From assembly GCA_019233975.1 (NCBI GenBank), contig JAFALY010000029.1, forward strand, positions 62,001 through 126,000: 64,000 nucleotides of DNA, in the 5' to 3' direction. This document shows positions 1 to 64,000 of the stretch, in pieces. Each line of letters starts with the position of its first letter. The first letter of the stretch is position 1. The position numbers and the translations under genes were made by a program. This stretch comes from Alphaproteobacteria bacterium. Lineage in GTDB: Bacteria > Pseudomonadota > Alphaproteobacteria > UBA9219. The notes beneath the pieces are model-generated. The model was not told where the DNA came from and did no database searches. It saw only the letters and a program-made list of their open reading frames with translations.

Positions 1-1075
1 CGGCGCGCCCAGCGTCACAAGCTTGTCACGCGATACGTCACTGATACCCGGCACGCTGCGTTTTGTTTTTCCATCATCCAACAGGGATGTGCCGCGTTTT
101 GTGTCCATGCTGGCCGGTAGTTTCAACTTCATCTTCTCGACAATATAACGTATGGCGGTGTTGCCATTCATACTGCCTGAATCATAATTGCGTTCCTGTT
201 GGTTGATCTGCGCGCCATATTGCAGGGCTTGGTGGTAGGCGCGCATGCCATCTGCCAGATTCATGGTCGCAATAGTGTCATAGCGTGTATTTTCCCCGTG
301 ATAGCCTTCGGTTATCGTTTCAACCCCTGCCTTGGGATTATCATCTAAAAACATTTTGACGCTGTTTTTCTTCCCAAACAGCTTGCTGTAAATAGTGCCG
401 CTCATGCTCGCATTTTTGCTGCCGTTCGCTGATGTCTGATACCCATCCAGAATGACGGACTTATCACCGATGCTGAAACGCAGGAAAATGTGGTTTTGAC
501 CACTATCCAGATCAGGTAAATGAAAATTGGGGTCACGCGAACCAAAATCACGGCCGTCAAATTTAACGGGGCGTGAACCCACTTCAATTTTTACAGGTTG
601 AAGGATGCCCTCGCGTTTATGGGGTGGTGGTTGGTCACCATATTTCTGCACGAACGCGTCGATAGGCATGGTCGCCATGTCTTTTTCAAAGTCCGGTGGT
701 GCCTTCTTGCCCGGCTTTAAAATGGTTTGCATCAATTCATGACGTACACGCGGGTCGCTGACATCATCGCCCATAAAGGCGAAGGCGCGCCGTGCTTCCG
801 CTGGCTGCGGATCCTTTATCAGCCTTTTGTGATCGTAGGCCATTTGCTTGGGGGAAAATAACGAGACTTTCGCCGCGTCCCAGCCATGACGCCACAACCA
901 CGTACCCACTGAAATGTCTTTTTCCGGCTCCAGAACTTTTTTGTACTGAGACAACCCGGTGAATCCCTTTGATATCAAACCAGAATTTTAGAGCAGGATT
1001 CATTGACGGAGGCTTAATTGAACCAATTGAACCGGGGCCCATTATCGTATAAGCCTTATAGTCCTTTGTAATCAT
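1..1075 (-). pseudogene. Unrecognised protein, frameshifted, runs off left edge
   Basis: A start codon at 1075 opens a frame (MITKDYKAY...) that reads about 35 plausible residues to FWFDIKG. Sense then continues in a neighbouring frame as GFTGLSQYKKVLEPEKD, which stays open from about 985 to position 1, more than 320 codons. The switch lies in the AAAGGG run near 965-970 (minus strand); removing one A restores a single frame. The joined product would exceed 355 residues and be incomplete at its C terminus. I see no signal peptide, no membrane segment and no family I recognise. It is divergent from the kinase gene at 1097 with only 21 bases between the starts. The shift could be a real mutation or a base-calling error. 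Confidence 0.6.
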
Positions 1076-1096
1076 TAGGCTTTCGGTACGCACACA

Positions 1097-1762
1097 ATGT
1101 CTTTGTCCTATCCCGTTATCCTGCCGCCGCGTCAGGCCATGACGCCATCGCTCGTCGCGCAAATTGATGCCATCCGTCAGGCGGCGTGCGCGTCATCTGC
1201 GCCTTTTTTCATTCATACGCTGGGTGGCCCCGGCTGTGGAAAATCCTCATTGATGACCGCGTTGCGTGATTTTTTTGCAGAAAAGAATCCTGTTTTTGTC
1301 GCCATGGACAAATTGATGGAGGGCATGCCCGAATATCAGGCTGGCCTTAAAATAGACCCGGCCAAGGCATTCGTGTCCTGCGAACTGCCTGCCCGCATTG
1401 CCTGCTATGCGCTGCTTAAGGACCTAATCGCGCACCGGGCCAATATTATTTTTGAACATAGCGGCGCGAATGACGCGCATCCGGCTTTGCTGCAATATGC
1501 CAAGCAGGCGGGGTATCGCATCCAGCTGTTGCATCTGCAGGTTTCGGCGGACGTTGCCAAGGCGCGCATTATTGAACGCAATGCGCAGGGCGGACGTTTT
1601 ACGCCGCCGCATTATGTCGATGAACGTAATCTGATTATCGCCGGTTTGTTGCCGCAATATGTGCAGATTGCCGATAATTACCATGTGTTAGAGAACAGTA
1701 CGAACTCCGCCGATCCGGTTGAGGCTCTGCGTATGCAGTTGCGGTCGGGGCTGCGCGTTTAG
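1097..1762 (+). CDS. Zeta-toxin-like P-loop kinase
   Basis: This 221-residue protein has a Walker A loop GGPGCGKS at residues 43-50 and lies in the size range of zeta-toxin/AAA-type small-molecule kinases. Zeta toxins phosphorylate UDP-activated sugars, and related chromosomal proteins act on other substrates, so the substrate here is unknown. Downstream features typical of the fold are visible: an acidic stretch after the first strand, FEHSGAND near 120, and an arginine-rich lid around ARIIERNAQGGRF. I see no epsilon-antitoxin gene beside it, which argues against a classical toxin-antitoxin pair. The start has no strong Shine-Dalgarno sequence and may share a divergent promoter with the broken gene to its left. 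Confidence 0.7.
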   Translation: MSLSYPVILPPRQAMTPSLVAQIDAIRQAACASSAPFFIHTLGGPGCGKSSLMTALRDFFAEKNPVFVAMDKLMEGMPEYQAGLKIDPAKAFVSCELPARIACYALLKDLIAHRANIIFEHSGANDAHPALLQYAKQAGYRIQLLHLQVSADVAKARIIERNAQGGRFTPPHYVDERNLIIAGLLPQYVQIADNYHVLENSTNSADPVEALRMQLRSGLRV

Positions 1763-1815
1763 ATTGTCAGGGAACCAATCCTGTGGTTCGATTGTGATGA
1801 AGGTGGGAACATCCA

Positions 1816-2163
1816 ATGGCAAAAACAGAAACCAAGGGCAGGGCGGCCGCCGCACGTACGGTTGGCAAAGTGGATTATGAAAGCCTGTATGACGCGTTCT
1901 TGCTACTGAAGTCACGCGACGAATGTGCGCGCTTCATGCGCGACCTGTGCACGCCTGCGGAACTGCAGGCCTTCGCCGAACGTTGGCGCGTCGTACAGAT
2001 TCTCGACCGGTCGGACGATTCCTACCAAACCATCCATGCCAAAACCGGTGTCAGCATCACAACCATTGGCCGTGTAGCCCGGTTCCTGTTGCAGGAACCC
2101 TATCAGGGATACCGCACGATCCTGGATCGCCTTAAAAATAAGGCCTATTCCAAGCATTTCTAG
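1816..2163 (+). CDS. TrpR/YerC-YecD-family DNA-binding protein
   Basis: This 115-residue protein resembles the YerC/YecD branch of the Trp-repressor superfamily. Those are short all-helical proteins with a C-terminal helix-turn-helix. The body (LYDAFLLLKSRDECARFMRDL, then TPAELQAFAERW) and the recognition segment TGVSITTIGRVARFL at about residues 75-90 match that pattern. The N terminus is basic. It lies 53 bases after the kinase gene in the same direction and could be co-transcribed. The ligand and targets are unknown; YerC-type proteins do not necessarily bind tryptophan. Confidence 0.8.
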   Translation: MAKTETKGRAAAARTVGKVDYESLYDAFLLLKSRDECARFMRDLCTPAELQAFAERWRVVQILDRSDDSYQTIHAKTGVSITTIGRVARFLLQEPYQGYRTILDRLKNKAYSKHF

Positions 2164-2212
2164 CATCTTTAAACAGTGATTGTTTTTGCCCAGCCCGTAC
2201 TGTATAGATACC

Positions 2213-2230
2213 ATACTACTATAGTAGTAT
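2213..2230. promoter_or_regulatory. 18-bp perfect palindrome, candidate operator
   Basis: ATACTACTATAGTAGTAT reads the same on both strands and lies 26 bases before the ATG of the acetyltransferase gene. It overlaps TATAGAT- and TATAAT-like hexamers (2203-2233), so a protein bound here would cover the promoter. It could be the site of the TrpR-like protein encoded just upstream, but nothing in the sequence proves that. Confidence 0.5.
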
Positions 2231-2256
2231 AATACTATTACAAGGAAAGGTTGTTT

Positions 2257-2895
2257 ATGGACGGCGGTGTGCAGGGGTTGGGTGCAGAGGCACACATTCA
2301 GGAAGAAGCGTCGCGTATCAGCAGGCAAATCGGCTTACATATCGATTGGATCCGCACCTCGGATGAATTGTCGAACGTGGGTGGCGGGCAGCGCGGGTTG
2401 TACAAAACCTACTGCGCCATATTTGCGGAAAAACCGTATGAGGAGAAATTTTTGCCGCCCGAAGTTGCCGATTATTTCCAATCCATACTGCGTTCTGGCG
2501 GTCTGATCTTTGTCGCGCGCGATGACGCAGGTGCTGTGGCAGCCTTTGTGGCGTCGCGTCCGCTCAGCGATAAGCCAGACATCGTGCATTTGGTGCAGCC
2601 TTATCTGAAAACACCTCTTGGCAAAACATCCTATTTTGCCGAAGACGCCGTTGCTCCCGCTCTGCGCCGCCGTGGTATTTCCGCGCAACTGAAGAAACTG
2701 CTGTTGCTGGCCAACCGCGCCATGGGCTATGAAAGCATGGTGTTGCGCACCAGTCGCGACAGCACGGCGCAGCGCAATGCCGTGGAAAAAGCGGGTGGCA
2801 GTTTGATAGAGGGTTTGACCCAGGACGTCGATAGCTTACGCCTTGACGGCTCCCTGCATCCTGATGCGCGTGTTTTTTACACATTCGATCTGTAA
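2257..2895 (+). CDS. GNAT-family N-acetyltransferase
   Basis: The protein has 212 residues. An AAGGAAAGG ribosome site lies six bases before the ATG at 2257, so this start is preferred to the in-frame TTG at 2251. The central part, FVARDDAGAVAAFVASRPL, followed by AEDAVAPALRRRGISAQLKKLLL, matches the GNAT core: strand 4, then the acetyl-CoA pyrophosphate loop R-R-x-G-I/x-A. The late segment, a Ser-Met-Val-Leu-Arg-Thr strand followed by NAVEKAGG, fits strand 5 and the following helix. The acceptor substrate is unknown. A palindromic operator candidate sits at its promoter, and the dipeptidase gene follows after 13 bases, suggesting an operon. Confidence 0.75.
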   Translation: MDGGVQGLGAEAHIQEEASRISRQIGLHIDWIRTSDELSNVGGGQRGLYKTYCAIFAEKPYEEKFLPPEVADYFQSILRSGGLIFVARDDAGAVAAFVASRPLSDKPDIVHLVQPYLKTPLGKTSYFAEDAVAPALRRRGISAQLKKLLLLANRAMGYESMVLRTSRDSTAQRNAVEKAGGSLIEGLTQDVDSLRLDGSLHPDARVFYTFDL

Positions 2896-2908
2896 CAAGG
2901 AGGATACC

Positions 2909-3628
2909 ATGCAAAATCGTGATCGTATTAACAAAGCGCTGGCGGCGCGGTTCGTGAATTATCAGAACCTGATTTCCATACCCATTATCGAAAACAGTGA
3001 CCCGATGCGCGACGTCGCCGATTTTAGTCTGTCGGCTGATCTGGCCGCCAGCGCCTTGCCGTCCAGCACGGGGAGTGTGCTTGTACTGCGGCAATCGGTT
3101 TGCGAACGGCTGCTGCGCGCGCAGGAAATCCTGCAGGTAGACAAGCCGGGATATGAGTTGGTGCTGACCTATGCCTACAGATCCATGGAGATTCAATGCG
3201 CGTCATTTGAGAAAATGAAGCGTGAACTCGGGTTAGGGGATCGTACAGACCCCGAGGCTATGGAGCGCACGCATCACTTTATCGCGGTGCCAGAGGTTGC
3301 GGGTCACCCGACGGGCGGCGCTGTTGACCTGATGATTGTGGATGCCGATGGCAACGCGCTGGATTTTGGTACCGGCATGCATGCGTTAGAACAAGACAGC
3401 TATTTCTTCTCACCCTTCATATCGGATGCTGCGACCAACAATCGCAAGCTGTTGCGCCGCGTTATGCAGGCGGCAGATTTCGCGCCCTATGACGGTGAAT
3501 GGTGGCACTATTCCTACGGTGACCGTGAATGGGCAGCCTATTATGGCGAACCGTTGGCTTTCTACAGCCAATTACCTGAAAGCGCCGTCGCCGGGTTTTA
3601 TAGTTCAGCAGCAGTGAATGTTGCCTGA
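2909..3628 (+). CDS. D-Ala-D-Ala dipeptidase (VanX/DdpX-like, M15)
   Basis: The 239-residue product starts at the ATG at 2909 after an AAGGAGG ribosome site; an upstream in-frame start at 2843 would overlap the GNAT gene. Zinc ligands of the M15D family are visible with VanX spacing: H133 and D140 in GHPTGGAVDL, and E197 with H200 in GEWWHYSYG. R91 in AYRS corresponds to the conserved arginine. Such enzymes split D-alanyl-D-alanine, in peptidoglycan salvage or in glycopeptide resistance. No vanH/vanA genes accompany it, so salvage or D-Ala nutrition is more likely. No signal peptide is evident, suggesting the cytoplasm. Confidence 0.85.
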   Translation: MQNRDRINKALAARFVNYQNLISIPIIENSDPMRDVADFSLSADLAASALPSSTGSVLVLRQSVCERLLRAQEILQVDKPGYELVLTYAYRSMEIQCASFEKMKRELGLGDRTDPEAMERTHHFIAVPEVAGHPTGGAVDLMIVDADGNALDFGTGMHALEQDSYFFSPFISDAATNNRKLLRRVMQAADFAPYDGEWWHYSYGDREWAAYYGEPLAFYSQLPESAVAGFYSSAAVNVA

Positions 3629-3635
3629 AAGCGTA

Positions 3636-4508
3636 TTAAATTTTTTTGAAGATGGCAACCAGGTCGTCAATTACCATGCGGTGCGCCGATGATTTTCTCC
3701 AGGCCAACGCGATGGGCCGGACCGGTCTGTCCGACGGGCGAAACGGCACATAAACCAGATTGGGCGTGGGCAGGGCTGCTATTTGCGGGATCAGGGTAAT
3801 GCCTGTTCCGGCTGCGACCATGTGACGCAGCGTCTCAAGGCTGGTCGCGCGAAATTCATCATCTTCGCGCGCATGCGAAACGCTGCACAGCTCCAACGCC
3901 TGATCGCGCATGCAATGCCCGTCTTCCAGTAGCAGGAGCGTTTGCCCGTCCAGATCGGCGCGCGTCAGTTGTTTGTGTTTCGCCAACGGATGTTCGGCCG
4001 GGCAGGCTAACAGGAACGGGTCGTCGAACAAATGCGACATTTCCACATCGTTGTGGTGGATAGGCAGGGACGTCAGTATCGCGTCGATTTGTCCCTGTAA
4101 CAGTTGTTCCGTTAACACCGGTGATTTTTCTTCAATCAACCGCAGGCTAAGTTGCGGCAGGGTGCGGCTGATCTCCGGCATCACGCGCGGTAACAGATAG
4201 GGTGCGAGTGTCGGAAACACGCCAAGGCGAAAAGGCAAGGCAAATGGATCGGCCAGTGACCGCGCCGTCTGACGCAGGCGCTCGGATTCAGCGACGATAT
4301 GGCGGGCGATGGCGATAATGGGTTTGCCGGCTTCGCTGATACGCAGGCGTCGCTGCACGCGTTCAAAAACCGTCACACCCAGATAGGCCTCCAGTTTCTT
4401 GATTTGTATGCTGAGCGTCGGCTGACCCACATGGCATTGCTCGGCCGCGCGTGCCACGCTGCCTGTATCCGCCACGGCGACGAGGTAGGATAAATCACGA
4501 ATATTCAT
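3636..4508 (-). CDS. oxyR: LysR-type peroxide sensor OxyR
   Basis: This 290-residue LysR regulator has an N-terminal winged helix-turn-helix (residues about 3-60) and a periplasmic-binding-protein-like sensor domain. The segment DGHCMRDQALELC places cysteines at 199 and 208, the same numbering and spacing as the redox disulfide pair of E. coli OxyR, so assignment as a thiol peroxide sensor is strong. The gene is divergent from the ahpC/ahpD block, the usual OxyR target. A palindromic site sits directly at its start. Its 3' end converges on the dipeptidase gene seven bases away. Confidence 0.93.
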   Translation of the reverse strand: MNIRDLSYLVAVADTGSVARAAEQCHVGQPTLSIQIKKLEAYLGVTVFERVQRRLRISEAGKPIIAIARHIVAESERLRQTARSLADPFALPFRLGVFPTLAPYLLPRVMPEISRTLPQLSLRLIEEKSPVLTEQLLQGQIDAILTSLPIHHNDVEMSHLFDDPFLLACPAEHPLAKHKQLTRADLDGQTLLLLEDGHCMRDQALELCSVSHAREDDEFRATSLETLRHMVAAGTGITLIPQIAALPTPNLVYVPFRPSDRPVRPIALAWRKSSAHRMVIDDLVAIFKKI

Positions 4509-4509
4509 A

Positions 4510-4526
4510 CATTGATATTATCAATG
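4510..4526. promoter_or_regulatory. Candidate OxyR operator
   Basis: CATTGATATTATCAATG is a perfect 17-base palindrome containing the T-N11-A core of LysR-type sites. It lies one base upstream of the oxyR start codon, on the side facing the ahp genes. This position suits autorepression of oxyR and control of the divergent peroxiredoxin transcript. The region beyond it (4527-4560) is very AT-rich and probably holds the promoter. Confidence 0.55.
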
Positions 4527-4598
4527 ATAAGTATAAAAACAATGAATTTTATTTATATATGTAACGGTGGCACATTGTGCGCAGGAAAGGAGCCCGCC

Positions 4599-4733
4599 AT
4601 GCACGATCTGGATAGCTGGTACACCTATTGTCATATGCTTATGCTCGCGAAGTCAGCCAAAGCAGACAATTCAGGCAACGAACCGGATGACGCCACTTGC
4701 GCCTGTGCGCGGCTTCTGGCACACGAAAACTAA
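4599..4733 (+). CDS. Small cysteine-containing protein upstream of ahpC
   Basis: This is a 44-residue reading frame starting at an ATG preceded by AGGAAAGGAG. It includes MHDLDSWYTYCHMLMLAKSA and a CACARLL tail. It stands between oxyR and ahpC and would be on the same transcript as the peroxiredoxin, 57 bases downstream. Three cysteines could be redox active, but I recognise no family. A longer in-frame start at 4512 would run through the operator and is unlikely. The good ribosome site is the main support. Confidence 0.5.
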   Translation: MHDLDSWYTYCHMLMLAKSAKADNSGNEPDDATCACARLLAHEN

Positions 4734-4790
4734 CCCCGGCCTTCCCTGCCTGTCGCGGGGGATGCAACCAACAACAAACAGGAGAAAACT

Positions 4791-5330
4791 ATGCTTGGTA
4801 TCGGACAAAAATTCCCGACTTTCGACCTGACCGCCGCCGTTTCGAACGACGTCGCCTCGGCTTTCAAGCCGGTCAATAACGGCACGTACAAGGGCAAGTG
4901 GATTGTCGCCTTTTTCTGGCCAAAGGACTTCACCTTTGTCTGCCCGACTGAAATCGCCGAATTCGGCAAGATGACCAAGGAATTTTCTGATCGTGAAGCG
5001 CAAGTGCTGGGCTTCAGCATCGACTCGGAATTCGTTCACCTGGCGTGGCGTCAAAACCACAAGGACCTAAACAACCTGCCGTTCCCGATGGTTTCCGACA
5101 TCAAGCGCGAATTGTCATCGGCGCTTGGCATTCTGGATCCGAAGGCCGGTGTTTCACAACGCGCGACCTATGTCGTCGATCCCGAAGGCATCATTCGTTT
5201 CGTGATGGTCACGGACCTGAGCGTTGGTCGCAATGTGAAGGAAGTGCTGCGCGTACTTGATGCCCTGCAGACGGACGAACTGTGCCCCTGCAACTGGCAG
5301 AAGGGTGATGCGCCGTTGAAGGTCGCTTAA
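4791..5330 (+). CDS. ahpC: Peroxiredoxin AhpC
   Basis: AhpC is a 2-Cys peroxiredoxin that reduces hydrogen peroxide and organic hydroperoxides in the cytoplasm. This copy has 179 residues, with the peroxidatic cysteine C51 in FTFVCPTEI. Cysteines near the C terminus (C165 and C167 in ELCPCNW) can resolve it. The start is fixed by ACAGGAGAAAACT before the ATG. It is followed by ahpD, which supplies reducing equivalents in bacteria that use AhpD instead of AhpF. Control by the adjacent OxyR is expected. Confidence 0.95.
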   Translation: MLGIGQKFPTFDLTAAVSNDVASAFKPVNNGTYKGKWIVAFFWPKDFTFVCPTEIAEFGKMTKEFSDREAQVLGFSIDSEFVHLAWRQNHKDLNNLPFPMVSDIKRELSSALGILDPKAGVSQRATYVVDPEGIIRFVMVTDLSVGRNVKEVLRVLDALQTDELCPCNWQKGDAPLKVA

Positions 5331-5351
5331 TAAACGTGCCTGTTTGGGAAA

Positions 5352-5373
5352 GGGGTCTGGTGCGCCAGACCCC
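5352..5373. promoter_or_regulatory. Intercistronic hairpin between ahpC and ahpD
   Basis: A nine-base-pair perfect stem (GGGGTCTGG with CCAGACCCC) closes a TGCG tetraloop, 21 bases after the ahpC stop. There is no T-run behind it, so it is more likely an mRNA-stabilising or processing element than a terminator. It would let ahpC mRNA accumulate above ahpD. Confidence 0.5.
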
Positions 5374-5418
5374 GGACCCCCGCGTCAAACAAGGCGTCAG
5401 ATAAGAAAGGAAACTGCC

Positions 5419-5946
5419 ATGAGCATCGAAGCGTTAAGGTCCAGTCTTGGTGATTATGCCAAGGATATTTCCCTCAATCTCGGCAACGTATTGACCCCAG
5501 AGGGCGCGCCAGATTTGAATGAGACGCAGATTTTCGGTATCGCGCTTGCCACCGCCTATGCAACGCGCAACCAGACGGTTGTGCAAGCTATCGAAGCCGA
5601 AGCAGCGGGTAAGCTCGATGACGCGCATCGTCAGGCTGCCAAAGCCGCTGCGACCGTCATGGCGATGAACAACATCTATTATCGCTTCATTCACTACACG
5701 CATGACGAGGATATCAAGAAAATGCCCGCGCGGTTGCGTATGAACGTCATCGGTAATCCGGGCATTGATAAACATGACTTTGAACTGATGGCCTTGGCTG
5801 TTTCTGCTATCAACGGGTGCGGCATGTGCATGGAAGCGCATACGCAGTCGGCGATCAAAGTCGGCCTCAGCAAGGCCAGCGTACAATCATCCATCCGCAT
5901 CGCGGCGGTCATCTTTGCCGCCGCACAAGCCGTGTCGATAGGCTAG
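5419..5946 (+). CDS. ahpD: Alkylhydroperoxidase AhpD
   Basis: The start is the ATG at 5419 after AGAAAGGAAACTGCC, giving 175 residues, the usual AhpD size. The catalytic set of mycobacterial AhpD is present with the same spacing: E122, C134, C137 and H141 (in INGCGMCMEAH). AhpD is an all-helical thiol peroxidase/adaptor that keeps AhpC reduced, using lipoylated E2 subunits as electron source in the organisms studied. It is the second gene of the OxyR-linked peroxide module. Confidence 0.94.
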   Translation: MSIEALRSSLGDYAKDISLNLGNVLTPEGAPDLNETQIFGIALATAYATRNQTVVQAIEAEAAGKLDDAHRQAAKAAATVMAMNNIYYRFIHYTHDEDIKKMPARLRMNVIGNPGIDKHDFELMALAVSAINGCGMCMEAHTQSAIKVGLSKASVQSSIRIAAVIFAAAQAVSIG

Positions 5947-5952
5947 TTTTTC

Positions 5953-7053
5953 TTGAAGCTGCTTTTCGTCAATATGTCAGCGCTTCGTTTCACGGTGGCC
6001 ACGCCGGAGACGGAGCCGCTTGGCGGCACGGAATCAGCCATTTGCTATGTGTCGTGCGCACTATCCGCCCTGGGACACGATGTCACGCTTATTGCCCAAT
6101 TGCCCGAAGACAAACCGGTAACGGTTTTCAACATCCGGCACGAACCGCTGCAACGCTTGCTGGATGCAGCTTTTTTTACGGCGCAGGATTTTGACGCCAT
6201 TGTCATTTGCAACATGCCCACCCCCGCTTTGGCGCTGCGGGCCATGGCGCCGCGCGCCAAGTTGATTTACTGGGCGCATATTTTACCCGACCAGCCTGCT
6301 ATGCAGCCTTTGGCGCAAGTAGCGGTGCGGGACAGTTTTAGCGCGGTCGTCTATGTTTCGCGCTGGCAGCAGGCGCAGATAGAACGCACCTTTGGCCCTA
6401 TTGGCAATCCTTGTGTCATCGGCAACGGCGTGGCGCCGGTTTTTGAAAACATGTTCGACAGTGCCGCTGCGTTGCGTCAGGCGAAACAGGATCGCGCGGC
6501 CTATACAACGACACCCTTCCGCGGTTTGTCCATCCTTCTGCACGCGATGCAGGGCCTTGGTCGGCAAACGTCCTTGGATATTTTTTCTTCCATGCGTGTG
6601 TACCAACATGCCGATGATAAATATCAGGACCTGTTTGACCTGGGGCGCCAAAATCCCGCGATCGTTCTTCAGGGTGCCGTATCGCAAAAAGAATTGGCCG
6701 ACCATTTGCGGCGTGCGGCTTACTTATTTTATCCCTGCATCTATGCCGAAACATTTTGCATTACGGCGATTGAAGCGATGGCCGCAGGCCTTGCCGTCGT
6801 CACAACGGATTTGGGCGCATTAGCTGAAGTTACAGAAGGCCGTGCGCGCTTGATGCCTATAACAACACAGAGTGGCGATGCCCTGGCTGACCAGTTTCGT
6901 CATTTAATGCGTGACGCCATTGATGATTATAACCGCGACCCTGTGGCATGGAGCGAAGCGCGATTTGAAGCTGTACAAGCAGTCAACCGTGACTTTCGCT
7001 GGCACAGCCGCGCCGTGGCGTGGGATAGCTTTCTTGGCCATACAATTGCGTAA
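5953..7053 (+). CDS. Glycosyltransferase family 4
   Basis: The protein has 366 residues and begins with a Rossmann strand (MKLLFVNMS) from a TTG at 5953; an ATG at 5974 would cut into that strand. A glycine loop with GGTESAI (about residues 25-31) binds the acceptor side. Near the C terminus PCIYAETFCITAIEAMAAG carries the E-x7-E signature of GT4 retaining transferases that use nucleotide sugars. Donor and acceptor cannot be read from sequence. It lies six bases after ahpD, but its role probably belongs with the polymer gene that follows. Confidence 0.85.
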   Translation: MKLLFVNMSALRFTVATPETEPLGGTESAICYVSCALSALGHDVTLIAQLPEDKPVTVFNIRHEPLQRLLDAAFFTAQDFDAIVICNMPTPALALRAMAPRAKLIYWAHILPDQPAMQPLAQVAVRDSFSAVVYVSRWQQAQIERTFGPIGNPCVIGNGVAPVFENMFDSAAALRQAKQDRAAYTTTPFRGLSILLHAMQGLGRQTSLDIFSSMRVYQHADDKYQDLFDLGRQNPAIVLQGAVSQKELADHLRRAAYLFYPCIYAETFCITAIEAMAAGLAVVTTDLGALAEVTEGRARLMPITTQSGDALADQFRHLMRDAIDDYNRDPVAWSEARFEAVQAVNRDFRWHSRAVAWDSFLGHTIA

Positions 7054-7170
7054 CAGGGGTTTAGGTCCCCAAAGTACCGCAAACCCGATAAATATGAATG
7101 TATTTTAACGACGCCTGCCTAGATTTGGACACGGATAGAAGCTAGCCTTTCCGCAAATCCGGGGTCACCT

Positions 7171-8556
7171 ATGTCATTGCCGTCCGAAGATAAAGATAAG
7201 CTTTCAGGCAGGCTCGACCAGCTTGAGCGTGCCGTTGTTCTGTTGGCGCAGAAATTTCAGGAAATCGCCGGTCTTATGCATCAGGCGGAAGAGAAATATT
7301 CAGGCCCCTTGCTATCCGCCGTTGAGATGATCCGTAATGTTGATCAAAAAACGTTGGCGTTACACAGTGCCGCGTTGTTGACGGATATGGCGCGCGCGCA
7401 TCCGAAAAAGGATATCGTTCTGTTTAAGGGGCGCGGCTATTTCGGCGATAACATCAAATACGCCTTTCTGGCTTTTACCGAACGCGCTGCCGAACATGGG
7501 GTTGAGCATTATTTTGTTCCCGGCGGCGTGGATCAGGAAAAGATGTTGCGGCAGGCAGGTCTGCCGTGCTTGCCGGCAACGTTCGAAGATTACAGGCAAG
7601 AAGAACTGGCCATCCTGCTGTCAACCAAGCTGGTCGTTTATGACGAGCAATATATTCCGCCTAACTGGCGCACCATGACGCAACACGCGCTTATGAACGG
7701 TGCCCGCAAGCTGCAATTGTGGCACGGCATCCCCATGAAGCGCATCGGCATGGAAACGCTGACCGCACGCCAGCTGGCCGACCCGATGATGGTGGAATTA
7801 CTGCATTCCATGGGGCCCTATGATGCACTGGTAGCAACCAGTGCCGCGTCCGAAGAATCCTGGCGCCGGCAATTGATGTTTACGCAGTTTGCCCCCATTG
7901 GTTACCCGCGTGATGATGTCCTGCTCCGAGACTGCACAGAACGCGATTGGCTGAACGTTGATCAGGACGTGCTTGCCCTATTGCGTGACAAGAAGGGCAA
8001 GCCCGCTATCTGCTATGCGCCGACATTTCGTGACAATAATCAGGGTGCGTGGTTGGAACAGATCAATCTTGATAAAATCGCGGCCGCATGTGCCGCGCGT
8101 GACTGGCATTTCATTGTCAATCTACACCCCTATGAACATCAACATATTCCACGTCTGCGCCAACAATATCCTGCCGTACATTTTGTTGAATCGGGGTGTG
8201 ACGTTTTCCCGATCCTGAAATTTTGTGATGTTCTGGTAACCGGCTATTCCTCTATTGCCTTTGATTATCTCTTGCTGGACAGGCCGATTGTGTTTTACAG
8301 GCCAAATCACGTGGAATATGTGAACGAATCCCGCACGTTGGTGGATGGCCACGAACGCTATCTCTGCGGCCCGGTGGCTGATACCCATGATGCGCTGATT
8401 CAACAACTGGAACGCGCCATACAGGTGGACCATAACCCCGAAAAAGACACTTACCGCAGCCACCGTCATGCGCTGGCGCATGACCTATACGACGTCCGTG
8501 ACGGCAAAGCCGGTGATCGGGTTTGCCAGCTTATTCTGCAGCAGTTGCGTAAATAA
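7171..8556 (+). CDS. CDP-glycerol glycerophosphotransferase-like protein (TagB/TagF family)
   Basis: This 461-residue protein has an N-terminal helical part (1-60). The C-terminal half bears the hallmarks of the Glyphos_transf family: WHGIPMKRIGM, YAPTFRDN, NLHPYEHQ and a late GYSSIAFDYLLLDRPIVFY. Relatives transfer glycerol-phosphate or ribitol-phosphate from CDP precursors when building teichoic acids or phosphopolyol-containing capsules and O-antigens. In a Gram-negative context a phosphoglycerol-modified surface polysaccharide is the likely product. The GT4 gene before it suggests a joint pathway. Confidence 0.85.
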   Translation: MSLPSEDKDKLSGRLDQLERAVVLLAQKFQEIAGLMHQAEEKYSGPLLSAVEMIRNVDQKTLALHSAALLTDMARAHPKKDIVLFKGRGYFGDNIKYAFLAFTERAAEHGVEHYFVPGGVDQEKMLRQAGLPCLPATFEDYRQEELAILLSTKLVVYDEQYIPPNWRTMTQHALMNGARKLQLWHGIPMKRIGMETLTARQLADPMMVELLHSMGPYDALVATSAASEESWRRQLMFTQFAPIGYPRDDVLLRDCTERDWLNVDQDVLALLRDKKGKPAICYAPTFRDNNQGAWLEQINLDKIAAACAARDWHFIVNLHPYEHQHIPRLRQQYPAVHFVESGCDVFPILKFCDVLVTGYSSIAFDYLLLDRPIVFYRPNHVEYVNESRTLVDGHERYLCGPVADTHDALIQQLERAIQVDHNPEKDTYRSHRHALAHDLYDVRDGKAGDRVCQLILQQLRK

Positions 8557-8656
8557 CGGGCATGTAGACGAAACCATTTGAGGGTTGACCACGTCCGTTC
8601 CACGGGTGTATAACCCCGAATAAGGCTTCGGCCAAAACCAACTTAAAGAGAGCAAT

Positions 8657-8725
8657 ATGGACGGCGACAGTAGTAGTTTCCGCTTTGGCGGTTACAGACA
8701 GTCTCCCACGCCCACGTTGGCCTGA
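8657..8725 (+). CDS. Candidate 22-residue leader peptide
   Basis: An AAAGAGAG ribosome site lies five bases before the ATG of a 22-codon frame rich in Ser, Arg, Gly and Pro (MDGDSSSFRF... ending SPTPTLA). It ends seven bases before a hairpin that hides the ribosome site of the next micro-ORF. This is the layout of regulatory leader peptides. No function can be named; the support is only the ribosome site and the arrangement. Confidence 0.4.
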   Translation: MDGDSSSFRFGGYRQSPTPTLA

Positions 8726-8731
8726 TGTGAT

Positions 8732-8761
8732 TTCACCTCGGCCGCAGGGCCAAGAGGTGAA
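8732..8761 (+). promoter_or_regulatory. Hairpin that masks a ribosome-binding site
   Basis: TTCACCTC (8732-8739) pairs with GAGGTGAA (8754-8761). Inside, GGCC pairs with GGCC around a GCAG loop, with a two-base AA bulge. The right arm contains GAGGTG, the Shine-Dalgarno sequence for the ATG at 8765. Opening it would require a ribosome on, or stalled in, the preceding micro-ORF, or a ligand or temperature change. Confidence 0.55.
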
Positions 8762-8764
8762 CAG

Positions 8765-8899
8765 ATGAATAAAAGACCCTTTACAAACTCTTTCGTATCG
8801 ACGGTGCAACGTGCCGCAGCCGTGCGGCGCGGCTTGTTTGTTTACGTACAAATGCCAAAAATGTGTTTGCAGGAAGCAGAACCCCCGTCCCTTACATGA
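8765..8899 (+). CDS. Candidate 44-residue small protein
   Basis: The frame opens with an ATG five bases after GAGGTG and encodes a basic N terminus (MNKRPFTNSFVSTVQRAAAV) and 44 residues in all. It ends in a hairpin with a short T-run. I recognise no family. It may itself be regulatory. The rest of the gap between the transferase gene and the DUF736 gene (8557-8656 and 8937-8961) shows nothing else I can support. Confidence 0.35.
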   Translation: MNKRPFTNSFVSTVQRAAAVRRGLFVYVQMPKMCLQEAEPPSLT

Positions 8900-8936
8900 A
8901 ACATAGGCGCTGATTATGCGCCGAAATCTATGTTTT
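8899..8936 (+). terminator. Terminator-like hairpin
   Basis: AAACATAG pairs with CTATGTTT, and inside it GCGC pairs with GCGC around a seven-base loop, with a six-base bulge on the right side. The stem runs into TTTTC. It would end the micro-ORF transcript before the DUF736 gene. Confidence 0.5.
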
Positions 8937-8961
8937 CATAATTGCAGTAAGGGGAAAAGCC

Positions 8962-9402
8962 ATGAAAAAAATCGGCTGTTTTAAAAAAGAAGGCTCACTG
9001 TTTGTCGGCGCAATCACATTTCTGCCTGCCGAAGTGCAGACGCGTATTATGCCAGCAACTTCTAAATTCTCCAGCGTGTCACCCGACTACGTCGTGACGC
9101 ATCAGGGTGCCACTGATTTTCACGCCGAAATCGGCATGGGCTGGGATGAATATTTGCCCCAGCATGACATTCGATATATATCGGTAACACTGGATGCACC
9201 GACGTTACCGCGTCCGATTGATGCTGTGCTGTGTGAAGATTTTGATGAGCAGTGGTATCTGTTCTGGGACCGCCTGTATGGTGGGCGTCATATGGTTGAA
9301 ACGCTTTATGTTCAAGAAGAACTGAAGCCGCAACTGGGCATTAAGCCTATTCAGAACATGACGGCCAACTTGCAGATTCACTTTCCGCAACTTGTTGCAT
9401 AA
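8962..9402 (+). CDS. DUF736-domain protein
   Basis: The 146-residue product begins KKIGCFKKEGSLFVGAITFL. It continues with a strand that ends in YVVTHQGATDFHAEIGMGW and then RYISVTLDAPTLPRPIDAVL. This is the order of elements in DUF736, a small beta-rich family common in alphaproteobacteria and their conjugative elements, with unknown function. This copy is about 40 residues longer than the usual 100, having a C-terminal tail. A good ribosome site (AAGGGGAAAA) precedes the ATG. It follows a structured leader with two micro-ORFs. Confidence 0.75.
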   Translation: MKKIGCFKKEGSLFVGAITFLPAEVQTRIMPATSKFSSVSPDYVVTHQGATDFHAEIGMGWDEYLPQHDIRYISVTLDAPTLPRPIDAVLCEDFDEQWYLFWDRLYGGRHMVETLYVQEELKPQLGIKPIQNMTANLQIHFPQLVA

Positions 9403-9426
9403 TCGCGAATATGTGAGGGGGCACAC

Positions 9427-9669
9427 GTGGCCATTTACCTTTTATCACCCGCGCTGATTATAGTCGGCCTGTATGGCTTCCTGTTGGGCCTTGGGCGTGC
9501 GCCCGGCCCGGCTGTTTTGCGCGGTAATGATATTGTCACCGTGGTTGGACGTGTTGTGCTGTTTTTGGGCATACTGGCCCTGCCTACATGCTTTGGCTAC
9601 TCGCTGGCGGATATTCAGGACTGGCTGGAAGATATCTGGACGTCCGGCGGCGGTAAGGGAACGGGTTGA
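9427..9669 (+). CDS. Small two-span membrane protein
   Basis: From a GTG at 9427 (ribosome site GAGGGGGC) this 80-residue protein shows two hydrophobic segments, about residues 3-22 and 38-58. They are joined by a short polar loop and followed by a charged, glycine-rich tail. No family is recognised. It begins 24 bases after the DUF736 gene and is probably co-transcribed with it. Confidence 0.6.
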   Translation: MAIYLLSPALIIVGLYGFLLGLGRAPGPAVLRGNDIVTVVGRVVLFLGILALPTCFGYSLADIQDWLEDIWTSGGGKGTG

Positions 9670-9715
9670 GGGAAGTTCACAAATAGATCAATACAGAACA
9701 TACAGTGGCTCACCG

Positions 9716-9729
9716 TTAGAGCGCTCTAA
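9716..9729. terminator. Palindrome between convergent genes
   Basis: TTAGAGCGCTCTAA is a perfect 14-base inverted repeat at the point where the small membrane gene and the XRE gene converge. It overlaps the last codon of the XRE gene. It is a possible weak bidirectional terminator or a protein site. Confidence 0.3.
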
Positions 9730-10406
9730 TGTATACGTAATTTAGACGTACTGTGGGTGGGCTGACGGCAACTGTCCCATATAAAATTAAACGTATTACG
9801 CATACTTTCGGCCAATGGCTGGCTTTCAATGATGAGCGTGGCGCTAAGTTGTTTAACCGCCATGCTGGTGTGAATGCTTAATGCAACCTTATTTCCAAAA
9901 ACTGTCTGGACGTTATTTCTGTAATATTGTTTGGGTATCCAACGATACTCATTTAACGGAAAATATAGGTAGGTATCATGTTCCTCGATAAGAAAGCGAA
10001 AACGGATACCTGCATCCCGCATTTTCTTTTCCTGTTCGATAACTTCCGGTGGCGACACGCGGTTGTCTGCATTCCACACTAATACGGTGTCCTCGGTGCC
10101 GTTCATATCTTCGTAAATTATGTTTAAGAGGTGCAGGTATGAGTCAGCCCCATCCAGAACTGTAATTTTATTTTTTCTTCTATTGACCCCCTCAGGTGGC
10201 GTAAATTCTATACCATTATCTTCGAGTACGGCCAGTATGCTATCATTTGTTGTGTCACGTGGTGATATGCCGCCGCTTTCAATTTTACGAATTGTGGTGA
10301 TAGATAAGGCGGTTCTTTCCGCCAGGTCCTCTTGTGACCATTCCAGGATTGCCCGCGCCGCCCTTATCTGTGATGCATTAATATAGCTCTTCATTCCCAC
10401 AACCAT
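9726..10406 (-). CDS. XRE-family regulator with C-terminal sensor domain
   Basis: The protein has 226 residues. An N-terminal Cro/CI helix-turn-helix covers about residues 8-65 (QIRAARAILEWSQEDLAERT, then TIRKIESGG). The remaining 150 residues form a mixed domain (LVWNADNRVSPPEVIEQEKK and following) that I do not recognise. GGAGG abuts the ATG at 10406. The second ATG at 10394 has the same site 12 bases away, so either start is possible. It lies just outside the integrated element and has its own AT-rich promoter region (TATACT at about 10425). Confidence 0.8.
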   Translation of the reverse strand: MVVGMKSYINASQIRAARAILEWSQEDLAERTALSITTIRKIESGGISPRDTTNDSILAVLEDNGIEFTPPEGVNRRKNKITVLDGADSYLHLLNIIYEDMNGTEDTVLVWNADNRVSPPEVIEQEKKMRDAGIRFRFLIEEHDTYLYFPLNEYRWIPKQYYRNNVQTVFGNKVALSIHTSMAVKQLSATLIIESQPLAESMRNTFNFIWDSCRQPTHSTSKLRIH

Positions 10407-10522
10407 CCTCCATTTGAACTATAGTATAGGAAGTCTTCAGCAATAATGACAGGCGACCATCCTTATTTCATAGCGTTTTCTTGCTGCTCGCTAGGCCGGG
10501 GTAAATCATGATGGATAAAAAA

Positions 10523-10571
10523 TGGTGACCTCGGCGGGATTTGAACCCGCGACCCCCTGATTAAAAGTCAG
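10523..10571 (-). repeat. attL: 3' part of tRNA-Lys, direct repeat copy 1
   Basis: These 49 bases are identical to 20521-20569, the CCA end through the anticodon loop of the intact tRNA-Lys. Beyond the anticodon stem the sequence no longer folds as a tRNA, so this is an attachment-site remnant, not a gene. It marks the left end of the integrated element, 195 bases before the integrase start. Confidence 0.95.
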
Positions 10572-10691
10572 GGAACCATCTTTCCTGCTGAGCTTTCTTG
10601 ATACCACAAGAAACAGGTGATATGCTGTTTTGTGGCTTAATTAATTGATATTTAGATGCTATCTAAGCTTCATCCTGTTTCAGGCAGTAGT

Positions 10692-10736
10692 GCTACATTT
10701 GCTACCCCAATTGTTACCCAAGTGATGGGGTAGCAA
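10692..10736. repeat. Left-end integrase arm-type repeats
   Basis: GCTACCC at 10701 is followed exactly 12 bases later by GTTACCC at 10713. A GCTACAT stands at 10692 and an inverted GGGGTAGC at 10727. The same GCTACCC pair with 12-base spacing occurs at the right end of the element. Direct repeats at both ends, inside the attachment cores, are typical binding sites for the N-terminal domain of tyrosine integrases. The rest of 10572-10765 shows only the integrase leader. Confidence 0.6.
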
Positions 10737-10765
10737 GAAAATAAGGAAATGGAGTTTGATCAGCT

Positions 10766-12076
10766 ATGCGGTTTACAGACAAAGCAATCAATGGGCTCAA
10801 AACTAAGCCGACACGCTATGAGGTTTGGGAGGGGAATGGCTTCGGGATGCGCGTGTCGCCACGTGGCACCAAGACGTGGGTATGGGTTTATCACTTTCAA
10901 GGGCGCTCACGTCGCCTAACAATAGGAACCTATCCAAAGATTGGTTTGGCCGATGCCCGCATAAAGCTTGCTACAGCCAACAAATTACTCAAACAGGGTG
11001 TTGATCCAGCCGAACAAGAGGTTAGACGCAATAAGGCTGAAAGATTGGCCGAAACAGTTTCTGAACTTGTTGAAGCTTATCTCGATAAACATGCGCGTCC
11101 TAAAAAGCGCAGCGCAGCGGAAGATGAGCGCATGTTGCGTAAGGATGTTTTACCTGCCTGGGGGCGACGTAAGGCAAACAATATAACCCGTAAAGATGTC
11201 ATAGCTCTTCTTGACCGAATTGTTGATCGTGGCGCTGGCGTTAGTGCCAACCGAACATTAGCCACAGTCCGTAAAATGTTTAATTGGGCTGTATCGCGCG
11301 ACTTGGTGCCCGCTAATCCCTGTGCGGCCATCGAAGCGCCGGGTAAAGAGAGCCAGCGTGATCGTGTGTTAAGCAGCGATGAAATCAAGGCATTGTGGCT
11401 TTCTCTGTCTAAGCCCAAGCTCCCCATGTCCCCAGAAGTTCGGCTGGCTCTGAAACTTCAGCTTGTGACCGCACAACGACGCGGAGAAGTTATCAGCGCC
11501 AAATGGGATGAGTTTGATCTTAAGGAAAAGATATGGACGATTCCAGCTGAGAAGGCAAAAAACAAAATCTCCCACCGTGTTCCTCTATCCGAATTTGCCA
11601 TCACTATTCTGGCCGAGATCAAAAACCTGCAAGATGAAAAGCAGAATGACAAAGACACTATATCTAAAGACAAAGAAAATCAGGACATCTCAGGTAATGC
11701 CGAAACCGTATGCTGGCTGTTTCCTTCACCACGCGCAAACATGCATATAACGGGGCCAGCCGTTAATCACGCAGTGCGCCGCGCGATTAAGGCCCAAAAT
11801 CCGGAAGAACAGTTAGATGTTTGTGACACCGTGCCGCACGATCTGCGCCGTACTGCTGCAAGCCACATGACTGAAATTGGCTTCAGTCGCCTAACTGTTT
11901 CAAAAATCCTTAATCATGTTGAGAAGGGTGTAACCGCTGTTTACGATCGCTATTCCTATGACAAAGAAAAACGGAATGCACTCAATGCATGGGGGGCTAA
12001 GCTACGCGAAATTATAATGGCGGAGAATCGGGCGGCAAACATTTTGAATTATACGTCACGCAAAGGTAGAAAATGA
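10766..12076 (+). CDS. Tyrosine recombinase / P4-type integrase
   Basis: This 436-residue integrase has the DUF4102-like N-terminal domain of P4-type enzymes (residues 1-90, with WVWVYHFQGRSRRLTIGTYP). A SAM-like core-binding domain follows (about 100-190), and then the catalytic domain. Catalytic residues are visible: R238 or R239 in AQRRGEV, H358 and R361 in PHDLRR, H384 in LNHVEKG, and the nucleophile Y393 in AVYDRYS. It inserts the element into the 3' end of tRNA-Lys. An insertion of about 25 lysine-rich residues lies near 290. It overlaps the next gene by four bases. Confidence 0.96.
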   Translation: MRFTDKAINGLKTKPTRYEVWEGNGFGMRVSPRGTKTWVWVYHFQGRSRRLTIGTYPKIGLADARIKLATANKLLKQGVDPAEQEVRRNKAERLAETVSELVEAYLDKHARPKKRSAAEDERMLRKDVLPAWGRRKANNITRKDVIALLDRIVDRGAGVSANRTLATVRKMFNWAVSRDLVPANPCAAIEAPGKESQRDRVLSSDEIKALWLSLSKPKLPMSPEVRLALKLQLVTAQRRGEVISAKWDEFDLKEKIWTIPAEKAKNKISHRVPLSEFAITILAEIKNLQDEKQNDKDTISKDKENQDISGNAETVCWLFPSPRANMHITGPAVNHAVRRAIKAQNPEEQLDVCDTVPHDLRRTAASHMTEIGFSRLTVSKILNHVEKGVTAVYDRYSYDKEKRNALNAWGAKLREIIMAENRAANILNYTSRKGRK

Positions 12077-12807
12077 CAGTGAAAAATAATAACCGAACAA
12101 TGAGTAGAACCCATCATTATGCAAAATGGAAAAGGTCACAGTTTCATAAAGATGATGCAGAAATGCAAAAGCAAGGCAGGGAGAACATTCGGGCATTAAA
12201 GCACGAGCGCTATGAAGAAATAATTGGTATAAAATCCCCCGATCAAGACTTTAGAGATGCTCTTGACGTTGCTGTCCTTAAAGGTCTGTTCACATCGTGG
12301 ATTCCAAAACTGAAAAATGTTCAAAAAAGAAAGATTCTATCTAACACCACCGACATAAAGAAACTCACCCAGAGCTTAAAGAGCATTAAAATATCCCACA
12401 AGCATCTACGAAATGCATGGCTCGTTTATGGGGGCGTGTGGGGAAATGCTCCAGCACATATTGAAGATGCTCTTCTTGTAAATATTGAGTTAGTAGCTTT
12501 CTACCGATCAGCCCTCGATGATGCAAAAAAAGTTTATTCCATTACGAGTATGCGAGGTGTACCCAAGCAAGAAGCATCACGCATCTTCACGCAAGACCTT
12601 GCCGAAGTTTTTAGCAGGGTAACAGGGAAGAAAGCGCATATTCTGCGTGACGATGCAAAAGCTGGGCAAACAAAAGAGGGAATTTTTTCTGGCAAATTCT
12701 CAGAACTAATCGAAGCAATTCATGCGGACATACCACATAAGTTTTTAATCAAAGAAAAAAGCACGCGTTTGGAAACAATTAGAAAATATCTTCAAAACCG
12801 CGCCTAA
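12073..12807 (+). CDS. Unrecognised element protein
   Basis: The 244-residue lysine-rich protein overlaps the integrase stop by four bases, so it is translated with it. It looks mostly helical (KHERYEEIIG, KNVQKRKILSN, LVNIELVAFYRSALDDAKK) and has no signal peptide or membrane span. A final region, RLETIRKYLQNRA, is basic. Base composition is clearly AT-rich. I recognise no family; position suggests a role in integration or maintenance, but that is a guess. Confidence 0.7.
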   Translation: MTVKNNNRTMSRTHHYAKWKRSQFHKDDAEMQKQGRENIRALKHERYEEIIGIKSPDQDFRDALDVAVLKGLFTSWIPKLKNVQKRKILSNTTDIKKLTQSLKSIKISHKHLRNAWLVYGGVWGNAPAHIEDALLVNIELVAFYRSALDDAKKVYSITSMRGVPKQEASRIFTQDLAEVFSRVTGKKAHILRDDAKAGQTKEGIFSGKFSELIEAIHADIPHKFLIKEKSTRLETIRKYLQNRA

Positions 12808-12880
12808 AACCTCAGGCAATAAATCGGTCAAAATTTATTTAGCAGGCGATTTAACGCCCGATACCAGGCGCCCTTAGTTG

Positions 12881-12915
12881 CTCCATCTTGCTCGTCAGTG
12901 AAACAACTGATGGAG
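12881..12915 (+). promoter_or_regulatory. Hairpin covering the alpA ribosome site
   Basis: CTCCATC (12881-12887) pairs perfectly with GATGGAG (12909-12915), and TTG with CAA outside it. The right arm includes the start of the GGAGGG Shine-Dalgarno for the AlpA gene at 12923. In the folded RNA translation of this excisionase-like regulator would be reduced. Confidence 0.45.
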
Positions 12916-12922
12916 GGCAACA

Positions 12923-13105
12923 ATGAACGGCGATGACCGAATAATTCGCGAACCTGAGCGTCGTAAGAAAACGGGGCTTTCACGGGCAACATGGTGGCGA
13001 TTGGAACGCGACGGCAAGGCCCCTAGGCGCCGAAAACTTTCGGCAAATGCGGTCGGTTGGCTCGCAAGCGAAATCGACCGTTGGCGTGAGAGCCTTTTCC
13101 AATAA
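12923..13105 (+). CDS. alpA: AlpA-family excisionase/regulator
   Basis: This 60-residue protein has the MerR-like helix-turn-helix of AlpA: RKKTGLSRATWWRLERDGKAPR, then NAVGWLASEIDRW. In P4-like satellites AlpA activates excision and integrase-linked functions. The good ribosome site GGAGGG lies before the ATG, possibly inside a hairpin. Its position between the integrase module and the replication genes is the standard place. Confidence 0.92.
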   Translation: MNGDDRIIREPERRKKTGLSRATWWRLERDGKAPRRRKLSANAVGWLASEIDRWRESLFQ

Positions 13106-13153
13106 AAGCATGGTCATTTTTCAATCCACATACCCTGGAGCAGGAAGAAAACA

Positions 13154-14179
13154 ATGCCTAGAACAGAAAACCAAAATGAAAGTTACGACCGCATTTGCGT
13201 GCTTTCGCACTCACGCCTCCTTACGAAAAAATGGCTCTCTGATGGAACCATCGAAGGCGCACCAAAAGCCAAATATTTTGGAATCAACATTCTCAGCGTC
13301 AGATCGTTTGAAATGCTTGTACGATTATTGCAGCGTTTGCAAACTAGACCTTGCAGCGCGATATTGCGCGGCATGTTCTGTGGATGGGATAATGTTCAGA
13401 CATTCGATCCCAGCGCACCCCCCAAGCGCATCCGCCGCACACTTGGGATTTTCACCGATCAGCCGCTCCACGCCGTGATGTTCGATGTCGATGATTTTGA
13501 AACAACCATCGACCCCACCGTAAATCCGCAGGCTGCGTGTGAAGAGTTTGCCCGCCGATGTCTTCCACCAGAATTTCAAATCGCATCATATTTTTGGCGA
13601 CTTTCGTCAAGCGCGGGTCATCCCAGCAAGGACAGAAAATTGCGAGCGCACATTTGGTTCTGGCTCAAGAATCCAGCGACGAGCGGGGAGTTAAAAAGCT
13701 GGGCTAGGCGTCTGAAACTTCAAGTAGACACAAAATTATTCAACCCAGTTCAAATCCATTTCACTGCTAACCCTCTCTTTGAATCCGGTGTCGTCGACCC
13801 TGTCCCATGCCGTTCTGGCGTCGTGTGTGGCATCGTGGGCGATGAGGTCGAAATTGTCATCACACCAGCACAATCATCGGCCAGCCGCCTTCCCCAAGGC
13901 TTCTTGAAGTTACGCGCGTTGCCATCGCAATTGACACGCAGTGACGCGCTCCGTGCTCTGAAACGTGCTGCGCGCATCGTTGCCCAAACGCCCAAAGGTG
14001 AGCGGAATCATCAGCTTTACCTTCAAATCAGGCGGCTCAATCATTTTCTTCCGGACCGGCTCTTGATCGAAGAGGTCGCAAGAAAAATGTCGCACGCCGC
14101 CAGTGTCGCAGGGCTTTCACAGACAGAAATCATCGCCACGGTTGTCAGCGCCTTGAGCAAGGTGGTGATCAATGACTAA
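13154..14179 (+). CDS. Primase-like replication protein (AEP superfamily)
   Basis: The protein has 341 residues. An AVMFDVDDFE strand with D111 and D113 gives the hhDhD metal-binding motif. SSSAG around 150 leads to LRAHIWFWL with H166, matching the sxH motif of archaeo-eukaryotic primases. The N-terminal 100 residues and the helical C terminus are not recognised. It overlaps by eight bases the DUF3631 ATPase gene, which acts as its probable helicase partner. Together they would start replication of the excised element. Confidence 0.7.
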   Translation: MPRTENQNESYDRICVLSHSRLLTKKWLSDGTIEGAPKAKYFGINILSVRSFEMLVRLLQRLQTRPCSAILRGMFCGWDNVQTFDPSAPPKRIRRTLGIFTDQPLHAVMFDVDDFETTIDPTVNPQAACEEFARRCLPPEFQIASYFWRLSSSAGHPSKDRKLRAHIWFWLKNPATSGELKSWARRLKLQVDTKLFNPVQIHFTANPLFESGVVDPVPCRSGVVCGIVGDEVEIVITPAQSSASRLPQGFLKLRALPSQLTRSDALRALKRAARIVAQTPKGERNHQLYLQIRRLNHFLPDRLLIEEVARKMSHAASVAGLSQTEIIATVVSALSKVVIND

Positions 14180-15593
14180 TGATCTGAAAAACATTGTTGC
14201 CAACACCGCCATAAAGTCAACGGACGTTGCCGAGCATCTTGACCAACTTGTCAATCAAGTCAAAACCGATGTGGGTGCACCGTTTGAGCCGGATGCGCTT
14301 GATGCCATCGCCAGCGTCAAAAACATCAATCCGGCAGAATATGAACGCTTACGCGTCAAACTGAAACAGGCAGGTTTCAACCGCTTGGGTGAACTAGACA
14401 AGGCACTTGAGCGCCTTGAGAGAGAATCTGGCGCCCATGATTTCTCCGGACAAGGCAATGCGCTGCAAATCTCTGATGCCGTACCCTATCCAGAACCCGT
14501 AGATGGAGCAGAACTTCTTGAGGAACTAACACAAGCCGTTAGGCGGCATGTTGTTCTTTCGGAAGAGGCCGCGCTAGCCATTGCGCTTTGGGTGATTTTT
14601 ACATATGTGTTCGACGTGTTTTTTATCGCACCAATTTTGGCAATTCAATCGCCGGAAAAGGGGTGCGGTAAAACTACGTTGCTTGATGTTCTTGCAGCAC
14701 TTGTATCCCGCCCTCTTAGTGCGTCAAATATAACTTTTGCCGCATTGTTCCGCACTATCGAAGCGGCAACGCCCACTCTGTTAATCGACGAGGCTGACAC
14801 ATTTGCCCAGAATAATGACGAATTGCGCGGTATCTTGAACTCTGGTCACCGGAAAGGTGGCGCTGTCATTCGAACGGTTGGCGAGAATCATACGCCGCAA
14901 AATTTTGCGACATGGTGTCCGAAGGTTATCGCATCAATCCGGAAACTGCCAGACACGTTGCAAGACCGTTCTATTGTTATTCCCCTGCAACGTAAACGTG
15001 CAGATGAAAAAGCTGATCCGTTCCGTGGTGACAGAGCCGGACACTTACATGCTATTGCCTCAATGGTTTGTCGTTGGGCACTGGATAATCGCGATATACT
15101 CGCCGACTACGAGCCAGAAATGCCTGCCTGTATCTTTAATCGCACAGCAGACAACTGCAGGCCGTTGTTGGCTATCGCCGAAGTTATCGGAGGCACTTGG
15201 GCAGAGAAGGCGCGTTCCGCTATGCTGGAGCTGAATACAAAAGACCGCGATGAGCAAGAATCTTTCGGAATCCAAATTCTTGCCGATATTCGCGAGATTT
15301 TTAGTCGAGAACTGTCTGGGAAATTCAAATCGGATACACTGTCTGATTATTTGCGCTCTATGGAAGGGCGTCCATGGGCAGACTGGAATCGAGGTAAGGG
15401 TATGGTGCCTACCACCCTTGCAAATCTGCTCAAGCCTTTTGGCATTAAGCCATCGACCAAGCGATTTACAGCGAATGACACCGCAAAAGGGTATGAGCGA
15501 GATCAGTTCATCGAAGCGTGGACACGGTATCTTCCTCCACAAGAGACAACTGAGCCGTCACGCCGTAACAATCCCCATCAACCAATATGCTAA
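14172..15593 (+). CDS. DUF3631 P-loop ATPase, replicative helicase-like
   Basis: This 473-residue protein has Walker A SPEKGCGKT at about 160-168 and Walker B LLIDEADT with D206/E207. Then comes NDELRGILNSGHRKGG, diagnostic of DUF3631. An arginine-rich segment (DTLQDRSIVIPLQRKR) follows where sensor and arginine-finger residues are expected. DUF3631 proteins sit beside primases in alphaproteobacterial phages and satellites and are taken to be DNA helicases. The N-terminal 100 residues are helical. After its stop there are 163 bases without a gene. Confidence 0.88.
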   Translation: MTNDLKNIVANTAIKSTDVAEHLDQLVNQVKTDVGAPFEPDALDAIASVKNINPAEYERLRVKLKQAGFNRLGELDKALERLERESGAHDFSGQGNALQISDAVPYPEPVDGAELLEELTQAVRRHVVLSEEAALAIALWVIFTYVFDVFFIAPILAIQSPEKGCGKTTLLDVLAALVSRPLSASNITFAALFRTIEAATPTLLIDEADTFAQNNDELRGILNSGHRKGGAVIRTVGENHTPQNFATWCPKVIASIRKLPDTLQDRSIVIPLQRKRADEKADPFRGDRAGHLHAIASMVCRWALDNRDILADYEPEMPACIFNRTADNCRPLLAIAEVIGGTWAEKARSAMLELNTKDRDEQESFGIQILADIREIFSRELSGKFKSDTLSDYLRSMEGRPWADWNRGKGMVPTTLANLLKPFGIKPSTKRFTANDTAKGYERDQFIEAWTRYLPPQETTEPSRRNNPHQPIC

Positions 15594-15756
15594 GGGGTTT
15601 CCTTGGCCGTCACAATGAAATGCTTTGTGACGACTGACATTCTATCGACCTAATTACCTTTCAATACTTGTTACGGAGTGACGGCTGAAAATCCGTGTCC
15701 ATTGGAAAATATACCTGCTGCACGTGTAAATCTGATACAATCGCGCATTAGCACTG

Positions 15757-16101
15757 ATGCAGCATCCTATGCCGAAAGACGACACACTACGCCGCGCAGC
15801 GTGCCTCCTTGCCCCAGACCGGCCAAACGCCTTTCTAGCTCAGGCCCTGCGCCGCCCGCGCGGCACGATACGTGCGTGGCTCTCCGGCCATCGGCGGGCA
15901 CCACCATTCTACCTCCGGCAAATTGCTGCAATGCTTTACAACCGCACCGGCGACCTTGCCTTAAGTTTTGCGCAGATTATCGAACGCCGCGCCGAGTTGC
16001 AGGAACGAGAACCAAAACTTGCTCGTGGCTTCTGTGTTGTCAAGATGCGCAACGGGATTTTGTGTGATATACGTTGGCGCGGGGGTCGGGGAAGATTTTA
16101 A
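15757..16101 (+). CDS. Small helix-turn-helix protein
   Basis: The 114-residue basic protein contains FLAQALRRPRGTIRAWLSGHR (about residues 24-45), which reads as a helix-turn-helix, followed by a helix RQIAAMLYNRTG and a basic tail (RWRGGRGRF). A competing overlapping frame from 15678 has proline- and serine-rich, low-sense sequence and is rejected. Local GC is higher than in its neighbours. It may regulate the element or bind its origin; the family is unknown. Confidence 0.6.
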   Translation: MQHPMPKDDTLRRAACLLAPDRPNAFLAQALRRPRGTIRAWLSGHRRAPPFYLRQIAAMLYNRTGDLALSFAQIIERRAELQEREPKLARGFCVVKMRNGILCDIRWRGGRGRF

Positions 16102-16145
16102 TGCCGGGTAAATAAAGGCAAGAGGAACCATTGGGGATTTAGACA

Positions 16146-16916
16146 ATGAACATACCAAGCCCAATCGAAAAGCTCATCCCTGATGTCGATGTCTTATTAG
16201 GGCTGGAACCAGAAGAGCTGGCTTGGTTCCTTTTGAAGGGGGCAAAAGAAAAACTTCAAAATGGCATGTTTCAACCAGGCACTATAATTGAGAAATTTGC
16301 TGGATCTGGTATGATCGCAACCGCCGAGTTTTGTTACCCAGCCAACAAACGGCATGAAGTAGATATAGCTCTAGCTGAGGCATGGAACTGGCTTCGCGTC
16401 AATTCTCTTGTAATTCCTGCACCAGGAATGAACGGCAATAATGGTTGGCTGATGTTCAGCCGCAGGGCACTCAGAATTATTGATGACAGAGATTTTCAGG
16501 CATTCAAAGAAGCAGCAGCTTTCCCAAGATCATTATTACACCCAATTATTGCAGACAAGACTTGGTTAGCACTTGCAAGAGGTGACTTGGAAGAGGCAGT
16601 ATTTTTTGCATTTAAAACTGTCGAAGTAAGGGTACGGCAGGCCGCCCGATTGGATGCTAAAGATATTGGTGTAGCCCTAATGCGCAAGGCTTTTGATGCT
16701 GAGTCCGGCCCACTTACGGATAAATCCCAGCCAGAGTCAGAACGATTATCTCTTGCGCATCTTTTTGCGGGGGCCATTGGATCTTATAAAAATCCTCACT
16801 CGCATCGCACAGTAAGCATAGCAGATCCCAGGGAGGCTCAAGAGATGGTTTTGCTAGCTACTCACCTTTTGAGAATAGTCGATTCACGAGAAGGGGCCAG
16901 TACATCAAATGAGTGA
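16146..16916 (+). CDS. TIGR02391-like (Ymh) protein, HEPN-type motif
   Basis: The protein has 256 residues. The second half, AVFFAFKTVEVRVRQAA ... LFAGAIGSYKNPHSHR, follows the conserved core of the TIGR02391 family, found on phages and genomic islands. K215-N-P-H-S-H220 resembles the R-x4-H catalytic motif of HEPN ribonucleases, but with Lys for Arg. The first half (1-130) is a winged-helix-like region, with a probable DNA- or partner-binding role. It overlaps the next gene by eight bases, implying a two-protein system. RNase activity is inferred only. Confidence 0.65.
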   Translation: MNIPSPIEKLIPDVDVLLGLEPEELAWFLLKGAKEKLQNGMFQPGTIIEKFAGSGMIATAEFCYPANKRHEVDIALAEAWNWLRVNSLVIPAPGMNGNNGWLMFSRRALRIIDDRDFQAFKEAAAFPRSLLHPIIADKTWLALARGDLEEAVFFAFKTVEVRVRQAARLDAKDIGVALMRKAFDAESGPLTDKSQPESERLSLAHLFAGAIGSYKNPHSHRTVSIADPREAQEMVLLATHLLRIVDSREGASTSNE

Positions 16917-17574
16917 AATATCAAAATTTTCCGGTGCAATATTAACCGATATTCTTTCCGCTCTTATGGTGCCCGGGGCCAGTACCGCAGGAGAACTTCT
17001 TCAAAATATTTTTAAGAGGCGTATAGAAAAAGCAAGAGAGATCCTTATCCAAGAAATACGGGGTGGAGAGAATGATATTCTGAATGTTGAGGAATGTGAT
17101 GAAGTAGTGGCAATTGTTTACCGTTACATGCGTGCGGCACAAGAAGGGGCTGCTCGGATGAATCTACGCTTGTTGGCACGCATTATCGCTGGACAGAAAG
17201 CCCTTAAGGCATTGAAGGCTGATGAATTTCTGTATTACGCCGATCTGATTGCTTCGTTGCGTCACGAAGAGATAGTGCTATTGGGATCTTATGCTCGTGT
17301 TTTGGCAATTGAAACTAAAGTGGTTCGAGAAAACAGCCTAGATCCTTCAAGAGCGGAGAACTCTGCAGAACGCAGAGCGACAAAGTCTATAGAAGATGTG
17401 CTAATACCGGATGTGTTTTCTTCTCGATCTGAGTTATGGGCGACTGTAAACGCTGTTTCTCGAACAGGGCTGATGACAATTGCTTCCCCATCTTTTGATG
17501 GACCATACTTTGAATTAACTCCAATTTTCACCAAAGTGAATGTGCTGGTGTCATTTGAAGATTTAGAAGCGTAG
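16909..17574 (+). CDS. Unrecognised partner protein, helical with C-terminal winged-helix-like part
   Basis: The 221-residue product starts eight bases inside the previous gene, so the two are translationally coupled. Residues about 20-130 look helical (GELLQNIFKRRIEKAREILI, then NLRLLARIIAGQKALKALKA and ADEFLYYADLIASL). The final 60 (SELWATVNAVSRTGLM ... YFELTPIFTKVNVLV) read like a winged helix. I know no family. By position it may be the antitoxin, inhibitor or sensor for the HEPN-like protein. Confidence 0.65.
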   Translation: MSEISKFSGAILTDILSALMVPGASTAGELLQNIFKRRIEKAREILIQEIRGGENDILNVEECDEVVAIVYRYMRAAQEGAARMNLRLLARIIAGQKALKALKADEFLYYADLIASLRHEEIVLLGSYARVLAIETKVVRENSLDPSRAENSAERRATKSIEDVLIPDVFSSRSELWATVNAVSRTGLMTIASPSFDGPYFELTPIFTKVNVLVSFEDLEA

Positions 17575-17594
17575 GCAAGCCCCCATAATTCGAG

Positions 17595-17933
17595 CTACTC
17601 GTCCCCTGATTTTTTATCACGCCTGTTGAAGCTCGGCTCTTTTTCTAACCAAGGCTTTTTCATGCGGAGCGAGTGCGCGGAATTGTAGCCGCGGATTCTC
17701 TCACGTATTACCAGAAAGACAAAACCACCGATGAGAGCACCTTTGCATAGCTCACCGACTGAGAAATATTTTGACAGAAAATTATAAACAAAAAACCCGG
17801 CCAATCCGATGGCCACGTATTTTAGAAATCGGACTATTAATGGAGAAGCCTCGATTAATAAGTCAAGCCAAACGGGAATTGTCACAATCAGTACAAACCC
17901 GAGGAGAATGCCAAGAGCGATCTCTATTATCAT
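17595..17933 (-). CDS. Small inner-membrane protein
   Basis: The 112-residue protein has three hydrophobic segments: about residues 3-26 (IALGILLGFVLIVTIPVWL), 35-55 and 63-80 (ALIGGFVFLVI). A long basic, charged tail probably faces the cytoplasm. It lies 18 bases after the lipoprotein gene in the same direction, so the two form an operon facing the HEPN-like pair. No family is recognised. Confidence 0.65.
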   Translation of the reverse strand: MIIEIALGILLGFVLIVTIPVWLDLLIEASPLIVRFLKYVAIGLAGFFVYNFLSKYFSVGELCKGALIGGFVFLVIRERIRGYNSAHSLRMKKPWLEKEPSFNRRDKKSGDE

Positions 17934-17951
17934 AAGCTAACCAAGTGGTGT

Positions 17952-18623
17952 CTATTTCTTACAAATCCCGTCGGCGAGGTTTGCTGAAATCTTATCTAGC
18001 GCTGCCTTCGTTTTTGTACTTAGTTCTTCAAACCTTTGCGGGTCAGATTCCGAATAGTGAGATAATCTCTCTTGGCATGTCCAGTCCCTGATCTTATTGA
18101 CATAGGCACCATCTGATGCCCTATAAACTTTGACACGAGCTTTCGTGCACAAGACAGTCTCAAACATTCCCTCGCTGATGCCGATCTCTGGTGCTCCAGC
18201 CTCAATGACGTAGTTAGCTTTCACGCTCGTAATATCCGGCATAACGGAAGTGGTTTTATCAAGCCACTGTTTATCAGTATCGGCAATAACTTCTTTGTAT
18301 ACTTGACCCTTGATCCCGCAAGTATCAACTTTTCGCGCAATCTGGCTGGCAAAATAGTTTTCGATTTTTTCCTGGGCCAGCGCATCGGTTGCATTTTGCC
18401 CTTTGGTTTGGGATGAAGAAGACGTAGCCGCCGCCTCGATCAAGGGGCCAAGTGCACCAAACATAACACCAGTAGAATTACTGGTGTGCTCAACCTGTAT
18501 ATTTCCAACAGGCACGACCAGCGCATATGATCCGCGATCCGGAGGTGGGAACTGCGCGAAATCGCCTGCGCAGCCAGTTAATGACAGAATTACTCCTAAT
18601 GTTGAGATATACCGTTTTTTCAT
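17952..18623 (-). CDS. Lipoprotein of unknown function
   Basis: The start is placed at the ATG at 18623 (GGGGCGGGGC before it), since the next 20 residues form a lipoprotein signal: MKKRYIST, a hydrophobic core and the lipobox LTGC. The 223-residue product has a Ser/Thr-rich stretch near 75 and four more cysteines that could form disulfides. Its mature part is otherwise soluble and periplasmic. An earlier in-frame start at 18665 would bury the signal. A lipoprotein cargo gene is unusual in a satellite; surface exclusion or receptor blocking is possible but unproven. Confidence 0.7.
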   Translation of the reverse strand: MKKRYISTLGVILSLTGCAGDFAQFPPPDRGSYALVVPVGNIQVEHTSNSTGVMFGALGPLIEAAATSSSSQTKGQNATDALAQEKIENYFASQIARKVDTCGIKGQVYKEVIADTDKQWLDKTTSVMPDITSVKANYVIEAGAPEIGISEGMFETVLCTKARVKVYRASDGAYVNKIRDWTCQERLSHYSESDPQRFEELSTKTKAALDKISANLADGICKK

Positions 18624-19086
18624 AGCCCCGCCCCAGATGGTTTGACCTGAAGCCACCAAGCACAAGGCTTGGTGACCGGAGGTTCAAAACCGCTTAACGA
18701 GAAACGGCGCGGCGCTTTTAGCCGCGAGGCTTGGACATAACGCCACCCTCCGGCCATAAGACCGAAAGGCGGCATCTGTGAAATCCTGAGTTATGCTCTC
18801 AATATCCCTAGAAATAAGAAATGGCACAAAGCGAAAAGCATACCGCCTACCGCTTATACTTTCTCTATTTGTCGGGAATTAAGTTCATCGCTTTGGACTC
18901 CTAACGGCCATAGATGCCTTGGCCGCTCGTTAAAGAGGTTTTGAAGCCCCAGCACTGGCAACAACGCCAGCACATGCACTGACGCTAAACGAAACCAGGT
19001 GGTGTGGTCAATCGGCGTTTATGAAGAATGTGGTGATACCTAATCAAAAAAGATATTCTCGATGTTTAATGGGTGTATTTGAGAGT
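18624..19086. other. Gene-free stretch with weak structure
   Basis: No reading frame here has both sense and a ribosome site. Several imperfect inverted repeats are present: CGCGGC with GCCGCG near 18707-18726, and TAACG-GCC with GGC-CGTTA around 18902-18935. GC content is higher at the left and drops sharply past 19030. It may contain the lipoprotein promoter (minus strand) and an RNA, but I cannot support a specific call. Confidence 0.4.
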
Positions 19087-19116
19087 TTTACAAGTTAAGG
19101 GATTTTTGCCTTTAAA
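19087..19116 (+). promoter_or_regulatory. Candidate promoter of the abi-linked RNA
   Basis: TTTACA at 19087-19092 and TTTAAA at 19111-19116 are separated by 18 bases in a very AT-rich tract. Transcription would begin near 19123. The match is moderate and other A/T hexamers nearby could serve instead. Confidence 0.35.
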
Positions 19117-19122
19117 AATTTT

Positions 19123-19257
19123 GTTTTGTTACAAATGGTTATATTTCCTTCTGCCAAGGCCGTTAATTTTGTTATTGCTTTTTTAAGCATCACCGGCATA
19201 TCGTCATGTCAACATGACTGGCCCCTCTGCACATCTGTGTACGGGCCAGTTTTCATT
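19123..19257 (+). ncRNA. Candidate abiF-type non-coding RNA
   Basis: Three hairpins follow one another directly before the abi gene. They are TGCTT/AAGCA with a T4 loop (19176-19189), GTCATG/CATGAC with a TCAA loop (19203-19218), and a long terminator hairpin to 19250 followed by TTTTCATTT. Abi_2/AbiF-family genes are known to be preceded by a conserved structured RNA (the abiF motif), proposed to act as the antitoxin. Position and terminator fit that. The 5' end is estimated from the promoter guess. I have not compared it with the published consensus. Confidence 0.55.
19217..19257 (+). terminator. Terminator of the abi-linked RNA
   Basis: ACTGGCCC (19217-19224) pairs perfectly with GGGCCAGT (19243-19250). 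Inside, TGCAC pairs with GTGTA around an ATCT loop. TTTTCATTT follows. The hairpin ends 23 bases before the abi ATG, so abi is expressed either by read-through or from its own start directly behind it; a TAATAT hexamer lies at 19262. Confidence 0.7.
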
Positions 19258-19273
19258 TGTGTAATATCTCCCG

Positions 19274-20248
19274 ATGCCGATTCCTTACAGTAAACCCCAC
19301 CTGAATTTTGAACAACAAATCGCTTTACTCAAAAGCCGTCACATGATGGTTACAGATGAAGCAAAAGCCAAAGAGTGTTTGCAGCGGATAGGGTATTACC
19401 GGCTTAGTGGATATTGGTATCCATTTCGGCAAACAGAGGCCCGCCAAGCCGGGGATGGTAAACTAAGTTATGTCGTGGTGGATCAGTTCCGTTATGGCAG
19501 TGATTTTAAAAATGCCGTTGATCTTTATGTATTCGACAAAAAACTTCGACTTCTTTTTCTCGACGCGCTGGAGCGGATAGAAGTGGCGTTGCGCGTCGAT
19601 GTTGCTTCCCACTTAGGCAGGTTTGATCCTTTTGCATATAGCAATGTTGATCTACTACATGGAAATTTTACTAAAAAGGTAAGCTCCGTCACAGGGCAAA
19701 CAGGATATACCGAATGGCTATCTCTCTTTAATAATCGGATAGTCAAATCAAAAGAAGAATTCATCCTTCACTACAGAGAAACTTACGATCCTCCTTTACC
19801 TATATGGATTGCTGTTGAATTATGGGACTTCGGAATGCTCTCGAAGTTTCTTTCAGGCATGCGCCACGATGATTTGGCGGTTATCGCCGCGCGATACGGT
19901 ATTCCGCGCCCAGAGTTACTTACGAGCTGGATGCGGAGCATGAACCTTGTTCGAAATATTTGCGCGCACCATGCCCGTTTGTGGAACCGTTCGCTCACAG
20001 ATCGGCCCAAACTACCCAAGAACAATGAAATACCTTTATTGAACCCATTAGTGGATGATCAGTTTGCTAATTACCGCCTTTACGGTGTGGCCGCTGTCAT
20101 GTGCTACTTTTTGCGGACAATTAATCCCACCACTTCATGGATAGATCGTCTCAAAGATCATCTTGCCACATTTCCAGTGGCTTCCGGTGTGAGCATCCAA
20201 CAGACCGGCTTTCCGGCAGGATGGGAGAACCTACCTCTTTGGAATTAA
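19274..20248 (+). CDS. Abi_2-family (AbiD/AbiF-like) abortive-infection HEPN protein
   Basis: This 324-residue protein has the Abi_2 layout. It begins with KPHLNFEQQIALLKSRHM and RIGYYRLSGYWYPFR, followed by LYVFDKKLRLLFLDALERIEVALRV. The HEPN catalytic motif R227-x4-H232 lies in NLVRNICAHHARLWN. Proteins of this family abort phage infection by RNA cleavage; recent work links them to RNA antitoxins and to the ancestry of Cas13. No Shine-Dalgarno precedes the ATG; a TAATAT hexamer seven bases before it would even permit a leaderless transcript. It is the last cargo gene of the element. Confidence 0.88.
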   Translation: MPIPYSKPHLNFEQQIALLKSRHMMVTDEAKAKECLQRIGYYRLSGYWYPFRQTEARQAGDGKLSYVVVDQFRYGSDFKNAVDLYVFDKKLRLLFLDALERIEVALRVDVASHLGRFDPFAYSNVDLLHGNFTKKVSSVTGQTGYTEWLSLFNNRIVKSKEEFILHYRETYDPPLPIWIAVELWDFGMLSKFLSGMRHDDLAVIAARYGIPRPELLTSWMRSMNLVRNICAHHARLWNRSLTDRPKLPKNNEIPLLNPLVDDQFANYRLYGVAAVMCYFLRTINPTTSWIDRLKDHLATFPVASGVSIQQTGFPAGWENLPLWN

Positions 20249-20520
20249 AGAAATCTCGGACAATCAAATTAATAGCCATCGAAAATGCATGGCGGCGGGA
20301 ATTCAAGAGGGTAGCGTGAAATCTTCCAGAGTGGAGTCCGATAGCTTCTGAGCGGCCAAACAATCGACATTTCAAAAACGTCATATCATCTCGGTAAACC
20401 GTGACAAATCATTGTGTGGCGGTAATCAATCAAGGATCATGGTTTGATGATTTCGCTACCCATATTGCTACCCCTATGGAATTCAGAGTTGGGGCATAAT
20501 GTATAACTTATTGATATTAT
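20249..20520. other. Right-end non-coding region of the element
   Basis: No credible gene is visible after the abi stop. Short overlapping frames here lack ribosome sites. The last 70 bases hold the right-end repeats described separately, then the attachment core inside the tRNA. Confidence 0.5.
20455..20474. repeat. Right-end integrase arm-type repeats
   Basis: GCTACCC at 20455 and GCTACCCC at 20467 repeat at 12-base spacing, as at the left end (10701/10713). They lie 47-66 bases inside the right attachment core, in the place expected for arm-type sites. Confidence 0.6.
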
Positions 20521-20569
20521 TGGTGACCTCGGCGGGATTTGAACCCGCGACCCCCTGATTAAAAGTCAG
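20521..20569 (-). repeat. attR: direct repeat copy 2 inside tRNA-Lys
   Basis: This is the 49-base copy identical to 10523-10571. Here the repeat is part of the complete tRNA gene, so insertion restored a functional tRNA. Distance between copies is 9,998 bases, the length of the element. Confidence 0.95.
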
Positions 20570-20596
20570 ATGCTCTACCGGCTGAGCTACGAGGTC
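20521..20596 (-). tRNA. tRNA-Lys (anticodon UUU)
   Basis: The minus strand folds into a standard 76-nt tRNA. The acceptor stem GACCTCG pairs with CGAGGTC, and TAGCTCAG forms the D arm. Anticodon loop CTTTTAA puts UUU at 20563-20561, the T arm is GGGTTCAAATCCC, and CCA is encoded. It reads lysine codons AAA/AAG. Its 3' half is the integration site of the satellite element to the left. Confidence 0.97.
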
Positions 20597-20762
20597 ACAC
20601 AAGCCCTTCTGGATCAGAAGCGGCATAAGGGCATGATGGGTAACAGATGACCGCCCCCCAATGCAAGCCTTTATGTTATCCGGGTATCTGCCCAGAGGAT
20701 TTGTAAAAAGTAAGCAATAACAGGGGTATGGTGGCTTCTGGCCCGGCAGACACTTCGGTCAT

Positions 20763-21323
20763 TCAGTCGCGCACTTCGGGTTGTATTTTCTTGCGCGGGC
20801 CGGATTTTTTGAAACTGTCTTTCATCAGCTTGGCGATGGCGGGACTGACAAATGGCCTGATATCGCCGCCCAGACGTGCAATTTCCTTTACAAACCGTGA
20901 GGAAATAAACTGGGTGCCTTCGGTTGCTGTCAGGAACACGGTTTCTATATCCGGGTTCATGCGGTAATTCATGGCGGCCATCTGAATTTCATATTCAAAG
21001 TCGGAGGCCGCGCGCAAACCGCGCACAATGACGGAGGCGCCAAGGTCGTGCGCGAAATGCATCAGCAAAGTATCGAAAGGCAGGACCGAGATATTGCGGA
21101 TGCCGTCGCGTGCCATCATATCGACCTCGCGTTGTACCAGCGCCACACGTTTTTTGGTGGTGAACAAAGGCCCCTTGCCGGGGTTGTTGGCAACGCCGAT
21201 GACCAAATGGTCCACAATACGCGCCGCGCGGCGGATAATATCGATATGCCCCAGCGTGATGGGGTCGAACGTGCCAGGATAAAGGCCGGTGCGCCCCTTA
21301 GTTACAGGTTTTTTTTGAGCCAT
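20763..21323 (-). CDS. coaD: Phosphopantetheine adenylyltransferase CoaD
   Basis: CoaD joins ATP and 4'-phosphopantetheine to give dephospho-CoA, the fourth step of CoA synthesis. The 186-residue protein opens with YPGTFDPITLGHIDII, which carries the T/H-x-G-H nucleotidyltransferase motif. It later shows RGLRAASDFEYE and ISSRFVKEIA, the second conserved motif. About 20 extra basic residues follow the usual end. It overlaps the gene before it in transcription (21302) by 22 bases and ends the gyrA-coaD run. Confidence 0.95.
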   Translation of the reverse strand: MAQKKPVTKGRTGLYPGTFDPITLGHIDIIRRAARIVDHLVIGVANNPGKGPLFTTKKRVALVQREVDMMARDGIRNISVLPFDTLLMHFAHDLGASVIVRGLRAASDFEYEIQMAAMNYRMNPDIETVFLTATEGTQFISSRFVKEIARLGGDIRPFVSPAIAKLMKDSFKKSGPRKKIQPEVRD

Positions 21324-21676
21324 TCAGGCCACCATTTATGGAGGAGCGGGAAATAAACCCAAGCCTGCGAATGCGTGCCGTCTGCGTGTGTAACGTCCGC
21401 AAGACGTCGCGCGTACATTTCATTGTCTGGCAGGTTGGGGATTGTGGTAATGCGTTCATAGGCATCAAGATTGACAAAGTCAGTATCAGTCAACCCTTCC
21501 AATACCATGCCCGAAACTTCGCTGCCGCTTTGCTCTATCAGGTAAGGCCAGAGGCCCACATGAACGCTGTACCCCGCCATCTTGGCGGGTTTGTATTGGC
21601 AAACACGACCGATGATTTCAAGCTGAACGCTTTCTTTCATCAGGGTGCCGTAAACGAAAAGCGCTGTGTTACGCAT
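21302..21676 (-). CDS. Gamma-glutamylcyclotransferase-like (AIG2/GGCT) protein
   Basis: The start at 21676 (ATGCGTAA overlaps the gyrA stop) gives 124 residues. It begins [10 protein letters not shown], the YGTL/YGSL signature of the GGCT/AIG2 fold that binds gamma-glutamyl substrates. A conserved acidic residue in LDAYERI fits the catalytic glutamate position. Small bacterial members have uncertain substrates. Translation is coupled to gyrA and the gene runs into coaD. Confidence 0.85.
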
Positions 21677-24404
21677 CCGATGTTTCTCCGGCCACTTCGT
21701 CTGCGCCGTCAGCTTCACCGGATGTGTCTTCCAGTACGGCGACAGACACGACGCGTTCGCCGTCCGCAATGCGGAATACCGTCACGCCCTGTGTGCGCCG
21801 GCCCGCAATGCGGATGTCGTTGACGGGCAGGCGGATAATCTGGCCACCGTCCGTCACCAGCATAATCTCGGCACGGTCGGGCACGGGGAAGGTGGCGATG
21901 ACATGGCCATTGCGTTCGGACATATCCATGTTCCAGATGCCCTGACCGCCGCGGCCCGCCAGACGATAGTCATAGGCCGATGAACGTTTGCCAAAGCCGC
22001 GTTCGGAAATAGTCAGGACAAACTGTTCCTGCGCCGCCAGTTCGGCAAAGCGTTCCGGTGTCAGTGTCAGGTTCGACGTTGTTTCTTCATCATCCCCACC
22101 TGTGACCTCTTCGCCTGTTTCTTCGCCTGTGCGGCGTAACTGCGCGGCCTGTTTCAAATAGGCAATGCGTTCGTCGGCGGATGCCTCCACATGGTGCAGG
22201 ATGGACATCGAAATGACCGCGTCACCGTCAGCCAGGCGCACGCCGCGTACACCAACCGATGTACGACCCGCAAACACGCGCACATCATCGACGGCAAAGC
22301 GGATGGCTTTGCCCTGCTTGGTGGCCAGCATGACGTCATCCTGTTCGGTACAGGTCTGAACGGAAATCAAACGGTCGTCGTCTTCCAGTTTCATGGCGAT
22401 GATGCCGCTCGCGCGTACATTGCTGAAATCAGACAGAAGGTTGCGGCGCACAGTCCCGGCGACGGTCGCGAACATGATGTGCAGATTATTCCATGCTGCT
22501 TCATCTTCGGGCAGATGCAGGACTGTTGTGATGGTTTCACCCGTCTGCAACGGCAGCAGGTTCACAAGGGCCTTGCCGCGCGCCTGCGGGTTGCCGAGCG
22601 GCAGCTTGTACACTTTCATTTTGTAGACGCGGCCCAGCGACGAGAAGAACAGCATCGGCGTGTGGGTAGAGGCCACGAAAATATCGCTGACAAAATCTTC
22701 GTCCTTCGTCGCCATGCCGGTGCGGCCTTTGCCGCCGCGACGTTGCGCGCGATAGGTGGACAGGGGCACGCGCTTCACATACCCCGCATGACTGACGGTC
22801 ACCACCATGTCTTCACGCTGGATCAGGTCTTCAATATCCTGTTCAAACTCCTGCGCTTCAATGGTCGTGCGGCGCGGCGTCGCAAAACGGGCGCGGATGT
22901 CGATCAGTTCGTTTTCAATAATGGCGAACACGCGCGGACGGTTGGCCAGAATGTCCAGATAATCGCGGATCTGATCGACGACATGCTTCAGATCGTCACC
23001 GATTTTATCGCGCTCCAGACCGGTCAAGCGATGCAGGCGCAGGTCCAAAATGGCCTTGGCTTGCGTTTCCGTCATGCGGTACGTGCCGTCTTTGGCCAGC
23101 GCGGATTCATCAACCAGATTAATCAGCGGCCCGACATCGGCGGCGGGCCATGCGCGCGCCATCAGTTCACCCTTGGCAATCGCGGGGTCGCTCGCCTTGC
23201 GGATCAGGGCGATAATCTCGTCGATGTTCGCGACGGCGACGGCCAGGCCCATCAGGATATGGGCGCGGTCGCGCGCCTGCCTCAATTCATATTCCGTGCG
23301 ACGGTTGACGACCTGTTCGCGGAAATCGACAAAAGCCTGTAGCACGTCTTTCAAATTCATCTGCTGCGGCTTGCCCTTGTTGAGCGCCAGCATATTGACC
23401 GGGAAATTCGTCTGCAACTGCGTGTGTGCGTACAATTGGTTCAAAACCACATCCGCCATGGCATCGCGTTTCAGTTCGATGACAACGCGCACGCCGTCGC
23501 GGTCGGATTCATCGCGCAGGTCGCTGATACCCTCGATAATCTTTTCATTGACGCATTCGCTGATGCGTTCGATCAGGCGTACCTTGTTCACCTGATACGG
23601 GATTTCGGTGACGATAATCGCGCTGCGGTCCTTGCGGATTTCTTCGACTTCGGTGCGGGCACGCATGGTGACGCTGCCACGGCCGGTGTGGAAAGCAGCG
23701 CGGCAACCGCTCTGGCCCAAAATCAGGCCACCCGTCGGAAAATCCGGGCCGGGGACGATTTCAATCAGTTCATCAATACTGATGCCCGGATTTTTAATCA
23801 GCGCCAGTGTCGCGTCTACAACTTCGCCCAGATTATGCGGCGCGATGTTGGTGGCCATGCCGACCGCAATACCGCCTGCGCCATTGACCAGCAGGTTTGG
23901 AAAACGTGAAGGCAGAACGTCGGGTTCTTCGATGGATTCGTCATAGTTCGGGTGGAAATCGACCGTGTCCTTGTCGATATCTTCCAGCATCGCCTCGGCA
24001 GTTTTGGCCAAACGCGCTTCGGTGTAACGCATGGCAGCCGCGTTGTCGCCGTCCATGGACCCGAAATTGCCCTGACCGTCGATGAGCGGCAGGCGCATGG
24101 AAAAATCCTGCGCCATACGCACCATGGCGTCGTAAATCGCGCTGTCGCCGTGCGGGTGGTATTTACCCATCACATCGCCGACGATGCGGGCGGATTTCTT
24201 GTAAGGCTTGCTGCTGTCGTAACCGCCTTCCTTCATGGCGAACAGAATGCGGCGATGCACCGGCTTCAACCCGTCGCGTACATCAGGCAGGGCGCGGGAG
24301 ACAATGACGCTCATTGCGTAGTCGAGATAGGAGCGCTTCATCTCCTCTTCGATGGTAACGGGCGTGATGTCGGTTGGCAGGGCAGGCAGAGTGGAATCGG
24401 TCAC
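21669..24404 (-). CDS. gyrA: DNA gyrase subunit A
   Basis: GyrA breaks and rejoins DNA in the gyrase A2B2 complex. The GTG at 24404, after an AGGA ribosome site, gives 911 residues; an upstream ATG at 24464 lacks this support. Catalytic Y127 lies in AAAMRYTEA. The quinolone-determining region [10 protein letters not shown] keeps S88 and D92, the drug-sensitive residues. The GyrA box is AQRRGGKG near 550. An acidic insertion ([15 protein letters not shown]) interrupts the C-terminal pinwheel, as often seen in alphaproteobacteria. Confidence 0.97.
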
Positions 24405-24539
24405 GGGAAGTCCTGTAATTAACAACGAATCAGCGGCTCCGGGGGCCGCTGAATAACAGGGCAAACACTAGCATTTTTACGCGCACGATTCCAAGCGCAA
24501 AATCTATAAAATACTATTTAATATCAATATGTTACATTG

Positions 24540-25223
24540 TTATTGGCGGGTTTGTATGGCGCCATCGGCCAAGGCGACGACGCGCCCCATTTTACGGGCC
24601 AGATCATGGTTGTGCGTGGCCATCAACAACGCCAGCTTTTCATGCGCCGCCAGGTGTTGCAGCAGCGCAAAAACATGGTCGGCGGTTTCCGGGTCCAGAT
24701 TACCCGTGGGTTCATCGGCGATCAGTAATTTAGGTTTGTTGGCCAGTGCCCGGGCAAGGGCCACGCGTTGCTGCTCACCGCCCGATAGTCTTGCAGGTCG
24801 GTGGTCGGCGCGGTGTGTCAGGCCAATAAGGGCCAGCAATTCATCCGCGCGTTTTTCGGCGGCGGATTTGCTTACGCCCGCGATCATTTGTGGGAGGACG
24901 ATATTTTCCTGCGCCGAAAATTCCGGCAACAGATGGTGAAACTGATAAACAAAACCGATACTTTGGCGGCGCAGCGCCGTACGCCCCGCGTCGTCCAGAT
25001 GGGTGGCATCTGTGCCCGCGATCATGACCTGTCCGGCATCCGGCTGTTCCAGCAGGCCCGCGATATGCAGCAGGGTGGATTTGCCTGATCCCGAAGGGCC
25101 AATAAGCGCCACGGTTTCACCCGCGCCAACCGACAATGAACAGCCGCGTAGCACATGCAGATCGGTGCTGCCCTGGTGAAAACGGCGGTGCAGATCCCGC
25201 AATTCAAGAATACCGTTACTCAT
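24540..25223 (-). CDS. lolD: Lipoprotein-releasing ABC ATPase LolD
   Basis: LolD powers release of outer-membrane lipoproteins from the inner membrane. The start ATGAGTAA overlaps the end of lolC, giving 227 residues. Walker A is GPSGSGKS (42-49), the signature LSGGEQQRVALARAL, and Walker B LLIADEPTGNLD. It is the second gene of the lolC-lolD pair, in the usual order. Confidence 0.95.
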   Translation of the reverse strand: MSNGILELRDLHRRFHQGSTDLHVLRGCSLSVGAGETVALIGPSGSGKSTLLHIAGLLEQPDAGQVMIAGTDATHLDDAGRTALRRQSIGFVYQFHHLLPEFSAQENIVLPQMIAGVSKSAAEKRADELLALIGLTHRADHRPARLSGGEQQRVALARALANKPKLLIADEPTGNLDPETADHVFALLQHLAAHEKLALLMATHNHDLARKMGRVVALADGAIQTRQ

Positions 25224-26469
25224 AACGCAGCGCCTCAACGGGGTCGAGCTTCGCCGCGCGCCATGACGGGTACAGGGTGGCGAGGAATGAAAGCGCCAGC
25301 GACATAAGTACCACCTGCAACACATCGTTCACGTCAATAACGGACGGCATCCGCGTCAGGAAATAGACTTCGGGTGAAAACGGGTCGGTCTTGGTGATGG
25401 CCTGCACAATCTGTCGCAGCGTTTCAATATGCGCGGCGACGAACAGGCCCAGCGCAAAGCCGAACGCCGTGCCGGCAAAGCCGATGGACGCGCCGTTTAA
25501 AAAGAAAATACGCATCACCATGCCGCGTGTGGCGCCCATGGTGCGTAATATCGCGATGTCCCGCCCCTTGTCTTTCACCAGCATGATAAGGCCCGAGATA
25601 ATATTGAACGCTGCTACGATGATGATCATCGTCAAAATCAGGAACATGACGTTGCGTTCAACCTGCAGGGCGGTTACGAAGCTGCCGTTGTTTTGTTGCC
25701 AGTCGAGCAACCGGTAACCCGGCCCGCCGATGGCCGCGACCACATCGCCGCGCGCAGCGGTCAAATGGTGCGGGTCGTGCAGGAATATCTCTAACGACGA
25801 AACCGTCGGCCCCATGCGGAAGAAAATCTGTGCTGCGGACAGGGGCATAAAGACAAAAGAATTGTCGTATTCATACATGCCGACATCGAAAATAGCGGCG
25901 ATCTTGTAACCGCGCAAGCGCGGCGCCGCGCCAAAAACCGTGTTGCTGCTGACGGGTGAAATAAGGGTTAGCGTATCGCCTACATGCACCGACAGGCGCT
26001 GTGCCATGCGGATGCCGATGGCAATACCGTCGCCATCCGCGCCGAATTGGTGCAAATCGCCTTCCTTGATGTGCTGGCTGATGGAGGGGCGGCGCAGAAT
26101 GCTGTCCGTCGTTACGCCGCGCACATAAACACCGGAGGCCATGCCGTTCTGGCTGACCAGGGCCTGCGCCTCTACCGTCGGTGCGATATCCGCGACGGTC
26201 GTAAGCGCACGCACACGTTCCATCATGGGCTGATAATCATACAATGGCCCCGCGGTCGCATAGATATTCATATGGCCGTTCAGGCCCAGGACGCGTTGGA
26301 ACAATTCCTGACGAAAACCGTTCATGACCGACATAACGACGATCAATGTCGCCACGCCAAGGCCGATACCGATCAGCGAAAACCAGCTGATGACCGAGAT
26401 AAAACCCTCTTGCCGCCGTGCGCGCAAATAGCGCATCGCCACCATGCGTTCAAAAGGGGTGAAGATCAT
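25216..26469 (-). CDS. lolC: Lipoprotein-releasing permease LolC/LolE
   Basis: The 417-residue protein has one membrane span near residues 25-48. A large periplasmic domain follows (about 50-270), then three further spans (about 278-300, 320-345, 380-400), the FtsX/MacB-type fold. The N-terminal RYLRARRQEGFISVISWFS is typical of LolC/E. Only one permease gene is present beside LolD, so a homodimer is probable, as in many alphaproteobacteria. It starts one base after the proS stop. Confidence 0.94.
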   Translation of the reverse strand: MIFTPFERMVAMRYLRARRQEGFISVISWFSLIGIGLGVATLIVVMSVMNGFRQELFQRVLGLNGHMNIYATAGPLYDYQPMMERVRALTTVADIAPTVEAQALVSQNGMASGVYVRGVTTDSILRRPSISQHIKEGDLHQFGADGDGIAIGIRMAQRLSVHVGDTLTLISPVSSNTVFGAAPRLRGYKIAAIFDVGMYEYDNSFVFMPLSAAQIFFRMGPTVSSLEIFLHDPHHLTAARGDVVAAIGGPGYRLLDWQQNNGSFVTALQVERNVMFLILTMIIIVAAFNIISGLIMLVKDKGRDIAILRTMGATRGMVMRIFFLNGASIGFAGTAFGFALGLFVAAHIETLRQIVQAITKTDPFSPEVYFLTRMPSVIDVNDVLQVVLMSLALSFLATLYPSWRAAKLDPVEALRYE

Positions 26470-26470
26470 C

Positions 26471-27754
26471 TCAGCGACCCGCCAGCTTTTGCAGCGCGGC
26501 GTCGAGGCTCAGTTCGCTGCGTTCGCCGGTGGCGCGTTGCTTTAATTCGACAGCGCCCTTTTCAAGGCCGCGCGGCCCGATGATGAGCTGCCATGGCAGA
26601 CCCAACAAATCCATATCGGCAAACTTGACGCCGACGCTCAGATCACGGTCATCCAGCAAAGCCTCGACGCCTGCCGCGTTCAGCTTGGCATAGGCGTCAG
26701 CGCTGGCCTTGTCGGCTTCGGCATGGCCGACCTTCAAATTGATGATGCCGACTTTGTAGGGTGCAACTTCTTCCGGCCAGATCAGACCCTGATCATCCCC
26801 CATGCTTTCGGCGATTGTGCCCATCAGGCGGCTCGGCCCCAAGCCATAGCAGCCCATAACCGGCGTTTTGACCTGTCCGTCCTTGTCGGTAAAGCTGACA
26901 TTAAAGGCGGATGAAAAACGTGTGCCAAGCTTGAAGATGTTGCCAACTTCAATCGCTTTTAACTCTTCCAGATTCTTTTCATCGCCCGGTTTATAATTCG
27001 GGATGATATCCTTGAGCGCATCCGTGTCTTCGATCACTTCCTTGTTGATGGCGGTATGCGTGCCGGGCACGCGATACACAACATCTTCACCGTACGGGCT
27101 AATGGTCTGGAATTCATGCGAATATTTGGAAAACACACCGCCCGATGCAAAGGTGACCAGTGTTGTTTCACCCAAACCCACGCGCTTGTATACATTCAGG
27201 TAGGCTTGAATGGCGCGGTCGTAGAACGCGTCCAGATCTGCCTGGTCCGCGTGGAACGAATACATGTCTTTCATGCGGAATTCGCGACCACGCAGCAGGC
27301 CCGACTTGGCGCGCGGCTCGTTACGGAATTTTGTCTGAATCTGATACACATGAACGGGCAGGTCGCGATAAGACTGCACAAAACCACCAACCATCGGCGT
27401 GACGGTTTCTTCGTGTGTCGGGCCCAAGGCCAGGTCGCATTCGCCCCTGCCTTCGCGGTCGCTGCTCAGTTTATACAGAACATCGACCTTGTCCCAACGT
27501 TGGGTTGTTTCCCAAATTTCGCGCGGATGCAAGGATGGCATCAGGACTTCCTGCGCGCCGATCGCGTTCATTTCTTCGCGGATGATGTTTTCGATTTTAC
27601 CCAACGTACGAAGACCGAGCGGCAGATACTGGTAAACCCCGGCCATCAGGCGGTCGACATAGCCCGCACGCGTCAAAAGCTGCGCGTTGCGGCTGACGTC
27701 GCTTTTGCTGGATTCTTTGCTGGTTTTCGTAAAAAGTTGGCTAAGGCGCATCAT
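26471..27754 (-). CDS. proS: Prolyl-tRNA synthetase (short bacterial type)
   Basis: ProS charges tRNA-Pro. At about 427 residues it lacks the editing insertion domain, the form usual in alphaproteobacteria. Class II motif 2 is visible as FRNEPRAKSGLLRGREFRMKDMY. Motif 3 is GCYGLGPSRLMGTIAE. An anticodon-binding domain follows at the C terminus. The start is set at the double ATG (27754/27751) after AGGATGCG; the upstream in-frame start at 27784 adds ten unlikely residues. Confidence 0.95.
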   Translation of the reverse strand: MMRLSQLFTKTSKESSKSDVSRNAQLLTRAGYVDRLMAGVYQYLPLGLRTLGKIENIIREEMNAIGAQEVLMPSLHPREIWETTQRWDKVDVLYKLSSDREGRGECDLALGPTHEETVTPMVGGFVQSYRDLPVHVYQIQTKFRNEPRAKSGLLRGREFRMKDMYSFHADQADLDAFYDRAIQAYLNVYKRVGLGETTLVTFASGGVFSKYSHEFQTISPYGEDVVYRVPGTHTAINKEVIEDTDALKDIIPNYKPGDEKNLEELKAIEVGNIFKLGTRFSSAFNVSFTDKDGQVKTPVMGCYGLGPSRLMGTIAESMGDDQGLIWPEEVAPYKVGIINLKVGHAEADKASADAYAKLNAAGVEALLDDRDLSVGVKFADMDLLGLPWQLIIGPRGLEKGAVELKQRATGERSELSLDAALQKLAGR

Positions 27755-27859
27755 CGCATCCTGTGTTTCTGGCGGGTGCGACACTGTAGGAAAAAAGGTT
27801 AGCCCTGTCTATGGGGCAGGGGGTGTGGTTGGGTGAAAACCCCTAAAAAACCCTACGTC

Positions 27860-28285
27860 TTAACGGCCGGGTTGCATGCACAGGACAGCCAGTTTGTCCT
27901 GTTGGTCACTGGTCAGGGTTTGGCCGTTGAAACTGACCTTGTTACCTTCGACCGTGATGGTGCCCAATTGCGCTTCGGTCCCGGCACCCAGCGCGTTATT
28001 CGGGAACGCCGTGGTGTTCAGGTTCAGAAGTTTGGCCATATTCATGGTCAGCGGGATGTTGATTTTGTCAGGTACGGCAATGGCGGGCGTGCCGGGCAGG
28101 TCGGCGGGGGCGACAGGCTTGCCATGCACGTCAACGCCCGGTTGATACGCCACATCGGCCGATGGCGTGTATTGCACCAAGGCCTGACATAAACGCGGGT
28201 CTACCTGTGATGCTGCCGCACGGGCGGGCGGGGCCATGCCGATCAACAACAGGCTCATCACGATAATAACGGCGTGTTGTTTCAT
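27860..28285 (-). CDS. Small secreted/periplasmic protein
   Basis: The 141-residue protein has a Sec signal peptide: a short basic start, a hydrophobic core (residues 5-17) and a cleavage-like PARAAA near 21-25. The mature part contains two cysteines (LCQAL and VLCMQPG near the end) that may form a disulfide. No family is recognised. It follows valS by 23 bases in the same direction. Confidence 0.75.
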   Translation of the reverse strand: MKQHAVIIVMSLLLIGMAPPARAAASQVDPRLCQALVQYTPSADVAYQPGVDVHGKPVAPADLPGTPAIAVPDKINIPLTMNMAKLLNLNTTAFPNNALGAGTEAQLGTITVEGNKVSFNGQTLTSDQQDKLAVLCMQPGR

Positions 28286-28308
28286 GGCTGCTCCCGTGGT
28301 TCCGTTTG

Positions 28309-31038
28309 TTATCCCGCCAGACTTTTACACGCGGCTTCCAGTTTGGCCAGCATCGCCTCGGCTTCGGCCTTGCGTTCGCGGTGTTCTTCGACAACTTCAG
28401 GCGGCGCCTTGTCAACAAAGCTGCTGTTGCCCAGTTTGGCGTCTATTTTTTTGATCTCAGCGGACCATTTCTCGCTTTCCTTGGAAAGGCGCGCGCGTTC
28501 CTGCTCCAGATCAATGACGTCGGCGAGCGGGAGGATCAGGGTTGCCTCATCCAAAATGGCCTGCGCCGATCCCTTACCGACCGTCGTCACCGGTGTAACG
28601 GCTGACAAACGGGCCATGCGGTGGATGATGGCGCTGTGCCGTGTCAGACGTGCGGTCGTGGCGGGTGCAGCATCCTTGATCTGCAACGGCACTTTGGCGC
28701 TGGCCGGCACATTCAATTCCGCGCGTACAGTGCGGATGCTGCTGATTAAACGGATCAGCCAATCCATCTCAGTCGCGGCTTCAGATTTAATCAGTGTGTC
28801 GGACAGGGTGGGCCATGCGGCTGTGATCAACATGCCGGTTTCCGCACCTGTAAACTGTTCCCACAATTCTTCGGTGATATAGGGCATGAAGGGATGCAGG
28901 AAATGCAGCATCTGGCCCAGAACCCACGCCGTTGTCGCGCGCGTCTCAGCCTTGGCGGCGTCTGTACCATCGGTCAAAACCGGTTTTGTGAATTCCAGAT
29001 ACCAATCGCAGAAATTGTTCCAGACGAATTCATAGGCGGTTTGCGCCGCCAGATCGAAACGATAGGCGTCCAGATGCGCGGCGATGCTATCCGCTGCCTG
29101 TTTGACGGCGCCGACAATCCATTGATTGACAGTTTCCTCTGCGGCGGCGGGGTCAAAACCCTTCTGCCACGCGCATTCATTCATCTGGCAATAACGCGCG
29201 GCATTCCAAAGCTTGGTTGCGAAATTGCGATAGCCCTCAATGCGCGCGGGGGCGAGGCGAATATCGCGCCCGGGCGTGGAGAGCGAGGCAAGCGTCAGGC
29301 GCAGCGCGTCGCAGCCATAGGTGTCTATCATCGCCAGCGGGTCGATGACATTGCCCTTGGTCTTCGACATCTTCTGGCCCTTTTCGTCGCGAACCAGCGC
29401 GTGGATATAGACGGTTTTGAACGGGACATCCTGCATGAAATGCAGGCCCATCATCATCATGCGCGCGACCCAGAAAAAGATGATGTCAAAGCCGGTAATC
29501 AGCACGTCACCCGGATAATAGCGCGCGAGTTCGGGTGTTGCGTCCGGCCAGCCGAGCGTGGAAAAGGGCCACAGCGCCGACGAAAACCATGTGTCAAAAA
29601 CATCCGGGTCCTGCGTCAATTGCGTTTTACGGCCATAATGTTTGTCGGCTTCGGCTTGCGCTTCTTCGGCTGTTTCTGCGACGAAGAGCTTGCCGTCTTC
29701 GCCATACCACGCCGGAATCTGATGGCCCCACCATAATTGGCGGCTGATGCACCAGGGTTGAATGTTGCGCATCCATGAATAATAGGTGTTTTGCCACTGC
29801 TCCGGCACAAATTTGGTGCGGCCTTCTTCGACGGCCTTGATGGCTGGCTGCGCCAGTGTCACGGCATCGCAATACCATTGTTCGGACAGATAGGGCTCCA
29901 GCACCACATCCGAACGTTCGGCATGCGGCACGGCATGGACAATGTTTTCGATTTTGTCGACAAGACCCAACGCCTCCAGATCAGCAATAACACGCTTGCG
30001 GGCGTCGTACCGGTCCAGGCCGCGATAGGCTTCGGGGGCGCTCTCGCTCATCCGCGCGTCGGGCGTGAACAGGTTGATCAGGCCGCCATTGACCTGACGC
30101 TTGAAATAATCGTGGTCACGGTGACGCTTCCACACTTCAAAGTCGTTGAAGTCGTGCGCGGCGGTAATTTTAACAGCACCACTGCCCTTTTCGGGGTCGG
30201 CATGGCTGTCCAGAATGATGGGGATCAGACGGTCGGTTAGCGGCAGACGCACCAGCTTGCCGACCAGAGAACTATAACGCGGGTCTTCCGGGTTCACGGC
30301 AACCGCGCCGTCACCCAGCATGGTTTCCGGACGCGTGGTTGCGACGCAAATATAATCACGCACTTCAAACGTGTCGTTGCCATCCGCATCCTTCACGGGA
30401 TGTTGATAGGTGACGCCATCCGCCAACGGATAACGCAAATGCCACATATGGCCTTTGATCTCGCGCGGGATCGCCTCAAGGTCGGACACGACCGACTGAA
30501 ATTTGGGGTCCCAGTTGACCAGACGGTTGTCTTTGTACACCAGGCCTTTTTTGAACAGCTCGACAAAGCAGCGATTAACGCCACGGTTCATCGCCGGTTC
30601 CATGGTAAAGCGCTCACGCGCCCAGTCGCACGAAGCGCCAAGGCGGCGCAATTGTCGTGTGATGGTGCTGCCGGACTCTTCTTTCCATTTCCAGGCCAGG
30701 CCCAGAAACGCTTCGCGGCCCAGATCCTGCCTGTGTTGCTTTTTCTCGGCCAGCTGGCGCTCCAAAATGGTATGCACGGCGATGCTGGCATGGTCGGTGC
30801 CCGGCTGCCATAGGGCGTCACGCCCCCTCATGCGCTGGTAACGGATCAATGAATCCTGCAACGTAAAGGTCAGTGCATGGCCCATATGCAGGCTGCCCGT
30901 AACGTTGGGCGGCGGCATCATGATGGTATAGGGTGTGGCCTTGGATTCCGGATGTGCGGCGAACGCGCCGGATTCTTCCCATTTTTTGTAAAAACGCGCT
31001 TCAGTTTCGGCGGGGGTATAGGTTTTCTCAATCGGCAT
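28309..31038 (-). CDS. valS: Valyl-tRNA synthetase
   Basis: This 909-residue class I synthetase has the HIGH-type motif HMGH at 51-54 and KMSKT near 555. A CP1 editing domain lies between them (about 190-340), and an anticodon-binding domain follows. The final 70 residues form the expected tRNA-binding coiled coil (LEQERARLSKESEKWSAEIK). It attaches valine to tRNA-Val and hydrolyses Thr-tRNA-Val. It is transcribed leftwards, 34 bases after the membrane-protein gene. Confidence 0.97.
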   Translation of the reverse strand: MPIEKTYTPAETEARFYKKWEESGAFAAHPESKATPYTIMMPPPNVTGSLHMGHALTFTLQDSLIRYQRMRGRDALWQPGTDHASIAVHTILERQLAEKKQHRQDLGREAFLGLAWKWKEESGSTITRQLRRLGASCDWARERFTMEPAMNRGVNRCFVELFKKGLVYKDNRLVNWDPKFQSVVSDLEAIPREIKGHMWHLRYPLADGVTYQHPVKDADGNDTFEVRDYICVATTRPETMLGDGAVAVNPEDPRYSSLVGKLVRLPLTDRLIPIILDSHADPEKGSGAVKITAAHDFNDFEVWKRHRDHDYFKRQVNGGLINLFTPDARMSESAPEAYRGLDRYDARKRVIADLEALGLVDKIENIVHAVPHAERSDVVLEPYLSEQWYCDAVTLAQPAIKAVEEGRTKFVPEQWQNTYYSWMRNIQPWCISRQLWWGHQIPAWYGEDGKLFVAETAEEAQAEADKHYGRKTQLTQDPDVFDTWFSSALWPFSTLGWPDATPELARYYPGDVLITGFDIIFFWVARMMMMGLHFMQDVPFKTVYIHALVRDEKGQKMSKTKGNVIDPLAMIDTYGCDALRLTLASLSTPGRDIRLAPARIEGYRNFATKLWNAARYCQMNECAWQKGFDPAAAEETVNQWIVGAVKQAADSIAAHLDAYRFDLAAQTAYEFVWNNFCDWYLEFTKPVLTDGTDAAKAETRATTAWVLGQMLHFLHPFMPYITEELWEQFTGAETGMLITAAWPTLSDTLIKSEAATEMDWLIRLISSIRTVRAELNVPASAKVPLQIKDAAPATTARLTRHSAIIHRMARLSAVTPVTTVGKGSAQAILDEATLILPLADVIDLEQERARLSKESEKWSAEIKKIDAKLGNSSFVDKAPPEVVEEHRERKAEAEAMLAKLEAACKSLAG

Positions 31039-31072
31039 TTTACGGTCTCGTGATCAACGGCAAGGGGTTGTT

Positions 31073-31711
31073 TCAAGCGCCGTTATCATGCCTCAAAGAC
31101 AGGCCAAACGCTACATCATTGATGATGTAGCCAAGGGCGGCAAGGCCCATAACCCAGCTTTGTAATTCTAGGGCCGACCAGATGACATTGATGGTTGCCA
31201 GCCCCTGCATCATGGCGCCCAGCATCATGGGGTTGCGCCAGCCGGTACGGGTCGGCAGGCAATTCACAACCACGGCCATACCAATGCAACAAATACCAGT
31301 AAAACCGAGAGCCCAGACGCCTTGCAGGATGCCGGCGATAATAAAGGCCAGACCGCACAACCCCTGTTGGAATGCCGACGATTCAGCCGGATACCGCCAG
31401 AAAAGCAGGCCTTGTCGTGTCATTTTCATGAGCCATGCCGACGGGTCTTGCTGCCCGCCACCACCATGATGACCTACCGCGCCATCATCCCCGCCGCGGC
31501 CAAAGGCCCACAGGGTCAGGCAGGCGGTCATGCCGAAAAACCCCGCCATGAACAGGGACAGGCTGCCGACATCTTCGCCGGTTGCCATCACCAGAACTTC
31601 TGCCACAAAGCCGGCGATGCCGGATATTTTCAGCGGATTCTGCCGGATCCAGCTCAACCAGGCGCGGCCGCGCTCTGCCGGGTCGCGGTTATCGTCAGAC
31701 CGGAAGATCAT
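31073..31711 (-). CDS. Multi-span inner-membrane protein
   Basis: The ATG at 31711 lies inside the gmhA stop region (17-base overlap), so the gene is coupled to gmhA. The 212-residue product has about five hydrophobic spans, and a glycine/histidine-rich loop (GAVGHHGGGGQQ) after the second. No family is recognised. The His-rich loop might bind metal, but this is a guess. Confidence 0.65.
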   Translation of the reverse strand: MIFRSDDNRDPAERGRAWLSWIRQNPLKISGIAGFVAEVLVMATGEDVGSLSLFMAGFFGMTACLTLWAFGRGGDDGAVGHHGGGGQQDPSAWLMKMTRQGLLFWRYPAESSAFQQGLCGLAFIIAGILQGVWALGFTGICCIGMAVVVNCLPTRTGWRNPMMLGAMMQGLATINVIWSALELQSWVMGLAALGYIINDVAFGLSLRHDNGA

Positions 31712-32294
31712 TGTAATTTTCCGGGAACAATTCACGTTCCACGATTTCGATCAGGATATGAATGACCTTGATATGCAGTTCCTGCACGCGGTCGGCGAAC
31801 TGTCCGCCCGGCGTGGCGATGGTGACATCGGCGGCTTGCGCCAGGGGTGACTGCGCGGGGCCCGTCAGGCCGATAACCTTGACGTTGCGCGATTTGGCCA
31901 ATTCTACCGCTTTCAGTATATTCGGGCTTTTGCCGCTGGTGCTGATCGCGAGCAGGCAGTCGCCGTCACGTGCATGACCTTCCAGATAGCGCGAGAAAAC
32001 CGAGTCATAACCAAAGTCGTTGCTGACGCAAGTCAGATGCCCCACGTCCGAGATTGCAGCGGCGCCCAGCGCCGGGCGGTTGCGGCGATAGCGGCCTGAA
32101 AGTTCTTCGGCGAAATGCATGGCGTCCGACATGGACCCGCCATTGCCGCAACTGTAAACCCGCCCGCCGTGCTTGAGTGTATCAATCAGGAAATGGCCGG
32201 CGATATCGATGGCGCGCTGCGTTTCGGTGTTGCCGATCAGGGCGGCCAGCGCGGTTTGCGCTTCGGTCAGGGCGTTCATGATACAGGGGTGCAT
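31695..32294 (-). CDS. gmhA: Sedoheptulose-7-phosphate isomerase GmhA
   Basis: GmhA makes D-glycero-D-manno-heptose-7-phosphate, the first step of heptose supply for LPS core. The start at 32294 has GAGG six bases before it and gives 199 residues. The SIS-domain motifs are SCGNGGSMSDAMHFAEELSG, with the zinc-type His-Ala/Glu residues HFAEE, and STSGKSPNI. The late QELHIKVIH supplies the remaining metal ligands. It is divergent from djlA. Confidence 0.94.
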   Translation of the reverse strand: MHPCIMNALTEAQTALAALIGNTETQRAIDIAGHFLIDTLKHGGRVYSCGNGGSMSDAMHFAEELSGRYRRNRPALGAAAISDVGHLTCVSNDFGYDSVFSRYLEGHARDGDCLLAISTSGKSPNILKAVELAKSRNVKVIGLTGPAQSPLAQAADVTIATPGGQFADRVQELHIKVIHILIEIVERELFPENYNDLPV

Positions 32295-32505
32295 GGGAGA
32301 CCTCATCAGGTTCGGGGATATATACTGTTACGCTACAAACGACTGCAATTTTTGCCGCATCACTGTCATCCGGTGCCGTACCGGGACATCTATAGTTGCG
32401 ATCATGTCGCACGCTAACCATCTGGCGTGATTATTGCAAGTTCAAGAGTTGCAAGCCGGGCCGCAATGTTTATGCTAGGGCCGTTAACAGTCGGGAGTTT
32501 CGCGC

Positions 32506-33354
32506 GTGGCGCGTTTTTGGGGCAAAGTCATGGGGGGTACGTTGGGGTTGGCCATCGGCGGCGGACCCTTGGGTGCCTTGATTGGCATGGCGATCGGCCA
32601 CGCCTATGACAAACGCGTGGCGGAAATCGGCGGTGATTCTGCTTGGTTCGGTACGGTTGCAGGCCATGGCGCACGTGAACGTGCACGGGAAGATGCCAAA
32701 AACCTGGCCTATCTGACAGCAGTTACCACGCTTGGGGCTAAACTCGCGAAAATCGATGGTCGCGTGACGCATGCCGAAATCGAAGCGTTCAAACGTGCCT
32801 TCCCGGTTTATAAAACGCAGGAAAAACGCGTGGCGCAATTGTTCGACAATGCGCGACGTGATGCGCTGGGGTATGAAGCCTATGCCTATCAGCTTGCGCA
32901 CTACTTCAATGCGCAGCCCAGTGTTCTGGAAGATGTCCTTTACGGTCTGGCAACTGTCGCGGCGGCGGATGGCGCACACCTGAACCCCAGTGAAAGCCGG
33001 TTTATACGCACAACCGCCTATATCTTTGGTATGGCGCCGGACAGGCTGCAAACCGTGATGATGCGCGCGGGCGCCCTTTTATCCACGGCGGATGGCAGTT
33101 CCGGCCGCGACCGCGCAAATGGCGCAGCACCCCCGGTTGATAAAACGGCGGCAGCTTGCACGATCCTGGGTGTTAAAACGGATGCGACCGCTGAGGAGAT
33201 TAAAACGACTTACCGGACGCTGATCCGCCAAAACCATCCGGATAAGCTGGCCGCCAGCGGCGCAACACCCGATATGCTGGTCGCCGCGACCGAGAAGATG
33301 AAAAACATCAACGCCGCCTATGACACGTTATGCAAGATCAAGGGAATTAAATGA
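32506..33354 (+). CDS. djlA: DjlA-type membrane-anchored J-domain co-chaperone
   Basis: The 282-residue protein starts at a GTG after GGGAG. The glycine-rich hydrophobic N terminus (WGKVMGGTLGLAIGGG) matches the DjlA anchor. A TerB-like helical domain follows (about 60-190), then a C-terminal J domain with the HPD motif in RQNHPDKLAA near 245. DjlA stimulates DnaK at the membrane. The ATGA overlap couples it to the amidase gene. Confidence 0.9.
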   Translation: MARFWGKVMGGTLGLAIGGGPLGALIGMAIGHAYDKRVAEIGGDSAWFGTVAGHGARERAREDAKNLAYLTAVTTLGAKLAKIDGRVTHAEIEAFKRAFPVYKTQEKRVAQLFDNARRDALGYEAYAYQLAHYFNAQPSVLEDVLYGLATVAAADGAHLNPSESRFIRTTAYIFGMAPDRLQTVMMRAGALLSTADGSSGRDRANGAAPPVDKTAAACTILGVKTDATAEEIKTTYRTLIRQNHPDKLAASGATPDMLVAATEKMKNINAAYDTLCKIKGIK

Positions 33355-34085
33355 GCCTGTCCGTTCCGCTCGTGCCGTCACCCAATTTCGGTGATCGCAA
33401 GCCTGAGATTAAGCTTGAATATATCGTCATCCACTACACCGGCATGCAAACGGGGGATGAAGCGTTGACCCGCATGTGCGATGCGGCGTCGGAGGTCAGC
33501 GCGCATTATATGATCGAGGAAGACGGGCACATTATTCAATTGGTCGATGAAGGCAAGCGTGCCTGGCATGCGGGGCAGGGTGCCTGGCGCGGCGTAACGG
33601 ATATGAACAGCGCGTCCATTGGCATTGAGCTTGTTAATCCCGGGCATCAGTTCGGCTATCGCCCCTTTACGGCAGCGCAGGTGGAATCACTGGTTTTGTT
33701 GATAAAAGACATCATCGTGCGTTACGGCATGAACCCGGCTTTGTGCCTGCTGGGACATTCGGATCTGGCGCCCTTGCGCAAAGAAGATCCGGGTGAATTA
33801 TTCCCGTGGCAGGAATTGGCGAAACAGGAACTGGGGTTGTGGCCCGCACCGCGTGCCGAGGATTTCGAAGGTACCGAACATGTGATGGACGCTGAATTGC
33901 AGGCCATGTTGCGGATTGTTGGTTATGACTGCCCGCAGACCGGGTCCTATGATCCCGCGATGCATAAAACCATACTGGCGTTTCAGCGTCACTTTGAGCC
34001 GGATAACCTCACCGGCACACCTGAACGTTCCACCGTCGCGCGGTTGCGCGCGCTGGTGCGGCAAGTGAACGCGCTACAGGTTTAA
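33351..34085 (+). CDS. ampD: AmpD-type N-acetylmuramyl-L-alanine amidase
   Basis: This 244-residue zinc amidase cleaves the lactyl-amide bond of anhydro-muropeptides during cell-wall recycling. Ligands and catalytic residues are visible: H in IVIHYTG, E in SIGIELVN, and H plus D in GHSDLAPLRKEDPG. A short peptidoglycan-binding helix bundle forms the C terminus (DAELQAMLRIVGYDCPQTG). No signal peptide is present, suiting cytoplasmic recycling. It overlaps djlA by four bases and converges on grpE. Confidence 0.92.
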   Translation: MSLSVPLVPSPNFGDRKPEIKLEYIVIHYTGMQTGDEALTRMCDAASEVSAHYMIEEDGHIIQLVDEGKRAWHAGQGAWRGVTDMNSASIGIELVNPGHQFGYRPFTAAQVESLVLLIKDIIVRYGMNPALCLLGHSDLAPLRKEDPGELFPWQELAKQELGLWPAPRAEDFEGTEHVMDAELQAMLRIVGYDCPQTGSYDPAMHKTILAFQRHFEPDNLTGTPERSTVARLRALVRQVNALQV

Positions 34086-34655
34086 TCAGGCCTGCGTATC
34101 AACCTTTTGCAGCATGGCGCCACCCTTGGCGACGGCGACCAGCGCTTCGCGCAACAGGCGGTCATGGATGACATAACCATCCTGCAACACTTGCGTCACG
34201 GTGCCGGGCGGCTGTGACGGATCGTTTACTTCCATCATCACGCGGTGCAGATTGGGATCGAAAGTTTGCCCAAGCGGCGACAATTTCTTGATACCGAAAC
34301 GCTCAAACGCGGCCAGCATCTGGCGCTGCGTCGCTTCAATACCGGTCAGCAGATTTCTCAGGTTCGCATCCGCGACATCGGCCGGAATGGATTCCAGCGC
34401 GCGCTGGAAATTATCGGCGACCGTCAGCATTTCCTTGGCGAAGTTGCCGACCGCGTATTTGCCCGCATCTTCGACTTCCTTGCGGGTGCGGCGGCGCAGG
34501 TTTTCAGAATCCGCAAGGGCGCGCAACAACTGGTCTTTCAGCGCGGCCAATTGCCCGTCGGCTTCACCACCTTCGGTGGCGGGAGTCGCGTCGGCGGTTT
34601 CACCCGGACGGGTGGGGGTTTCGTCTTCCTGATACTCGTGCTGCGGTTCGGTCAT
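34086..34655 (-). CDS. grpE: Nucleotide exchange factor GrpE
   Basis: GrpE releases ADP from DnaK. The 189-residue protein has an acidic, disordered N terminus. A long helix follows (GQLAALKDQLLRALADSENL), then the beta-wing with the conserved end DPNLHRVMMEV and GYVIHDRLLREALVAVAKGG. It ends against ampD with adjacent stops and is divergent from the GT9 gene. Confidence 0.95.
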   Translation of the reverse strand: MTEPQHEYQEDETPTRPGETADATPATEGGEADGQLAALKDQLLRALADSENLRRRTRKEVEDAGKYAVGNFAKEMLTVADNFQRALESIPADVADANLRNLLTGIEATQRQMLAAFERFGIKKLSPLGQTFDPNLHRVMMEVNDPSQPPGTVTQVLQDGYVIHDRLLREALVAVAKGGAMLQKVDTQA

Positions 34656-34765
34656 TCTGAACTCCGGCTACTAAACGGTTACGGCTTCTTTTAACTTTTT
34701 CAGGCGCATGTTACAACCGCTTGTATATTGGCCTTTTAACCACCTGCTTCAAGCCCCTGATACTC

Positions 34766-35749
34766 ATGCCCCAATCCCGTACTTTCAAGACCATCGGCGT
34801 CATGGTCGGCCTTGATTACATAGGCGACGCGTTGATCAAGCTGCCTTTTTTGCGGGCGCTGCGCCACGCCTTTCCGGATGCTGATATTACCTGGATTACC
34901 AGCAAGGGGCCAACGGCCTATAGCGATTTACTGCGCGAACCAACACGCCATTTAATCGACCAGATCGCCGTGACGCCTGATTGGCTCAACCACCCGAAAG
35001 ATGCGCCGCATTTCGATCTGCTGATCGACACGCGTAACCGTTGGAAACTGGCCATGGCGGCGCGACGGCTGCCGCATGGTGTGTTCCTCAGCCTTGCCTT
35101 GCGTTTCTGGACTTCCGACAGAAGGCCTCCCCTTTTCACGCCCAAGAGACCACACATTGTCGATCGGTTGTTGCAACTGGTTGAACTTGCCTCCGGCACG
35201 CCACCGCAAAGCGGTGGGTCATTGCCGATCGCGGAAAATTTTCGCGCCTTGTCACAAAAGCTTTTGCCGAACGGCCCTGTCTATGTCGGCTTTGCGCCCG
35301 GGGCGGGTAATCCGGTCAAAATATGGCCGCTTGAAAGATTTATCGAGGTTGCGCGGCAACAGGCCGCAGGCGGGCGCATCCCTGTCTTTATGCTGGGGCC
35401 ACAGGAAACCGACTGGCAAAAAACAATCGCCGATGCGTTGCCGCAGGCGCGATTTCCCCTTCAGGATATGGTCACGCTCAGTGGTGGCCAATTGACCGTT
35501 GAACATACGCTTGCCGTCGCCGCACGATTACGCGCCGCCGTGACGAACGACAGCGGGCTGTCGCACATGCTGTCGGCGGTCGATTGTCCGCTGATCAGCC
35601 TTTTCGGTCCCACATCGGCGCGTAAACTGAGCCCGCGTGTGACGCACAGTATCGTGGTGGACGCTTCGCGATTCGGTGCCACGGATATGGAAGCCATTCC
35701 CGTTGACCATGTAGCGGCGATGCTGAACCTGCTGATACAGAACTGCTAG
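34766..35749 (+). CDS. Heptosyltransferase-like glycosyltransferase (GT9)
   Basis: The start at 34766 gives 327 residues; an upstream TTG at 34721 is less likely. The N-terminal Rossmann half opens with GVMVGLDYIGDALIKLPFLRAL, the GxxxGD-x4-P pattern of LPS heptosyltransferases. The C-terminal half has VGFAPGAGNPVKIWPLERF and NDSGLSHMLSA with a conserved GPTS. It probably adds a heptose or related sugar to LPS core; with gmhA nearby this is sensible. Confidence 0.88.
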   Translation: MPQSRTFKTIGVMVGLDYIGDALIKLPFLRALRHAFPDADITWITSKGPTAYSDLLREPTRHLIDQIAVTPDWLNHPKDAPHFDLLIDTRNRWKLAMAARRLPHGVFLSLALRFWTSDRRPPLFTPKRPHIVDRLLQLVELASGTPPQSGGSLPIAENFRALSQKLLPNGPVYVGFAPGAGNPVKIWPLERFIEVARQQAAGGRIPVFMLGPQETDWQKTIADALPQARFPLQDMVTLSGGQLTVEHTLAVAARLRAAVTNDSGLSHMLSAVDCPLISLFGPTSARKLSPRVTHSIVVDASRFGATDMEAIPVDHVAAMLNLLIQNC

Positions 35750-35867
35750 GTTCAAGCTGTCGGGTGTATTGCTGCACTGCACAGCGAGATTGGCGGACAA
35801 GCCCCACCTGTAAACACTTGTTAACACACATGGTTGTAAAATCAGGGGCTTTCTACATGGTCGTTTT

Positions 35868-37574
35868 ATGCCAGCACCACAACATTTGCCATGGGCGAAA
35901 AAATATCCGGCATCGGTCGACTGGTCGGCCCCACTGCCCGACGGACCGCTGACGGACATTCTGGATCGCGCTGCGCGCGACTTTGCCGCCAATCCTGCCA
36001 TCGATTTTATGGGGTCGATCACGACCTATAAGGAACTGGCGTCGCAGGTTGCGCATGCGGCCAAGGGCCTGCAACGCATGGGCGTGAAAAAAGGCGACCG
36101 CGTCGGCATGTTCCTGCCGAACACACCGACCTATGTCATCCTGTATTTTGCCGTTCTGCGTGTCGGCGGCATCGTTGTCAACTTCAACCCGCTTTATGCC
36201 GAACGTGAGATTGAAAAGCAGATCAAAGACAGCGGCTGCACCATTATGGCGACGGTCGATTTGCCGCAATGCCTTGGCAAATTGCAGTCCATGCTTGGCA
36301 CAACCTGCCTGCATAAAATCATCGTGACGCGGATCGAGGATTTGCTGCCGCCTGTGACCGGCTTTCTCTACAGCATCTTCAAACGCAAAGACATTGCCCG
36401 CGTGCCGGATGAAGCCGCCTTTGTGATGTTTGATGTGTTGATGGACAATGACGGCAAGCCGCACGAAGTCGCCATCGACCCGCATCAGGATGTCGCGGTC
36501 CTGCAATATACGGGTGGTACGACCGGCGTGCCCAAAGGCGCCATGCTGACGCATGCCAACCTGATCGCCAACGTTAAACAGTCACAGCTTATCTTTGCAG
36601 GTGTCGCCTGGGGGCAGGAAAGAATGCTGGGCGTTTTGCCCTTCTTCCATGTGTTCGCCATGACGGCGGTGATGAATTTTGCGGTTCTGATCGGTGGTTG
36701 CATCATCATGCTGCCGCGCTTTGATTTAAAACAGACCGTCAAAACCATCCACCAGAAGAAGCCAACCTTGTTTCCTGCCGTGCCGACTATCTATACGGCG
36801 ATCAATCATTACAAAAATCTTGGCCGTTATAATTTGCGGTCGATTAAATATTGTATATCGGGTGGCGCGCCCCTGCCGTTAGAAGTCAAACATGATTTCG
36901 AAAAACTGACAGGTTGTATCGTGGTAGAAGGATATGGGCTGTCGGAAACATCACCCGTCACGCACTGCAACCCGGTTGATGGAGAAAACAAGGCGGGTTC
37001 TATCGGCCTGCCGCTGCCGCAAACAACGGTGGAGATCGTCAGCCTGGATGACCATCAAACTATCTTGCCGCAAGGTGAAACGGGTGAGGTCTGCATTCGC
37101 GGGCCGCAGGTGATGAAAGGTTATTGGCGTCATGCCGAAGAAACCACGCAGGTCATGGACCATTTGCCCGACGGCGGCGTGCGTTTGCACACGGGGGATG
37201 TGGGATATCTGGACCCTGACGGCTATACTTTTATCGTCGACCGGATTAAGGACATGATTATGGCGGGCGGGTTCAAGATTTATCCGCGCAATGTCGAAGA
37301 AGCGATCTATCAAAACCATGCTGTCGAAGAATGCGTGGTGGCGGGCATCCCCGACGCTTATCGCGGGCAAACGGTCAAGGCGTGGATTAAACTGCGTGAA
37401 GGGCATGCCCTCAGCAACGATGCTTTACGCGACTTTTTAAAAGACAAACTTTCGCCGATTGAAATGCCGAAGCAGATAGAATTTCGCGACAGCCTGCCGA
37501 AGACACTGATCGGCAAACTATCGCGTAAACTCATGCTGGAAGACGAAGCAGCGAAGGCTGCGGCCAAGGCTTAA
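35868..37574 (+). CDS. fadD: Long-chain acyl-CoA synthetase FadD
   Basis: The 568-residue adenylate-forming enzyme activates fatty acids to acyl-CoA in two steps via acyl-AMP. Motifs are YTGGTTGVPKGAMLTH (P-loop-like, about 205-220), VEGYGLSETSP and LHTGDVGYLDPDG. Near the end PKTLIGKLSRKLM carries the catalytic lysine. Two C-terminal alanine/lysine-rich residue runs complete it. It is transcribed alone, converging on aroB with overlapping stop regions. Confidence 0.94.
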   Translation: MPAPQHLPWAKKYPASVDWSAPLPDGPLTDILDRAARDFAANPAIDFMGSITTYKELASQVAHAAKGLQRMGVKKGDRVGMFLPNTPTYVILYFAVLRVGGIVVNFNPLYAEREIEKQIKDSGCTIMATVDLPQCLGKLQSMLGTTCLHKIIVTRIEDLLPPVTGFLYSIFKRKDIARVPDEAAFVMFDVLMDNDGKPHEVAIDPHQDVAVLQYTGGTTGVPKGAMLTHANLIANVKQSQLIFAGVAWGQERMLGVLPFFHVFAMTAVMNFAVLIGGCIIMLPRFDLKQTVKTIHQKKPTLFPAVPTIYTAINHYKNLGRYNLRSIKYCISGGAPLPLEVKHDFEKLTGCIVVEGYGLSETSPVTHCNPVDGENKAGSIGLPLPQTTVEIVSLDDHQTILPQGETGEVCIRGPQVMKGYWRHAEETTQVMDHLPDGGVRLHTGDVGYLDPDGYTFIVDRIKDMIMAGGFKIYPRNVEEAIYQNHAVEECVVAGIPDAYRGQTVKAWIKLREGHALSNDALRDFLKDKLSPIEMPKQIEFRDSLPKTLIGKLSRKLMLEDEAAKAAAKA

Positions 37575-38692
37575 GCCGCCAACGCTTCACGCAACACATC
37601 CCTGACAAGATCCTGGTCCACATCGTGGGCCACAAAGCATTGGCCCAACCCGCGCGGCAGAACAAGCGTCATGGCACCCTGTGTCGCCTTTTTATCCTGC
37701 GTCATGGTCTGGACCAGATCATCAATGCTTGCCCCGGTGCGTGGCGGGCTGATGGGCAGGCCGGCTTCCTCGAAATGCGCGGTGACCAAGCCTGCTTCTT
37801 CGGCGCTTACATGGCCCATGCGCTTTGATGTTGCAAAGGCCAACAGGGTGCCGATGGCAACCGCCTCACCATGCAACAAGGTATCGCCGTATCCCGCCGC
37901 CGCCTCCAGCGCATGGCCGAAAGTGTGACCCAAATTCAAAAGCGCGCGCTGACCACGCTCCTTTTCATCCGCGATAACAACCGCCGCCTTGGTGCGGCAA
38001 CTGACGGCAATGGCGTAATCAAGAGCGGCCGGGTCACCTTGCAACACGGCGCTGCTGTTACGGCGGCACCAGTCCAGAAAGACGCGGTCGCCGATCAGAC
38101 TGTATTTCACGATCTCGGCATATCCCGCCAACCTGTGCCGATGCGGCAAGGTTGCGAACGTATCCGTGTCGCTGATGACAAGGCTCGGTTGGGTAAAAGC
38201 ACCCACCATGTTTTTGCCCTGCGGCATGTTGATGCCGGTTTTGCCGCCGACCGAACTGTCGACCTGCGCCAAAAGGGTGGTCGGCATTTGCACATAGTCG
38301 ATGCCGCGCATGTAAAGCGATGCAGCCAATCCGGCCATATCACCCACCACGCCACCGCCCAGGGCGATCACCAGACTGCCGCGGTCCATTTTCTGCTGCA
38401 GCATATGTGTCAGAACCTGTTCCAGCGTCGCAAAGCCTTTGCTGCCCTCGCCATGTGGCACGGCAAGGGTTTGCAAAACCTTGTGCCCGGCGGTTGCCAG
38501 CGCGCGTTCGGTTTTCTCGGCGTAAAGCGGCCCCACCCGATCATCGGTGATAATCAGGCACTGCCGTAACCCCAGGCGCGCCGCGATGGCTTCACCCGAA
38601 CAACCGATCAGATCTGTGCCGATCAGGATGTCGTAGGATGTCGCCGGCATGGACGCCAACGGTACTTCTATGCGTGTGATGGCGTTGCTCAT
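37571..38692 (-). CDS. aroB: 3-dehydroquinate synthase
   Basis: AroB converts DAHP to 3-dehydroquinate, the second shikimate-pathway step, using NAD and zinc. The 373-residue protein shows the conserved [19 protein letters not shown] and FVQ-like [21 protein letters not shown]. The zinc ligands are in the [19 protein letters not shown] region. It overlaps the DAHP synthase gene by four bases (ATGA), so steps one and two are translationally coupled. Confidence 0.96.
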
Positions 38693-40101
38693 GCTGCCAG
38701 CTCCCGCGCCTTACGCGCATTTTTCAAATGGTCCGCGACCACAAACGCCAGTTCCAGCGCCTGCGTCGCATTCAGGCGCGGATCGCAATGCGTCTGGTAA
38801 CGTTCGGCCAGATTGTCGACGCCGACGGCTGAGGCGCCGCCCGTGCATTCCGTGACTTCCTGCCCGGTCATTTCCAGATGCATACCACCCGGATGTACGC
38901 CTTCGGCGCGGCAGATGTCAAAGAAGCGACAAACCTCCGTGACAATCGCCTTGAAGTCGCGCGTTTTGTAACCGTTTGTGGCGACATGTGTGTTGCCATG
39001 CATCGGGTCCGAACACCACACGACCGACCGACCGGCTGAGCGTACCGCGCGCAGCAGCGGCGCCAGATGCGTGTTGATCTTCTCGGCCCCCATGCGCGTG
39101 ATGAGGGTCAGACGCCCCGGCTCATTGCGCGGGTTCAGGATGTCGATCAGGCGCAGCAGATCATCGGCCTGCAGGCTCGGCCCGCATTTCAGGCCGATGG
39201 GGTTGGCAATACCGCGCATGAACTCGACATGCGCGCCATCAATCTGACGGGTGCGATCGCCGATCCACAACATATGCGCGGACAGGTCATAAGGCGCACC
39301 TGTACCGTCATCGACGCGGGTCAGGGCTTCTTCGTAGGGCAGCAACAACGCTTCGTGCGATGTGAAGAAATCCGTTTCACGAATTTCGGCGGAAGTCTCA
39401 GCCGTAATGTTGCACGCTGCCATAAAACCCAGAGACTCGCCGATTTGGTCAGCCAACGTACGGTATCGCTCCCCCTGCAGGCTGTTGCCCACGAAATGCA
39501 GGTTCCAGTCATGCACCTGATGTAAATCGGCATAACCGCCCTGCGCCAGCGCGCGCAGCAGGTTCAGGGTCGATGCCGATTGGTAATACATCTGCATCAT
39601 GCGTTCGGGGTTGGGCAGGCGCGCTTCGAATGTAAAATCCAGACCGTTGACGCTGTCACCGCGATAGCTGGGCAGGGTGATATCGCCGCGCTTTTCCAGA
39701 TCGTCCGAACGCGGTTTTGAGAATTGCCCCGCCATGCGACCGATTTTGACGACCGGCGTGCCGCCGCCAAAGGTCAGAACAACCGCCATCTGCATAATCA
39801 TGCGGAACGTGTCGCGGATATGATTGGCTGAAAATTCGGCAAAGCTTTCGGCGCAATCACCGCCCTGAAACAGGAAGGCTTCGCCCGCCGCAACCTTGGC
39901 CAGTTTTTTCTTGAGGCGTCTCGCCTCGCCGGAAAAAACCAGCGGCGGCATGCGGGATAGTTTTTCTTCCACCTGACGCAACGCTTCGGGGTCGGCATAG
40001 GTGGGTTGTTGTTTGGCCGGTTTGGTGCGGTGGCTGGCCGGGCTCCAGGCGGAATTTCTACCCGCGTTGTTGTGGTTGAAAGGGGTTATGTGCGCAGTCA
40101 T
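38689..40101 (-). CDS. aroG: Class II DAHP synthase
   Basis: The enzyme condenses phosphoenolpyruvate and erythrose-4-phosphate to DAHP, the entry to aromatic amino acid synthesis. At 470 residues it is the plant/mycobacterial class II type: [24 protein letters not shown], and the late [12 protein letters not shown] and [19 protein letters not shown] Cys and a His in those motifs are metal ligands in the family. A 28-residue aromatic-rich leader peptide lies upstream. Confidence 0.96.
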
Positions 40102-40192
40102 AAGGCATTTCTTTCGTGAAACGGGTTACGGAAGCCTTTCGGGGCGGTCCGGCAAAATCTGATAACGATGTAAGGATGAAATGCGTGCGTAT

Positions 40193-40249
40193 GTTCCGGT
40201 TATGACCGGAACCAATAGGAATAAAAAAACGCGCCCCAAACTTGAGACG
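40193..40249 (-). promoter_or_regulatory. Candidate attenuator hairpins of the aroG leader
   Basis: On the minus strand CGTCTC pairs with GGGGCG (40249-40244 with 40237-40232, two G-T pairs), followed by seven T residues (40229-40223). Further on GTTCCGGT pairs perfectly with ACCGGAAC across a CATA loop (40212-40193), spanning the leader stop codon. The first looks like a terminator placed inside the leader peptide gene, the second like a competing structure. An alternative fold was not computed. Confidence 0.5.
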
Positions 40250-40286
40250 TGCGAGCCGTGGTGAATTGGCTGTTACGCTTTTCCAT
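40200..40286 (-). CDS. Aromatic-rich leader peptide of aroG
   Basis: A 28-residue peptide beginning MEKRNSQF ends VWGAFFYSYWFRS. Seven of residues 17-26 are Trp, Phe or Tyr, an enrichment typical of attenuation leaders sensing aromatic amino acids. No ribosome site precedes the ATG. A TTGTCA (40322-40317) and TACGGT (40299-40294) with 17-base spacing would start transcription at or beside the ATG itself, giving a leaderless peptide, as reported for trpL in rhizobia. Its stop lies 98 bases before aroG. Confidence 0.75.
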   Translation of the reverse strand: MEKRNSQFTTARTSQVWGAFFYSYWFRS

Positions 40287-40293
40287 GGTCGAA

Positions 40294-40322
40294 ACCGTAA
40301 CATGTGTTTTTTAGAGTGACAA
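40294..40322 (-). promoter_or_regulatory. Candidate aroG-aroB promoter
   Basis: TTGTCA at 40322-40317 and TACGGT at 40299-40294 are 17 bases apart on the minus strand. The -35 is good, the -10 moderate. Predicted start of transcription is near 40287, adjoining the leader peptide ATG. Confidence 0.45.
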
Positions 40323-40382
40323 CCCTCTTTTTAGTCGCGCACTTATTTTGACATTCCCCTTGTACCCAAGGGCCTTTATGAT

Positions 40383-41051
40383 ATGCGCATGACGCATGAA
40401 CCGCAAAAACCCGCGACGGATTATTTCACGGCCAATCTGGCCGACGGACTGCCGTACAGAATCCGCAAAACGGTCCTGATTGTTTTTTTTGATGCACAGG
40501 GTCGCGTGTTTATCGGGCTGGATGCCAAACGCCATGTGTGGGATCTGCCGCAGGGCGGCATCAACAAGGGCGAAACAATCGAACAGGCTTTTTATCGCGA
40601 AGCCCGCGAAGAAGTGGGGCTAGAGGCAGTCGCGCTTCGTGTACTCGGCGGATTGCCGCACCCTTATTTCTTTGAATTCCATGATAAGGGCATGAACCGC
40701 AAATGGGCGGGCAAGGCGTTGGCTGTTGTTGCTGCGCTTGTACCGGATGTGCAGGCCATCGACCTGAACGCCGGTCACGACCATGAAGGGCAAGCCTTTA
40801 CCCGCCACGGGTTTGATGCCATTGATGCCCTGCTTGCCGAAGGCAGTCTGTTTCATCAGGCCGTCCCCGCCGACCGTTTCGGGATTTATCATGATGTGCT
40901 GACATCCCTGCGACCCGTCGCGGCGGCTTTGGCTAACGGCAGTTCGGGCACAGGTATCCTGCCCGCGATCGCTCTGAACAAGATGGAGTTTTGGCAGGCT
41001 GCAGTTCCCCAGTGCGGGGGCGTTGTGAGCGGCGTTGTCGAACGGACGTAA
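40383..41051 (+). CDS. rppH: RNA pyrophosphohydrolase RppH
   Basis: RppH removes pyrophosphate from 5'-triphosphorylated mRNA and starts RNase E decay. The 222-residue protein carries a complete Nudix box, GGINKGETIEQAFYREAREE followed by VGL. WDLPQGG before it and R-x-Y-like contacts are present. About 50 residues extend beyond the usual 160-residue RppH, with a Gly/Ser-rich linker. The start is an ATG at 40383; one two codons later (40389) is equally possible. Confidence 0.88.
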   Translation: MRMTHEPQKPATDYFTANLADGLPYRIRKTVLIVFFDAQGRVFIGLDAKRHVWDLPQGGINKGETIEQAFYREAREEVGLEAVALRVLGGLPHPYFFEFHDKGMNRKWAGKALAVVAALVPDVQAIDLNAGHDHEGQAFTRHGFDAIDALLAEGSLFHQAVPADRFGIYHDVLTSLRPVAAALANGSSGTGILPAIALNKMEFWQAAVPQCGGVVSGVVERT

Positions 41052-41114
41052 TAGGGGGGTGACCTGCCTTTCAGCCGGGTTGGTTATTTTTCTGTGCCTT
41101 TCCGCCCCCTAACC

Positions 41115-41146
41115 CATTGCAGACGCGAAATTATGCCCTATATAGA
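41115..41146 (+). promoter_or_regulatory. Candidate heat-shock (sigma-32) promoter of dnaK
   Basis: CATTGCAG is followed after 13 bases by CCCTATATA, close to the alphaproteobacterial RpoH pattern (CTTG... then CCTATAT). It lies about 75 bases before the dnaK ATG. Confidence 0.5.
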
Positions 41147-41221
41147 CAGTAAGATTGCATAGAAGGTCACGGCTGCCTTCTCCACCCCAAAGCCGCTAAA
41201 ACATGTAAAGGATTGAAAAAT

Positions 41222-43162
41222 ATGGCAAAAGTTATCGGTATCGATTTGGGCACAACCAATTCATGCGTCGCCGTCATGGAAGGCGGTACGGCAAAGGTTA
41301 TCCCGAACGCCGAAGGGGGAAACACGACCCCGTCCATCGTCGCCATTACGAATTCGGGCGAAAGACTGGTTGGCCAGTCCGCCAAACGTCAGGCGGTTAC
41401 GAACTATACGAACACCATTTTCGCGGTTAAGCGCCTTATCGGCCGCCGCTTTGATGATCAGATGGTGCAAAAAGACATCGGCTTGATGCCCTACAAGATT
41501 GTCCGCAACGGCAATGGCGACGCCTGGGTCGAAGCCTCCGGCAAGAATTACAGCCCGTCCGAAATCTCGGCCTTCATTCTGACCAAGATGAAGGAAACCG
41601 CCGAAGCCTATCTGGGTGAAAAAGTAACGCAGGCTGTCATCACGGTCCCCGCTTACTTTAACGACAGCCAGCGTCAGGCGACCAAGGATGCGGGTAAGAT
41701 CGCGGGTCTGGAAGTTTTGCGTATCATCAATGAACCGACCGCCGCCGCGCTTGCCTATGGCATGGAAAAGAAAAAGTCCGGCACGGTCGCGATTTATGAT
41801 TTGGGTGGTGGCACCTTCGACGTATCCGTGCTTGAAATCGGCGACGGCGTGTTCGAAGTGAAGTCAACCAACGGCGACACTTTCCTGGGCGGTGAAGATT
41901 TCGACACCCGCGTCATGGACTTCCTGTGTGACGAATTCAAGCGCGAACAGGGCATCGACCTGCGTCAGGATCGCCTCGCGCTGCAACGCCTGAAGGAAGC
42001 CGCCGAAAAGGCGAAGATCGAGCTTTCATCTGCCATGCAGACCGAAGTGAACCTGCCCTTTATCACGGCGGACCAGACCGGGCCGAAGCATCTCAGCATC
42101 AAGCTGACGCGCGCCAAGCTCGAAGCGCTTGTTGAAGATCTGGTTCAACGCACAATCGAACCGTGCAAGCTGGCGTTGAAGGATGCCGGTTTGAAGGCCA
42201 GCGAAGTTGATGAAGTCATTTTGGTCGGCGGCATGACCCGTATGCCGAAGATCATGGAAACGGTGAAGGAATTCTTTGGCCGTGAACCGCATCGCGGCGT
42301 CAACCCCGACGAAGTGGTGGCCGTCGGTGCCGCCATTCAGGCGGGCGTTTTAAAGGGTGACGTGAAGGACGTTCTGTTGCTCGACGTGACACCGCTGTCG
42401 CTTGGCATTGAAACGCTGGGCGGTGTTTTCACGCGCCTGATCGACCGCAACACGACCATTCCGACGAAGAAGAGCCAGGTCTTTTCAACGGCGGAAGACA
42501 ATCAGAATGCCGTGACCATTCGCGTATTTCAGGGCGAACGTGAAATGGCGGCAGATAACAAATTGCTGGGCCAGTTTGACCTGGTCGGCATCCCGCCCGC
42601 CCCGCGCGGCGTGCCGCAGGTCGAAGTTACCTTTGACATCGACGCGAACGGTATCGTCAGCGTGACCGCAAAGGACAAGGCGACCGGCAAGGAACAGCAA
42701 ATCCGTATTCAGGCGTCAGGCGGCCTGTCGGATGCCGACATTCAGCGCATGGTCAAAGAAGCCGAAGCGAACGCGAGCGAAGATAAAAAGCGCCGCGAAG
42801 CGGTTGATGCCCGCAATCAGGCGGACGGCCTCATCCACACGGCGGAAAAGACGCTGAAGGATCTAGGTGACAAAGTCGCCGCCGCCGACCGCAGCGCGGT
42901 CGAAGGTGCGATTGCTGACCTGCGCGGCGTGATCGACTCGGGTGACGCATCGATGATCCGCACAAAATCTGAAGCGCTCGCGCAAGTGTCGATGAAGCTC
43001 GGTGAGCAATTGTACAAGGACCAGCAGGGCGCCTCGGCCGCCGGTGCGGCGGCAGGTGCTGCGGGTGCCGATGCTGGCACCGGTGCTTCACAGGCCGAAC
43101 CAGGCGTCGTCGATGCTGAGTTCAGCGAGGTCAAAGACGACAAAAAGAGCGGCACGGTCTAA
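41222..43162 (+). CDS. dnaK: Molecular chaperone DnaK
   Basis: The 646-residue Hsp70 starts at the ATG at 41222 (AAAGGA upstream), not the in-frame TTG at 41213. It has the ATPase signatures [31 protein letters not shown] and [14 protein letters not shown]. The substrate-binding domain contains [17 protein letters not shown]. It ends in an Ala/Gly-rich lid and an acidic terminus of the EEVD-like type ([11 protein letters not shown]). It works with DnaJ encoded 520 bases downstream and GrpE 7 kb upstream. Confidence 0.98.
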
Positions 43163-43184
43163 GACCTGACGTGATGGGGTGCGC

Positions 43185-43685
43185 ATGACCGCGGAAGCTA
43201 CGCCTTTTTTTACGCGGCATGGGCACCAGATCATCCCGGCCGCCGATGCGTTGATCAAGCCGCGTCGCGGCGTGTTTGTTCTGGCGCGGGCGGGTGATGC
43301 GGTTGTGCTGGCGCTCCAATCCTTTGCCAATGGTTTCTGGGAAATGCCGGGCGGCGGCGTCGAAGCGGGTGAAAACCCTGACGACGCCATGCGCCGTGAA
43401 TGGGCCGAGGAAACGGGTATCGACATCGCGCCCTTAAAACCAACAGGGCAGACTTACACCCACACGCGCGGTTATTATGCAGAAGATGTGAATGAGTTCT
43501 GGGTCTATGACCAGACCTTCCACCTTTGTGACTATGACGCACGCGTGGATGCGAACAAATCATGGATCAATCCCGAAGGTGACGAAACCGCATGGTTTCC
43601 TGTCACGGCCTTGGCGGGTATAAAGATTAATCGCGCACACTGGTTGGCGTTTCGCAACCTGATGCCGGAATTACAGGGGGCCTGA
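43185..43685 (+). CDS. Nudix hydrolase
   Basis: The ATG at 43185 is chosen over a GTG two codons earlier, since GGGG stands five bases before it. The 166-residue protein has the Nudix box GGGVEAGENPDDAMRREWAE plus ETGID, where two Glu bind the metal. It lies between dnaK and dnaJ, co-directional, and overlaps the dnaJ start by one base. The substrate is unknown; housekeeping nucleotide clean-up or ADP-ribose cleavage are options. Confidence 0.85.
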   Translation: MTAEATPFFTRHGHQIIPAADALIKPRRGVFVLARAGDAVVLALQSFANGFWEMPGGGVEAGENPDDAMRREWAEETGIDIAPLKPTGQTYTHTRGYYAEDVNEFWVYDQTFHLCDYDARVDANKSWINPEGDETAWFPVTALAGIKINRAHWLAFRNLMPELQGA

Positions 43686-44821
43686 TGGCGAAGGCGGATT
43701 ATTACCAAACCCTGGGTGTGGCCAAAACGGCGTCGGCGGATGAGCTGAAAAAGGCCTATCGCAAGATGGCCATGCAATATCACCCGGACCGCAATCACGG
43801 CAACCCGGAAGCGGAACACAAATTCAAGGAAATCAACGAAGCCTATGATGTGTTGCGCGACGAACAACGCCGCGCTGCCTATGACCGTTTTGGCCATGCG
43901 GCGTTTGAACAAGGTGGTGCAGGCGGCTTTGGCGGATTTGAATTCGGCGCGGGTTTTGCGGATATTTTCGATGAAATGTTTGGCGAAATTCTGGGCGGCG
44001 GCGTGGGCGGTCGTCGTGGCAACGGACAGGGCGCCGCGCGCGGCGCTGACTTACGCTATGACCTCGACATCACGCTTGAGGAAGCGTTCCGCGGCGCGGA
44101 TAAAGAAATCCATGTCGTGAATTCCGTCGCCTGTGATGACTGCAAAGGGTCGGGGGCTGCTGCCGGTTCGCAACCTATCGAATGCACCATGTGCCGTGGC
44201 ATGGGCCGGGTGCGGGCGCAGCAAGGGTTCTTTACGATCGAACGCGCCTGTCCCACCTGTCAGGGTGCCGGGCGCGTTATTCAATCACCATGCCGCAAAT
44301 GCGCGGGGCAGGGGCGCGTGCGTCAGGAGCGCACTTTGTCGGTCAGCATCCCGGCGGGCGTCGAAGACGGCACGCGTATTCGCCTGAGCGGCGAGGGTGA
44401 AGCGGGCGCGCGCGGCGGTCATGCGGGTGACCTGTATGTCATTATGGCGATCCAACAACACCCCATATTCCAGCGTGACGGCGCCAATCTGTTCTGTCGT
44501 GCGCCGGTGCCGATGGTCGACGCGACGCTGGGGGGTGCGATACAGGTGCCGATGATCGAAGGCGCCATGACAGAAATGAAAATCGACGCGGGTTCCCAAT
44601 CGGGACAGCGTATCCGTCTGCGTGGCAAAGGCATGTCGATTTTGCGCAGTACGTCGCGTGGCGATATGTATGTGGAACTGGCCATTGAAACACCGGTCAA
44701 CCTGAACAAAAAACAAAAAGAACTGTTGCGTGAGTTTGCCGAGGCGGGCGAAGCCGAGAAAACCCAACCCGAATATCACGGGTTCCTCAGCAAGGTTAAA
44801 AAACTGATGGGGCAGAGGTAG
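43685..44821 (+). CDS. dnaJ: Co-chaperone DnaJ
   Basis: The 378-residue Hsp40 has the J domain with HPD at 33-35. A glycine/phenylalanine region follows (GGAGGFGGFEFGAG), then four zinc-finger repeats: CDDCKGSG, CTMCRGMG, CPTCQGAG and CRKCAGQG. The C-terminal substrate-binding domains complete it. It delivers clients to DnaK and stimulates its ATPase. It starts one base inside the Nudix stop. Confidence 0.97.
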   Translation: MAKADYYQTLGVAKTASADELKKAYRKMAMQYHPDRNHGNPEAEHKFKEINEAYDVLRDEQRRAAYDRFGHAAFEQGGAGGFGGFEFGAGFADIFDEMFGEILGGGVGGRRGNGQGAARGADLRYDLDITLEEAFRGADKEIHVVNSVACDDCKGSGAAAGSQPIECTMCRGMGRVRAQQGFFTIERACPTCQGAGRVIQSPCRKCAGQGRVRQERTLSVSIPAGVEDGTRIRLSGEGEAGARGGHAGDLYVIMAIQQHPIFQRDGANLFCRAPVPMVDATLGGAIQVPMIEGAMTEMKIDAGSQSGQRIRLRGKGMSILRSTSRGDMYVELAIETPVNLNKKQKELLREFAEAGEAEKTQPEYHGFLSKVKKLMGQR

Positions 44822-44828
44822 GGCTAAT

Positions 44829-44884
44829 CGGGGGCTATCGTTTCTCCTGCGGAATTATCTGGCCGAATCAGAGAAAAAGCCCCT
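44829..44884. other. Long inverted repeat after dnaJ
   Basis: GGGGCTATCGTTTCTC and GAGAAAAAGCCCC pair imperfectly across about 24 bases. No T-run follows, so it is at best a weak terminator for the dnaK-dnaJ transcript; it ends 13 bases before the next start codon. Confidence 0.35.
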
Positions 44885-44896
44885 AGAATCACGCCC

Positions 44897-45367
44897 ATGT
44901 CGCAACCACCGTTTCAACAGCTCGACAAAGTTCTGGCGCTCGCGGACTCCAGCCACGAAGGCGAAGCCGTCGTGGCCATTCGCAAGGCGCGGCAGATTTT
45001 ATCGCGCGATGGCTTGTCATTCGGCGATCTGGCACGCGCGGCACAGCAGAAACCGCGCGTGAACATGCCCTTTGGCTTTTTCTCCAGCCAGCAGATGGTC
45101 AATCTGGAAATGGAAATCTTACAGCAGCGGCAAAAGATCGATGATTTGCATACCGCTCTTCAGGCGCAGACGCTACAGGCCGATATGTGGCGTAACCGCG
45201 CGGCGGAACTTGAACAAAAACTCAACCTTCGTAACGCCGATGCCGAACGTTGGCGTCAGTTGGCGCGCGATACGGTCGAAAAACTGTGGGATCTGGGGCA
45301 GGGCATTAAGAATATGCCCGAAGATTCCGTTGACGGTCTGGACCTTAAGGAGCCTTTTAAGGGTTAA
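44897..45367 (+). CDS. DUF2786-like coiled-coil protein
   Basis: The 156-residue protein begins with a helical repeat LDKVLALADSSHEGEAVVAI and RKARQILSRDGLSFGDLA, close to the pattern of DUF2786 at the N terminus of phage and plasmid proteins. A long coiled coil of EILQQRQKIDDLHTALQAQT follows (about residues 70-130). Function is unknown. It follows dnaJ and precedes a small membrane-protein gene. Confidence 0.65.
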   Translation: MSQPPFQQLDKVLALADSSHEGEAVVAIRKARQILSRDGLSFGDLARAAQQKPRVNMPFGFFSSQQMVNLEMEILQQRQKIDDLHTALQAQTLQADMWRNRAAELEQKLNLRNADAERWRQLARDTVEKLWDLGQGIKNMPEDSVDGLDLKEPFKG

Positions 45368-45451
45368 CGACCGCCCTTAAAACCTCTTGTCGAAGGCCGT
45401 TACTACGGGCAAAATACCCGGCAACAACCCCTTATGAATGGGCAGGTCAGC

Positions 45452-45700
45452 ATGAATGTTTATCAAATCGCCGCCTGGTGCGTGATTATCGGTATTGCCC
45501 TGATGCTGATCGGCGGGTTGGTCCTTTGGGCCTATGGCGCACGCCGTCATATATCATCCAGTGTTGTTGCGACCGGCCCCGAAGCCGAGGCCACACAACG
45601 CTTCCACCAACAACTGGCGCACTGGTTCTTTATTTACGGCGCTGGCGTTATCACGCTTGGCGTTGCGCTCCTGTTCTGGGGCGGCGCACTGTTTATGTAA
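45452..45700 (+). CDS. Small two-span membrane protein
   Basis: The ATG at 45452 is preceded by CAGGTCAGC; an in-frame ATG at 45434 lacks such a site. The 82-residue product has hydrophobic spans at about 6-28 and 60-80, joined by a polar loop with Glu and Arg. No family is recognised. Confidence 0.6.
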   Translation: MNVYQIAAWCVIIGIALMLIGGLVLWAYGARRHISSSVVATGPEAEATQRFHQQLAHWFFIYGAGVITLGVALLFWGGALFM

Positions 45701-45792
45701 GCGTAAACTTTCGATTGAAGTGAAAGCATTGACACCCTCACGATGCTTGTGATTGCATACCCCTATATTCTGTTTCTTTTAAGGGGATTAAA

Positions 45793-45972
45793 ATGACTCA
45801 TCAAGTTATCGCAGGTGGTTGCAGCAGTTGCGGTATGCCGCATGGCCCAATGATTAGCTGTGAGGAATTTGCTAAAAGATTTGCTTCTGTGCAGGCTAAA
45901 CGGCCAATTGCTGAACGATACGCAGCTCAAGAAGCATCAGCCGCCAACTTACCCATTCGCACAGTAAGCTGA
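45793..45972 (+). CDS. 59-residue protein with Cys-x-x-Cys
   Basis: An AAGGGGAT ribosome site precedes the ATG of a 59-residue frame that begins MTHQVIAGGCSSCGMPHGPM and has a third cysteine at residue 25. The paired cysteines suggest metal binding or a redox role. The following helix (EEFAKRFASVQAKR) is amphipathic. No family is recognised. It lies 15 bases before the convergent MAPEG gene's stop. Confidence 0.55.
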   Translation: MTHQVIAGGCSSCGMPHGPMISCEEFAKRFASVQAKRPIAERYAAQEASAANLPIRTVS

Positions 45973-45987
45973 AGAATTCCGATTAGA

Positions 45988-46383
45988 TTAAATCCGTCCA
46001 AGCGTATAGCTGTAGATGCAGGCGATGCTGGCAACCGTCAGGACCAGAAAGGTGATTTGTGCGCCTAAAAAACGCATTAGACCGGCGCCCGCGACTTCGT
46101 TGCTGCCATAGGCGTGCAGAATACGCGCAAACACCAGCGCAATGCCCATGATGTGCAGCACGGATTCCGGTGCGCCCTTCAGTTCGATCAGGACCATCAA
46201 AATCAGGCAGGTTGGCACATATTCGACAAAGCTGGATAACACACGTTCGGCTCGACGCATGGCGCGGTCCGTCTGATGGCCTTCGCCCGTGACGCGGACC
46301 CAGTTCTGCATGACGTTGAAGGACAGGACGATCAGCAATAAACCCAGAAGACCGGCGTAAATCAGGGTGGTATGGATCAGCAT
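45988..46383 (-). CDS. MAPEG-family membrane protein
   Basis: The 131-residue protein has four membrane spans and the MAPEG layout. An N-terminal span and RAERVLSSFVEYVPTCLILM carry the Asn/Glu/Pro region found near the glutathione site. A later ARILHAYGSN matches the family pattern R-x-x-H-x-x-G. Bacterial members are glutathione-type transferases or of unknown substrate. It is the first gene on the minus strand after fliX and may share its transcript. Confidence 0.8.
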   Translation of the reverse strand: MLIHTTLIYAGLLGLLLIVLSFNVMQNWVRVTGEGHQTDRAMRRAERVLSSFVEYVPTCLILMVLIELKGAPESVLHIMGIALVFARILHAYGSNEVAGAGLMRFLGAQITFLVLTVASIACIYSYTLGRI

Positions 46384-46428
46384 TCACTCTCTCCTAACGC
46401 AAAATCGATGGTCCAGTTTCGTCGTTTT

Positions 46429-46860
46429 TCAGCCGCTTGTCGAGGGGCTGTATTTGGCCAATTCAACCTGCGCGCGCAGATCGATTTCATCCAGAATTTC
46501 ACCCAGTGCGGGGTCCGTCACTTCCAAACGGCGCGCATGCACAACATGCGCCAGTTCCAGTAATTTATCGCGCGATATGGCGCCGGTCAGGATATCGACG
46601 CGCAGGGAATCAAGCTTGTCGAGAATGTCTTCTGCCCGCATTTTACCGCGCGATGCGCGGGCCAGTGCGTCGTCAACTTCCTGTACGCCTAAAACGCCAG
46701 ATACCGCCGATGTCGCGGAGACGCCGGACGCCGCACCCGTGTCGGATGAATCGTCCAGATGTTTGGCAAAACTGCTCCCGCCCGTGCTGCCCGATTTGGA
46801 AGTACGCTTCACCGGTTGTGCGGTCTTGATGATGCCGGGACCTTCTATCCTGTCGATCAC
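46429..46860 (-). CDS. fliX: Flagellar assembly regulator FliX
   Basis: FliX is found only in alphaproteobacteria. In Caulobacter it couples class II basal-body assembly to FlbD activity at sigma-54 class III/IV promoters. The 143-residue protein has the Ser/Thr-rich N terminus and the C-terminal helical core KMRAEDILDKLDSLRVDILT followed by DPALGEILDEIDLRAQVELA. Its divergence from flgI matches the Caulobacter fliX-flgI arrangement. Confidence 0.9.
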   Translation of the reverse strand: MIDRIEGPGIIKTAQPVKRTSKSGSTGGSSFAKHLDDSSDTGAASGVSATSAVSGVLGVQEVDDALARASRGKMRAEDILDKLDSLRVDILTGAISRDKLLELAHVVHARRLEVTDPALGEILDEIDLRAQVELAKYSPSTSG

Positions 46861-47053
46861 GCTTTGCCTCTTTGCCCGCCCTTTGTCCGGTGGCGCCCCA
46901 TCCCGTGTCGGCAGATTCTGCCTGTGGTGGGGGTACCGGATGCGCTTTGATTCCGACTAACAGCTGCAGTCTACCCCATAAGGGTAAAAAGTGTCATATC
47001 AAAAAAGCATTTTTTTTCAAGATTTTATCTAATTAATTCGGGTGTGTGACACT

Positions 47054-47068
47054 TGGCACGGTCTTCGC
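47054..47068 (+). promoter_or_regulatory. Sigma-54 promoter of the flgI operon
   Basis: TGGCAC-N5-TCGC has the GG at -24 and GC at -12 with exact 10-base spacing. It differs from the consensus TGGCAC-N5-TTGC at one base. Transcription would start near 47080, about 20 bases before the flgI ATG at 47099. The gene for the sigma-54 regulator FliX lies on the other side. Confidence 0.75.
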
Positions 47069-47098
47069 ATGGTATCCGGCAGAGGATCAGGAGCTGCC

Positions 47099-48292
47099 AT
47101 GCCCCGTTTAATGAACCAAGTACTCTCGTCTCTCTCCCGCCGGCTTGTTGGGAAGTATGCCCGCGCCCGACAGCTACCCCTACCCCTAGCGGCTGTGGGT
47201 ATGGTGGTCCTGAGCCTCTTCTTTGGGGGCGAGGCGCACTGCGCCTCGCGCCTCAAGGACGTCGTCAATTTCGAAGGCGTACGCGACAACGTTCTGGTCG
47301 GCTACGGCCTGGTTGTGGGTCTGAACGGTACGGGCGATACGCTGACCAACTCACCGTTCACCGAACGCAGCTTGATCGGCATGTTGGAACGGTTGGGCAT
47401 TAACGAAAACAGCGATTTCAGCACCATTAAAACCAAAAATATCGCGGCCGTCATGGTCACGGCCACGTTGCCGCCGTTTTCGGCACAGGGTACGCGCATC
47501 GACGTGTCGGTCGGCACTATGGGCGACGCCAAAAGCTTGCAGGGCGGTATCCTGCTTGTGACCCCGTTACAGGGTGCGGATGGCGAAGTTTATGCCGTGG
47601 CGCAGGGCGCCGTTTCTTCGGGCTTCAGTGCTGGCGGCCAAAGCGGTTCTTCGGTCACCAAGGGTGTGCCGACATCTGGCCGCATCGCCAATGGCGCGAT
47701 TGTTGAACGCGAAGTCAACTTCCACCTGGCTGATCTGTCCGTTCTGCGCCTTTCGTTGCGCAACCCTGATTTTACGACTGCGCGTCGCGTGTCGGATGTT
47801 ATCAACCGCCACCTGAATGGCGCCGTGGCGCAGGCGGTTGACTCCAGCACCGTGCGTTTGCAAATCCCGCCTGAAAAACGCGGCGATGTTGTCGGCATGG
47901 TTACGGATCTTGAACAGTTGGGCGTTGAGCCGGATCAGGTCGCCAAGGTTGTGATTGATGAACAATCCGGCGTCATTGTGATGGGCGAAAACGTACGCAT
48001 CAATACGGTCGCGATTGCGCAGGGCAATCTGACCATCCGCATCAGTGAAACACCGCAAGTGTCACAGCCTGGCGCCTTTTCGCAGGGCGGCACCACGACA
48101 ACCGTTCAGCGTAGCGATGTTAATATCGAAGAAGGCAAGGACAGCCGTCTTGCCCTACTCAAAACCGGCGTCAGCCTGCAGGAAGTCGTTCAAAGCCTGA
48201 ATGCGTTGGGTATTGGTCCGCGCGACATGATCTCGATCCTGCAATCGATCAAGGCCGCAGGCGCCCTACAAGCCGATCTGGAGCTGCTGTGA
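47099..48292 (+). CDS. flgI: Flagellar P-ring protein FlgI
   Basis: FlgI forms the periplasmic P ring around the rod. The ATG at 47099 follows CAGGAG; an in-frame GTG at 47042 would precede the sigma-54 promoter and is rejected. The 397-residue protein has an N-terminal signal peptide (PLAAVGMVVLSLFFGGEAHC). The mature part carries GYGLVVGLNGTGDTL and IVMGENVRINTVAIAQGNL. It heads a run of five flagellar genes. Confidence 0.96.
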   Translation: MPRLMNQVLSSLSRRLVGKYARARQLPLPLAAVGMVVLSLFFGGEAHCASRLKDVVNFEGVRDNVLVGYGLVVGLNGTGDTLTNSPFTERSLIGMLERLGINENSDFSTIKTKNIAAVMVTATLPPFSAQGTRIDVSVGTMGDAKSLQGGILLVTPLQGADGEVYAVAQGAVSSGFSAGGQSGSSVTKGVPTSGRIANGAIVEREVNFHLADLSVLRLSLRNPDFTTARRVSDVINRHLNGAVAQAVDSSTVRLQIPPEKRGDVVGMVTDLEQLGVEPDQVAKVVIDEQSGVIVMGENVRINTVAIAQGNLTIRISETPQVSQPGAFSQGGTTTTVQRSDVNIEEGKDSRLALLKTGVSLQEVVQSLNALGIGPRDMISILQSIKAAGALQADLELL

Positions 48293-48693
48293 TGATGGAT
48301 GCACTCGCCAACACATCATTAATGACGGGCGCAATGCCAACCGGCGCCATGATGCCGGGCATCAGCGCGGGTGCGATGGCCTCCATCGACAAAACCGCGC
48401 AGGATTTCGAAGGCATGTTCATGGCGCAAATGCTGCAGCCAATGTTTGACGGCATTGAGGCCGACAAAATGTTTGGCGGCGGTCACGGCGAAGAAGTCAT
48501 GCGCAGCTTTATGGTGCAGGAATACGGCAAGTCCATGGCCCGCAGTGCCCATTTCGGTCTGGCGGATGCCATCAAAAAATCCATGTTGCAAAAACAGGAA
48601 CGCAGCATGGCGACGCCCGCCATGACACCGTCCGCGGTGTCGGCCGCCTATCAGCAGACGCAGGACCAGCCCGTCAATCAACAGACCCCATGA
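48292..48693 (+). CDS. flgJ: FlgJ-like rod-binding protein
   Basis: The 133-residue protein contains the rod-binding domain AQDFEGMFMAQMLQPMFDGI and HGEEVMRSFMVQEYGKSMAR. It lacks the muramidase domain of enterobacterial FlgJ, as usual in alphaproteobacteria. Its ATG overlaps the flgI stop by one base. A Gln/Pro-rich tail follows the domain. Confidence 0.85.
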   Translation: MMDALANTSLMTGAMPTGAMMPGISAGAMASIDKTAQDFEGMFMAQMLQPMFDGIEADKMFGGGHGEEVMRSFMVQEYGKSMARSAHFGLADAIKKSMLQKQERSMATPAMTPSAVSAAYQQTQDQPVNQQTP

Positions 48694-48700
48694 GGATGTT

Positions 48701-49165
48701 ATGACCCAGAACAGCGCCCCCGCAAAACCCGCAGATATCCTGGAAAATGTCATTGCCGTCATCGACGAAATGATCGACGTCATGGATCGTGAGCATGACC
48801 TGATTTTAAAGCGCAAAATGGATGAACACGCTGTTCTTTTAAAGCGCAAACAAAAACTGACGCTCGATTACCGCAACAGCCTGCGCTCCATCGCCCTGCA
48901 GCCCGAAGCATTCAAGGCGCTGCCTGATGAACTGCGTCATCGCGCCAAGGAAGCCGCCGCGCGCCTGTCGCACGCTAGTGAAAAGAATGCGCGCATGCTG
49001 CGCGGCATTATGGTGGCAACGCAACGTTTGGTGCAGACCATTGTATCGATGGTTAAGCAGGAAGCCTTGCCGCAAAACACCTATAAAAATCATACAACGG
49101 CGCATCTGGCGTTGGGTAATTACAGCCCGACCTGCAAGCCCGTGACGTTGAACCAAACTGCCTGA
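48701..49165 (+). CDS. FlgN-like flagellar chaperone
   Basis: The 154-residue all-helical protein (ENVIAVIDEMIDVMDREHDL, KRKMDEHAVLLKRKQKLTLD) has the length and composition of FlgN, which keeps hook-filament junction proteins unfolded before export. Gene order after flgI/flgJ agrees. It starts seven bases after the flgJ stop, with GAGG upstream. It may be the protein called FlbY in some alphaproteobacteria. Confidence 0.7.
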   Translation: MTQNSAPAKPADILENVIAVIDEMIDVMDREHDLILKRKMDEHAVLLKRKQKLTLDYRNSLRSIALQPEAFKALPDELRHRAKEAAARLSHASEKNARMLRGIMVATQRLVQTIVSMVKQEALPQNTYKNHTTAHLALGNYSPTCKPVTLNQTA

Positions 49166-49182
49166 TTGAAAGTGTAGAAACC

Positions 49183-51003
49183 ATGACCCAGAATGTGCCA
49201 ACCAGTACGGATGTTAAACAGTCAGGCTCGACCTCGTTGAATTGGCTGTCCGCGTTTGGCGATCAACTTGCCGGCAAGTCAGGCAACAGCCTGTTCGACA
49301 GTCTGCTGGGTGAAATCGACAAACTCGCTGCCTACGTCAAAAACACAACGCAGACAACCAGTCAGTCGGTGAAGACAGATCAGACGCAAAACAATCTGAC
49401 GGATAAAGCTGGCCTGCAGAATGTCGTGTCGGAACTCAGCCATTTTGTGCATCAGTGGCATGACGCGGTACAAACCCACACGGCGGCACAGGACAAAACG
49501 CCGTCTGCAGATCAAACCAAAGATAATTGCGCCAAGTCTGCCGATAAGAATAACGACAACGCACAATCGCAGACCGGCACCACGGCCCCGGCCGTATCAT
49601 CCAACGCGACTGTCACGGCAGCGCCGGTTGTTACGCAAAACAACACGCAAGACACCGCGCCGGCTACGACAGATGCGACAACCACAGACAACACTGCCCC
49701 TACGGGTAATGTTGATATCAACAGTCTGATCGCGACCATGCAGGCGCTGCTGCAGAATGTGCAAGCGCTGCAGCAGGGCGCATCCACAGCGACGCAGGAT
49801 GCTTCGCTGACCCCCACGAGCAATGGCGCTTTGCAGGATGCAGGCGCCATGCTGCTCGATTTTCTGAAGCTGGTGCAAAAAGCGGCAACGCAGCTGGCCT
49901 CGACAACCGATGATGCTACATCGGTTGCAACGCAAACCACGGCCACGACGACAACGAATGAGTCAGGCACTGCGTCGGAAACACAGACGGCCACACTGGA
50001 TGCATCATTTCTGAATGATCTGAAAACCCTGGTGGATCAGTTCCAGTCGGCAGTTACCAATACCCAGACACCGGCCACAACAGAGCAGGCGGGTAAACAG
50101 ACGGTTGTTGATGCCTTGCCGCAAAACGCCTTGCCGGTTCAGCAGAATGCCACAACGAAGGACAACGTGATTGCTGACAACACATCCGCCACGCAAACTG
50201 TTGCTACCAATCTGATGCAGGCAACCTTTGCCGGTGCAGACCGCCTCATGCAGGTTTTACAAAAAGCCGTAGCGGGACAGGACACGAGCGCGCAAGCCGC
50301 GCAGGATACGCAAGCGGCTGCAACACCCTCTTTGTTTACGGTGACCACGACGCTGAACTTTGTGGATACGGCGTTTACGTCACGTGACACAACCTCAACC
50401 GGTGCAGATACCAATGCCGGTGGTGACTGGCTGTCGGGTCAGGGCAATAATAACGCGGCTGCTAATCTGACAAATAACGATGCTACGCCGGTCAGCGCTG
50501 ATGGCTTGAAGTCAACCAGCACCTATAATTTTGCCAGCCAGCTTTCCGTTGCGCGCAGCAATTCGCCGGCTGCCCTGCCTGCCGCCGTTGAACAGGCCAT
50601 GGTTCAATTGAGCCGCAACATCAAGGCCGGTAACGACCAGATGACGTTGCAACTGCGTCCAGCCGAGTTGGGACAAATTAATATCAAGCTGAACATCGGC
50701 ACGGACGGCAGTGTGACGGGCACGGTTGTGGCTTCGCATCAGGCGACGCTCGATCTTTTGACCAAGGACCGCAGCGGTTTGGAACGCGCTTTGCAAGATG
50801 CCGGACTGAAAGCGGATAGCGGCAGCCTGCAATTCAGTTTGGGCGGCCAGCAGGGACAGGGGGCCAACAGTTTTGCACAGAACGGCAATACATCGTCGGG
50901 CACAACGAACCAAAATGGCCAGACGGCAGATATTGCGACCAATGACAGTGATGAAACGGAAAATTGGGTTGTCACGCCGGGGCGTGTCAATCTGCGGGTA
51001 TAG
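49183..51003 (+). CDS. fliK: Flagellar hook-length control protein FliK
   Basis: The 606-residue protein has a long Gln/Thr/Ala-rich, low-complexity N-terminal ruler. The C-terminal Flg_hook domain includes MTLQLRPAELGQINIKLNIG, then TGTVVASHQATLDLLTKDR and LERALQDAG. FliK measures hook length and switches export to filament-type substrates. The Asp/Asn-rich body has almost no hydrophobic clusters, fitting an unfolded secreted ruler. It is co-directional with flgD, nine bases away. Confidence 0.93.
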   Translation: MTQNVPTSTDVKQSGSTSLNWLSAFGDQLAGKSGNSLFDSLLGEIDKLAAYVKNTTQTTSQSVKTDQTQNNLTDKAGLQNVVSELSHFVHQWHDAVQTHTAAQDKTPSADQTKDNCAKSADKNNDNAQSQTGTTAPAVSSNATVTAAPVVTQNNTQDTAPATTDATTTDNTAPTGNVDINSLIATMQALLQNVQALQQGASTATQDASLTPTSNGALQDAGAMLLDFLKLVQKAATQLASTTDDATSVATQTTATTTTNESGTASETQTATLDASFLNDLKTLVDQFQSAVTNTQTPATTEQAGKQTVVDALPQNALPVQQNATTKDNVIADNTSATQTVATNLMQATFAGADRLMQVLQKAVAGQDTSAQAAQDTQAAATPSLFTVTTTLNFVDTAFTSRDTTSTGADTNAGGDWLSGQGNNNAAANLTNNDATPVSADGLKSTSTYNFASQLSVARSNSPAALPAAVEQAMVQLSRNIKAGNDQMTLQLRPAELGQINIKLNIGTDGSVTGTVVASHQATLDLLTKDRSGLERALQDAGLKADSGSLQFSLGGQQGQGANSFAQNGNTSSGTTNQNGQTADIATNDSDETENWVVTPGRVNLRV

Positions 51004-51012
51004 GAGAGAACA

Positions 51013-51810
51013 ATGACAGTCGCAGCGGCTGCAGCCAGCGGTACAAGTTCGGCACTGAATAATTATCTGACGCAACAGGCGTCCACTGTGGCGGCTGACA
51101 AAACAGCCAGTTCCAGCTCCAGCGGTTTTGACACGGCCTCTTCGGCGGCGTCGACCTGGGGCAACTTTAATACCTATCTGAAAATTCTGACCACGCAGTT
51201 GACCAATCAGGATCCGACCAACGCGACCGACACCAACCAGTTTACACAGGAGCTGGTGCAGTTCGCGGGCGTCGAACAGCAGATCGGCACGAACAGCAAG
51301 CTTGATACGCTCGTCAATCTGCAAAAGGGTACGGGCGGTACGACGGCGGCGCTCGGCTACATGGATAAATATACCGAAGTGACAACGACCAGCAACAGCA
51401 TGCCACTGCAAAGCGGCGTAGCAGAGCTTGGCTACACCCTGCCTTCCGCAGGTTCTCAGACCGTTATCACAATCAAGGATAGCAAAGGTAATATCGTGAC
51501 AGAACTAAGCGGTTCTACCAACAAGGGCATCAACTATGTCAAATGGAATGGTCAGGACAGCAGCGGCAATCAACTGAGCGACGGAACCTACACTTTCTCA
51601 ATCAGCGCGACGACCGCCAATGGCACCGCCATTACACCCAGCGACCAACGCATTATCGGCAAGGTAACGGGTGTCTCCACCGACAGTTCGGGCAACACCG
51701 TTCTTTCGTTGGGTAATGTGTCGGCGACCAGCGCCGATGTGCAGGCAGTCTACGATGCCGTTGGCGATGAACCCGCCATTACGACTACATCGACATCCAC
51801 TTCGTCTTAA
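51013..51810 (+). CDS. flgD: Flagellar hook-capping protein FlgD
   Basis: FlgD caps the growing hook and is shed afterwards. The 265-residue product carries the diagnostic FNTYLKILTTQLTNQDPTNA and TQELVQFAGVEQQIGTNSKL near residues 55-95. A Tudor/Fn3-like C-terminal domain has VKWNGQDSSGNQLSDGTYTF. It ends the flagellar run and converges on tadA with a four-base overlap. Confidence 0.94.
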   Translation: MTVAAAAASGTSSALNNYLTQQASTVAADKTASSSSSGFDTASSAASTWGNFNTYLKILTTQLTNQDPTNATDTNQFTQELVQFAGVEQQIGTNSKLDTLVNLQKGTGGTTAALGYMDKYTEVTTTSNSMPLQSGVAELGYTLPSAGSQTVITIKDSKGNIVTELSGSTNKGINYVKWNGQDSSGNQLSDGTYTFSISATTANGTAITPSDQRIIGKVTGVSTDSSGNTVLSLGNVSATSADVQAVYDAVGDEPAITTTSTSTSS

Positions 51811-52247
51811 CGGCGTGCGCTGAAGAAATCTTTTAACATCTGCGCGGCGCGTTGCTCATCCATGCCGCCTACGACTTCTGGCGCGTGGTGGCAGGTTGGC
51901 TGGCTGAAAAAACGCGGGCCATGGTCCACGGCACCGCCTTTGGGGTCATAGGCGGCAAAGAACACGCGGTGGATGCGGGCATGGCTGATGGCCGCCGCGC
52001 ACATGGCGCAGGGCTCCAGCGTGACATACAGGTCGGCCTCTGTCAGGCGTGATGTGCCGAGCAGGGCGGTTGCCTGCCGGATAGCCAGCATTTCCGCATG
52101 GGCGGTCGGGTCATGGTCGGCCTCAACACGGTTGCCCTGTTGGGCTATGACTTTGCCGTCATGAACAATCACGGCGCCTACTGGTACTTCCTGCCTCCCT
52201 GCGGCGGCTTCGGCCTCGGTAAATGCCAATTGCATAAAATTCGCCAT
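51807..52247 (-). CDS. tadA: tRNA adenosine(34) deaminase TadA
   Basis: TadA makes inosine at the wobble position of tRNA-Arg(ACG). The 146-residue protein has zinc ligands H50 (HAEML) and C80, C83 in EPCAMC, with catalytic E52. The downstream helix and FFSARR tail are normal for the family. Confidence 0.93.
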   Translation of the reverse strand: MANFMQLAFTEAEAAAGRQEVPVGAVIVHDGKVIAQQGNRVEADHDPTAHAEMLAIRQATALLGTSRLTEADLYVTLEPCAMCAAAISHARIHRVFFAAYDPKGGAVDHGPRFFSQPTCHHAPEVVGGMDEQRAAQMLKDFFSARR

Positions 52248-52319
52248 CTCGACCCCGTTTCAAAATTTGTCTAATGTCGCCATGCTTTCTTAATATTTTT
52301 ACCGGATAGTGTCCAATCC

Positions 52320-53123
52320 ATGACATATGACCCTTTGAAAACCAGTAAACCGAAACCGCGCAAACCGCCTGCTGCCGCCAAAGAATCCGGCTTTGAGGGG
52401 GAGCGTATCGCCAAGCGTATGGCGCGCGCGGGTATCTGTTCCCGCCGTGACGCTGAACGCCTGATTACCGAAGGGCGCGTGTCGGTTGACGGCAAGGTGA
52501 TTAAATCCCCGGCCCTGAACGTGACCGAAGCGAACAGCATTGCCGTCGACGGGCAGGAAGTCGCAGCACCTGCGGCCACGCGCCTGTGGCGCTATCATAA
52601 ACCGCCGGGCATCATTACGACCGCGCGCGATCCGCAAGGTCGGCCGACCGTGTTTGAGAAATTACCGCCCGAATTGCCGCGTGTTGTTACAGTGGGCCGT
52701 CTGGATTTTAATACCGAAGGTCTGTTGCTGCTGACTAATGATGGCGGATTGGCGCGTCATCTGGAATTGCCGCAAAATGCGTGGCTGCGACATTATCGTG
52801 TGCGCGTGCATGGCGATGTGGCACCCGCAAAGTTGGCGAAACTGGCGGAAGGCGTCACAATCTCTGGCATTCATTATGAGCCGATCAAAGCGGAATTGGA
52901 AAAAGAGCAAGGCAGCAATGCCTGGCTGAACGTCACCATCCGCGAAGGCAAAAACCGCGAAGTACGCAAGATCATGGATTATCTGGGCCTGCAGGTGACG
53001 CGCCTTATCCGCGTTTCGTTCGGTCCGTTTCAGTTGGGCAAACTGCCCAAGGGCGCGGTTGAGGAAGTGCCGCGCAATGTTTTGCGGACGCAATTGGCCA
53101 ATTATCTGAAGGATGGCCGTTGA
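52320..53123 (+). CDS. rluB: 23S rRNA pseudouridine synthase, RluB/RsuA family
   Basis: The 267-residue protein has a basic N terminus, an S4 RNA-binding domain (about 28-85) and the catalytic domain. GRLDFNTEGLLLLTNDG carries D129, the nucleophile. REGKNREVRKIMDYLG is the second conserved motif. The precise uridine (RluB, 23S 2605, or a paralogue) cannot be fixed by eye. It overlaps the rsmD start by one base. Confidence 0.88.
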   Translation: MTYDPLKTSKPKPRKPPAAAKESGFEGERIAKRMARAGICSRRDAERLITEGRVSVDGKVIKSPALNVTEANSIAVDGQEVAAPAATRLWRYHKPPGIITTARDPQGRPTVFEKLPPELPRVVTVGRLDFNTEGLLLLTNDGGLARHLELPQNAWLRHYRVRVHGDVAPAKLAKLAEGVTISGIHYEPIKAELEKEQGSNAWLNVTIREGKNREVRKIMDYLGLQVTRLIRVSFGPFQLGKLPKGAVEEVPRNVLRTQLANYLKDGR

Positions 53124-53689
53124 TGCGTATTGTCGGTGGTCAATTGCGCGGCAGGAAATTCGCGCCCCCGCTCAGCCTCACGACGCGTCCGATGATGGAC
53201 CGTGTACGTGAATCGCTTTTCAATATACTGGAACACCATGACTGGGGTCGCGATGTAGGCGATGTGTTTGACGGCACGCGCGTTCTGGACGCCTTTTGCG
53301 GCACCGGCGCGCTGGCGTTTGAGTCGCTGTCGCGCGGTGCGGCGCATGCCACTCTTTTTGACCGCGACCGTCAGGCGTTACAGGTAGCAACACAGAATGC
53401 GACGGATCTGAAAGTACTGCCGCAATGCGCAATTTTGTCCGCCGACACCACCCAGCCGCCACAGGCCCCGATGCCCTGCCGGCTGGTTTTTCTGGCGCCG
53501 CCCTACCGCAAGGGATTGATTCCACCTGCCATGCTGGCGCTGGACGCTGCGGGATGGATGGAAAAAGCACCGTTAATTGTCGCCGAAACAGCGCGCAAGG
53601 AAGAGCTGACCGTACCTGAAGGTTTTGCCATTCTTCTTGCCCGTTTTTATGGCGATACGGGTTTGCACTTCATCAAGCGCGCGTCTTAA
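53123..53689 (+). CDS. rsmD: 16S rRNA (guanine-966-N2) methyltransferase RsmD
   Basis: The 188-residue SAM-dependent enzyme methylates G966 of 16S rRNA. SAM motif I is LDAFCGTGALAFESLSRG. The catalytic tetrapeptide normally reading D/N-P-P-Y/F appears here as APPY (A125), a change at a conserved acidic/amide position. RPMMDRVRESLFNIL at the N terminus is typical. It is translationally coupled to the pseudouridine synthase gene and its stop overlaps a convergent gene. Confidence 0.88.
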   Translation: MRIVGGQLRGRKFAPPLSLTTRPMMDRVRESLFNILEHHDWGRDVGDVFDGTRVLDAFCGTGALAFESLSRGAAHATLFDRDRQALQVATQNATDLKVLPQCAILSADTTQPPQAPMPCRLVFLAPPYRKGLIPPAMLALDAAGWMEKAPLIVAETARKEELTVPEGFAILLARFYGDTGLHFIKRAS

Positions 53690-53919
53690 CGGACTTCACC
53701 ACTGCAAACCAGGTCTGATTTTGCTGTTATATAGCAGTAACTTACTGCGCCAGAGCCGGTATCCAGGCGGAATACGCCCGCATTGGCAGCCGTATTGCTG
53801 TGATGCATCAACTGATAGGGCCCGCGCACCTGGGCATTCGCGCCGTTGATCGTATTAACAAAAATGACGCTGGCGGCAATCAGACCGGCGCCAATCAAAA
53901 TGGCCTGGGACGGGGTCAT
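53686..53919 (-). CDS. Small exported protein
   Basis: The 77-residue product begins with a hydrophobic signal-like segment (PSQAILIGAGLIAASVIFVN) and a possible cleavage after NAQ. The mature part has two cysteines (SYCYI, LVCSG) about ten residues apart. Its stop overlaps that of rsmD through a TTAA palindrome. Function is unknown. Confidence 0.55.
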   Translation of the reverse strand: MTPSQAILIGAGLIAASVIFVNTINGANAQVRGPYQLMHHSNTAANAGVFRLDTGSGAVSYCYITAKSDLVCSGEVR

Positions 53920-54144
53920 GGAAACTCCCTTCGAATTGAAGAATCAGTCGCGCGGATATTAACATTTTTACCGCATTAAACCTTACAAAAAACAATATTA
54001 ACCATAATATGATGTTGACGCAGGGGGATGGTCAGCGTACGCCAAAAGTCTTCCTTGTACAGGCTGGATCCGGTTATTGGTTCCGTTGGTTTATGCAGAT
54101 CCGCCGCTTGGGGATTAAAACGAAATTTATTGAATGGACTAACC

Positions 54145-55071
54145 ATGCAGCAGCTGAATTTGTACCGTTTTTATGAATTGGGTTCCACATTGCGCCGGAT
54201 GTTCTGTGCCAAGGCACAACAGCATGTCGCCAACATGTTCGGTCCGCTGGCGGACGCGCAAAACGTGCTGGATGGATTCATCAAGGGCGAAGTGTTCGCG
54301 CTTGAATCGTCCAAGGCGGATGCTCTGCGTTTGCAGTCAAAGATCGGCGCCATTTTCAACCGTTATTTCATCGACCCCGCGACCAAGCAATTGCGCGCGG
54401 GTGAAAATCAAGATCCCGTCGATGCGCACGACCTGAACATGATCCATGGCTTGCTGGATAAGTTCGAACAATCCCTGTCGGCTGAACTTGCGTTGCTCCC
54501 GGCTTTCTTGGCGGGCAAGCGCGGTATTTATTCAACGACCGAACTGGCTGATAACGCGCAAGCTGTTTTCTCGGACCACCTGCGCAAAACCATCCCCGCC
54601 GCGGCGCAGACGGAATTTAACGGCGCCGGCCGCGCGTTGGTGTTCGGTATGGGTACAGCCGCCGCTGTTCACATGCTGCGTGCGGTTGATATGATGCTGC
54701 GCGCGTATTACGAAGCGTTTGTCGGTGGTACAGCATCGACGAAGGGTGAGCGTAACTATACCATGTATCTGAAGAAGCTGGCCGCGCTGCTGGATGATGA
54801 AGACGCGACCAACAAGCCGGATCGCCGCGTGATCCAGATGCTGATTCAGGTCAAGGATCATTACCGCAACCCGTTGCTGTTGCCGGAAACCAACCTGTCG
54901 ATCGACGAAGCGATGCAATTGTTCGGCTTGTCGAGCGCGGTCATTTCCATGATGGCGGAACAGTTGGCTTCGCGCCAGCCGGTGACCAAGGTCAACGGCA
55001 ACACTTCAAGGGTGAGCGCGGTTGAGGAAGACGAAGATTCCTTTGATTATCCGCTGCAGGCCGCGCAATAA
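54145..55071 (+). CDS. Unrecognised helical protein, possibly HEPN-like
   Basis: The ATG at 54145 is preferred; an in-frame GTG at 54028 adds a sequence without sense. The 308-residue protein looks fully helical. AVHMLRAVDMMLRAYYEAFV near 180 and VKDHYRNPLLLPETNLSIDE near 235 resemble HEPN/DUF4145-type proteins, but the catalytic histidine after YRNP is absent. AT-rich DNA (53920-54000) precedes it. Confidence 0.55.
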   Translation: MQQLNLYRFYELGSTLRRMFCAKAQQHVANMFGPLADAQNVLDGFIKGEVFALESSKADALRLQSKIGAIFNRYFIDPATKQLRAGENQDPVDAHDLNMIHGLLDKFEQSLSAELALLPAFLAGKRGIYSTTELADNAQAVFSDHLRKTIPAAAQTEFNGAGRALVFGMGTAAAVHMLRAVDMMLRAYYEAFVGGTASTKGERNYTMYLKKLAALLDDEDATNKPDRRVIQMLIQVKDHYRNPLLLPETNLSIDEAMQLFGLSSAVISMMAEQLASRQPVTKVNGNTSRVSAVEEDEDSFDYPLQAAQ

Positions 55072-55086
55072 AGGCAACGCAGTCTT

Positions 55087-55923
55087 TTAGCGCCTGCCGC
55101 GCAGTTTCCCGACCCAGCGCAGTATTTTGCTAACCGCCTCGTCATTGATGCCTGTGGCGCCCTTGATCGCGTTGTAGAGCGCCAGCGCCTGCTTATCCAG
55201 ATAGATCAACAAGCTTTTCAGCCCGTCTTCGGGTCGCGCACGGTAATTGGTGGCGACCTTGCCGGGTGGCTTATTTTCGACCGTGAAGTAATAAAGGGCG
55301 ATGGAACGGCGCGTGCGGTCTTCCGGGCAGGCGAGCGGCGTCGGGTGCCCGTGGTAGGAATCAAAATCCGTATTAAAGATGACGCAGCGATTAAAGTCGG
55401 GCCTGATTTTTTCAAAACACTGCTTCATGTCGCGCGTCCATAATTCCAGATGTCCGCCGAAGCTGTCCTGCCAATCATCATTCAGGTAAACCAGAACATT
55501 CACGCGACGACGCCACATGCGGTGATGCGGATGCACGGTAAAGTCCGCATGGATGTTCAAAAACCCCCCGCGCTCAATCTGGTGCAGGCCGCCGCCTTCC
55601 AACGCCGTATCGGGAACCAGATTGGGTATGCCCGTCAGTTCCGACAGCCAGGCAACAAAATCGGGGCTGTTCAACCGGTCGATGATCGCCAGTAGGCGCG
55701 GCGGTATCAGGTCGCGCTTGTTCAGGCCGCCCTTGTCTTCGTTGACATGCTGATAGTGAATCCATCCGTCGCCGCTGATGGGCGGGAAATCCGCCGCCGC
55801 CTGCTGCAACGTGTCGGCATCCAGAAACTGGTCAATTGCTATATGCGGGAATACGGGCGCCTGCTGGTACCGCTGCTTCATGTCGGAGAGGGCGTTGTGC
55901 CATTTATTCAGATCCAAAATCAT
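55087..55923 (-). CDS. 2OG-Fe(II) oxygenase
   Basis: The 278-residue prolyl-4-hydroxylase-like protein has the iron ligands H125 and D127 in NIHADFTVHP. A distal histidine lies near 191-193 in YHGHPTPL, with R205/R206 for 2-oxoglutarate in RTRRSIALYYFT. It overlaps the GT2 gene by four bases. Relatives in polysaccharide clusters hydroxylate sugar or protein substrates; the target here is unknown. Confidence 0.85.
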   Translation of the reverse strand: MILDLNKWHNALSDMKQRYQQAPVFPHIAIDQFLDADTLQQAAADFPPISGDGWIHYQHVNEDKGGLNKRDLIPPRLLAIIDRLNSPDFVAWLSELTGIPNLVPDTALEGGGLHQIERGGFLNIHADFTVHPHHRMWRRRVNVLVYLNDDWQDSFGGHLELWTRDMKQCFEKIRPDFNRCVIFNTDFDSYHGHPTPLACPEDRTRRSIALYYFTVENKPPGKVATNYRARPEDGLKSLLIYLDKQALALYNAIKGATGINDEAVSKILRWVGKLRGRR

Positions 55924-56678
55924 GACGTGTGTTCTTTCAGATTGTCAAAAAGCCCGCCTTTGGCGGACACAGAACGCGCATAGCGGAATGCCAGACTTGT
56001 GCCGACAACGCCAAGCCCGTAGATGATGCTGCGGCGTAGATTGATGGACGACGCCTCGTCAAAATATTTCGCGGGGCATGAGATTTCCCCCACCTTAAAA
56101 CCGTGATAAATCGCCTGCGCCAGAAACTGGTTATCAAAGACGAAATCATCGGAATTACGCGTGTAATCAAACTTCTCCAGAACCTCGCGGCGATAGCCGC
56201 GAAAACCGGTGTGGTATTCGGACAGATGTTGTTCTTGCATCAGGTTCTGAAACGTCGTCAGTGCTTTGTTGGCGATGAATTTGTACATCGGCATGCCGCC
56301 GGCCAGTGCGCTGCCCACCAGCATGCGCGACGCCAGAATAATATCATACGGCCCCGCCATCAGCATCCACGCCATTGCGGGCACCAAACGCGGGTCATAT
56401 TGATAATCCGGATGCAGCATAATGACGATATCGGCACCGCGTTCCAGCGCCAACCGGTAACAGGTTTTCTGGTTCCCGCCGTAACCGCGATTTTCAGGAT
56501 GCCGCACGCAGTACAACCCCAATTCTTCGGCGACGCGTACGGTTGCGTCGCGGCTGCAATCATCGACCAGAATAATATCGTCCACGACATCTTTGGGTAG
56601 GGCCTCCGCGGTCATGCGCAGTGTCTTTTCAGCGTTATAGGCGGGCATGACGACGGTGATTTTTTTATTCTCGATCAT
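55920..56678 (-). CDS. Glycosyltransferase family 2, dolichol-phosphate-mannose synthase-like
   Basis: The 252-residue protein has the GT2 strand ITVVMPAYNAEKTLR. The DD motifs follow as IILVDDCSRDATVR and DIVIMLHPDYQYDP, with TGFRGYRREVL later. This resembles prenyl-phosphate sugar synthases (DPM1/ArnC class). The start at 56678 is chosen by its match to the family. It overlaps neighbours on both sides, forming a unit with the oxygenase and the membrane protein. Confidence 0.87.
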   Translation of the reverse strand: MIENKKITVVMPAYNAEKTLRMTAEALPKDVVDDIILVDDCSRDATVRVAEELGLYCVRHPENRGYGGNQKTCYRLALERGADIVIMLHPDYQYDPRLVPAMAWMLMAGPYDIILASRMLVGSALAGGMPMYKFIANKALTTFQNLMQEQHLSEYHTGFRGYRREVLEKFDYTRNSDDFVFDNQFLAQAIYHGFKVGEISCPAKYFDEASSINLRRSIIYGLGVVGTSLAFRYARSVSAKGGLFDNLKEHTS

Positions 56679-56701
56679 GACGTGCGAATCGCTAAAGGGC
56701 T

Positions 56702-58333
56702 TTAATGACGGGGGCAAACAAACATGGCCCGCCGTTTGTCATCTGTCAAAGATTCCAGATGAGGCCGCCATGTCGGCTCCGCCATGGCCGCAGGCAGACA
56801 TTGCGACCTTGGGAACAAGGGGCCCAGTCCGACTTTTTCATACAAGGGGGTCAGGTTGTATAACATGGTTTTAAGGGGCAGCCAGCCATCGCTTTCCTGA
56901 ATGGATGGGCTGTTCATGGTCCAATTGTTTGTATGCAGGTAAACCTGCCCGCCTTTTTCCGTAAAGGCAAAGCCCTGCCAGAAAGTGAACAACGACCATT
57001 GCGATACGCGGCCGTCCTGGCTCATCAACATATCGGTCCACGGCGTTGCCCAGTCCCACAGGCAGCGATGCACCGCACGGCGGTTATAGGCCTGCATAGT
57101 CGTGTCATTGAATTGTATCAGGGGCCGCAATTCGGCGCTGAGCAAAAGAGGCTTGTCGCTTTTCATGGACTGATAGTCATCCATGCAGGATCGCCAGTCG
57201 CCGCTTTGCGTCACCTGCTGCTGCCACAACAGGGCGCCAGTGCATAAGGCCAGCAGGACGACGGGTGCGGCCCATCGTTCCGGTGCGACCTGCGGCAGGT
57301 TTTGCAGACAACGACAGGCGGCGGCCATGGTCATCAGCCCCAGCGCCATAAAGATATAGTCGAAACGGAAATTGACCTGTTCCCATATCGGCAGGGGCGG
57401 CGTCACGACCATGCGTATGCCCCAGTAAATCAGGCAGGCGGGCAGGATCGCGTAAACAAAGGGGCGTGCGCGCGGGGGGGTGAGCGCCAGTATCGGCACA
57501 GCCAAAACCGGCAGAATAATCAACGCTGCCACGGGGAACAGCGGCAACACCTTGGGCAGGATGAATTCATGCAGGCCGTTTTGCGCGTTTTGCCCTGTCG
57601 CCAGATAGGACCATAGCGCGCCGATCGCACCCGGCAAGGCCGCCAGTGAATACAGCAGGGGACGGTTATTGCCTTCCTTGTGCCGGATGTAAAAACCCGC
57701 CGCTGCCGTCAGGGCCAATTGACCCACGACGCTTTCATACAAACCGGCGAGCATCAGGGCACCAAGTAGCCCCAGCGCCACAAGGGCGGGCGCTTCATCA
57801 CGCCATGTTTTGCCGGGCCGGGCATGCAGGCACAGCATGACATGCATCCAGAATAACGGCACGGCCCACCGCGCGTTGTTAACAGCGTTCCAGTCCACGG
57901 GCACGCTGCATACCGTCCATGACACTAGCGGGAATATGGCCCAGGCTGCGCGTCCGGTGCGCCATAGGGTGACGATCAGGCCCAGATACAAAAAACCCGG
58001 CAAGGCATATTGCCAGAAAACAAAGATGTGTTTCAGTGTGCTGGCATCCGTGATGTTCAGCCACAGCGCCGCTTGCAAACCCAGCGCATTTAAAAACAAC
58101 GCCCCGTCGCGTGGATTGCCGACCGAAAACAAATGAACCCAGATATTGTCCAACCGCGGCGGTTCATTTGTGAACACATAGGAACGTGACAGGTGAACCA
58201 GAAATTCCATGGCCCCGTCACCCCAAAAGCCGCGCAGCAATGCCGTATCGACATAAAGATGGTAGCCCCACGCCGTGAAATAGAGCAGGGAGGCAAAAAC
58301 CAGAGCCAGACGAAGAGGTAGGGTGCGTTGCAT
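56702..58333 (-). CDS. Large multi-span membrane protein, GT-C-like
   Basis: The 543-residue protein has about ten to twelve membrane spans, beginning LRLALVFASLLYFTAWGY. An acidic DxxxE-like pair on the first loop (GDGAMEFLVHL) hints at the GT-C membrane glycosyltransferase fold. A soluble C-terminal domain follows (about residues 370-543), rich in Trp. Using the prenyl-phosphate sugar made by the GT2 upstream would be reasonable. Confidence 0.65.
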   Translation of the reverse strand: MQRTLPLRLALVFASLLYFTAWGYHLYVDTALLRGFWGDGAMEFLVHLSRSYVFTNEPPRLDNIWVHLFSVGNPRDGALFLNALGLQAALWLNITDASTLKHIFVFWQYALPGFLYLGLIVTLWRTGRAAWAIFPLVSWTVCSVPVDWNAVNNARWAVPLFWMHVMLCLHARPGKTWRDEAPALVALGLLGALMLAGLYESVVGQLALTAAAGFYIRHKEGNNRPLLYSLAALPGAIGALWSYLATGQNAQNGLHEFILPKVLPLFPVAALIILPVLAVPILALTPPRARPFVYAILPACLIYWGIRMVVTPPLPIWEQVNFRFDYIFMALGLMTMAAACRCLQNLPQVAPERWAAPVVLLALCTGALLWQQQVTQSGDWRSCMDDYQSMKSDKPLLLSAELRPLIQFNDTTMQAYNRRAVHRCLWDWATPWTDMLMSQDGRVSQWSLFTFWQGFAFTEKGGQVYLHTNNWTMNSPSIQESDGWLPLKTMLYNLTPLYEKVGLGPLFPRSQCLPAAMAEPTWRPHLESLTDDKRRAMFVCPRH

Positions 58334-58515
58334 GGGTTATTGGTTAACAGGGTTGGTTGCGTAGCCTAGCAAAAGATTCTTTCAAATTATGAATGACAAA
58401 TAACCCAATAAATACAGGCATGAAATTAAAGTCCATGCTTGCAAGTATTGTGGTGACCCCCGCTAATCTGGTAGGTTAACAGTGTGTAAAGATCTTATTT
58501 TCAACGGAGAAGATA

Positions 58516-59769
58516 ATGGCAAGTGATTTGATTGAATCCGATACTGCTGCCCCAAAAACAGAGACAGGTGGGCTGGGCGATAAGATATCTGATCTCATGG
58601 ACCAAGAATTTGGTGTTGCACCAGATGCGTTTTTTGAGGGGCTTTCAAAGAAACTTGGTTTGGACATCGACACGCTTAAACTAAGTTTTGCAAAAATGGC
58701 AGGACTAACCGAAGAAGATGCGCATAAGAAACCCGCCGTCCAATATCTTCTTGAGGGCATTGATTTCTTTATTCAACACCCGCTGTTTGCCACGACCATA
58801 TTGTCGTTGGGCGTTGAGGTCGCAAAGCAAATCACCGATCACGAGCACGCCGTTGTGCCTGAGAAGCTGCAGAACCTGTTTACCCTTGTAGGAATTGATG
58901 AAAAACAAGGTGCGGCCATTTTTCGTGAATCATTGGCCAAGGCTAGAGGAGAACACCAAGATCTGCCCCACCAGATATCCTATGTGGTTGGAGACATAGT
59001 AACTACATTAAAGAACCACAAGATACTTGCAGCAGCGGCGGCTCTGTTTGGCCTTGTTGATACAGACCCACTCACTTTGTTTCAAAGCAAAAACCCGAAG
59101 GACGTTAAAAAACGTCAAAAGGCCAAAAAGAAGCATACCGCTGGTATTGCGACTGCTATGCGTAGATACGACTATACGCTGGATAAGACGCATAACGAAG
59201 GGCAGGCATCCCTCCAAGCTTTATCTACGTATGTTGCAAAACATGGTGAAGCCCTGTTGCTGCTGACTGAATCTGTCACGGCCATCTCCCCCAACTTTTC
59301 CAGAGGCGATAACGAGAGAAACTTTCTGGCCAGACAAGCGCGTGGTGCCATGGTGGCCACGTCAGTCCAGCTTGCCGCGTGGGCAACGCAAACCTTGACC
59401 GATGCCAAGCGTTACGAAATCTCAGAGGGCAAAAAACACTCTGCAATACTGAATGCTTGGAGATTTGCGAAGCGCAATGTTGTTGATCCGTTCGTTACCA
59501 CTGTTCAATATTGCTACGCTGCGACATTGATGAATGCTGTTTTGGAAGAGACCACACCGAAAACCAGAGTAAATAAAGATGGGGTTGCGGAGCAATATTA
59601 TCCCAAGGTTGGTATTCTTAAGACGGGTATGCGGCTTATTAACGCAACCTTTGGCGGTGTTTTTGGTGGCATTGGTGCGGTTTTCATGGGTCAGGCGCTC
59701 CCGCATAGAAGGGATAAAGCTATTTTGCAAAATGGGGCGCAACAGCTTACACAGGTGCTGTCTAAATAA
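58516..59769 (+). CDS. Unrecognised protein with own terminator
   Basis: The 417-residue protein has a CGGAGAAGAT ribosome site. N-terminal 60 residues are acidic and helical. Several amphipathic or hydrophobic helices follow (FFIQHPLFATTILSLGVEVA, HKILAAAAALFGLVDTDP), with a strongly basic KKRQKAKKKH near 200. The C terminus (FGGVFGGIGAVFMGQALP) is glycine-rich and may enter a membrane. Codon use is more AT-rich than its neighbours. The preceding 180 bases hold no gene. Confidence 0.65.
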   Translation: MASDLIESDTAAPKTETGGLGDKISDLMDQEFGVAPDAFFEGLSKKLGLDIDTLKLSFAKMAGLTEEDAHKKPAVQYLLEGIDFFIQHPLFATTILSLGVEVAKQITDHEHAVVPEKLQNLFTLVGIDEKQGAAIFRESLAKARGEHQDLPHQISYVVGDIVTTLKNHKILAAAAALFGLVDTDPLTLFQSKNPKDVKKRQKAKKKHTAGIATAMRRYDYTLDKTHNEGQASLQALSTYVAKHGEALLLLTESVTAISPNFSRGDNERNFLARQARGAMVATSVQLAAWATQTLTDAKRYEISEGKKHSAILNAWRFAKRNVVDPFVTTVQYCYAATLMNAVLEETTPKTRVNKDGVAEQYYPKVGILKTGMRLINATFGGVFGGIGAVFMGQALPHRRDKAILQNGAQQLTQVLSK

Positions 59770-59785
59770 TCCCGCTGTTTTCAGA

Positions 59786-59812
59786 AAAGGGGCCTTTTGG
59801 CCCCTTTTTTTG
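59786..59812 (+). terminator. Rho-independent terminator
   Basis: AAAGGGGCC pairs with GGCCCCTTT across a TTTT loop and runs into a seven-T tract. It ends the 417-residue gene transcript and leaves the following gene to its own promoter. Confidence 0.9.
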
Positions 59813-59911
59813 TATGTATTTCAAACTGTTCTGATTTTAAACCTTGGTTAAGCCCTTGAATGCTATGTGTAAGGGTGCAAAGGCATAACAGGGACCGGGT
59901 CCAGGGACAGT

Positions 59912-60358
59912 ATGAGCGCAGACAATACAGAACATCAGGAAGACATGACGGCCGAAGAAACGCGCGAACAGCGTCTGGTCGAACGTGTGCGCAACGCGTT
60001 GTTGGTTGCCGGTCAGGAGTTGGGTGCCGAGGGTGACCATTGGCCCGCCATTAAATCCACCATCCAACAATTGGCGCGCGATTACGAAGATGTGAAGATT
60101 GAACGTAACGTGGACGCCGAATTGCAATTGCATCTGGCTGAGCAAATCAACCTGATCGAAAAAGCCATCGCGGGCCTGCCCGACGAAGCGAAGGTTGAGA
60201 TCAACAAAGACATCAAGGAACTGCGCGAGATTTACGACGCGTATTTCAGCCCGGTGCCGCAGAATGTGATTGAAGAAGTCGCGGCGGATGAAGAAGCCCC
60301 CTTGCATGTGCGCCGTGCGGCGGCCATCCTCTCGACGTTGGAGGAACCGAATGACTAA
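59912..60358 (+). CDS. Unrecognised acidic helical protein
   Basis: The 148-residue product is predicted almost fully helical and acidic: EETREQRLVERVRNALLVAG, then DAELQLHLAEQINLIEKAIA and EINKDIKELREIYDAYFS. No signal peptide, cysteine or known motif is visible. It overlaps the next gene by eight bases and the two are probably a complex. Confidence 0.55.
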   Translation: MSADNTEHQEDMTAEETREQRLVERVRNALLVAGQELGAEGDHWPAIKSTIQQLARDYEDVKIERNVDAELQLHLAEQINLIEKAIAGLPDEAKVEINKDIKELREIYDAYFSPVPQNVIEEVAADEEAPLHVRRAAAILSTLEEPND

Positions 60359-60890
60359 AGACACGCATGACCATATGACGCGCCATCAGGAAAAGGCCGA
60401 ACAGCTTTCCGTCCGCGTAGCTGAGGATGGAGATGACGAAGGCAAGTCCGGTAAAGGCAAAGCTGGCGGGTTCGCGGGCGGTGCTGGTGCGCTGACGGCC
60501 AAGGAAGTCATTGCCAAAGATTCCAATCGCCAGGATGAGGGCGATTATCACGGCATTGTCGAAGAGGGCTTACAAAGCGCCGAGCGCATCGCCTCGGAAA
60601 AAGAACAACGCGTACAGGCGCGTACTGTATTGGCCGAGAAAATGGCGGCGGCGCTGGAGAGGCTCAGCAACGATACGCTGCACAAACTCTTTCAGGCTGG
60701 CCTTATTGATACGCGCACGGCCCAAAAACTGGGCCTGATTTCGCGCACGATCACCAGCATCCTGTCCGCTGCGGTTGATACGGTCGCTATTAATCTGCTG
60801 AGCTATGAACAGAAACTGCAGATCGAAAATCGTACACCGCATAAACCCAACGCTGTTTCGTCCGTTACCCCGCCGCGCCACGATATGTAG
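60351..60890 (+). CDS. Unrecognised glycine/charge-rich protein
   Basis: The ATG at 60351 (inside the previous stop, ATGACTAA) gives 179 residues; an earlier in-frame start at 60270 would overlap further. The N-terminal 60 are Gly/Lys/Asp-rich and likely disordered. A helical body follows (ARTVLAEKMAAALERLSNDT, then TAQKLGLISRTITSILSAAV). Function unknown; coupling to the acidic protein suggests a pair. Confidence 0.55.
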   Translation: MTKDTHDHMTRHQEKAEQLSVRVAEDGDDEGKSGKGKAGGFAGGAGALTAKEVIAKDSNRQDEGDYHGIVEEGLQSAERIASEKEQRVQARTVLAEKMAAALERLSNDTLHKLFQAGLIDTRTAQKLGLISRTITSILSAAVDTVAINLLSYEQKLQIENRTPHKPNAVSSVTPPRHDM

Positions 60891-60972
60891 GGCGGCTTTA
60901 GGGTCTGGACCGCCTTCTCTCCCGCCAATGCCTGTGCTAGGGTGCGTGCCTGATTTTTAGGCAGGCGCGTGA

Positions 60973-61755
60973 ATGGCGAGTTTTCATCAACATCATCATC
61001 TTATCCCGAATTTGCTGCATTGGCTGGCGGCGGGGAGTTTGGGGGCATCGGTGGCATCGCTCGCTGCGCGTTTTGGTGTGCGCGACGCTGATCGCATGCC
61101 GGGCGAAAGCCCGATGCCGTCCTGCCTTTACTGCTTGAAACCCTACAGCTGGCAAAACCTGACGCCCTTGTTCGGGTGGATCTTGCGTCCTGAAACGTTA
61201 TCTTTCACCTGTCCCTGTGGCCAGCGTAAGGGTGAGATTGCCATACCGGTTATCGAGATACTGGGTGCCGTGATCGGCATTGTGGCGATGGTGCTGGGCG
61301 GTTGGGGCCCGTGGGATATCCCCATGATTGCGGGTCTTACGCTTCTGCCCGCCATTGCCTGGGTCGACCTGCAATACGGCATTATCCCGGATGTGCTGAA
61401 TCTTTTGCTGGGCGTACTGGGCGCGTGTTGGGTCTGGACATCGGGTGGCGATTTTGACATCGCTCTTCTGACGGCGGGCGGCTTGCTGTTGACCGGACTT
61501 TTCTTTGCGGTTGTCTACAGCCATTGGCGCGGACGCGAAATGCTGGGCCTAGGCGACGTTAAATTTTTCGCGGCGGCAGGGCTTTGGATATTGCCTGAAC
61601 AAGTGCCGTGGTTTTTGGGTATGGCGGGTGTTTGGGGCGTGGTGCTGGCTTATGGCTGGCGGCGCGCGGGTGGTGGCAAGGAATTTCCTTTTGCGCCCGC
61701 TTTGTGCCTGTCCCTGATTATCTGTATTTTCTACCAGATTATAACGACCCCCTAA
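60973..61755 (+). CDS. A24-family prepilin peptidase
   Basis: The 260-residue membrane aspartyl protease cleaves and usually N-methylates type IV prepilins or pseudopilins. D132 in WVDLQYGIIPD and D195 in the GLGD motif are catalytic. The N-terminal CLYCLKPY...CPCG cysteine set marks the PilD/GspO class that also methylates. It starts in front of murJ and is probably co-transcribed. Confidence 0.9.
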   Translation: MASFHQHHHLIPNLLHWLAAGSLGASVASLAARFGVRDADRMPGESPMPSCLYCLKPYSWQNLTPLFGWILRPETLSFTCPCGQRKGEIAIPVIEILGAVIGIVAMVLGGWGPWDIPMIAGLTLLPAIAWVDLQYGIIPDVLNLLLGVLGACWVWTSGGDFDIALLTAGGLLLTGLFFAVVYSHWRGREMLGLGDVKFFAAAGLWILPEQVPWFLGMAGVWGVVLAYGWRRAGGGKEFPFAPALCLSLIICIFYQIITTP

Positions 61756-61765
61756 GGATTGATGG

Positions 61766-63340
61766 ATGAAAAGCTTTGCGCGTTCACTGGTGACCGTAAG
61801 CGGTCTGACGATTGTCAGCCGCGTTGGCGGTTTTTTGCGCGATACATTGACGGCCATGTTTTTGGGCGCAGGGCCTGTTGCCGACGCGTTTTTTGTGGCG
61901 CAACGCCTGCCGAATTTGTTCCGCAGCCTGTTTGCCGAAGGTGCTTTCTCCGCAGCGTTTGTTCCGCTTTATACAACCGAACAGGAACGGCATGGACGCG
62001 ATGCCGCGCAGGCCTTTGCCGGTCAGGCATTGGCCCTTCTGCTGGCAGCACTCATTCCTTTTTCGGCTGTTATTATGTGGTTCATGCCGCAGGTGATGCT
62101 GCTGCTCGCACCCGGTTTTGAAAATGACCCGCAGAAATACAATTTGGCGGTTTCCTACAGCACCATCACCTTCCCCTATCTGGCGTTGATATCGATTACG
62201 GCATTACAGACCGGCGTTTTGAATGCGCAGGGGCGGTTCGGCCCGGGCGCCGCTGCGCCGATCGCCTTTAACATCGTGCTGATCATCGCCATGTTTCTGG
62301 CACGCCTGTTTGCATGGCCGGTGGGTACGGCGCTCGCTTGGGCGGTCACAGCTTCTGGTGTTGTGCAAATGGTCTGGTTGATGGTCAGTTGTCACCGTGC
62401 TGGCGTGTCGTTGCCGCTCGTCTGGCCGCATTGGGGAGAGGCCAGCAAGCGTTTATTCAGACGCATCGGACCGGGTGCGCTGGGTGCTGGTGCGGCGCAG
62501 GTGAATTTGCTGATCTCCACCATTTTGGCGTCAACCTTGCCGACAGGGGCCGTTTCCTATCTGTTTTATGCAGACCGGCTGAACCAGCTGCCGCTGGGCG
62601 TCGTCGGAATCGCGGTTGCGACGACGCTTTTGCCGGTGCTCAGCCGCCATATCGAAGGTGGCCGCGAAGAAGAAGCGCACTATTATATGAGCCGCTCGGT
62701 GGAGTTTTGCTTGCTCCTTGGCTTGCCCGCAACGCTCGGCCTTGCGTTGGCGGCTGTGCCGATTATCCAGACCTTGTTCGAACACGGCGTCTTTACGCAT
62801 GAAGATTCTCTGGCCACCGCCGCCACGCTGGCGGCTTATGCGCTTGGCATCCCCGCGTTCTTGCTGGTGAAGGTTTTTGCCGCCGGATTTTTTGCACGAC
62901 ATGACACCAGTACGCCCGTGCGCGTGGCAATCATCGCCATGGTCGTGAACGTGGTGGCGTCCATCCTGTTTCTGGGGTTGTTTAAACAGGTAGGAATTGC
63001 GCTTGCCAACAGCCTGGCGGTTTCAGTGAATGCGGTTTTGTTGTATTTAAGATTGCGCAAGAAAATCGGTCCGTTTGGCGATGCCCGTTTGCGGCAGAGC
63101 GTTTTGCGCCTTGGCCTGAGCGCCGCAGGCATGGCGGCCTTAATCGTCTTATTGGTGCTTGTCCTGCAACCCCGGTTCCAGCCGCACCATCTGGCCGCGA
63201 ATATTGCCTGGCTTTGCCTGCTGATCGGTGTCGCGCTGGTGGGATATGCCGGTCTTTTGCTGGCGACGCGGGCGCTTGTCTGGCGTGATGTGCTTGCGCT
63301 TTTGCGCCGCGAAACTAAGATAGGCGCTATTGACCAATAA
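61766..63340 (+). CDS. murJ: Lipid II flippase MurJ
   Basis: MurJ flips undecaprenyl-linked peptidoglycan precursor across the inner membrane. The 524-residue MOP-family protein has about 14 spans. The typical N-terminal [20 protein letters not shown], then [22 protein letters not shown], carries the conserved arginines of the central cavity. It follows the peptidase gene by ten bases and precedes trpS. Confidence 0.96.
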
Positions 63341-63393
63341 CGCCTTGTGCCCGCGCAAGACACAGTGACCGTCCGATATATAAAGGGATCAAC

Positions 63394-64000
63394 ATGACGA
63401 AACGCATTCTCTCCGGCATGCAGCCGACCGGTAATCTTCATCTGGGGAATTATCTCGGCGCGCTCAAAAACTGGGTCAAAATGCAGGATGAGGCCGAATG
63501 CTATTACTGCGTGGTTGATCTGCACGCGATGACCATCCCGCAGGACCCCGAAAAGCTGCGCCTGTCTGTGCGCGAAACGGCGGCGGCCTATATCGCGTCG
63601 GGTATCGATGTGAACAAAAGTACGTTGTTTCCGCAAAGCGCCGTCTCGGCACATACAGAACTGAACTGGATTTTGGCGACTATGACACCGCTCGGCTGGC
63701 TCAACCGCATGACGCAGTTCAAGGAAAAATCAGCCAAAAACCGTGACCATGAACTGCTCGGCCTCTATGCCTATCCGGTGTTGATGGCGGCGGATATTCT
63801 GGTTTATCAGGCAACGCATGTGCCGGTCGGCGAAGACCAGAAGCAACATCTGGAACTGGCGCGTGACCTGGCGGGCGCCTTCAACCGTGCCTATAACCGC
63901 GAATATTTTACATTGCCGGAGCCGATGATTATCGGCGAAGCGACACGCGTTATGTCGTTGCGTGACGGCACCAAGAAAATGAGCAAGTCGGACGAAAGCG
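63394..64000 (+). CDS. trpS: Tryptophanyl-tRNA synthetase, 3' end beyond window
   Basis: An AAGGGATC ribosome site precedes the ATG of a frame open to the window end. The 202 residues seen start [20 protein letters not shown] with the HIGH-type LHLGN. They end at KKMSKSDES with the KMSKS loop. Class I synthetase of about 330 residues is expected, so about 130 residues lie beyond. Confidence 0.96.

Follow-up and report, generated by a model that had tools for sequence, protein, structure and literature searches.

AbiF has been proposed as an ancestor of Cas13, and to our knowledge few examples of its partner RNA have been characterised. In C. difficile, the RNA RCd22 neutralises AbiF both in cis and in trans (PMC12373285). 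PDB entry 8vz6 is an Abi family protein that a review describes as the PbAbiF-RNA complex (PMC12737573). Among the open-access papers searched, just one mentions an abiF RNA in a phage apart from an AbiF system: it reports an abiF sRNA (RF03085) in the genome of cyanophage S-CREM1 and counts three phages in Rfam (PMC9964418). Here we describe a locus within a 64,000-nucleotide stretch of DNA (the window) that is very likely an RNA-antitoxin/HEPN-toxin phage-defence module of the AbiF type. A ~10-kb element integrated in tRNA-Lys bears it as cargo at one of its ends. A 46-base RNA is probably the antidote of the neighbouring AbiF-type toxin. Table 1 collects the features discussed below.

Table 1. 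Features of the AbiF-type locus, its mobile element and related RNAs. Positions are those of the window unless a record (L number) is named.
Feature	Position	Strand	Basis or remark
abi_2 gene, AbiF/AbiD-type HEPN protein, 324 aa, R227-x4-H232	19274..20248	+	PF07751, invariant motif, PDB 8vz6
Class-1 AbiF partner RNA, 46 nt	19211..19256	+	R1 63.6 bits, covariation, fold z=-5.45
Outer stem of class-1 RNA	19217-19224 paired with 19243-19250		
Internal loop of class-1 RNA	CUCU 19225-19228 opposite AC 19241-19242		
Inner stem of class-1 RNA	19230-19232 paired with 19237-19239		
U-tract of class-1 RNA	19250-19253		
Promoter-like TTGCTT (19175-19180), 18 nt, TATCGT (19199-19204)	19175..19204	+	6 nt ahead of RNA
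att-like direct repeat, copy of tRNA-Lys 3' end	10523..10571	.	Exact 49-bp repeat
att-like repeat, second copy, within tRNA-Lys	20521..20569	.	Exact 49-bp repeat
tRNA-Lys (anticodon TTT), integration target	20521..20596	-	ARAGORN; Rfam tRNA 76.3 bits
Tyrosine integrase of element	10766..12076	+	PF00589 1.2e-23, PF13356 2.2e-20
Class 2 RNA	L024-L058, L064, about 5000-5090	minus	Just downstream of abi_2
AbiF-type orphan RNAs in or beside phage tRNA genes	L128 899-944, L136 3315-3360, L151 7417-7462, L299, L352, L359 1501-1540		Unrelated viruses

Membership of the encoded protein in the Abi_2 family, as claimed in the initial annotation together with its R227-x4-H232 motif, is well established by profile searches. 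PF07751 (Abi_2) matches the reading frame over its entire length (E=1.6e-55, 188.7 bits, profile 1-184 of 184), PADLOC assigns it to AbiD (1.7e-67), and both R227 and H232 of the HEPN R-x4-H motif are invariant across 26 aligned proteins. PDB 8vz6 aligns with residues 3-323 (E=1.3e-40), which makes the protein of the PbAbiF-RNA complex a full-length homologue (PMC12737573), with an identity of about 30% as estimated by eye on the alignment. Inspection for features of Cas13 reveals a single conserved R-x4-H in the 324-aa protein rather than two HEPN motifs, and no direct repeats of a type VI CRISPR array beside abi_2 within 18900-20520. By homology, the window protein is predicted to be a toxic ribonuclease that serves in phage defence.

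Directly 5' of abi_2 lies a strong terminal stem-loop, the 46-nt class-1 RNA, which folds at -21.7 kcal/mol (z=-5.45). The slightly wider interval 19193-19258 also beats its shuffles (z=-4.2), and 19100-19200 shows no folding advantage over its own (z=+0.48). In a comparison with the closest relative, whose protein is 64% identical, the DNA is clearly similar only from the RNA's AACATGACTGG leader onward. The initial annotation had instead placed a three-hairpin RNA from 19120 behind a TTTACA (19087-19092)/TTTAAA (19111-19116) promoter; neither this promoter nor the first two hairpins are conserved, and the RNA is better described as a single hairpin starting at about 19211. A strong terminator had also been claimed; the stem-loop is strong, and the U-tract consists of only four U followed by C. 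The promoter-like element nearest the RNA matches consensus at 7/12 positions, and a strict scan of 19050-19300 returned no sigma-70 promoter of 9/12 and no terminator with at least five T. The promoter and terminator of the window copy are therefore weak by consensus, and their assignment rests on comparison with relatives. At the toxin start, the reported lack of an obvious ribosome site was confirmed. Twenty bases separate the U-tract, which ends at 19253, from the ATG; the initial annotation had given 23 after the terminator. The suggested check with the abiF RNA model came back empty: an Rfam search gave no RF03085 match at gathering, and none even at E<=10.

To describe the RNA by comparison, a class-1 alignment of 18 sequences, window included, was used as the basis of a covariance model, R1. 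The consensus, AACAyGrCCGGCyCCUCUGCA..UGUACGGGyCGGyUUUC, occurs upstream of abi_2 in 19 relatives. The alignment contains 11 pairs with 99% of cells paired, whereas slid versions reach only 21-44%. Compensatory change on both sides is seen in 7 of the 11 pairs, and double-change cells number 24 against a shuffled mean of 6.9, with none of 500 shuffles as high. Covariation thus demonstrates the structure at the level of sequence and strongly supports the RNA partner that the initial annotation had put forward as a candidate. Between the stems, an internal loop of CUCU versus AC is conserved, and the adjoining position is mostly G.U or A.C. R1 scores the window copy as listed in Table 1, this copy being itself one of the 18 model rows.

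A survey of 72 relatives of the window abi_2 then reveals how RNA and toxin are arranged. A partner RNA is present in 66 of the 72 by automatic call and in 70 with inspection, and three ARRANGEMENTS recur: class 1 upstream (19 automatic calls), class 1 convergent downstream (12) and class 2 convergent downstream (35). Among the six uncalled relatives, L065, L067, L076 and L080 show an RNA by eye, L074 carries a hairpin of another kind, and the L079 record is a short fragment. Convergent class-1 RNAs lie on the opposite strand 3' of the toxin in Zoogloea, Kushneria, Desulfuromonas, Roseobacteraceae and others. Class 2 RNA (CAACACGGCCCCnnUCGG...GCUnAGGGGUUUUUU) is convergent downstream of abi_2 in a Pseudomonas-Burkholderiales-Marinomonas clade, mostly with its own TTGACG/TATAAT-like promoter. 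In bacterial class-1 copies, a sigma-70-like promoter immediately precedes the AACA leader at a nearly constant distance, with a mean match of 8.25/12 for 20 upstream copies and 9.2 for the 12 convergent copies, against 5.6-5.7 when shuffled.

When RNA class and position are mapped onto the maximum-likelihood tree of the toxin, 5 changes suffice, where the minimum possible is 3 and the shuffled mean is 28.3. By this sequence comparison, RNA and toxin have diversified together. The convergent RNA genes and the small number of tree changes indicate that the RNA need not be a leader of the toxin mRNA and that read-through is not essential. That is to say, the proposed tie of the toxin to read-through or a leaderless start does not generalise, since the RNA is a separate, opposite-strand downstream gene in about two thirds of relatives. 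In two clades the convergent RNA is a separate gene with a promoter of its own, which argues for action in trans, and an antitoxin acting in trans fits the arrangements best. As a conserved, covarying structure linked to abi_2, the RNA groups with the AbiF-type partner RNAs; together with co-diversification and homology to PDB 8vz6, covariation lends good support to the original reading, in which a HEPN toxin of the AbiF type is paired with an RNA.

Bacterial R1 matches of at least 36 bits from two scans adjoin abi_2 or a remnant of it in five of seven cases. R1-type RNAs with no abi_2 within 1.5 kb were observed in two bacterial genomes (L211 and L213, about 1501-1548), one near housekeeping genes and the other after an hsdS-like gene. 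A second R1 match in the window's own genome (L208, 24.7 bits) is without the conserved 3' half of the motif and was taken as chance, and matches L204-L207 look like plain terminators or chance. Other Abi_2 genes, among them that of Lactococcus phage TP712 (L351 600-670), are preceded by hairpins of further sequence classes (also L005, L007 and L008), so the diversity of AbiF partner RNAs exceeds that described here.

The module resides in a mobile element. Between the att repeats, which mark the 3' end of the tRNA gene, are the tyrosine integrase, a DUF3631 protein, a Hypoth_Ymh (PF09509) protein and the RNA-abi_2 pair, which occupies the end next to the tRNA. Integrase and repeats at a tRNA 3' end together define a tRNA-targeted integrative element, and from this organisation the RNA-abi_2 module is cargo of a ~10-kb element spanning 10523-20569 in tRNA-Lys(UUU). 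In a related genome, an int-alpA RNA (RF02996, 32.4 bits, just under cut-off; L001 449-514) was seen at a distance of about 1 kb from abi_2 and its neighbouring RF03085-like RNA.

Homologous systems suggest how the pair may work, as regards RNA binding, inhibition, RNase activity and defence alike. The promoter just upstream would produce the ~46-nt hairpin RNA, which would bind the AbiF-type ribonuclease, probably via the conserved CUCU/AC internal loop, such that the toxin stays inactive. Binding by the class-1 RNA, a class absent from Rfam, is proposed by analogy with other AbiF RNAs, of which RCd22 alone has been demonstrated to neutralise its toxin (PMC12373285). In the upstream arrangement, the terminal 3' hairpin may also limit read-through or transcription into the toxin gene. 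Infection would upset the balance between RNA and toxin, and the free toxin would then cut RNA and abort the infection.

Viruses carry the same RNAs. A peptide scan of viral contigs found no relative, so a DNA pattern was used to locate the viral RNAs. To this end, IMG/VR was searched with a pattern of the class-1 loop sequences and matches were scored by R1; its contigs are predictions whose records can be fragments, some possibly proviral. R1 reaches at least 35 bits in 38 viral records (about 30 distinct by sequence), and across their full length PF07751 is present in 1 and absent in 37. A control pattern with permuted loop letters gave 0 viral matches, versus 22 for the real pattern. In the outer stems of the viral copies, pairing holds in 136 of 140 cells, and swaps of every kind are represented (counted over five pairs unfixed or partly fixed by the pattern). 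Neighbours vary, from a major head protein gene to positions after ribonucleotide reductase, DNA primase/helicase or homing endonuclease. In two contigs (L128 and L136) the RNA sits inside a phage tRNA array and the next tRNA begins at the very next base; in L151 it follows a tRNA by 2-4 nt. Viral class-1 copies have as a group no promoter of their own (5.8/12 versus 5.2 when shuffled), and a blastn search of named phages with the class-1 consensus gave no credible match. Class 2 orphans occur in viral contigs L352, in front of tRNA-Thr, and L354.

The RF03085 type extends this pattern to cultured phages. An RF03085-like pattern with at least four further outer-stem pairs has 17 matches in viral contigs, and PF07751 is found in 1 of 19 records carrying such an RNA (the 17 and two weaker). 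Above the RF03085 cut-off are Acinetobacter phage Acj61 (58.0 bits), Mycobacterium phages Thibault (54.9) and LittleE (49.9), Aeromonas phage PZL-Ah8 (50.1) and Rhizobium phage RHEph21 (38.0), with Whirlwind (36.7) and DuncansLeg (36.3) just under it. Abi_2 is absent from all nine phage records examined, which include these seven named cultured phages, each a complete genome with RF03085 at 36 bits or more. Whirlwind carries the RNA within a tRNA array, and RHEph21 and PZL-Ah8 carry it between capsid-module genes. A faecal phage sequence (L363 1460-1545) carries a tandem pair of RF03085-like hairpins, recalling the two motifs in RCd22 of C. difficile. A region of phage sk1 DNA reportedly protects phage 712 from AbiF, according to the title of a paper from 2000; RF03085 has no match in sk1, where a non-coding stretch with two tRNA-like genes was noted (L350 27380-28040).

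RNA copies without the toxin gene, as expected of a decoy, are seen in 37 of 38 viral and 9 of 9 phage records, and their solitary state suggests that an orphan RNA may protect the phage against the toxin. On balance we favour the view that solitary AbiF-antitoxin RNAs of phages (class 1, class 2 and RF03085), present in phages of many kinds, would be decoys that bind the host AbiF ribonuclease and so prevent abortive infection, and that they would be made from structural-gene transcripts or tRNA arrays rather than from their own promoter. A decoy role would be the simplest explanation, as with pseudo-ToxI (PMC3475682) and Racr (PMC10651486). That the orphans are instead what remains of AbiF modules since lost, or hairpins that have come to serve as terminators or as signals for RNA processing, is possible if somewhat doubtful. 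Many viral copies lie directly after a stop codon, where terminators lie, they come without their own promoter, and some of the contigs may be proviral or fragments. However, remnants should decay, yet the viral stems pair almost throughout; a plain terminator has no need of an internal loop; the copies occupy unrelated sites in unrelated phages (T4-like, T7-like, mycobacteriophages, tRNA arrays); and three different AbiF-linked RNA classes recur as viral orphans.

For the bacterial RNA, an unlikely reading is that the hairpin is only a cis attenuator or terminator that lowers toxin expression, with no RNA acting in trans. Its position between promoter and gene in the window and 19 relatives would agree with this, as would the lowering of abiF transcription by the RNA's terminator in C. 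difficile (PMC12373285). In contrast, 47 of the 72 relatives carry the RNA downstream on the opposite strand, in convergent orientation, where it cannot be a leader; moreover, the loop sequence is conserved and not the stem alone, and the loop-permuted pattern lost every viral match. A GC-rich hairpin that stands by chance ahead of an unrelated gene and has no functional connection with it would suit the silence of Rfam and the empty strict promoter and terminator scans at the locus, but is contradicted by covariation, by an RNA beside nearly all relatives and by tree congruence, which leave it exceedingly improbable.

The preferred reading, an RNA antitoxin with viral decoys, adds to the known AbiF systems a compact 46-nt partner class missing from Rfam, whose RNA relocates around the toxin yet tracks the toxin tree. 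Orphan copies are widespread in phages, complete cultured genomes included, and how phages escape AbiF can now be tested directly in named phages. Zilberzwige-Tal et al. have AbiF covariance models (named in PMC12804078) that may already include class 1 or class 2. Like type III toxin-antitoxin systems (ToxIN), from which phages escape via the antitoxin-like pseudo-ToxI (PMC3475682), the locus would pair an RNA antitoxin with a ribonuclease; in contrast, ToxI is a tandem-repeat RNA and ToxN does not belong to the HEPN proteins, whereas the locus has a HEPN toxin and one RNA copy, with no direct repeats in 18900-20520. Racr RNA anti-CRISPRs (PMC10651486) are likewise solitary phage-encoded RNAs that mimic the RNA of a defence system, their target being CRISPR-Cas and the target proposed here AbiF. 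S-CREM1 (PMC9964418) also has RF03085 in a phage genome, but this concerns one phage, with no antitoxin or decoy role proposed, and does not extend to classes 1 and 2. RF03085 and the window RNA are both short stem/internal loop/stem hairpins beside abi_2 that also occur in phages without abi_2; they differ in that the RF03085 loop sets A opposite CAAAUC and its model leaves the window RNA unmatched. The AbiF-RCd22 system of C. difficile (PMC12373285) shares an Abi_2 toxin, a structured upstream RNA and a terminator between RNA and gene. It differs in that RCd22 is ~98-132 nt long with two RF03085 motifs, whereas the window RNA is one 46-nt hairpin with a CUCU/AC loop, from a system whose relatives include convergent RNA genes.
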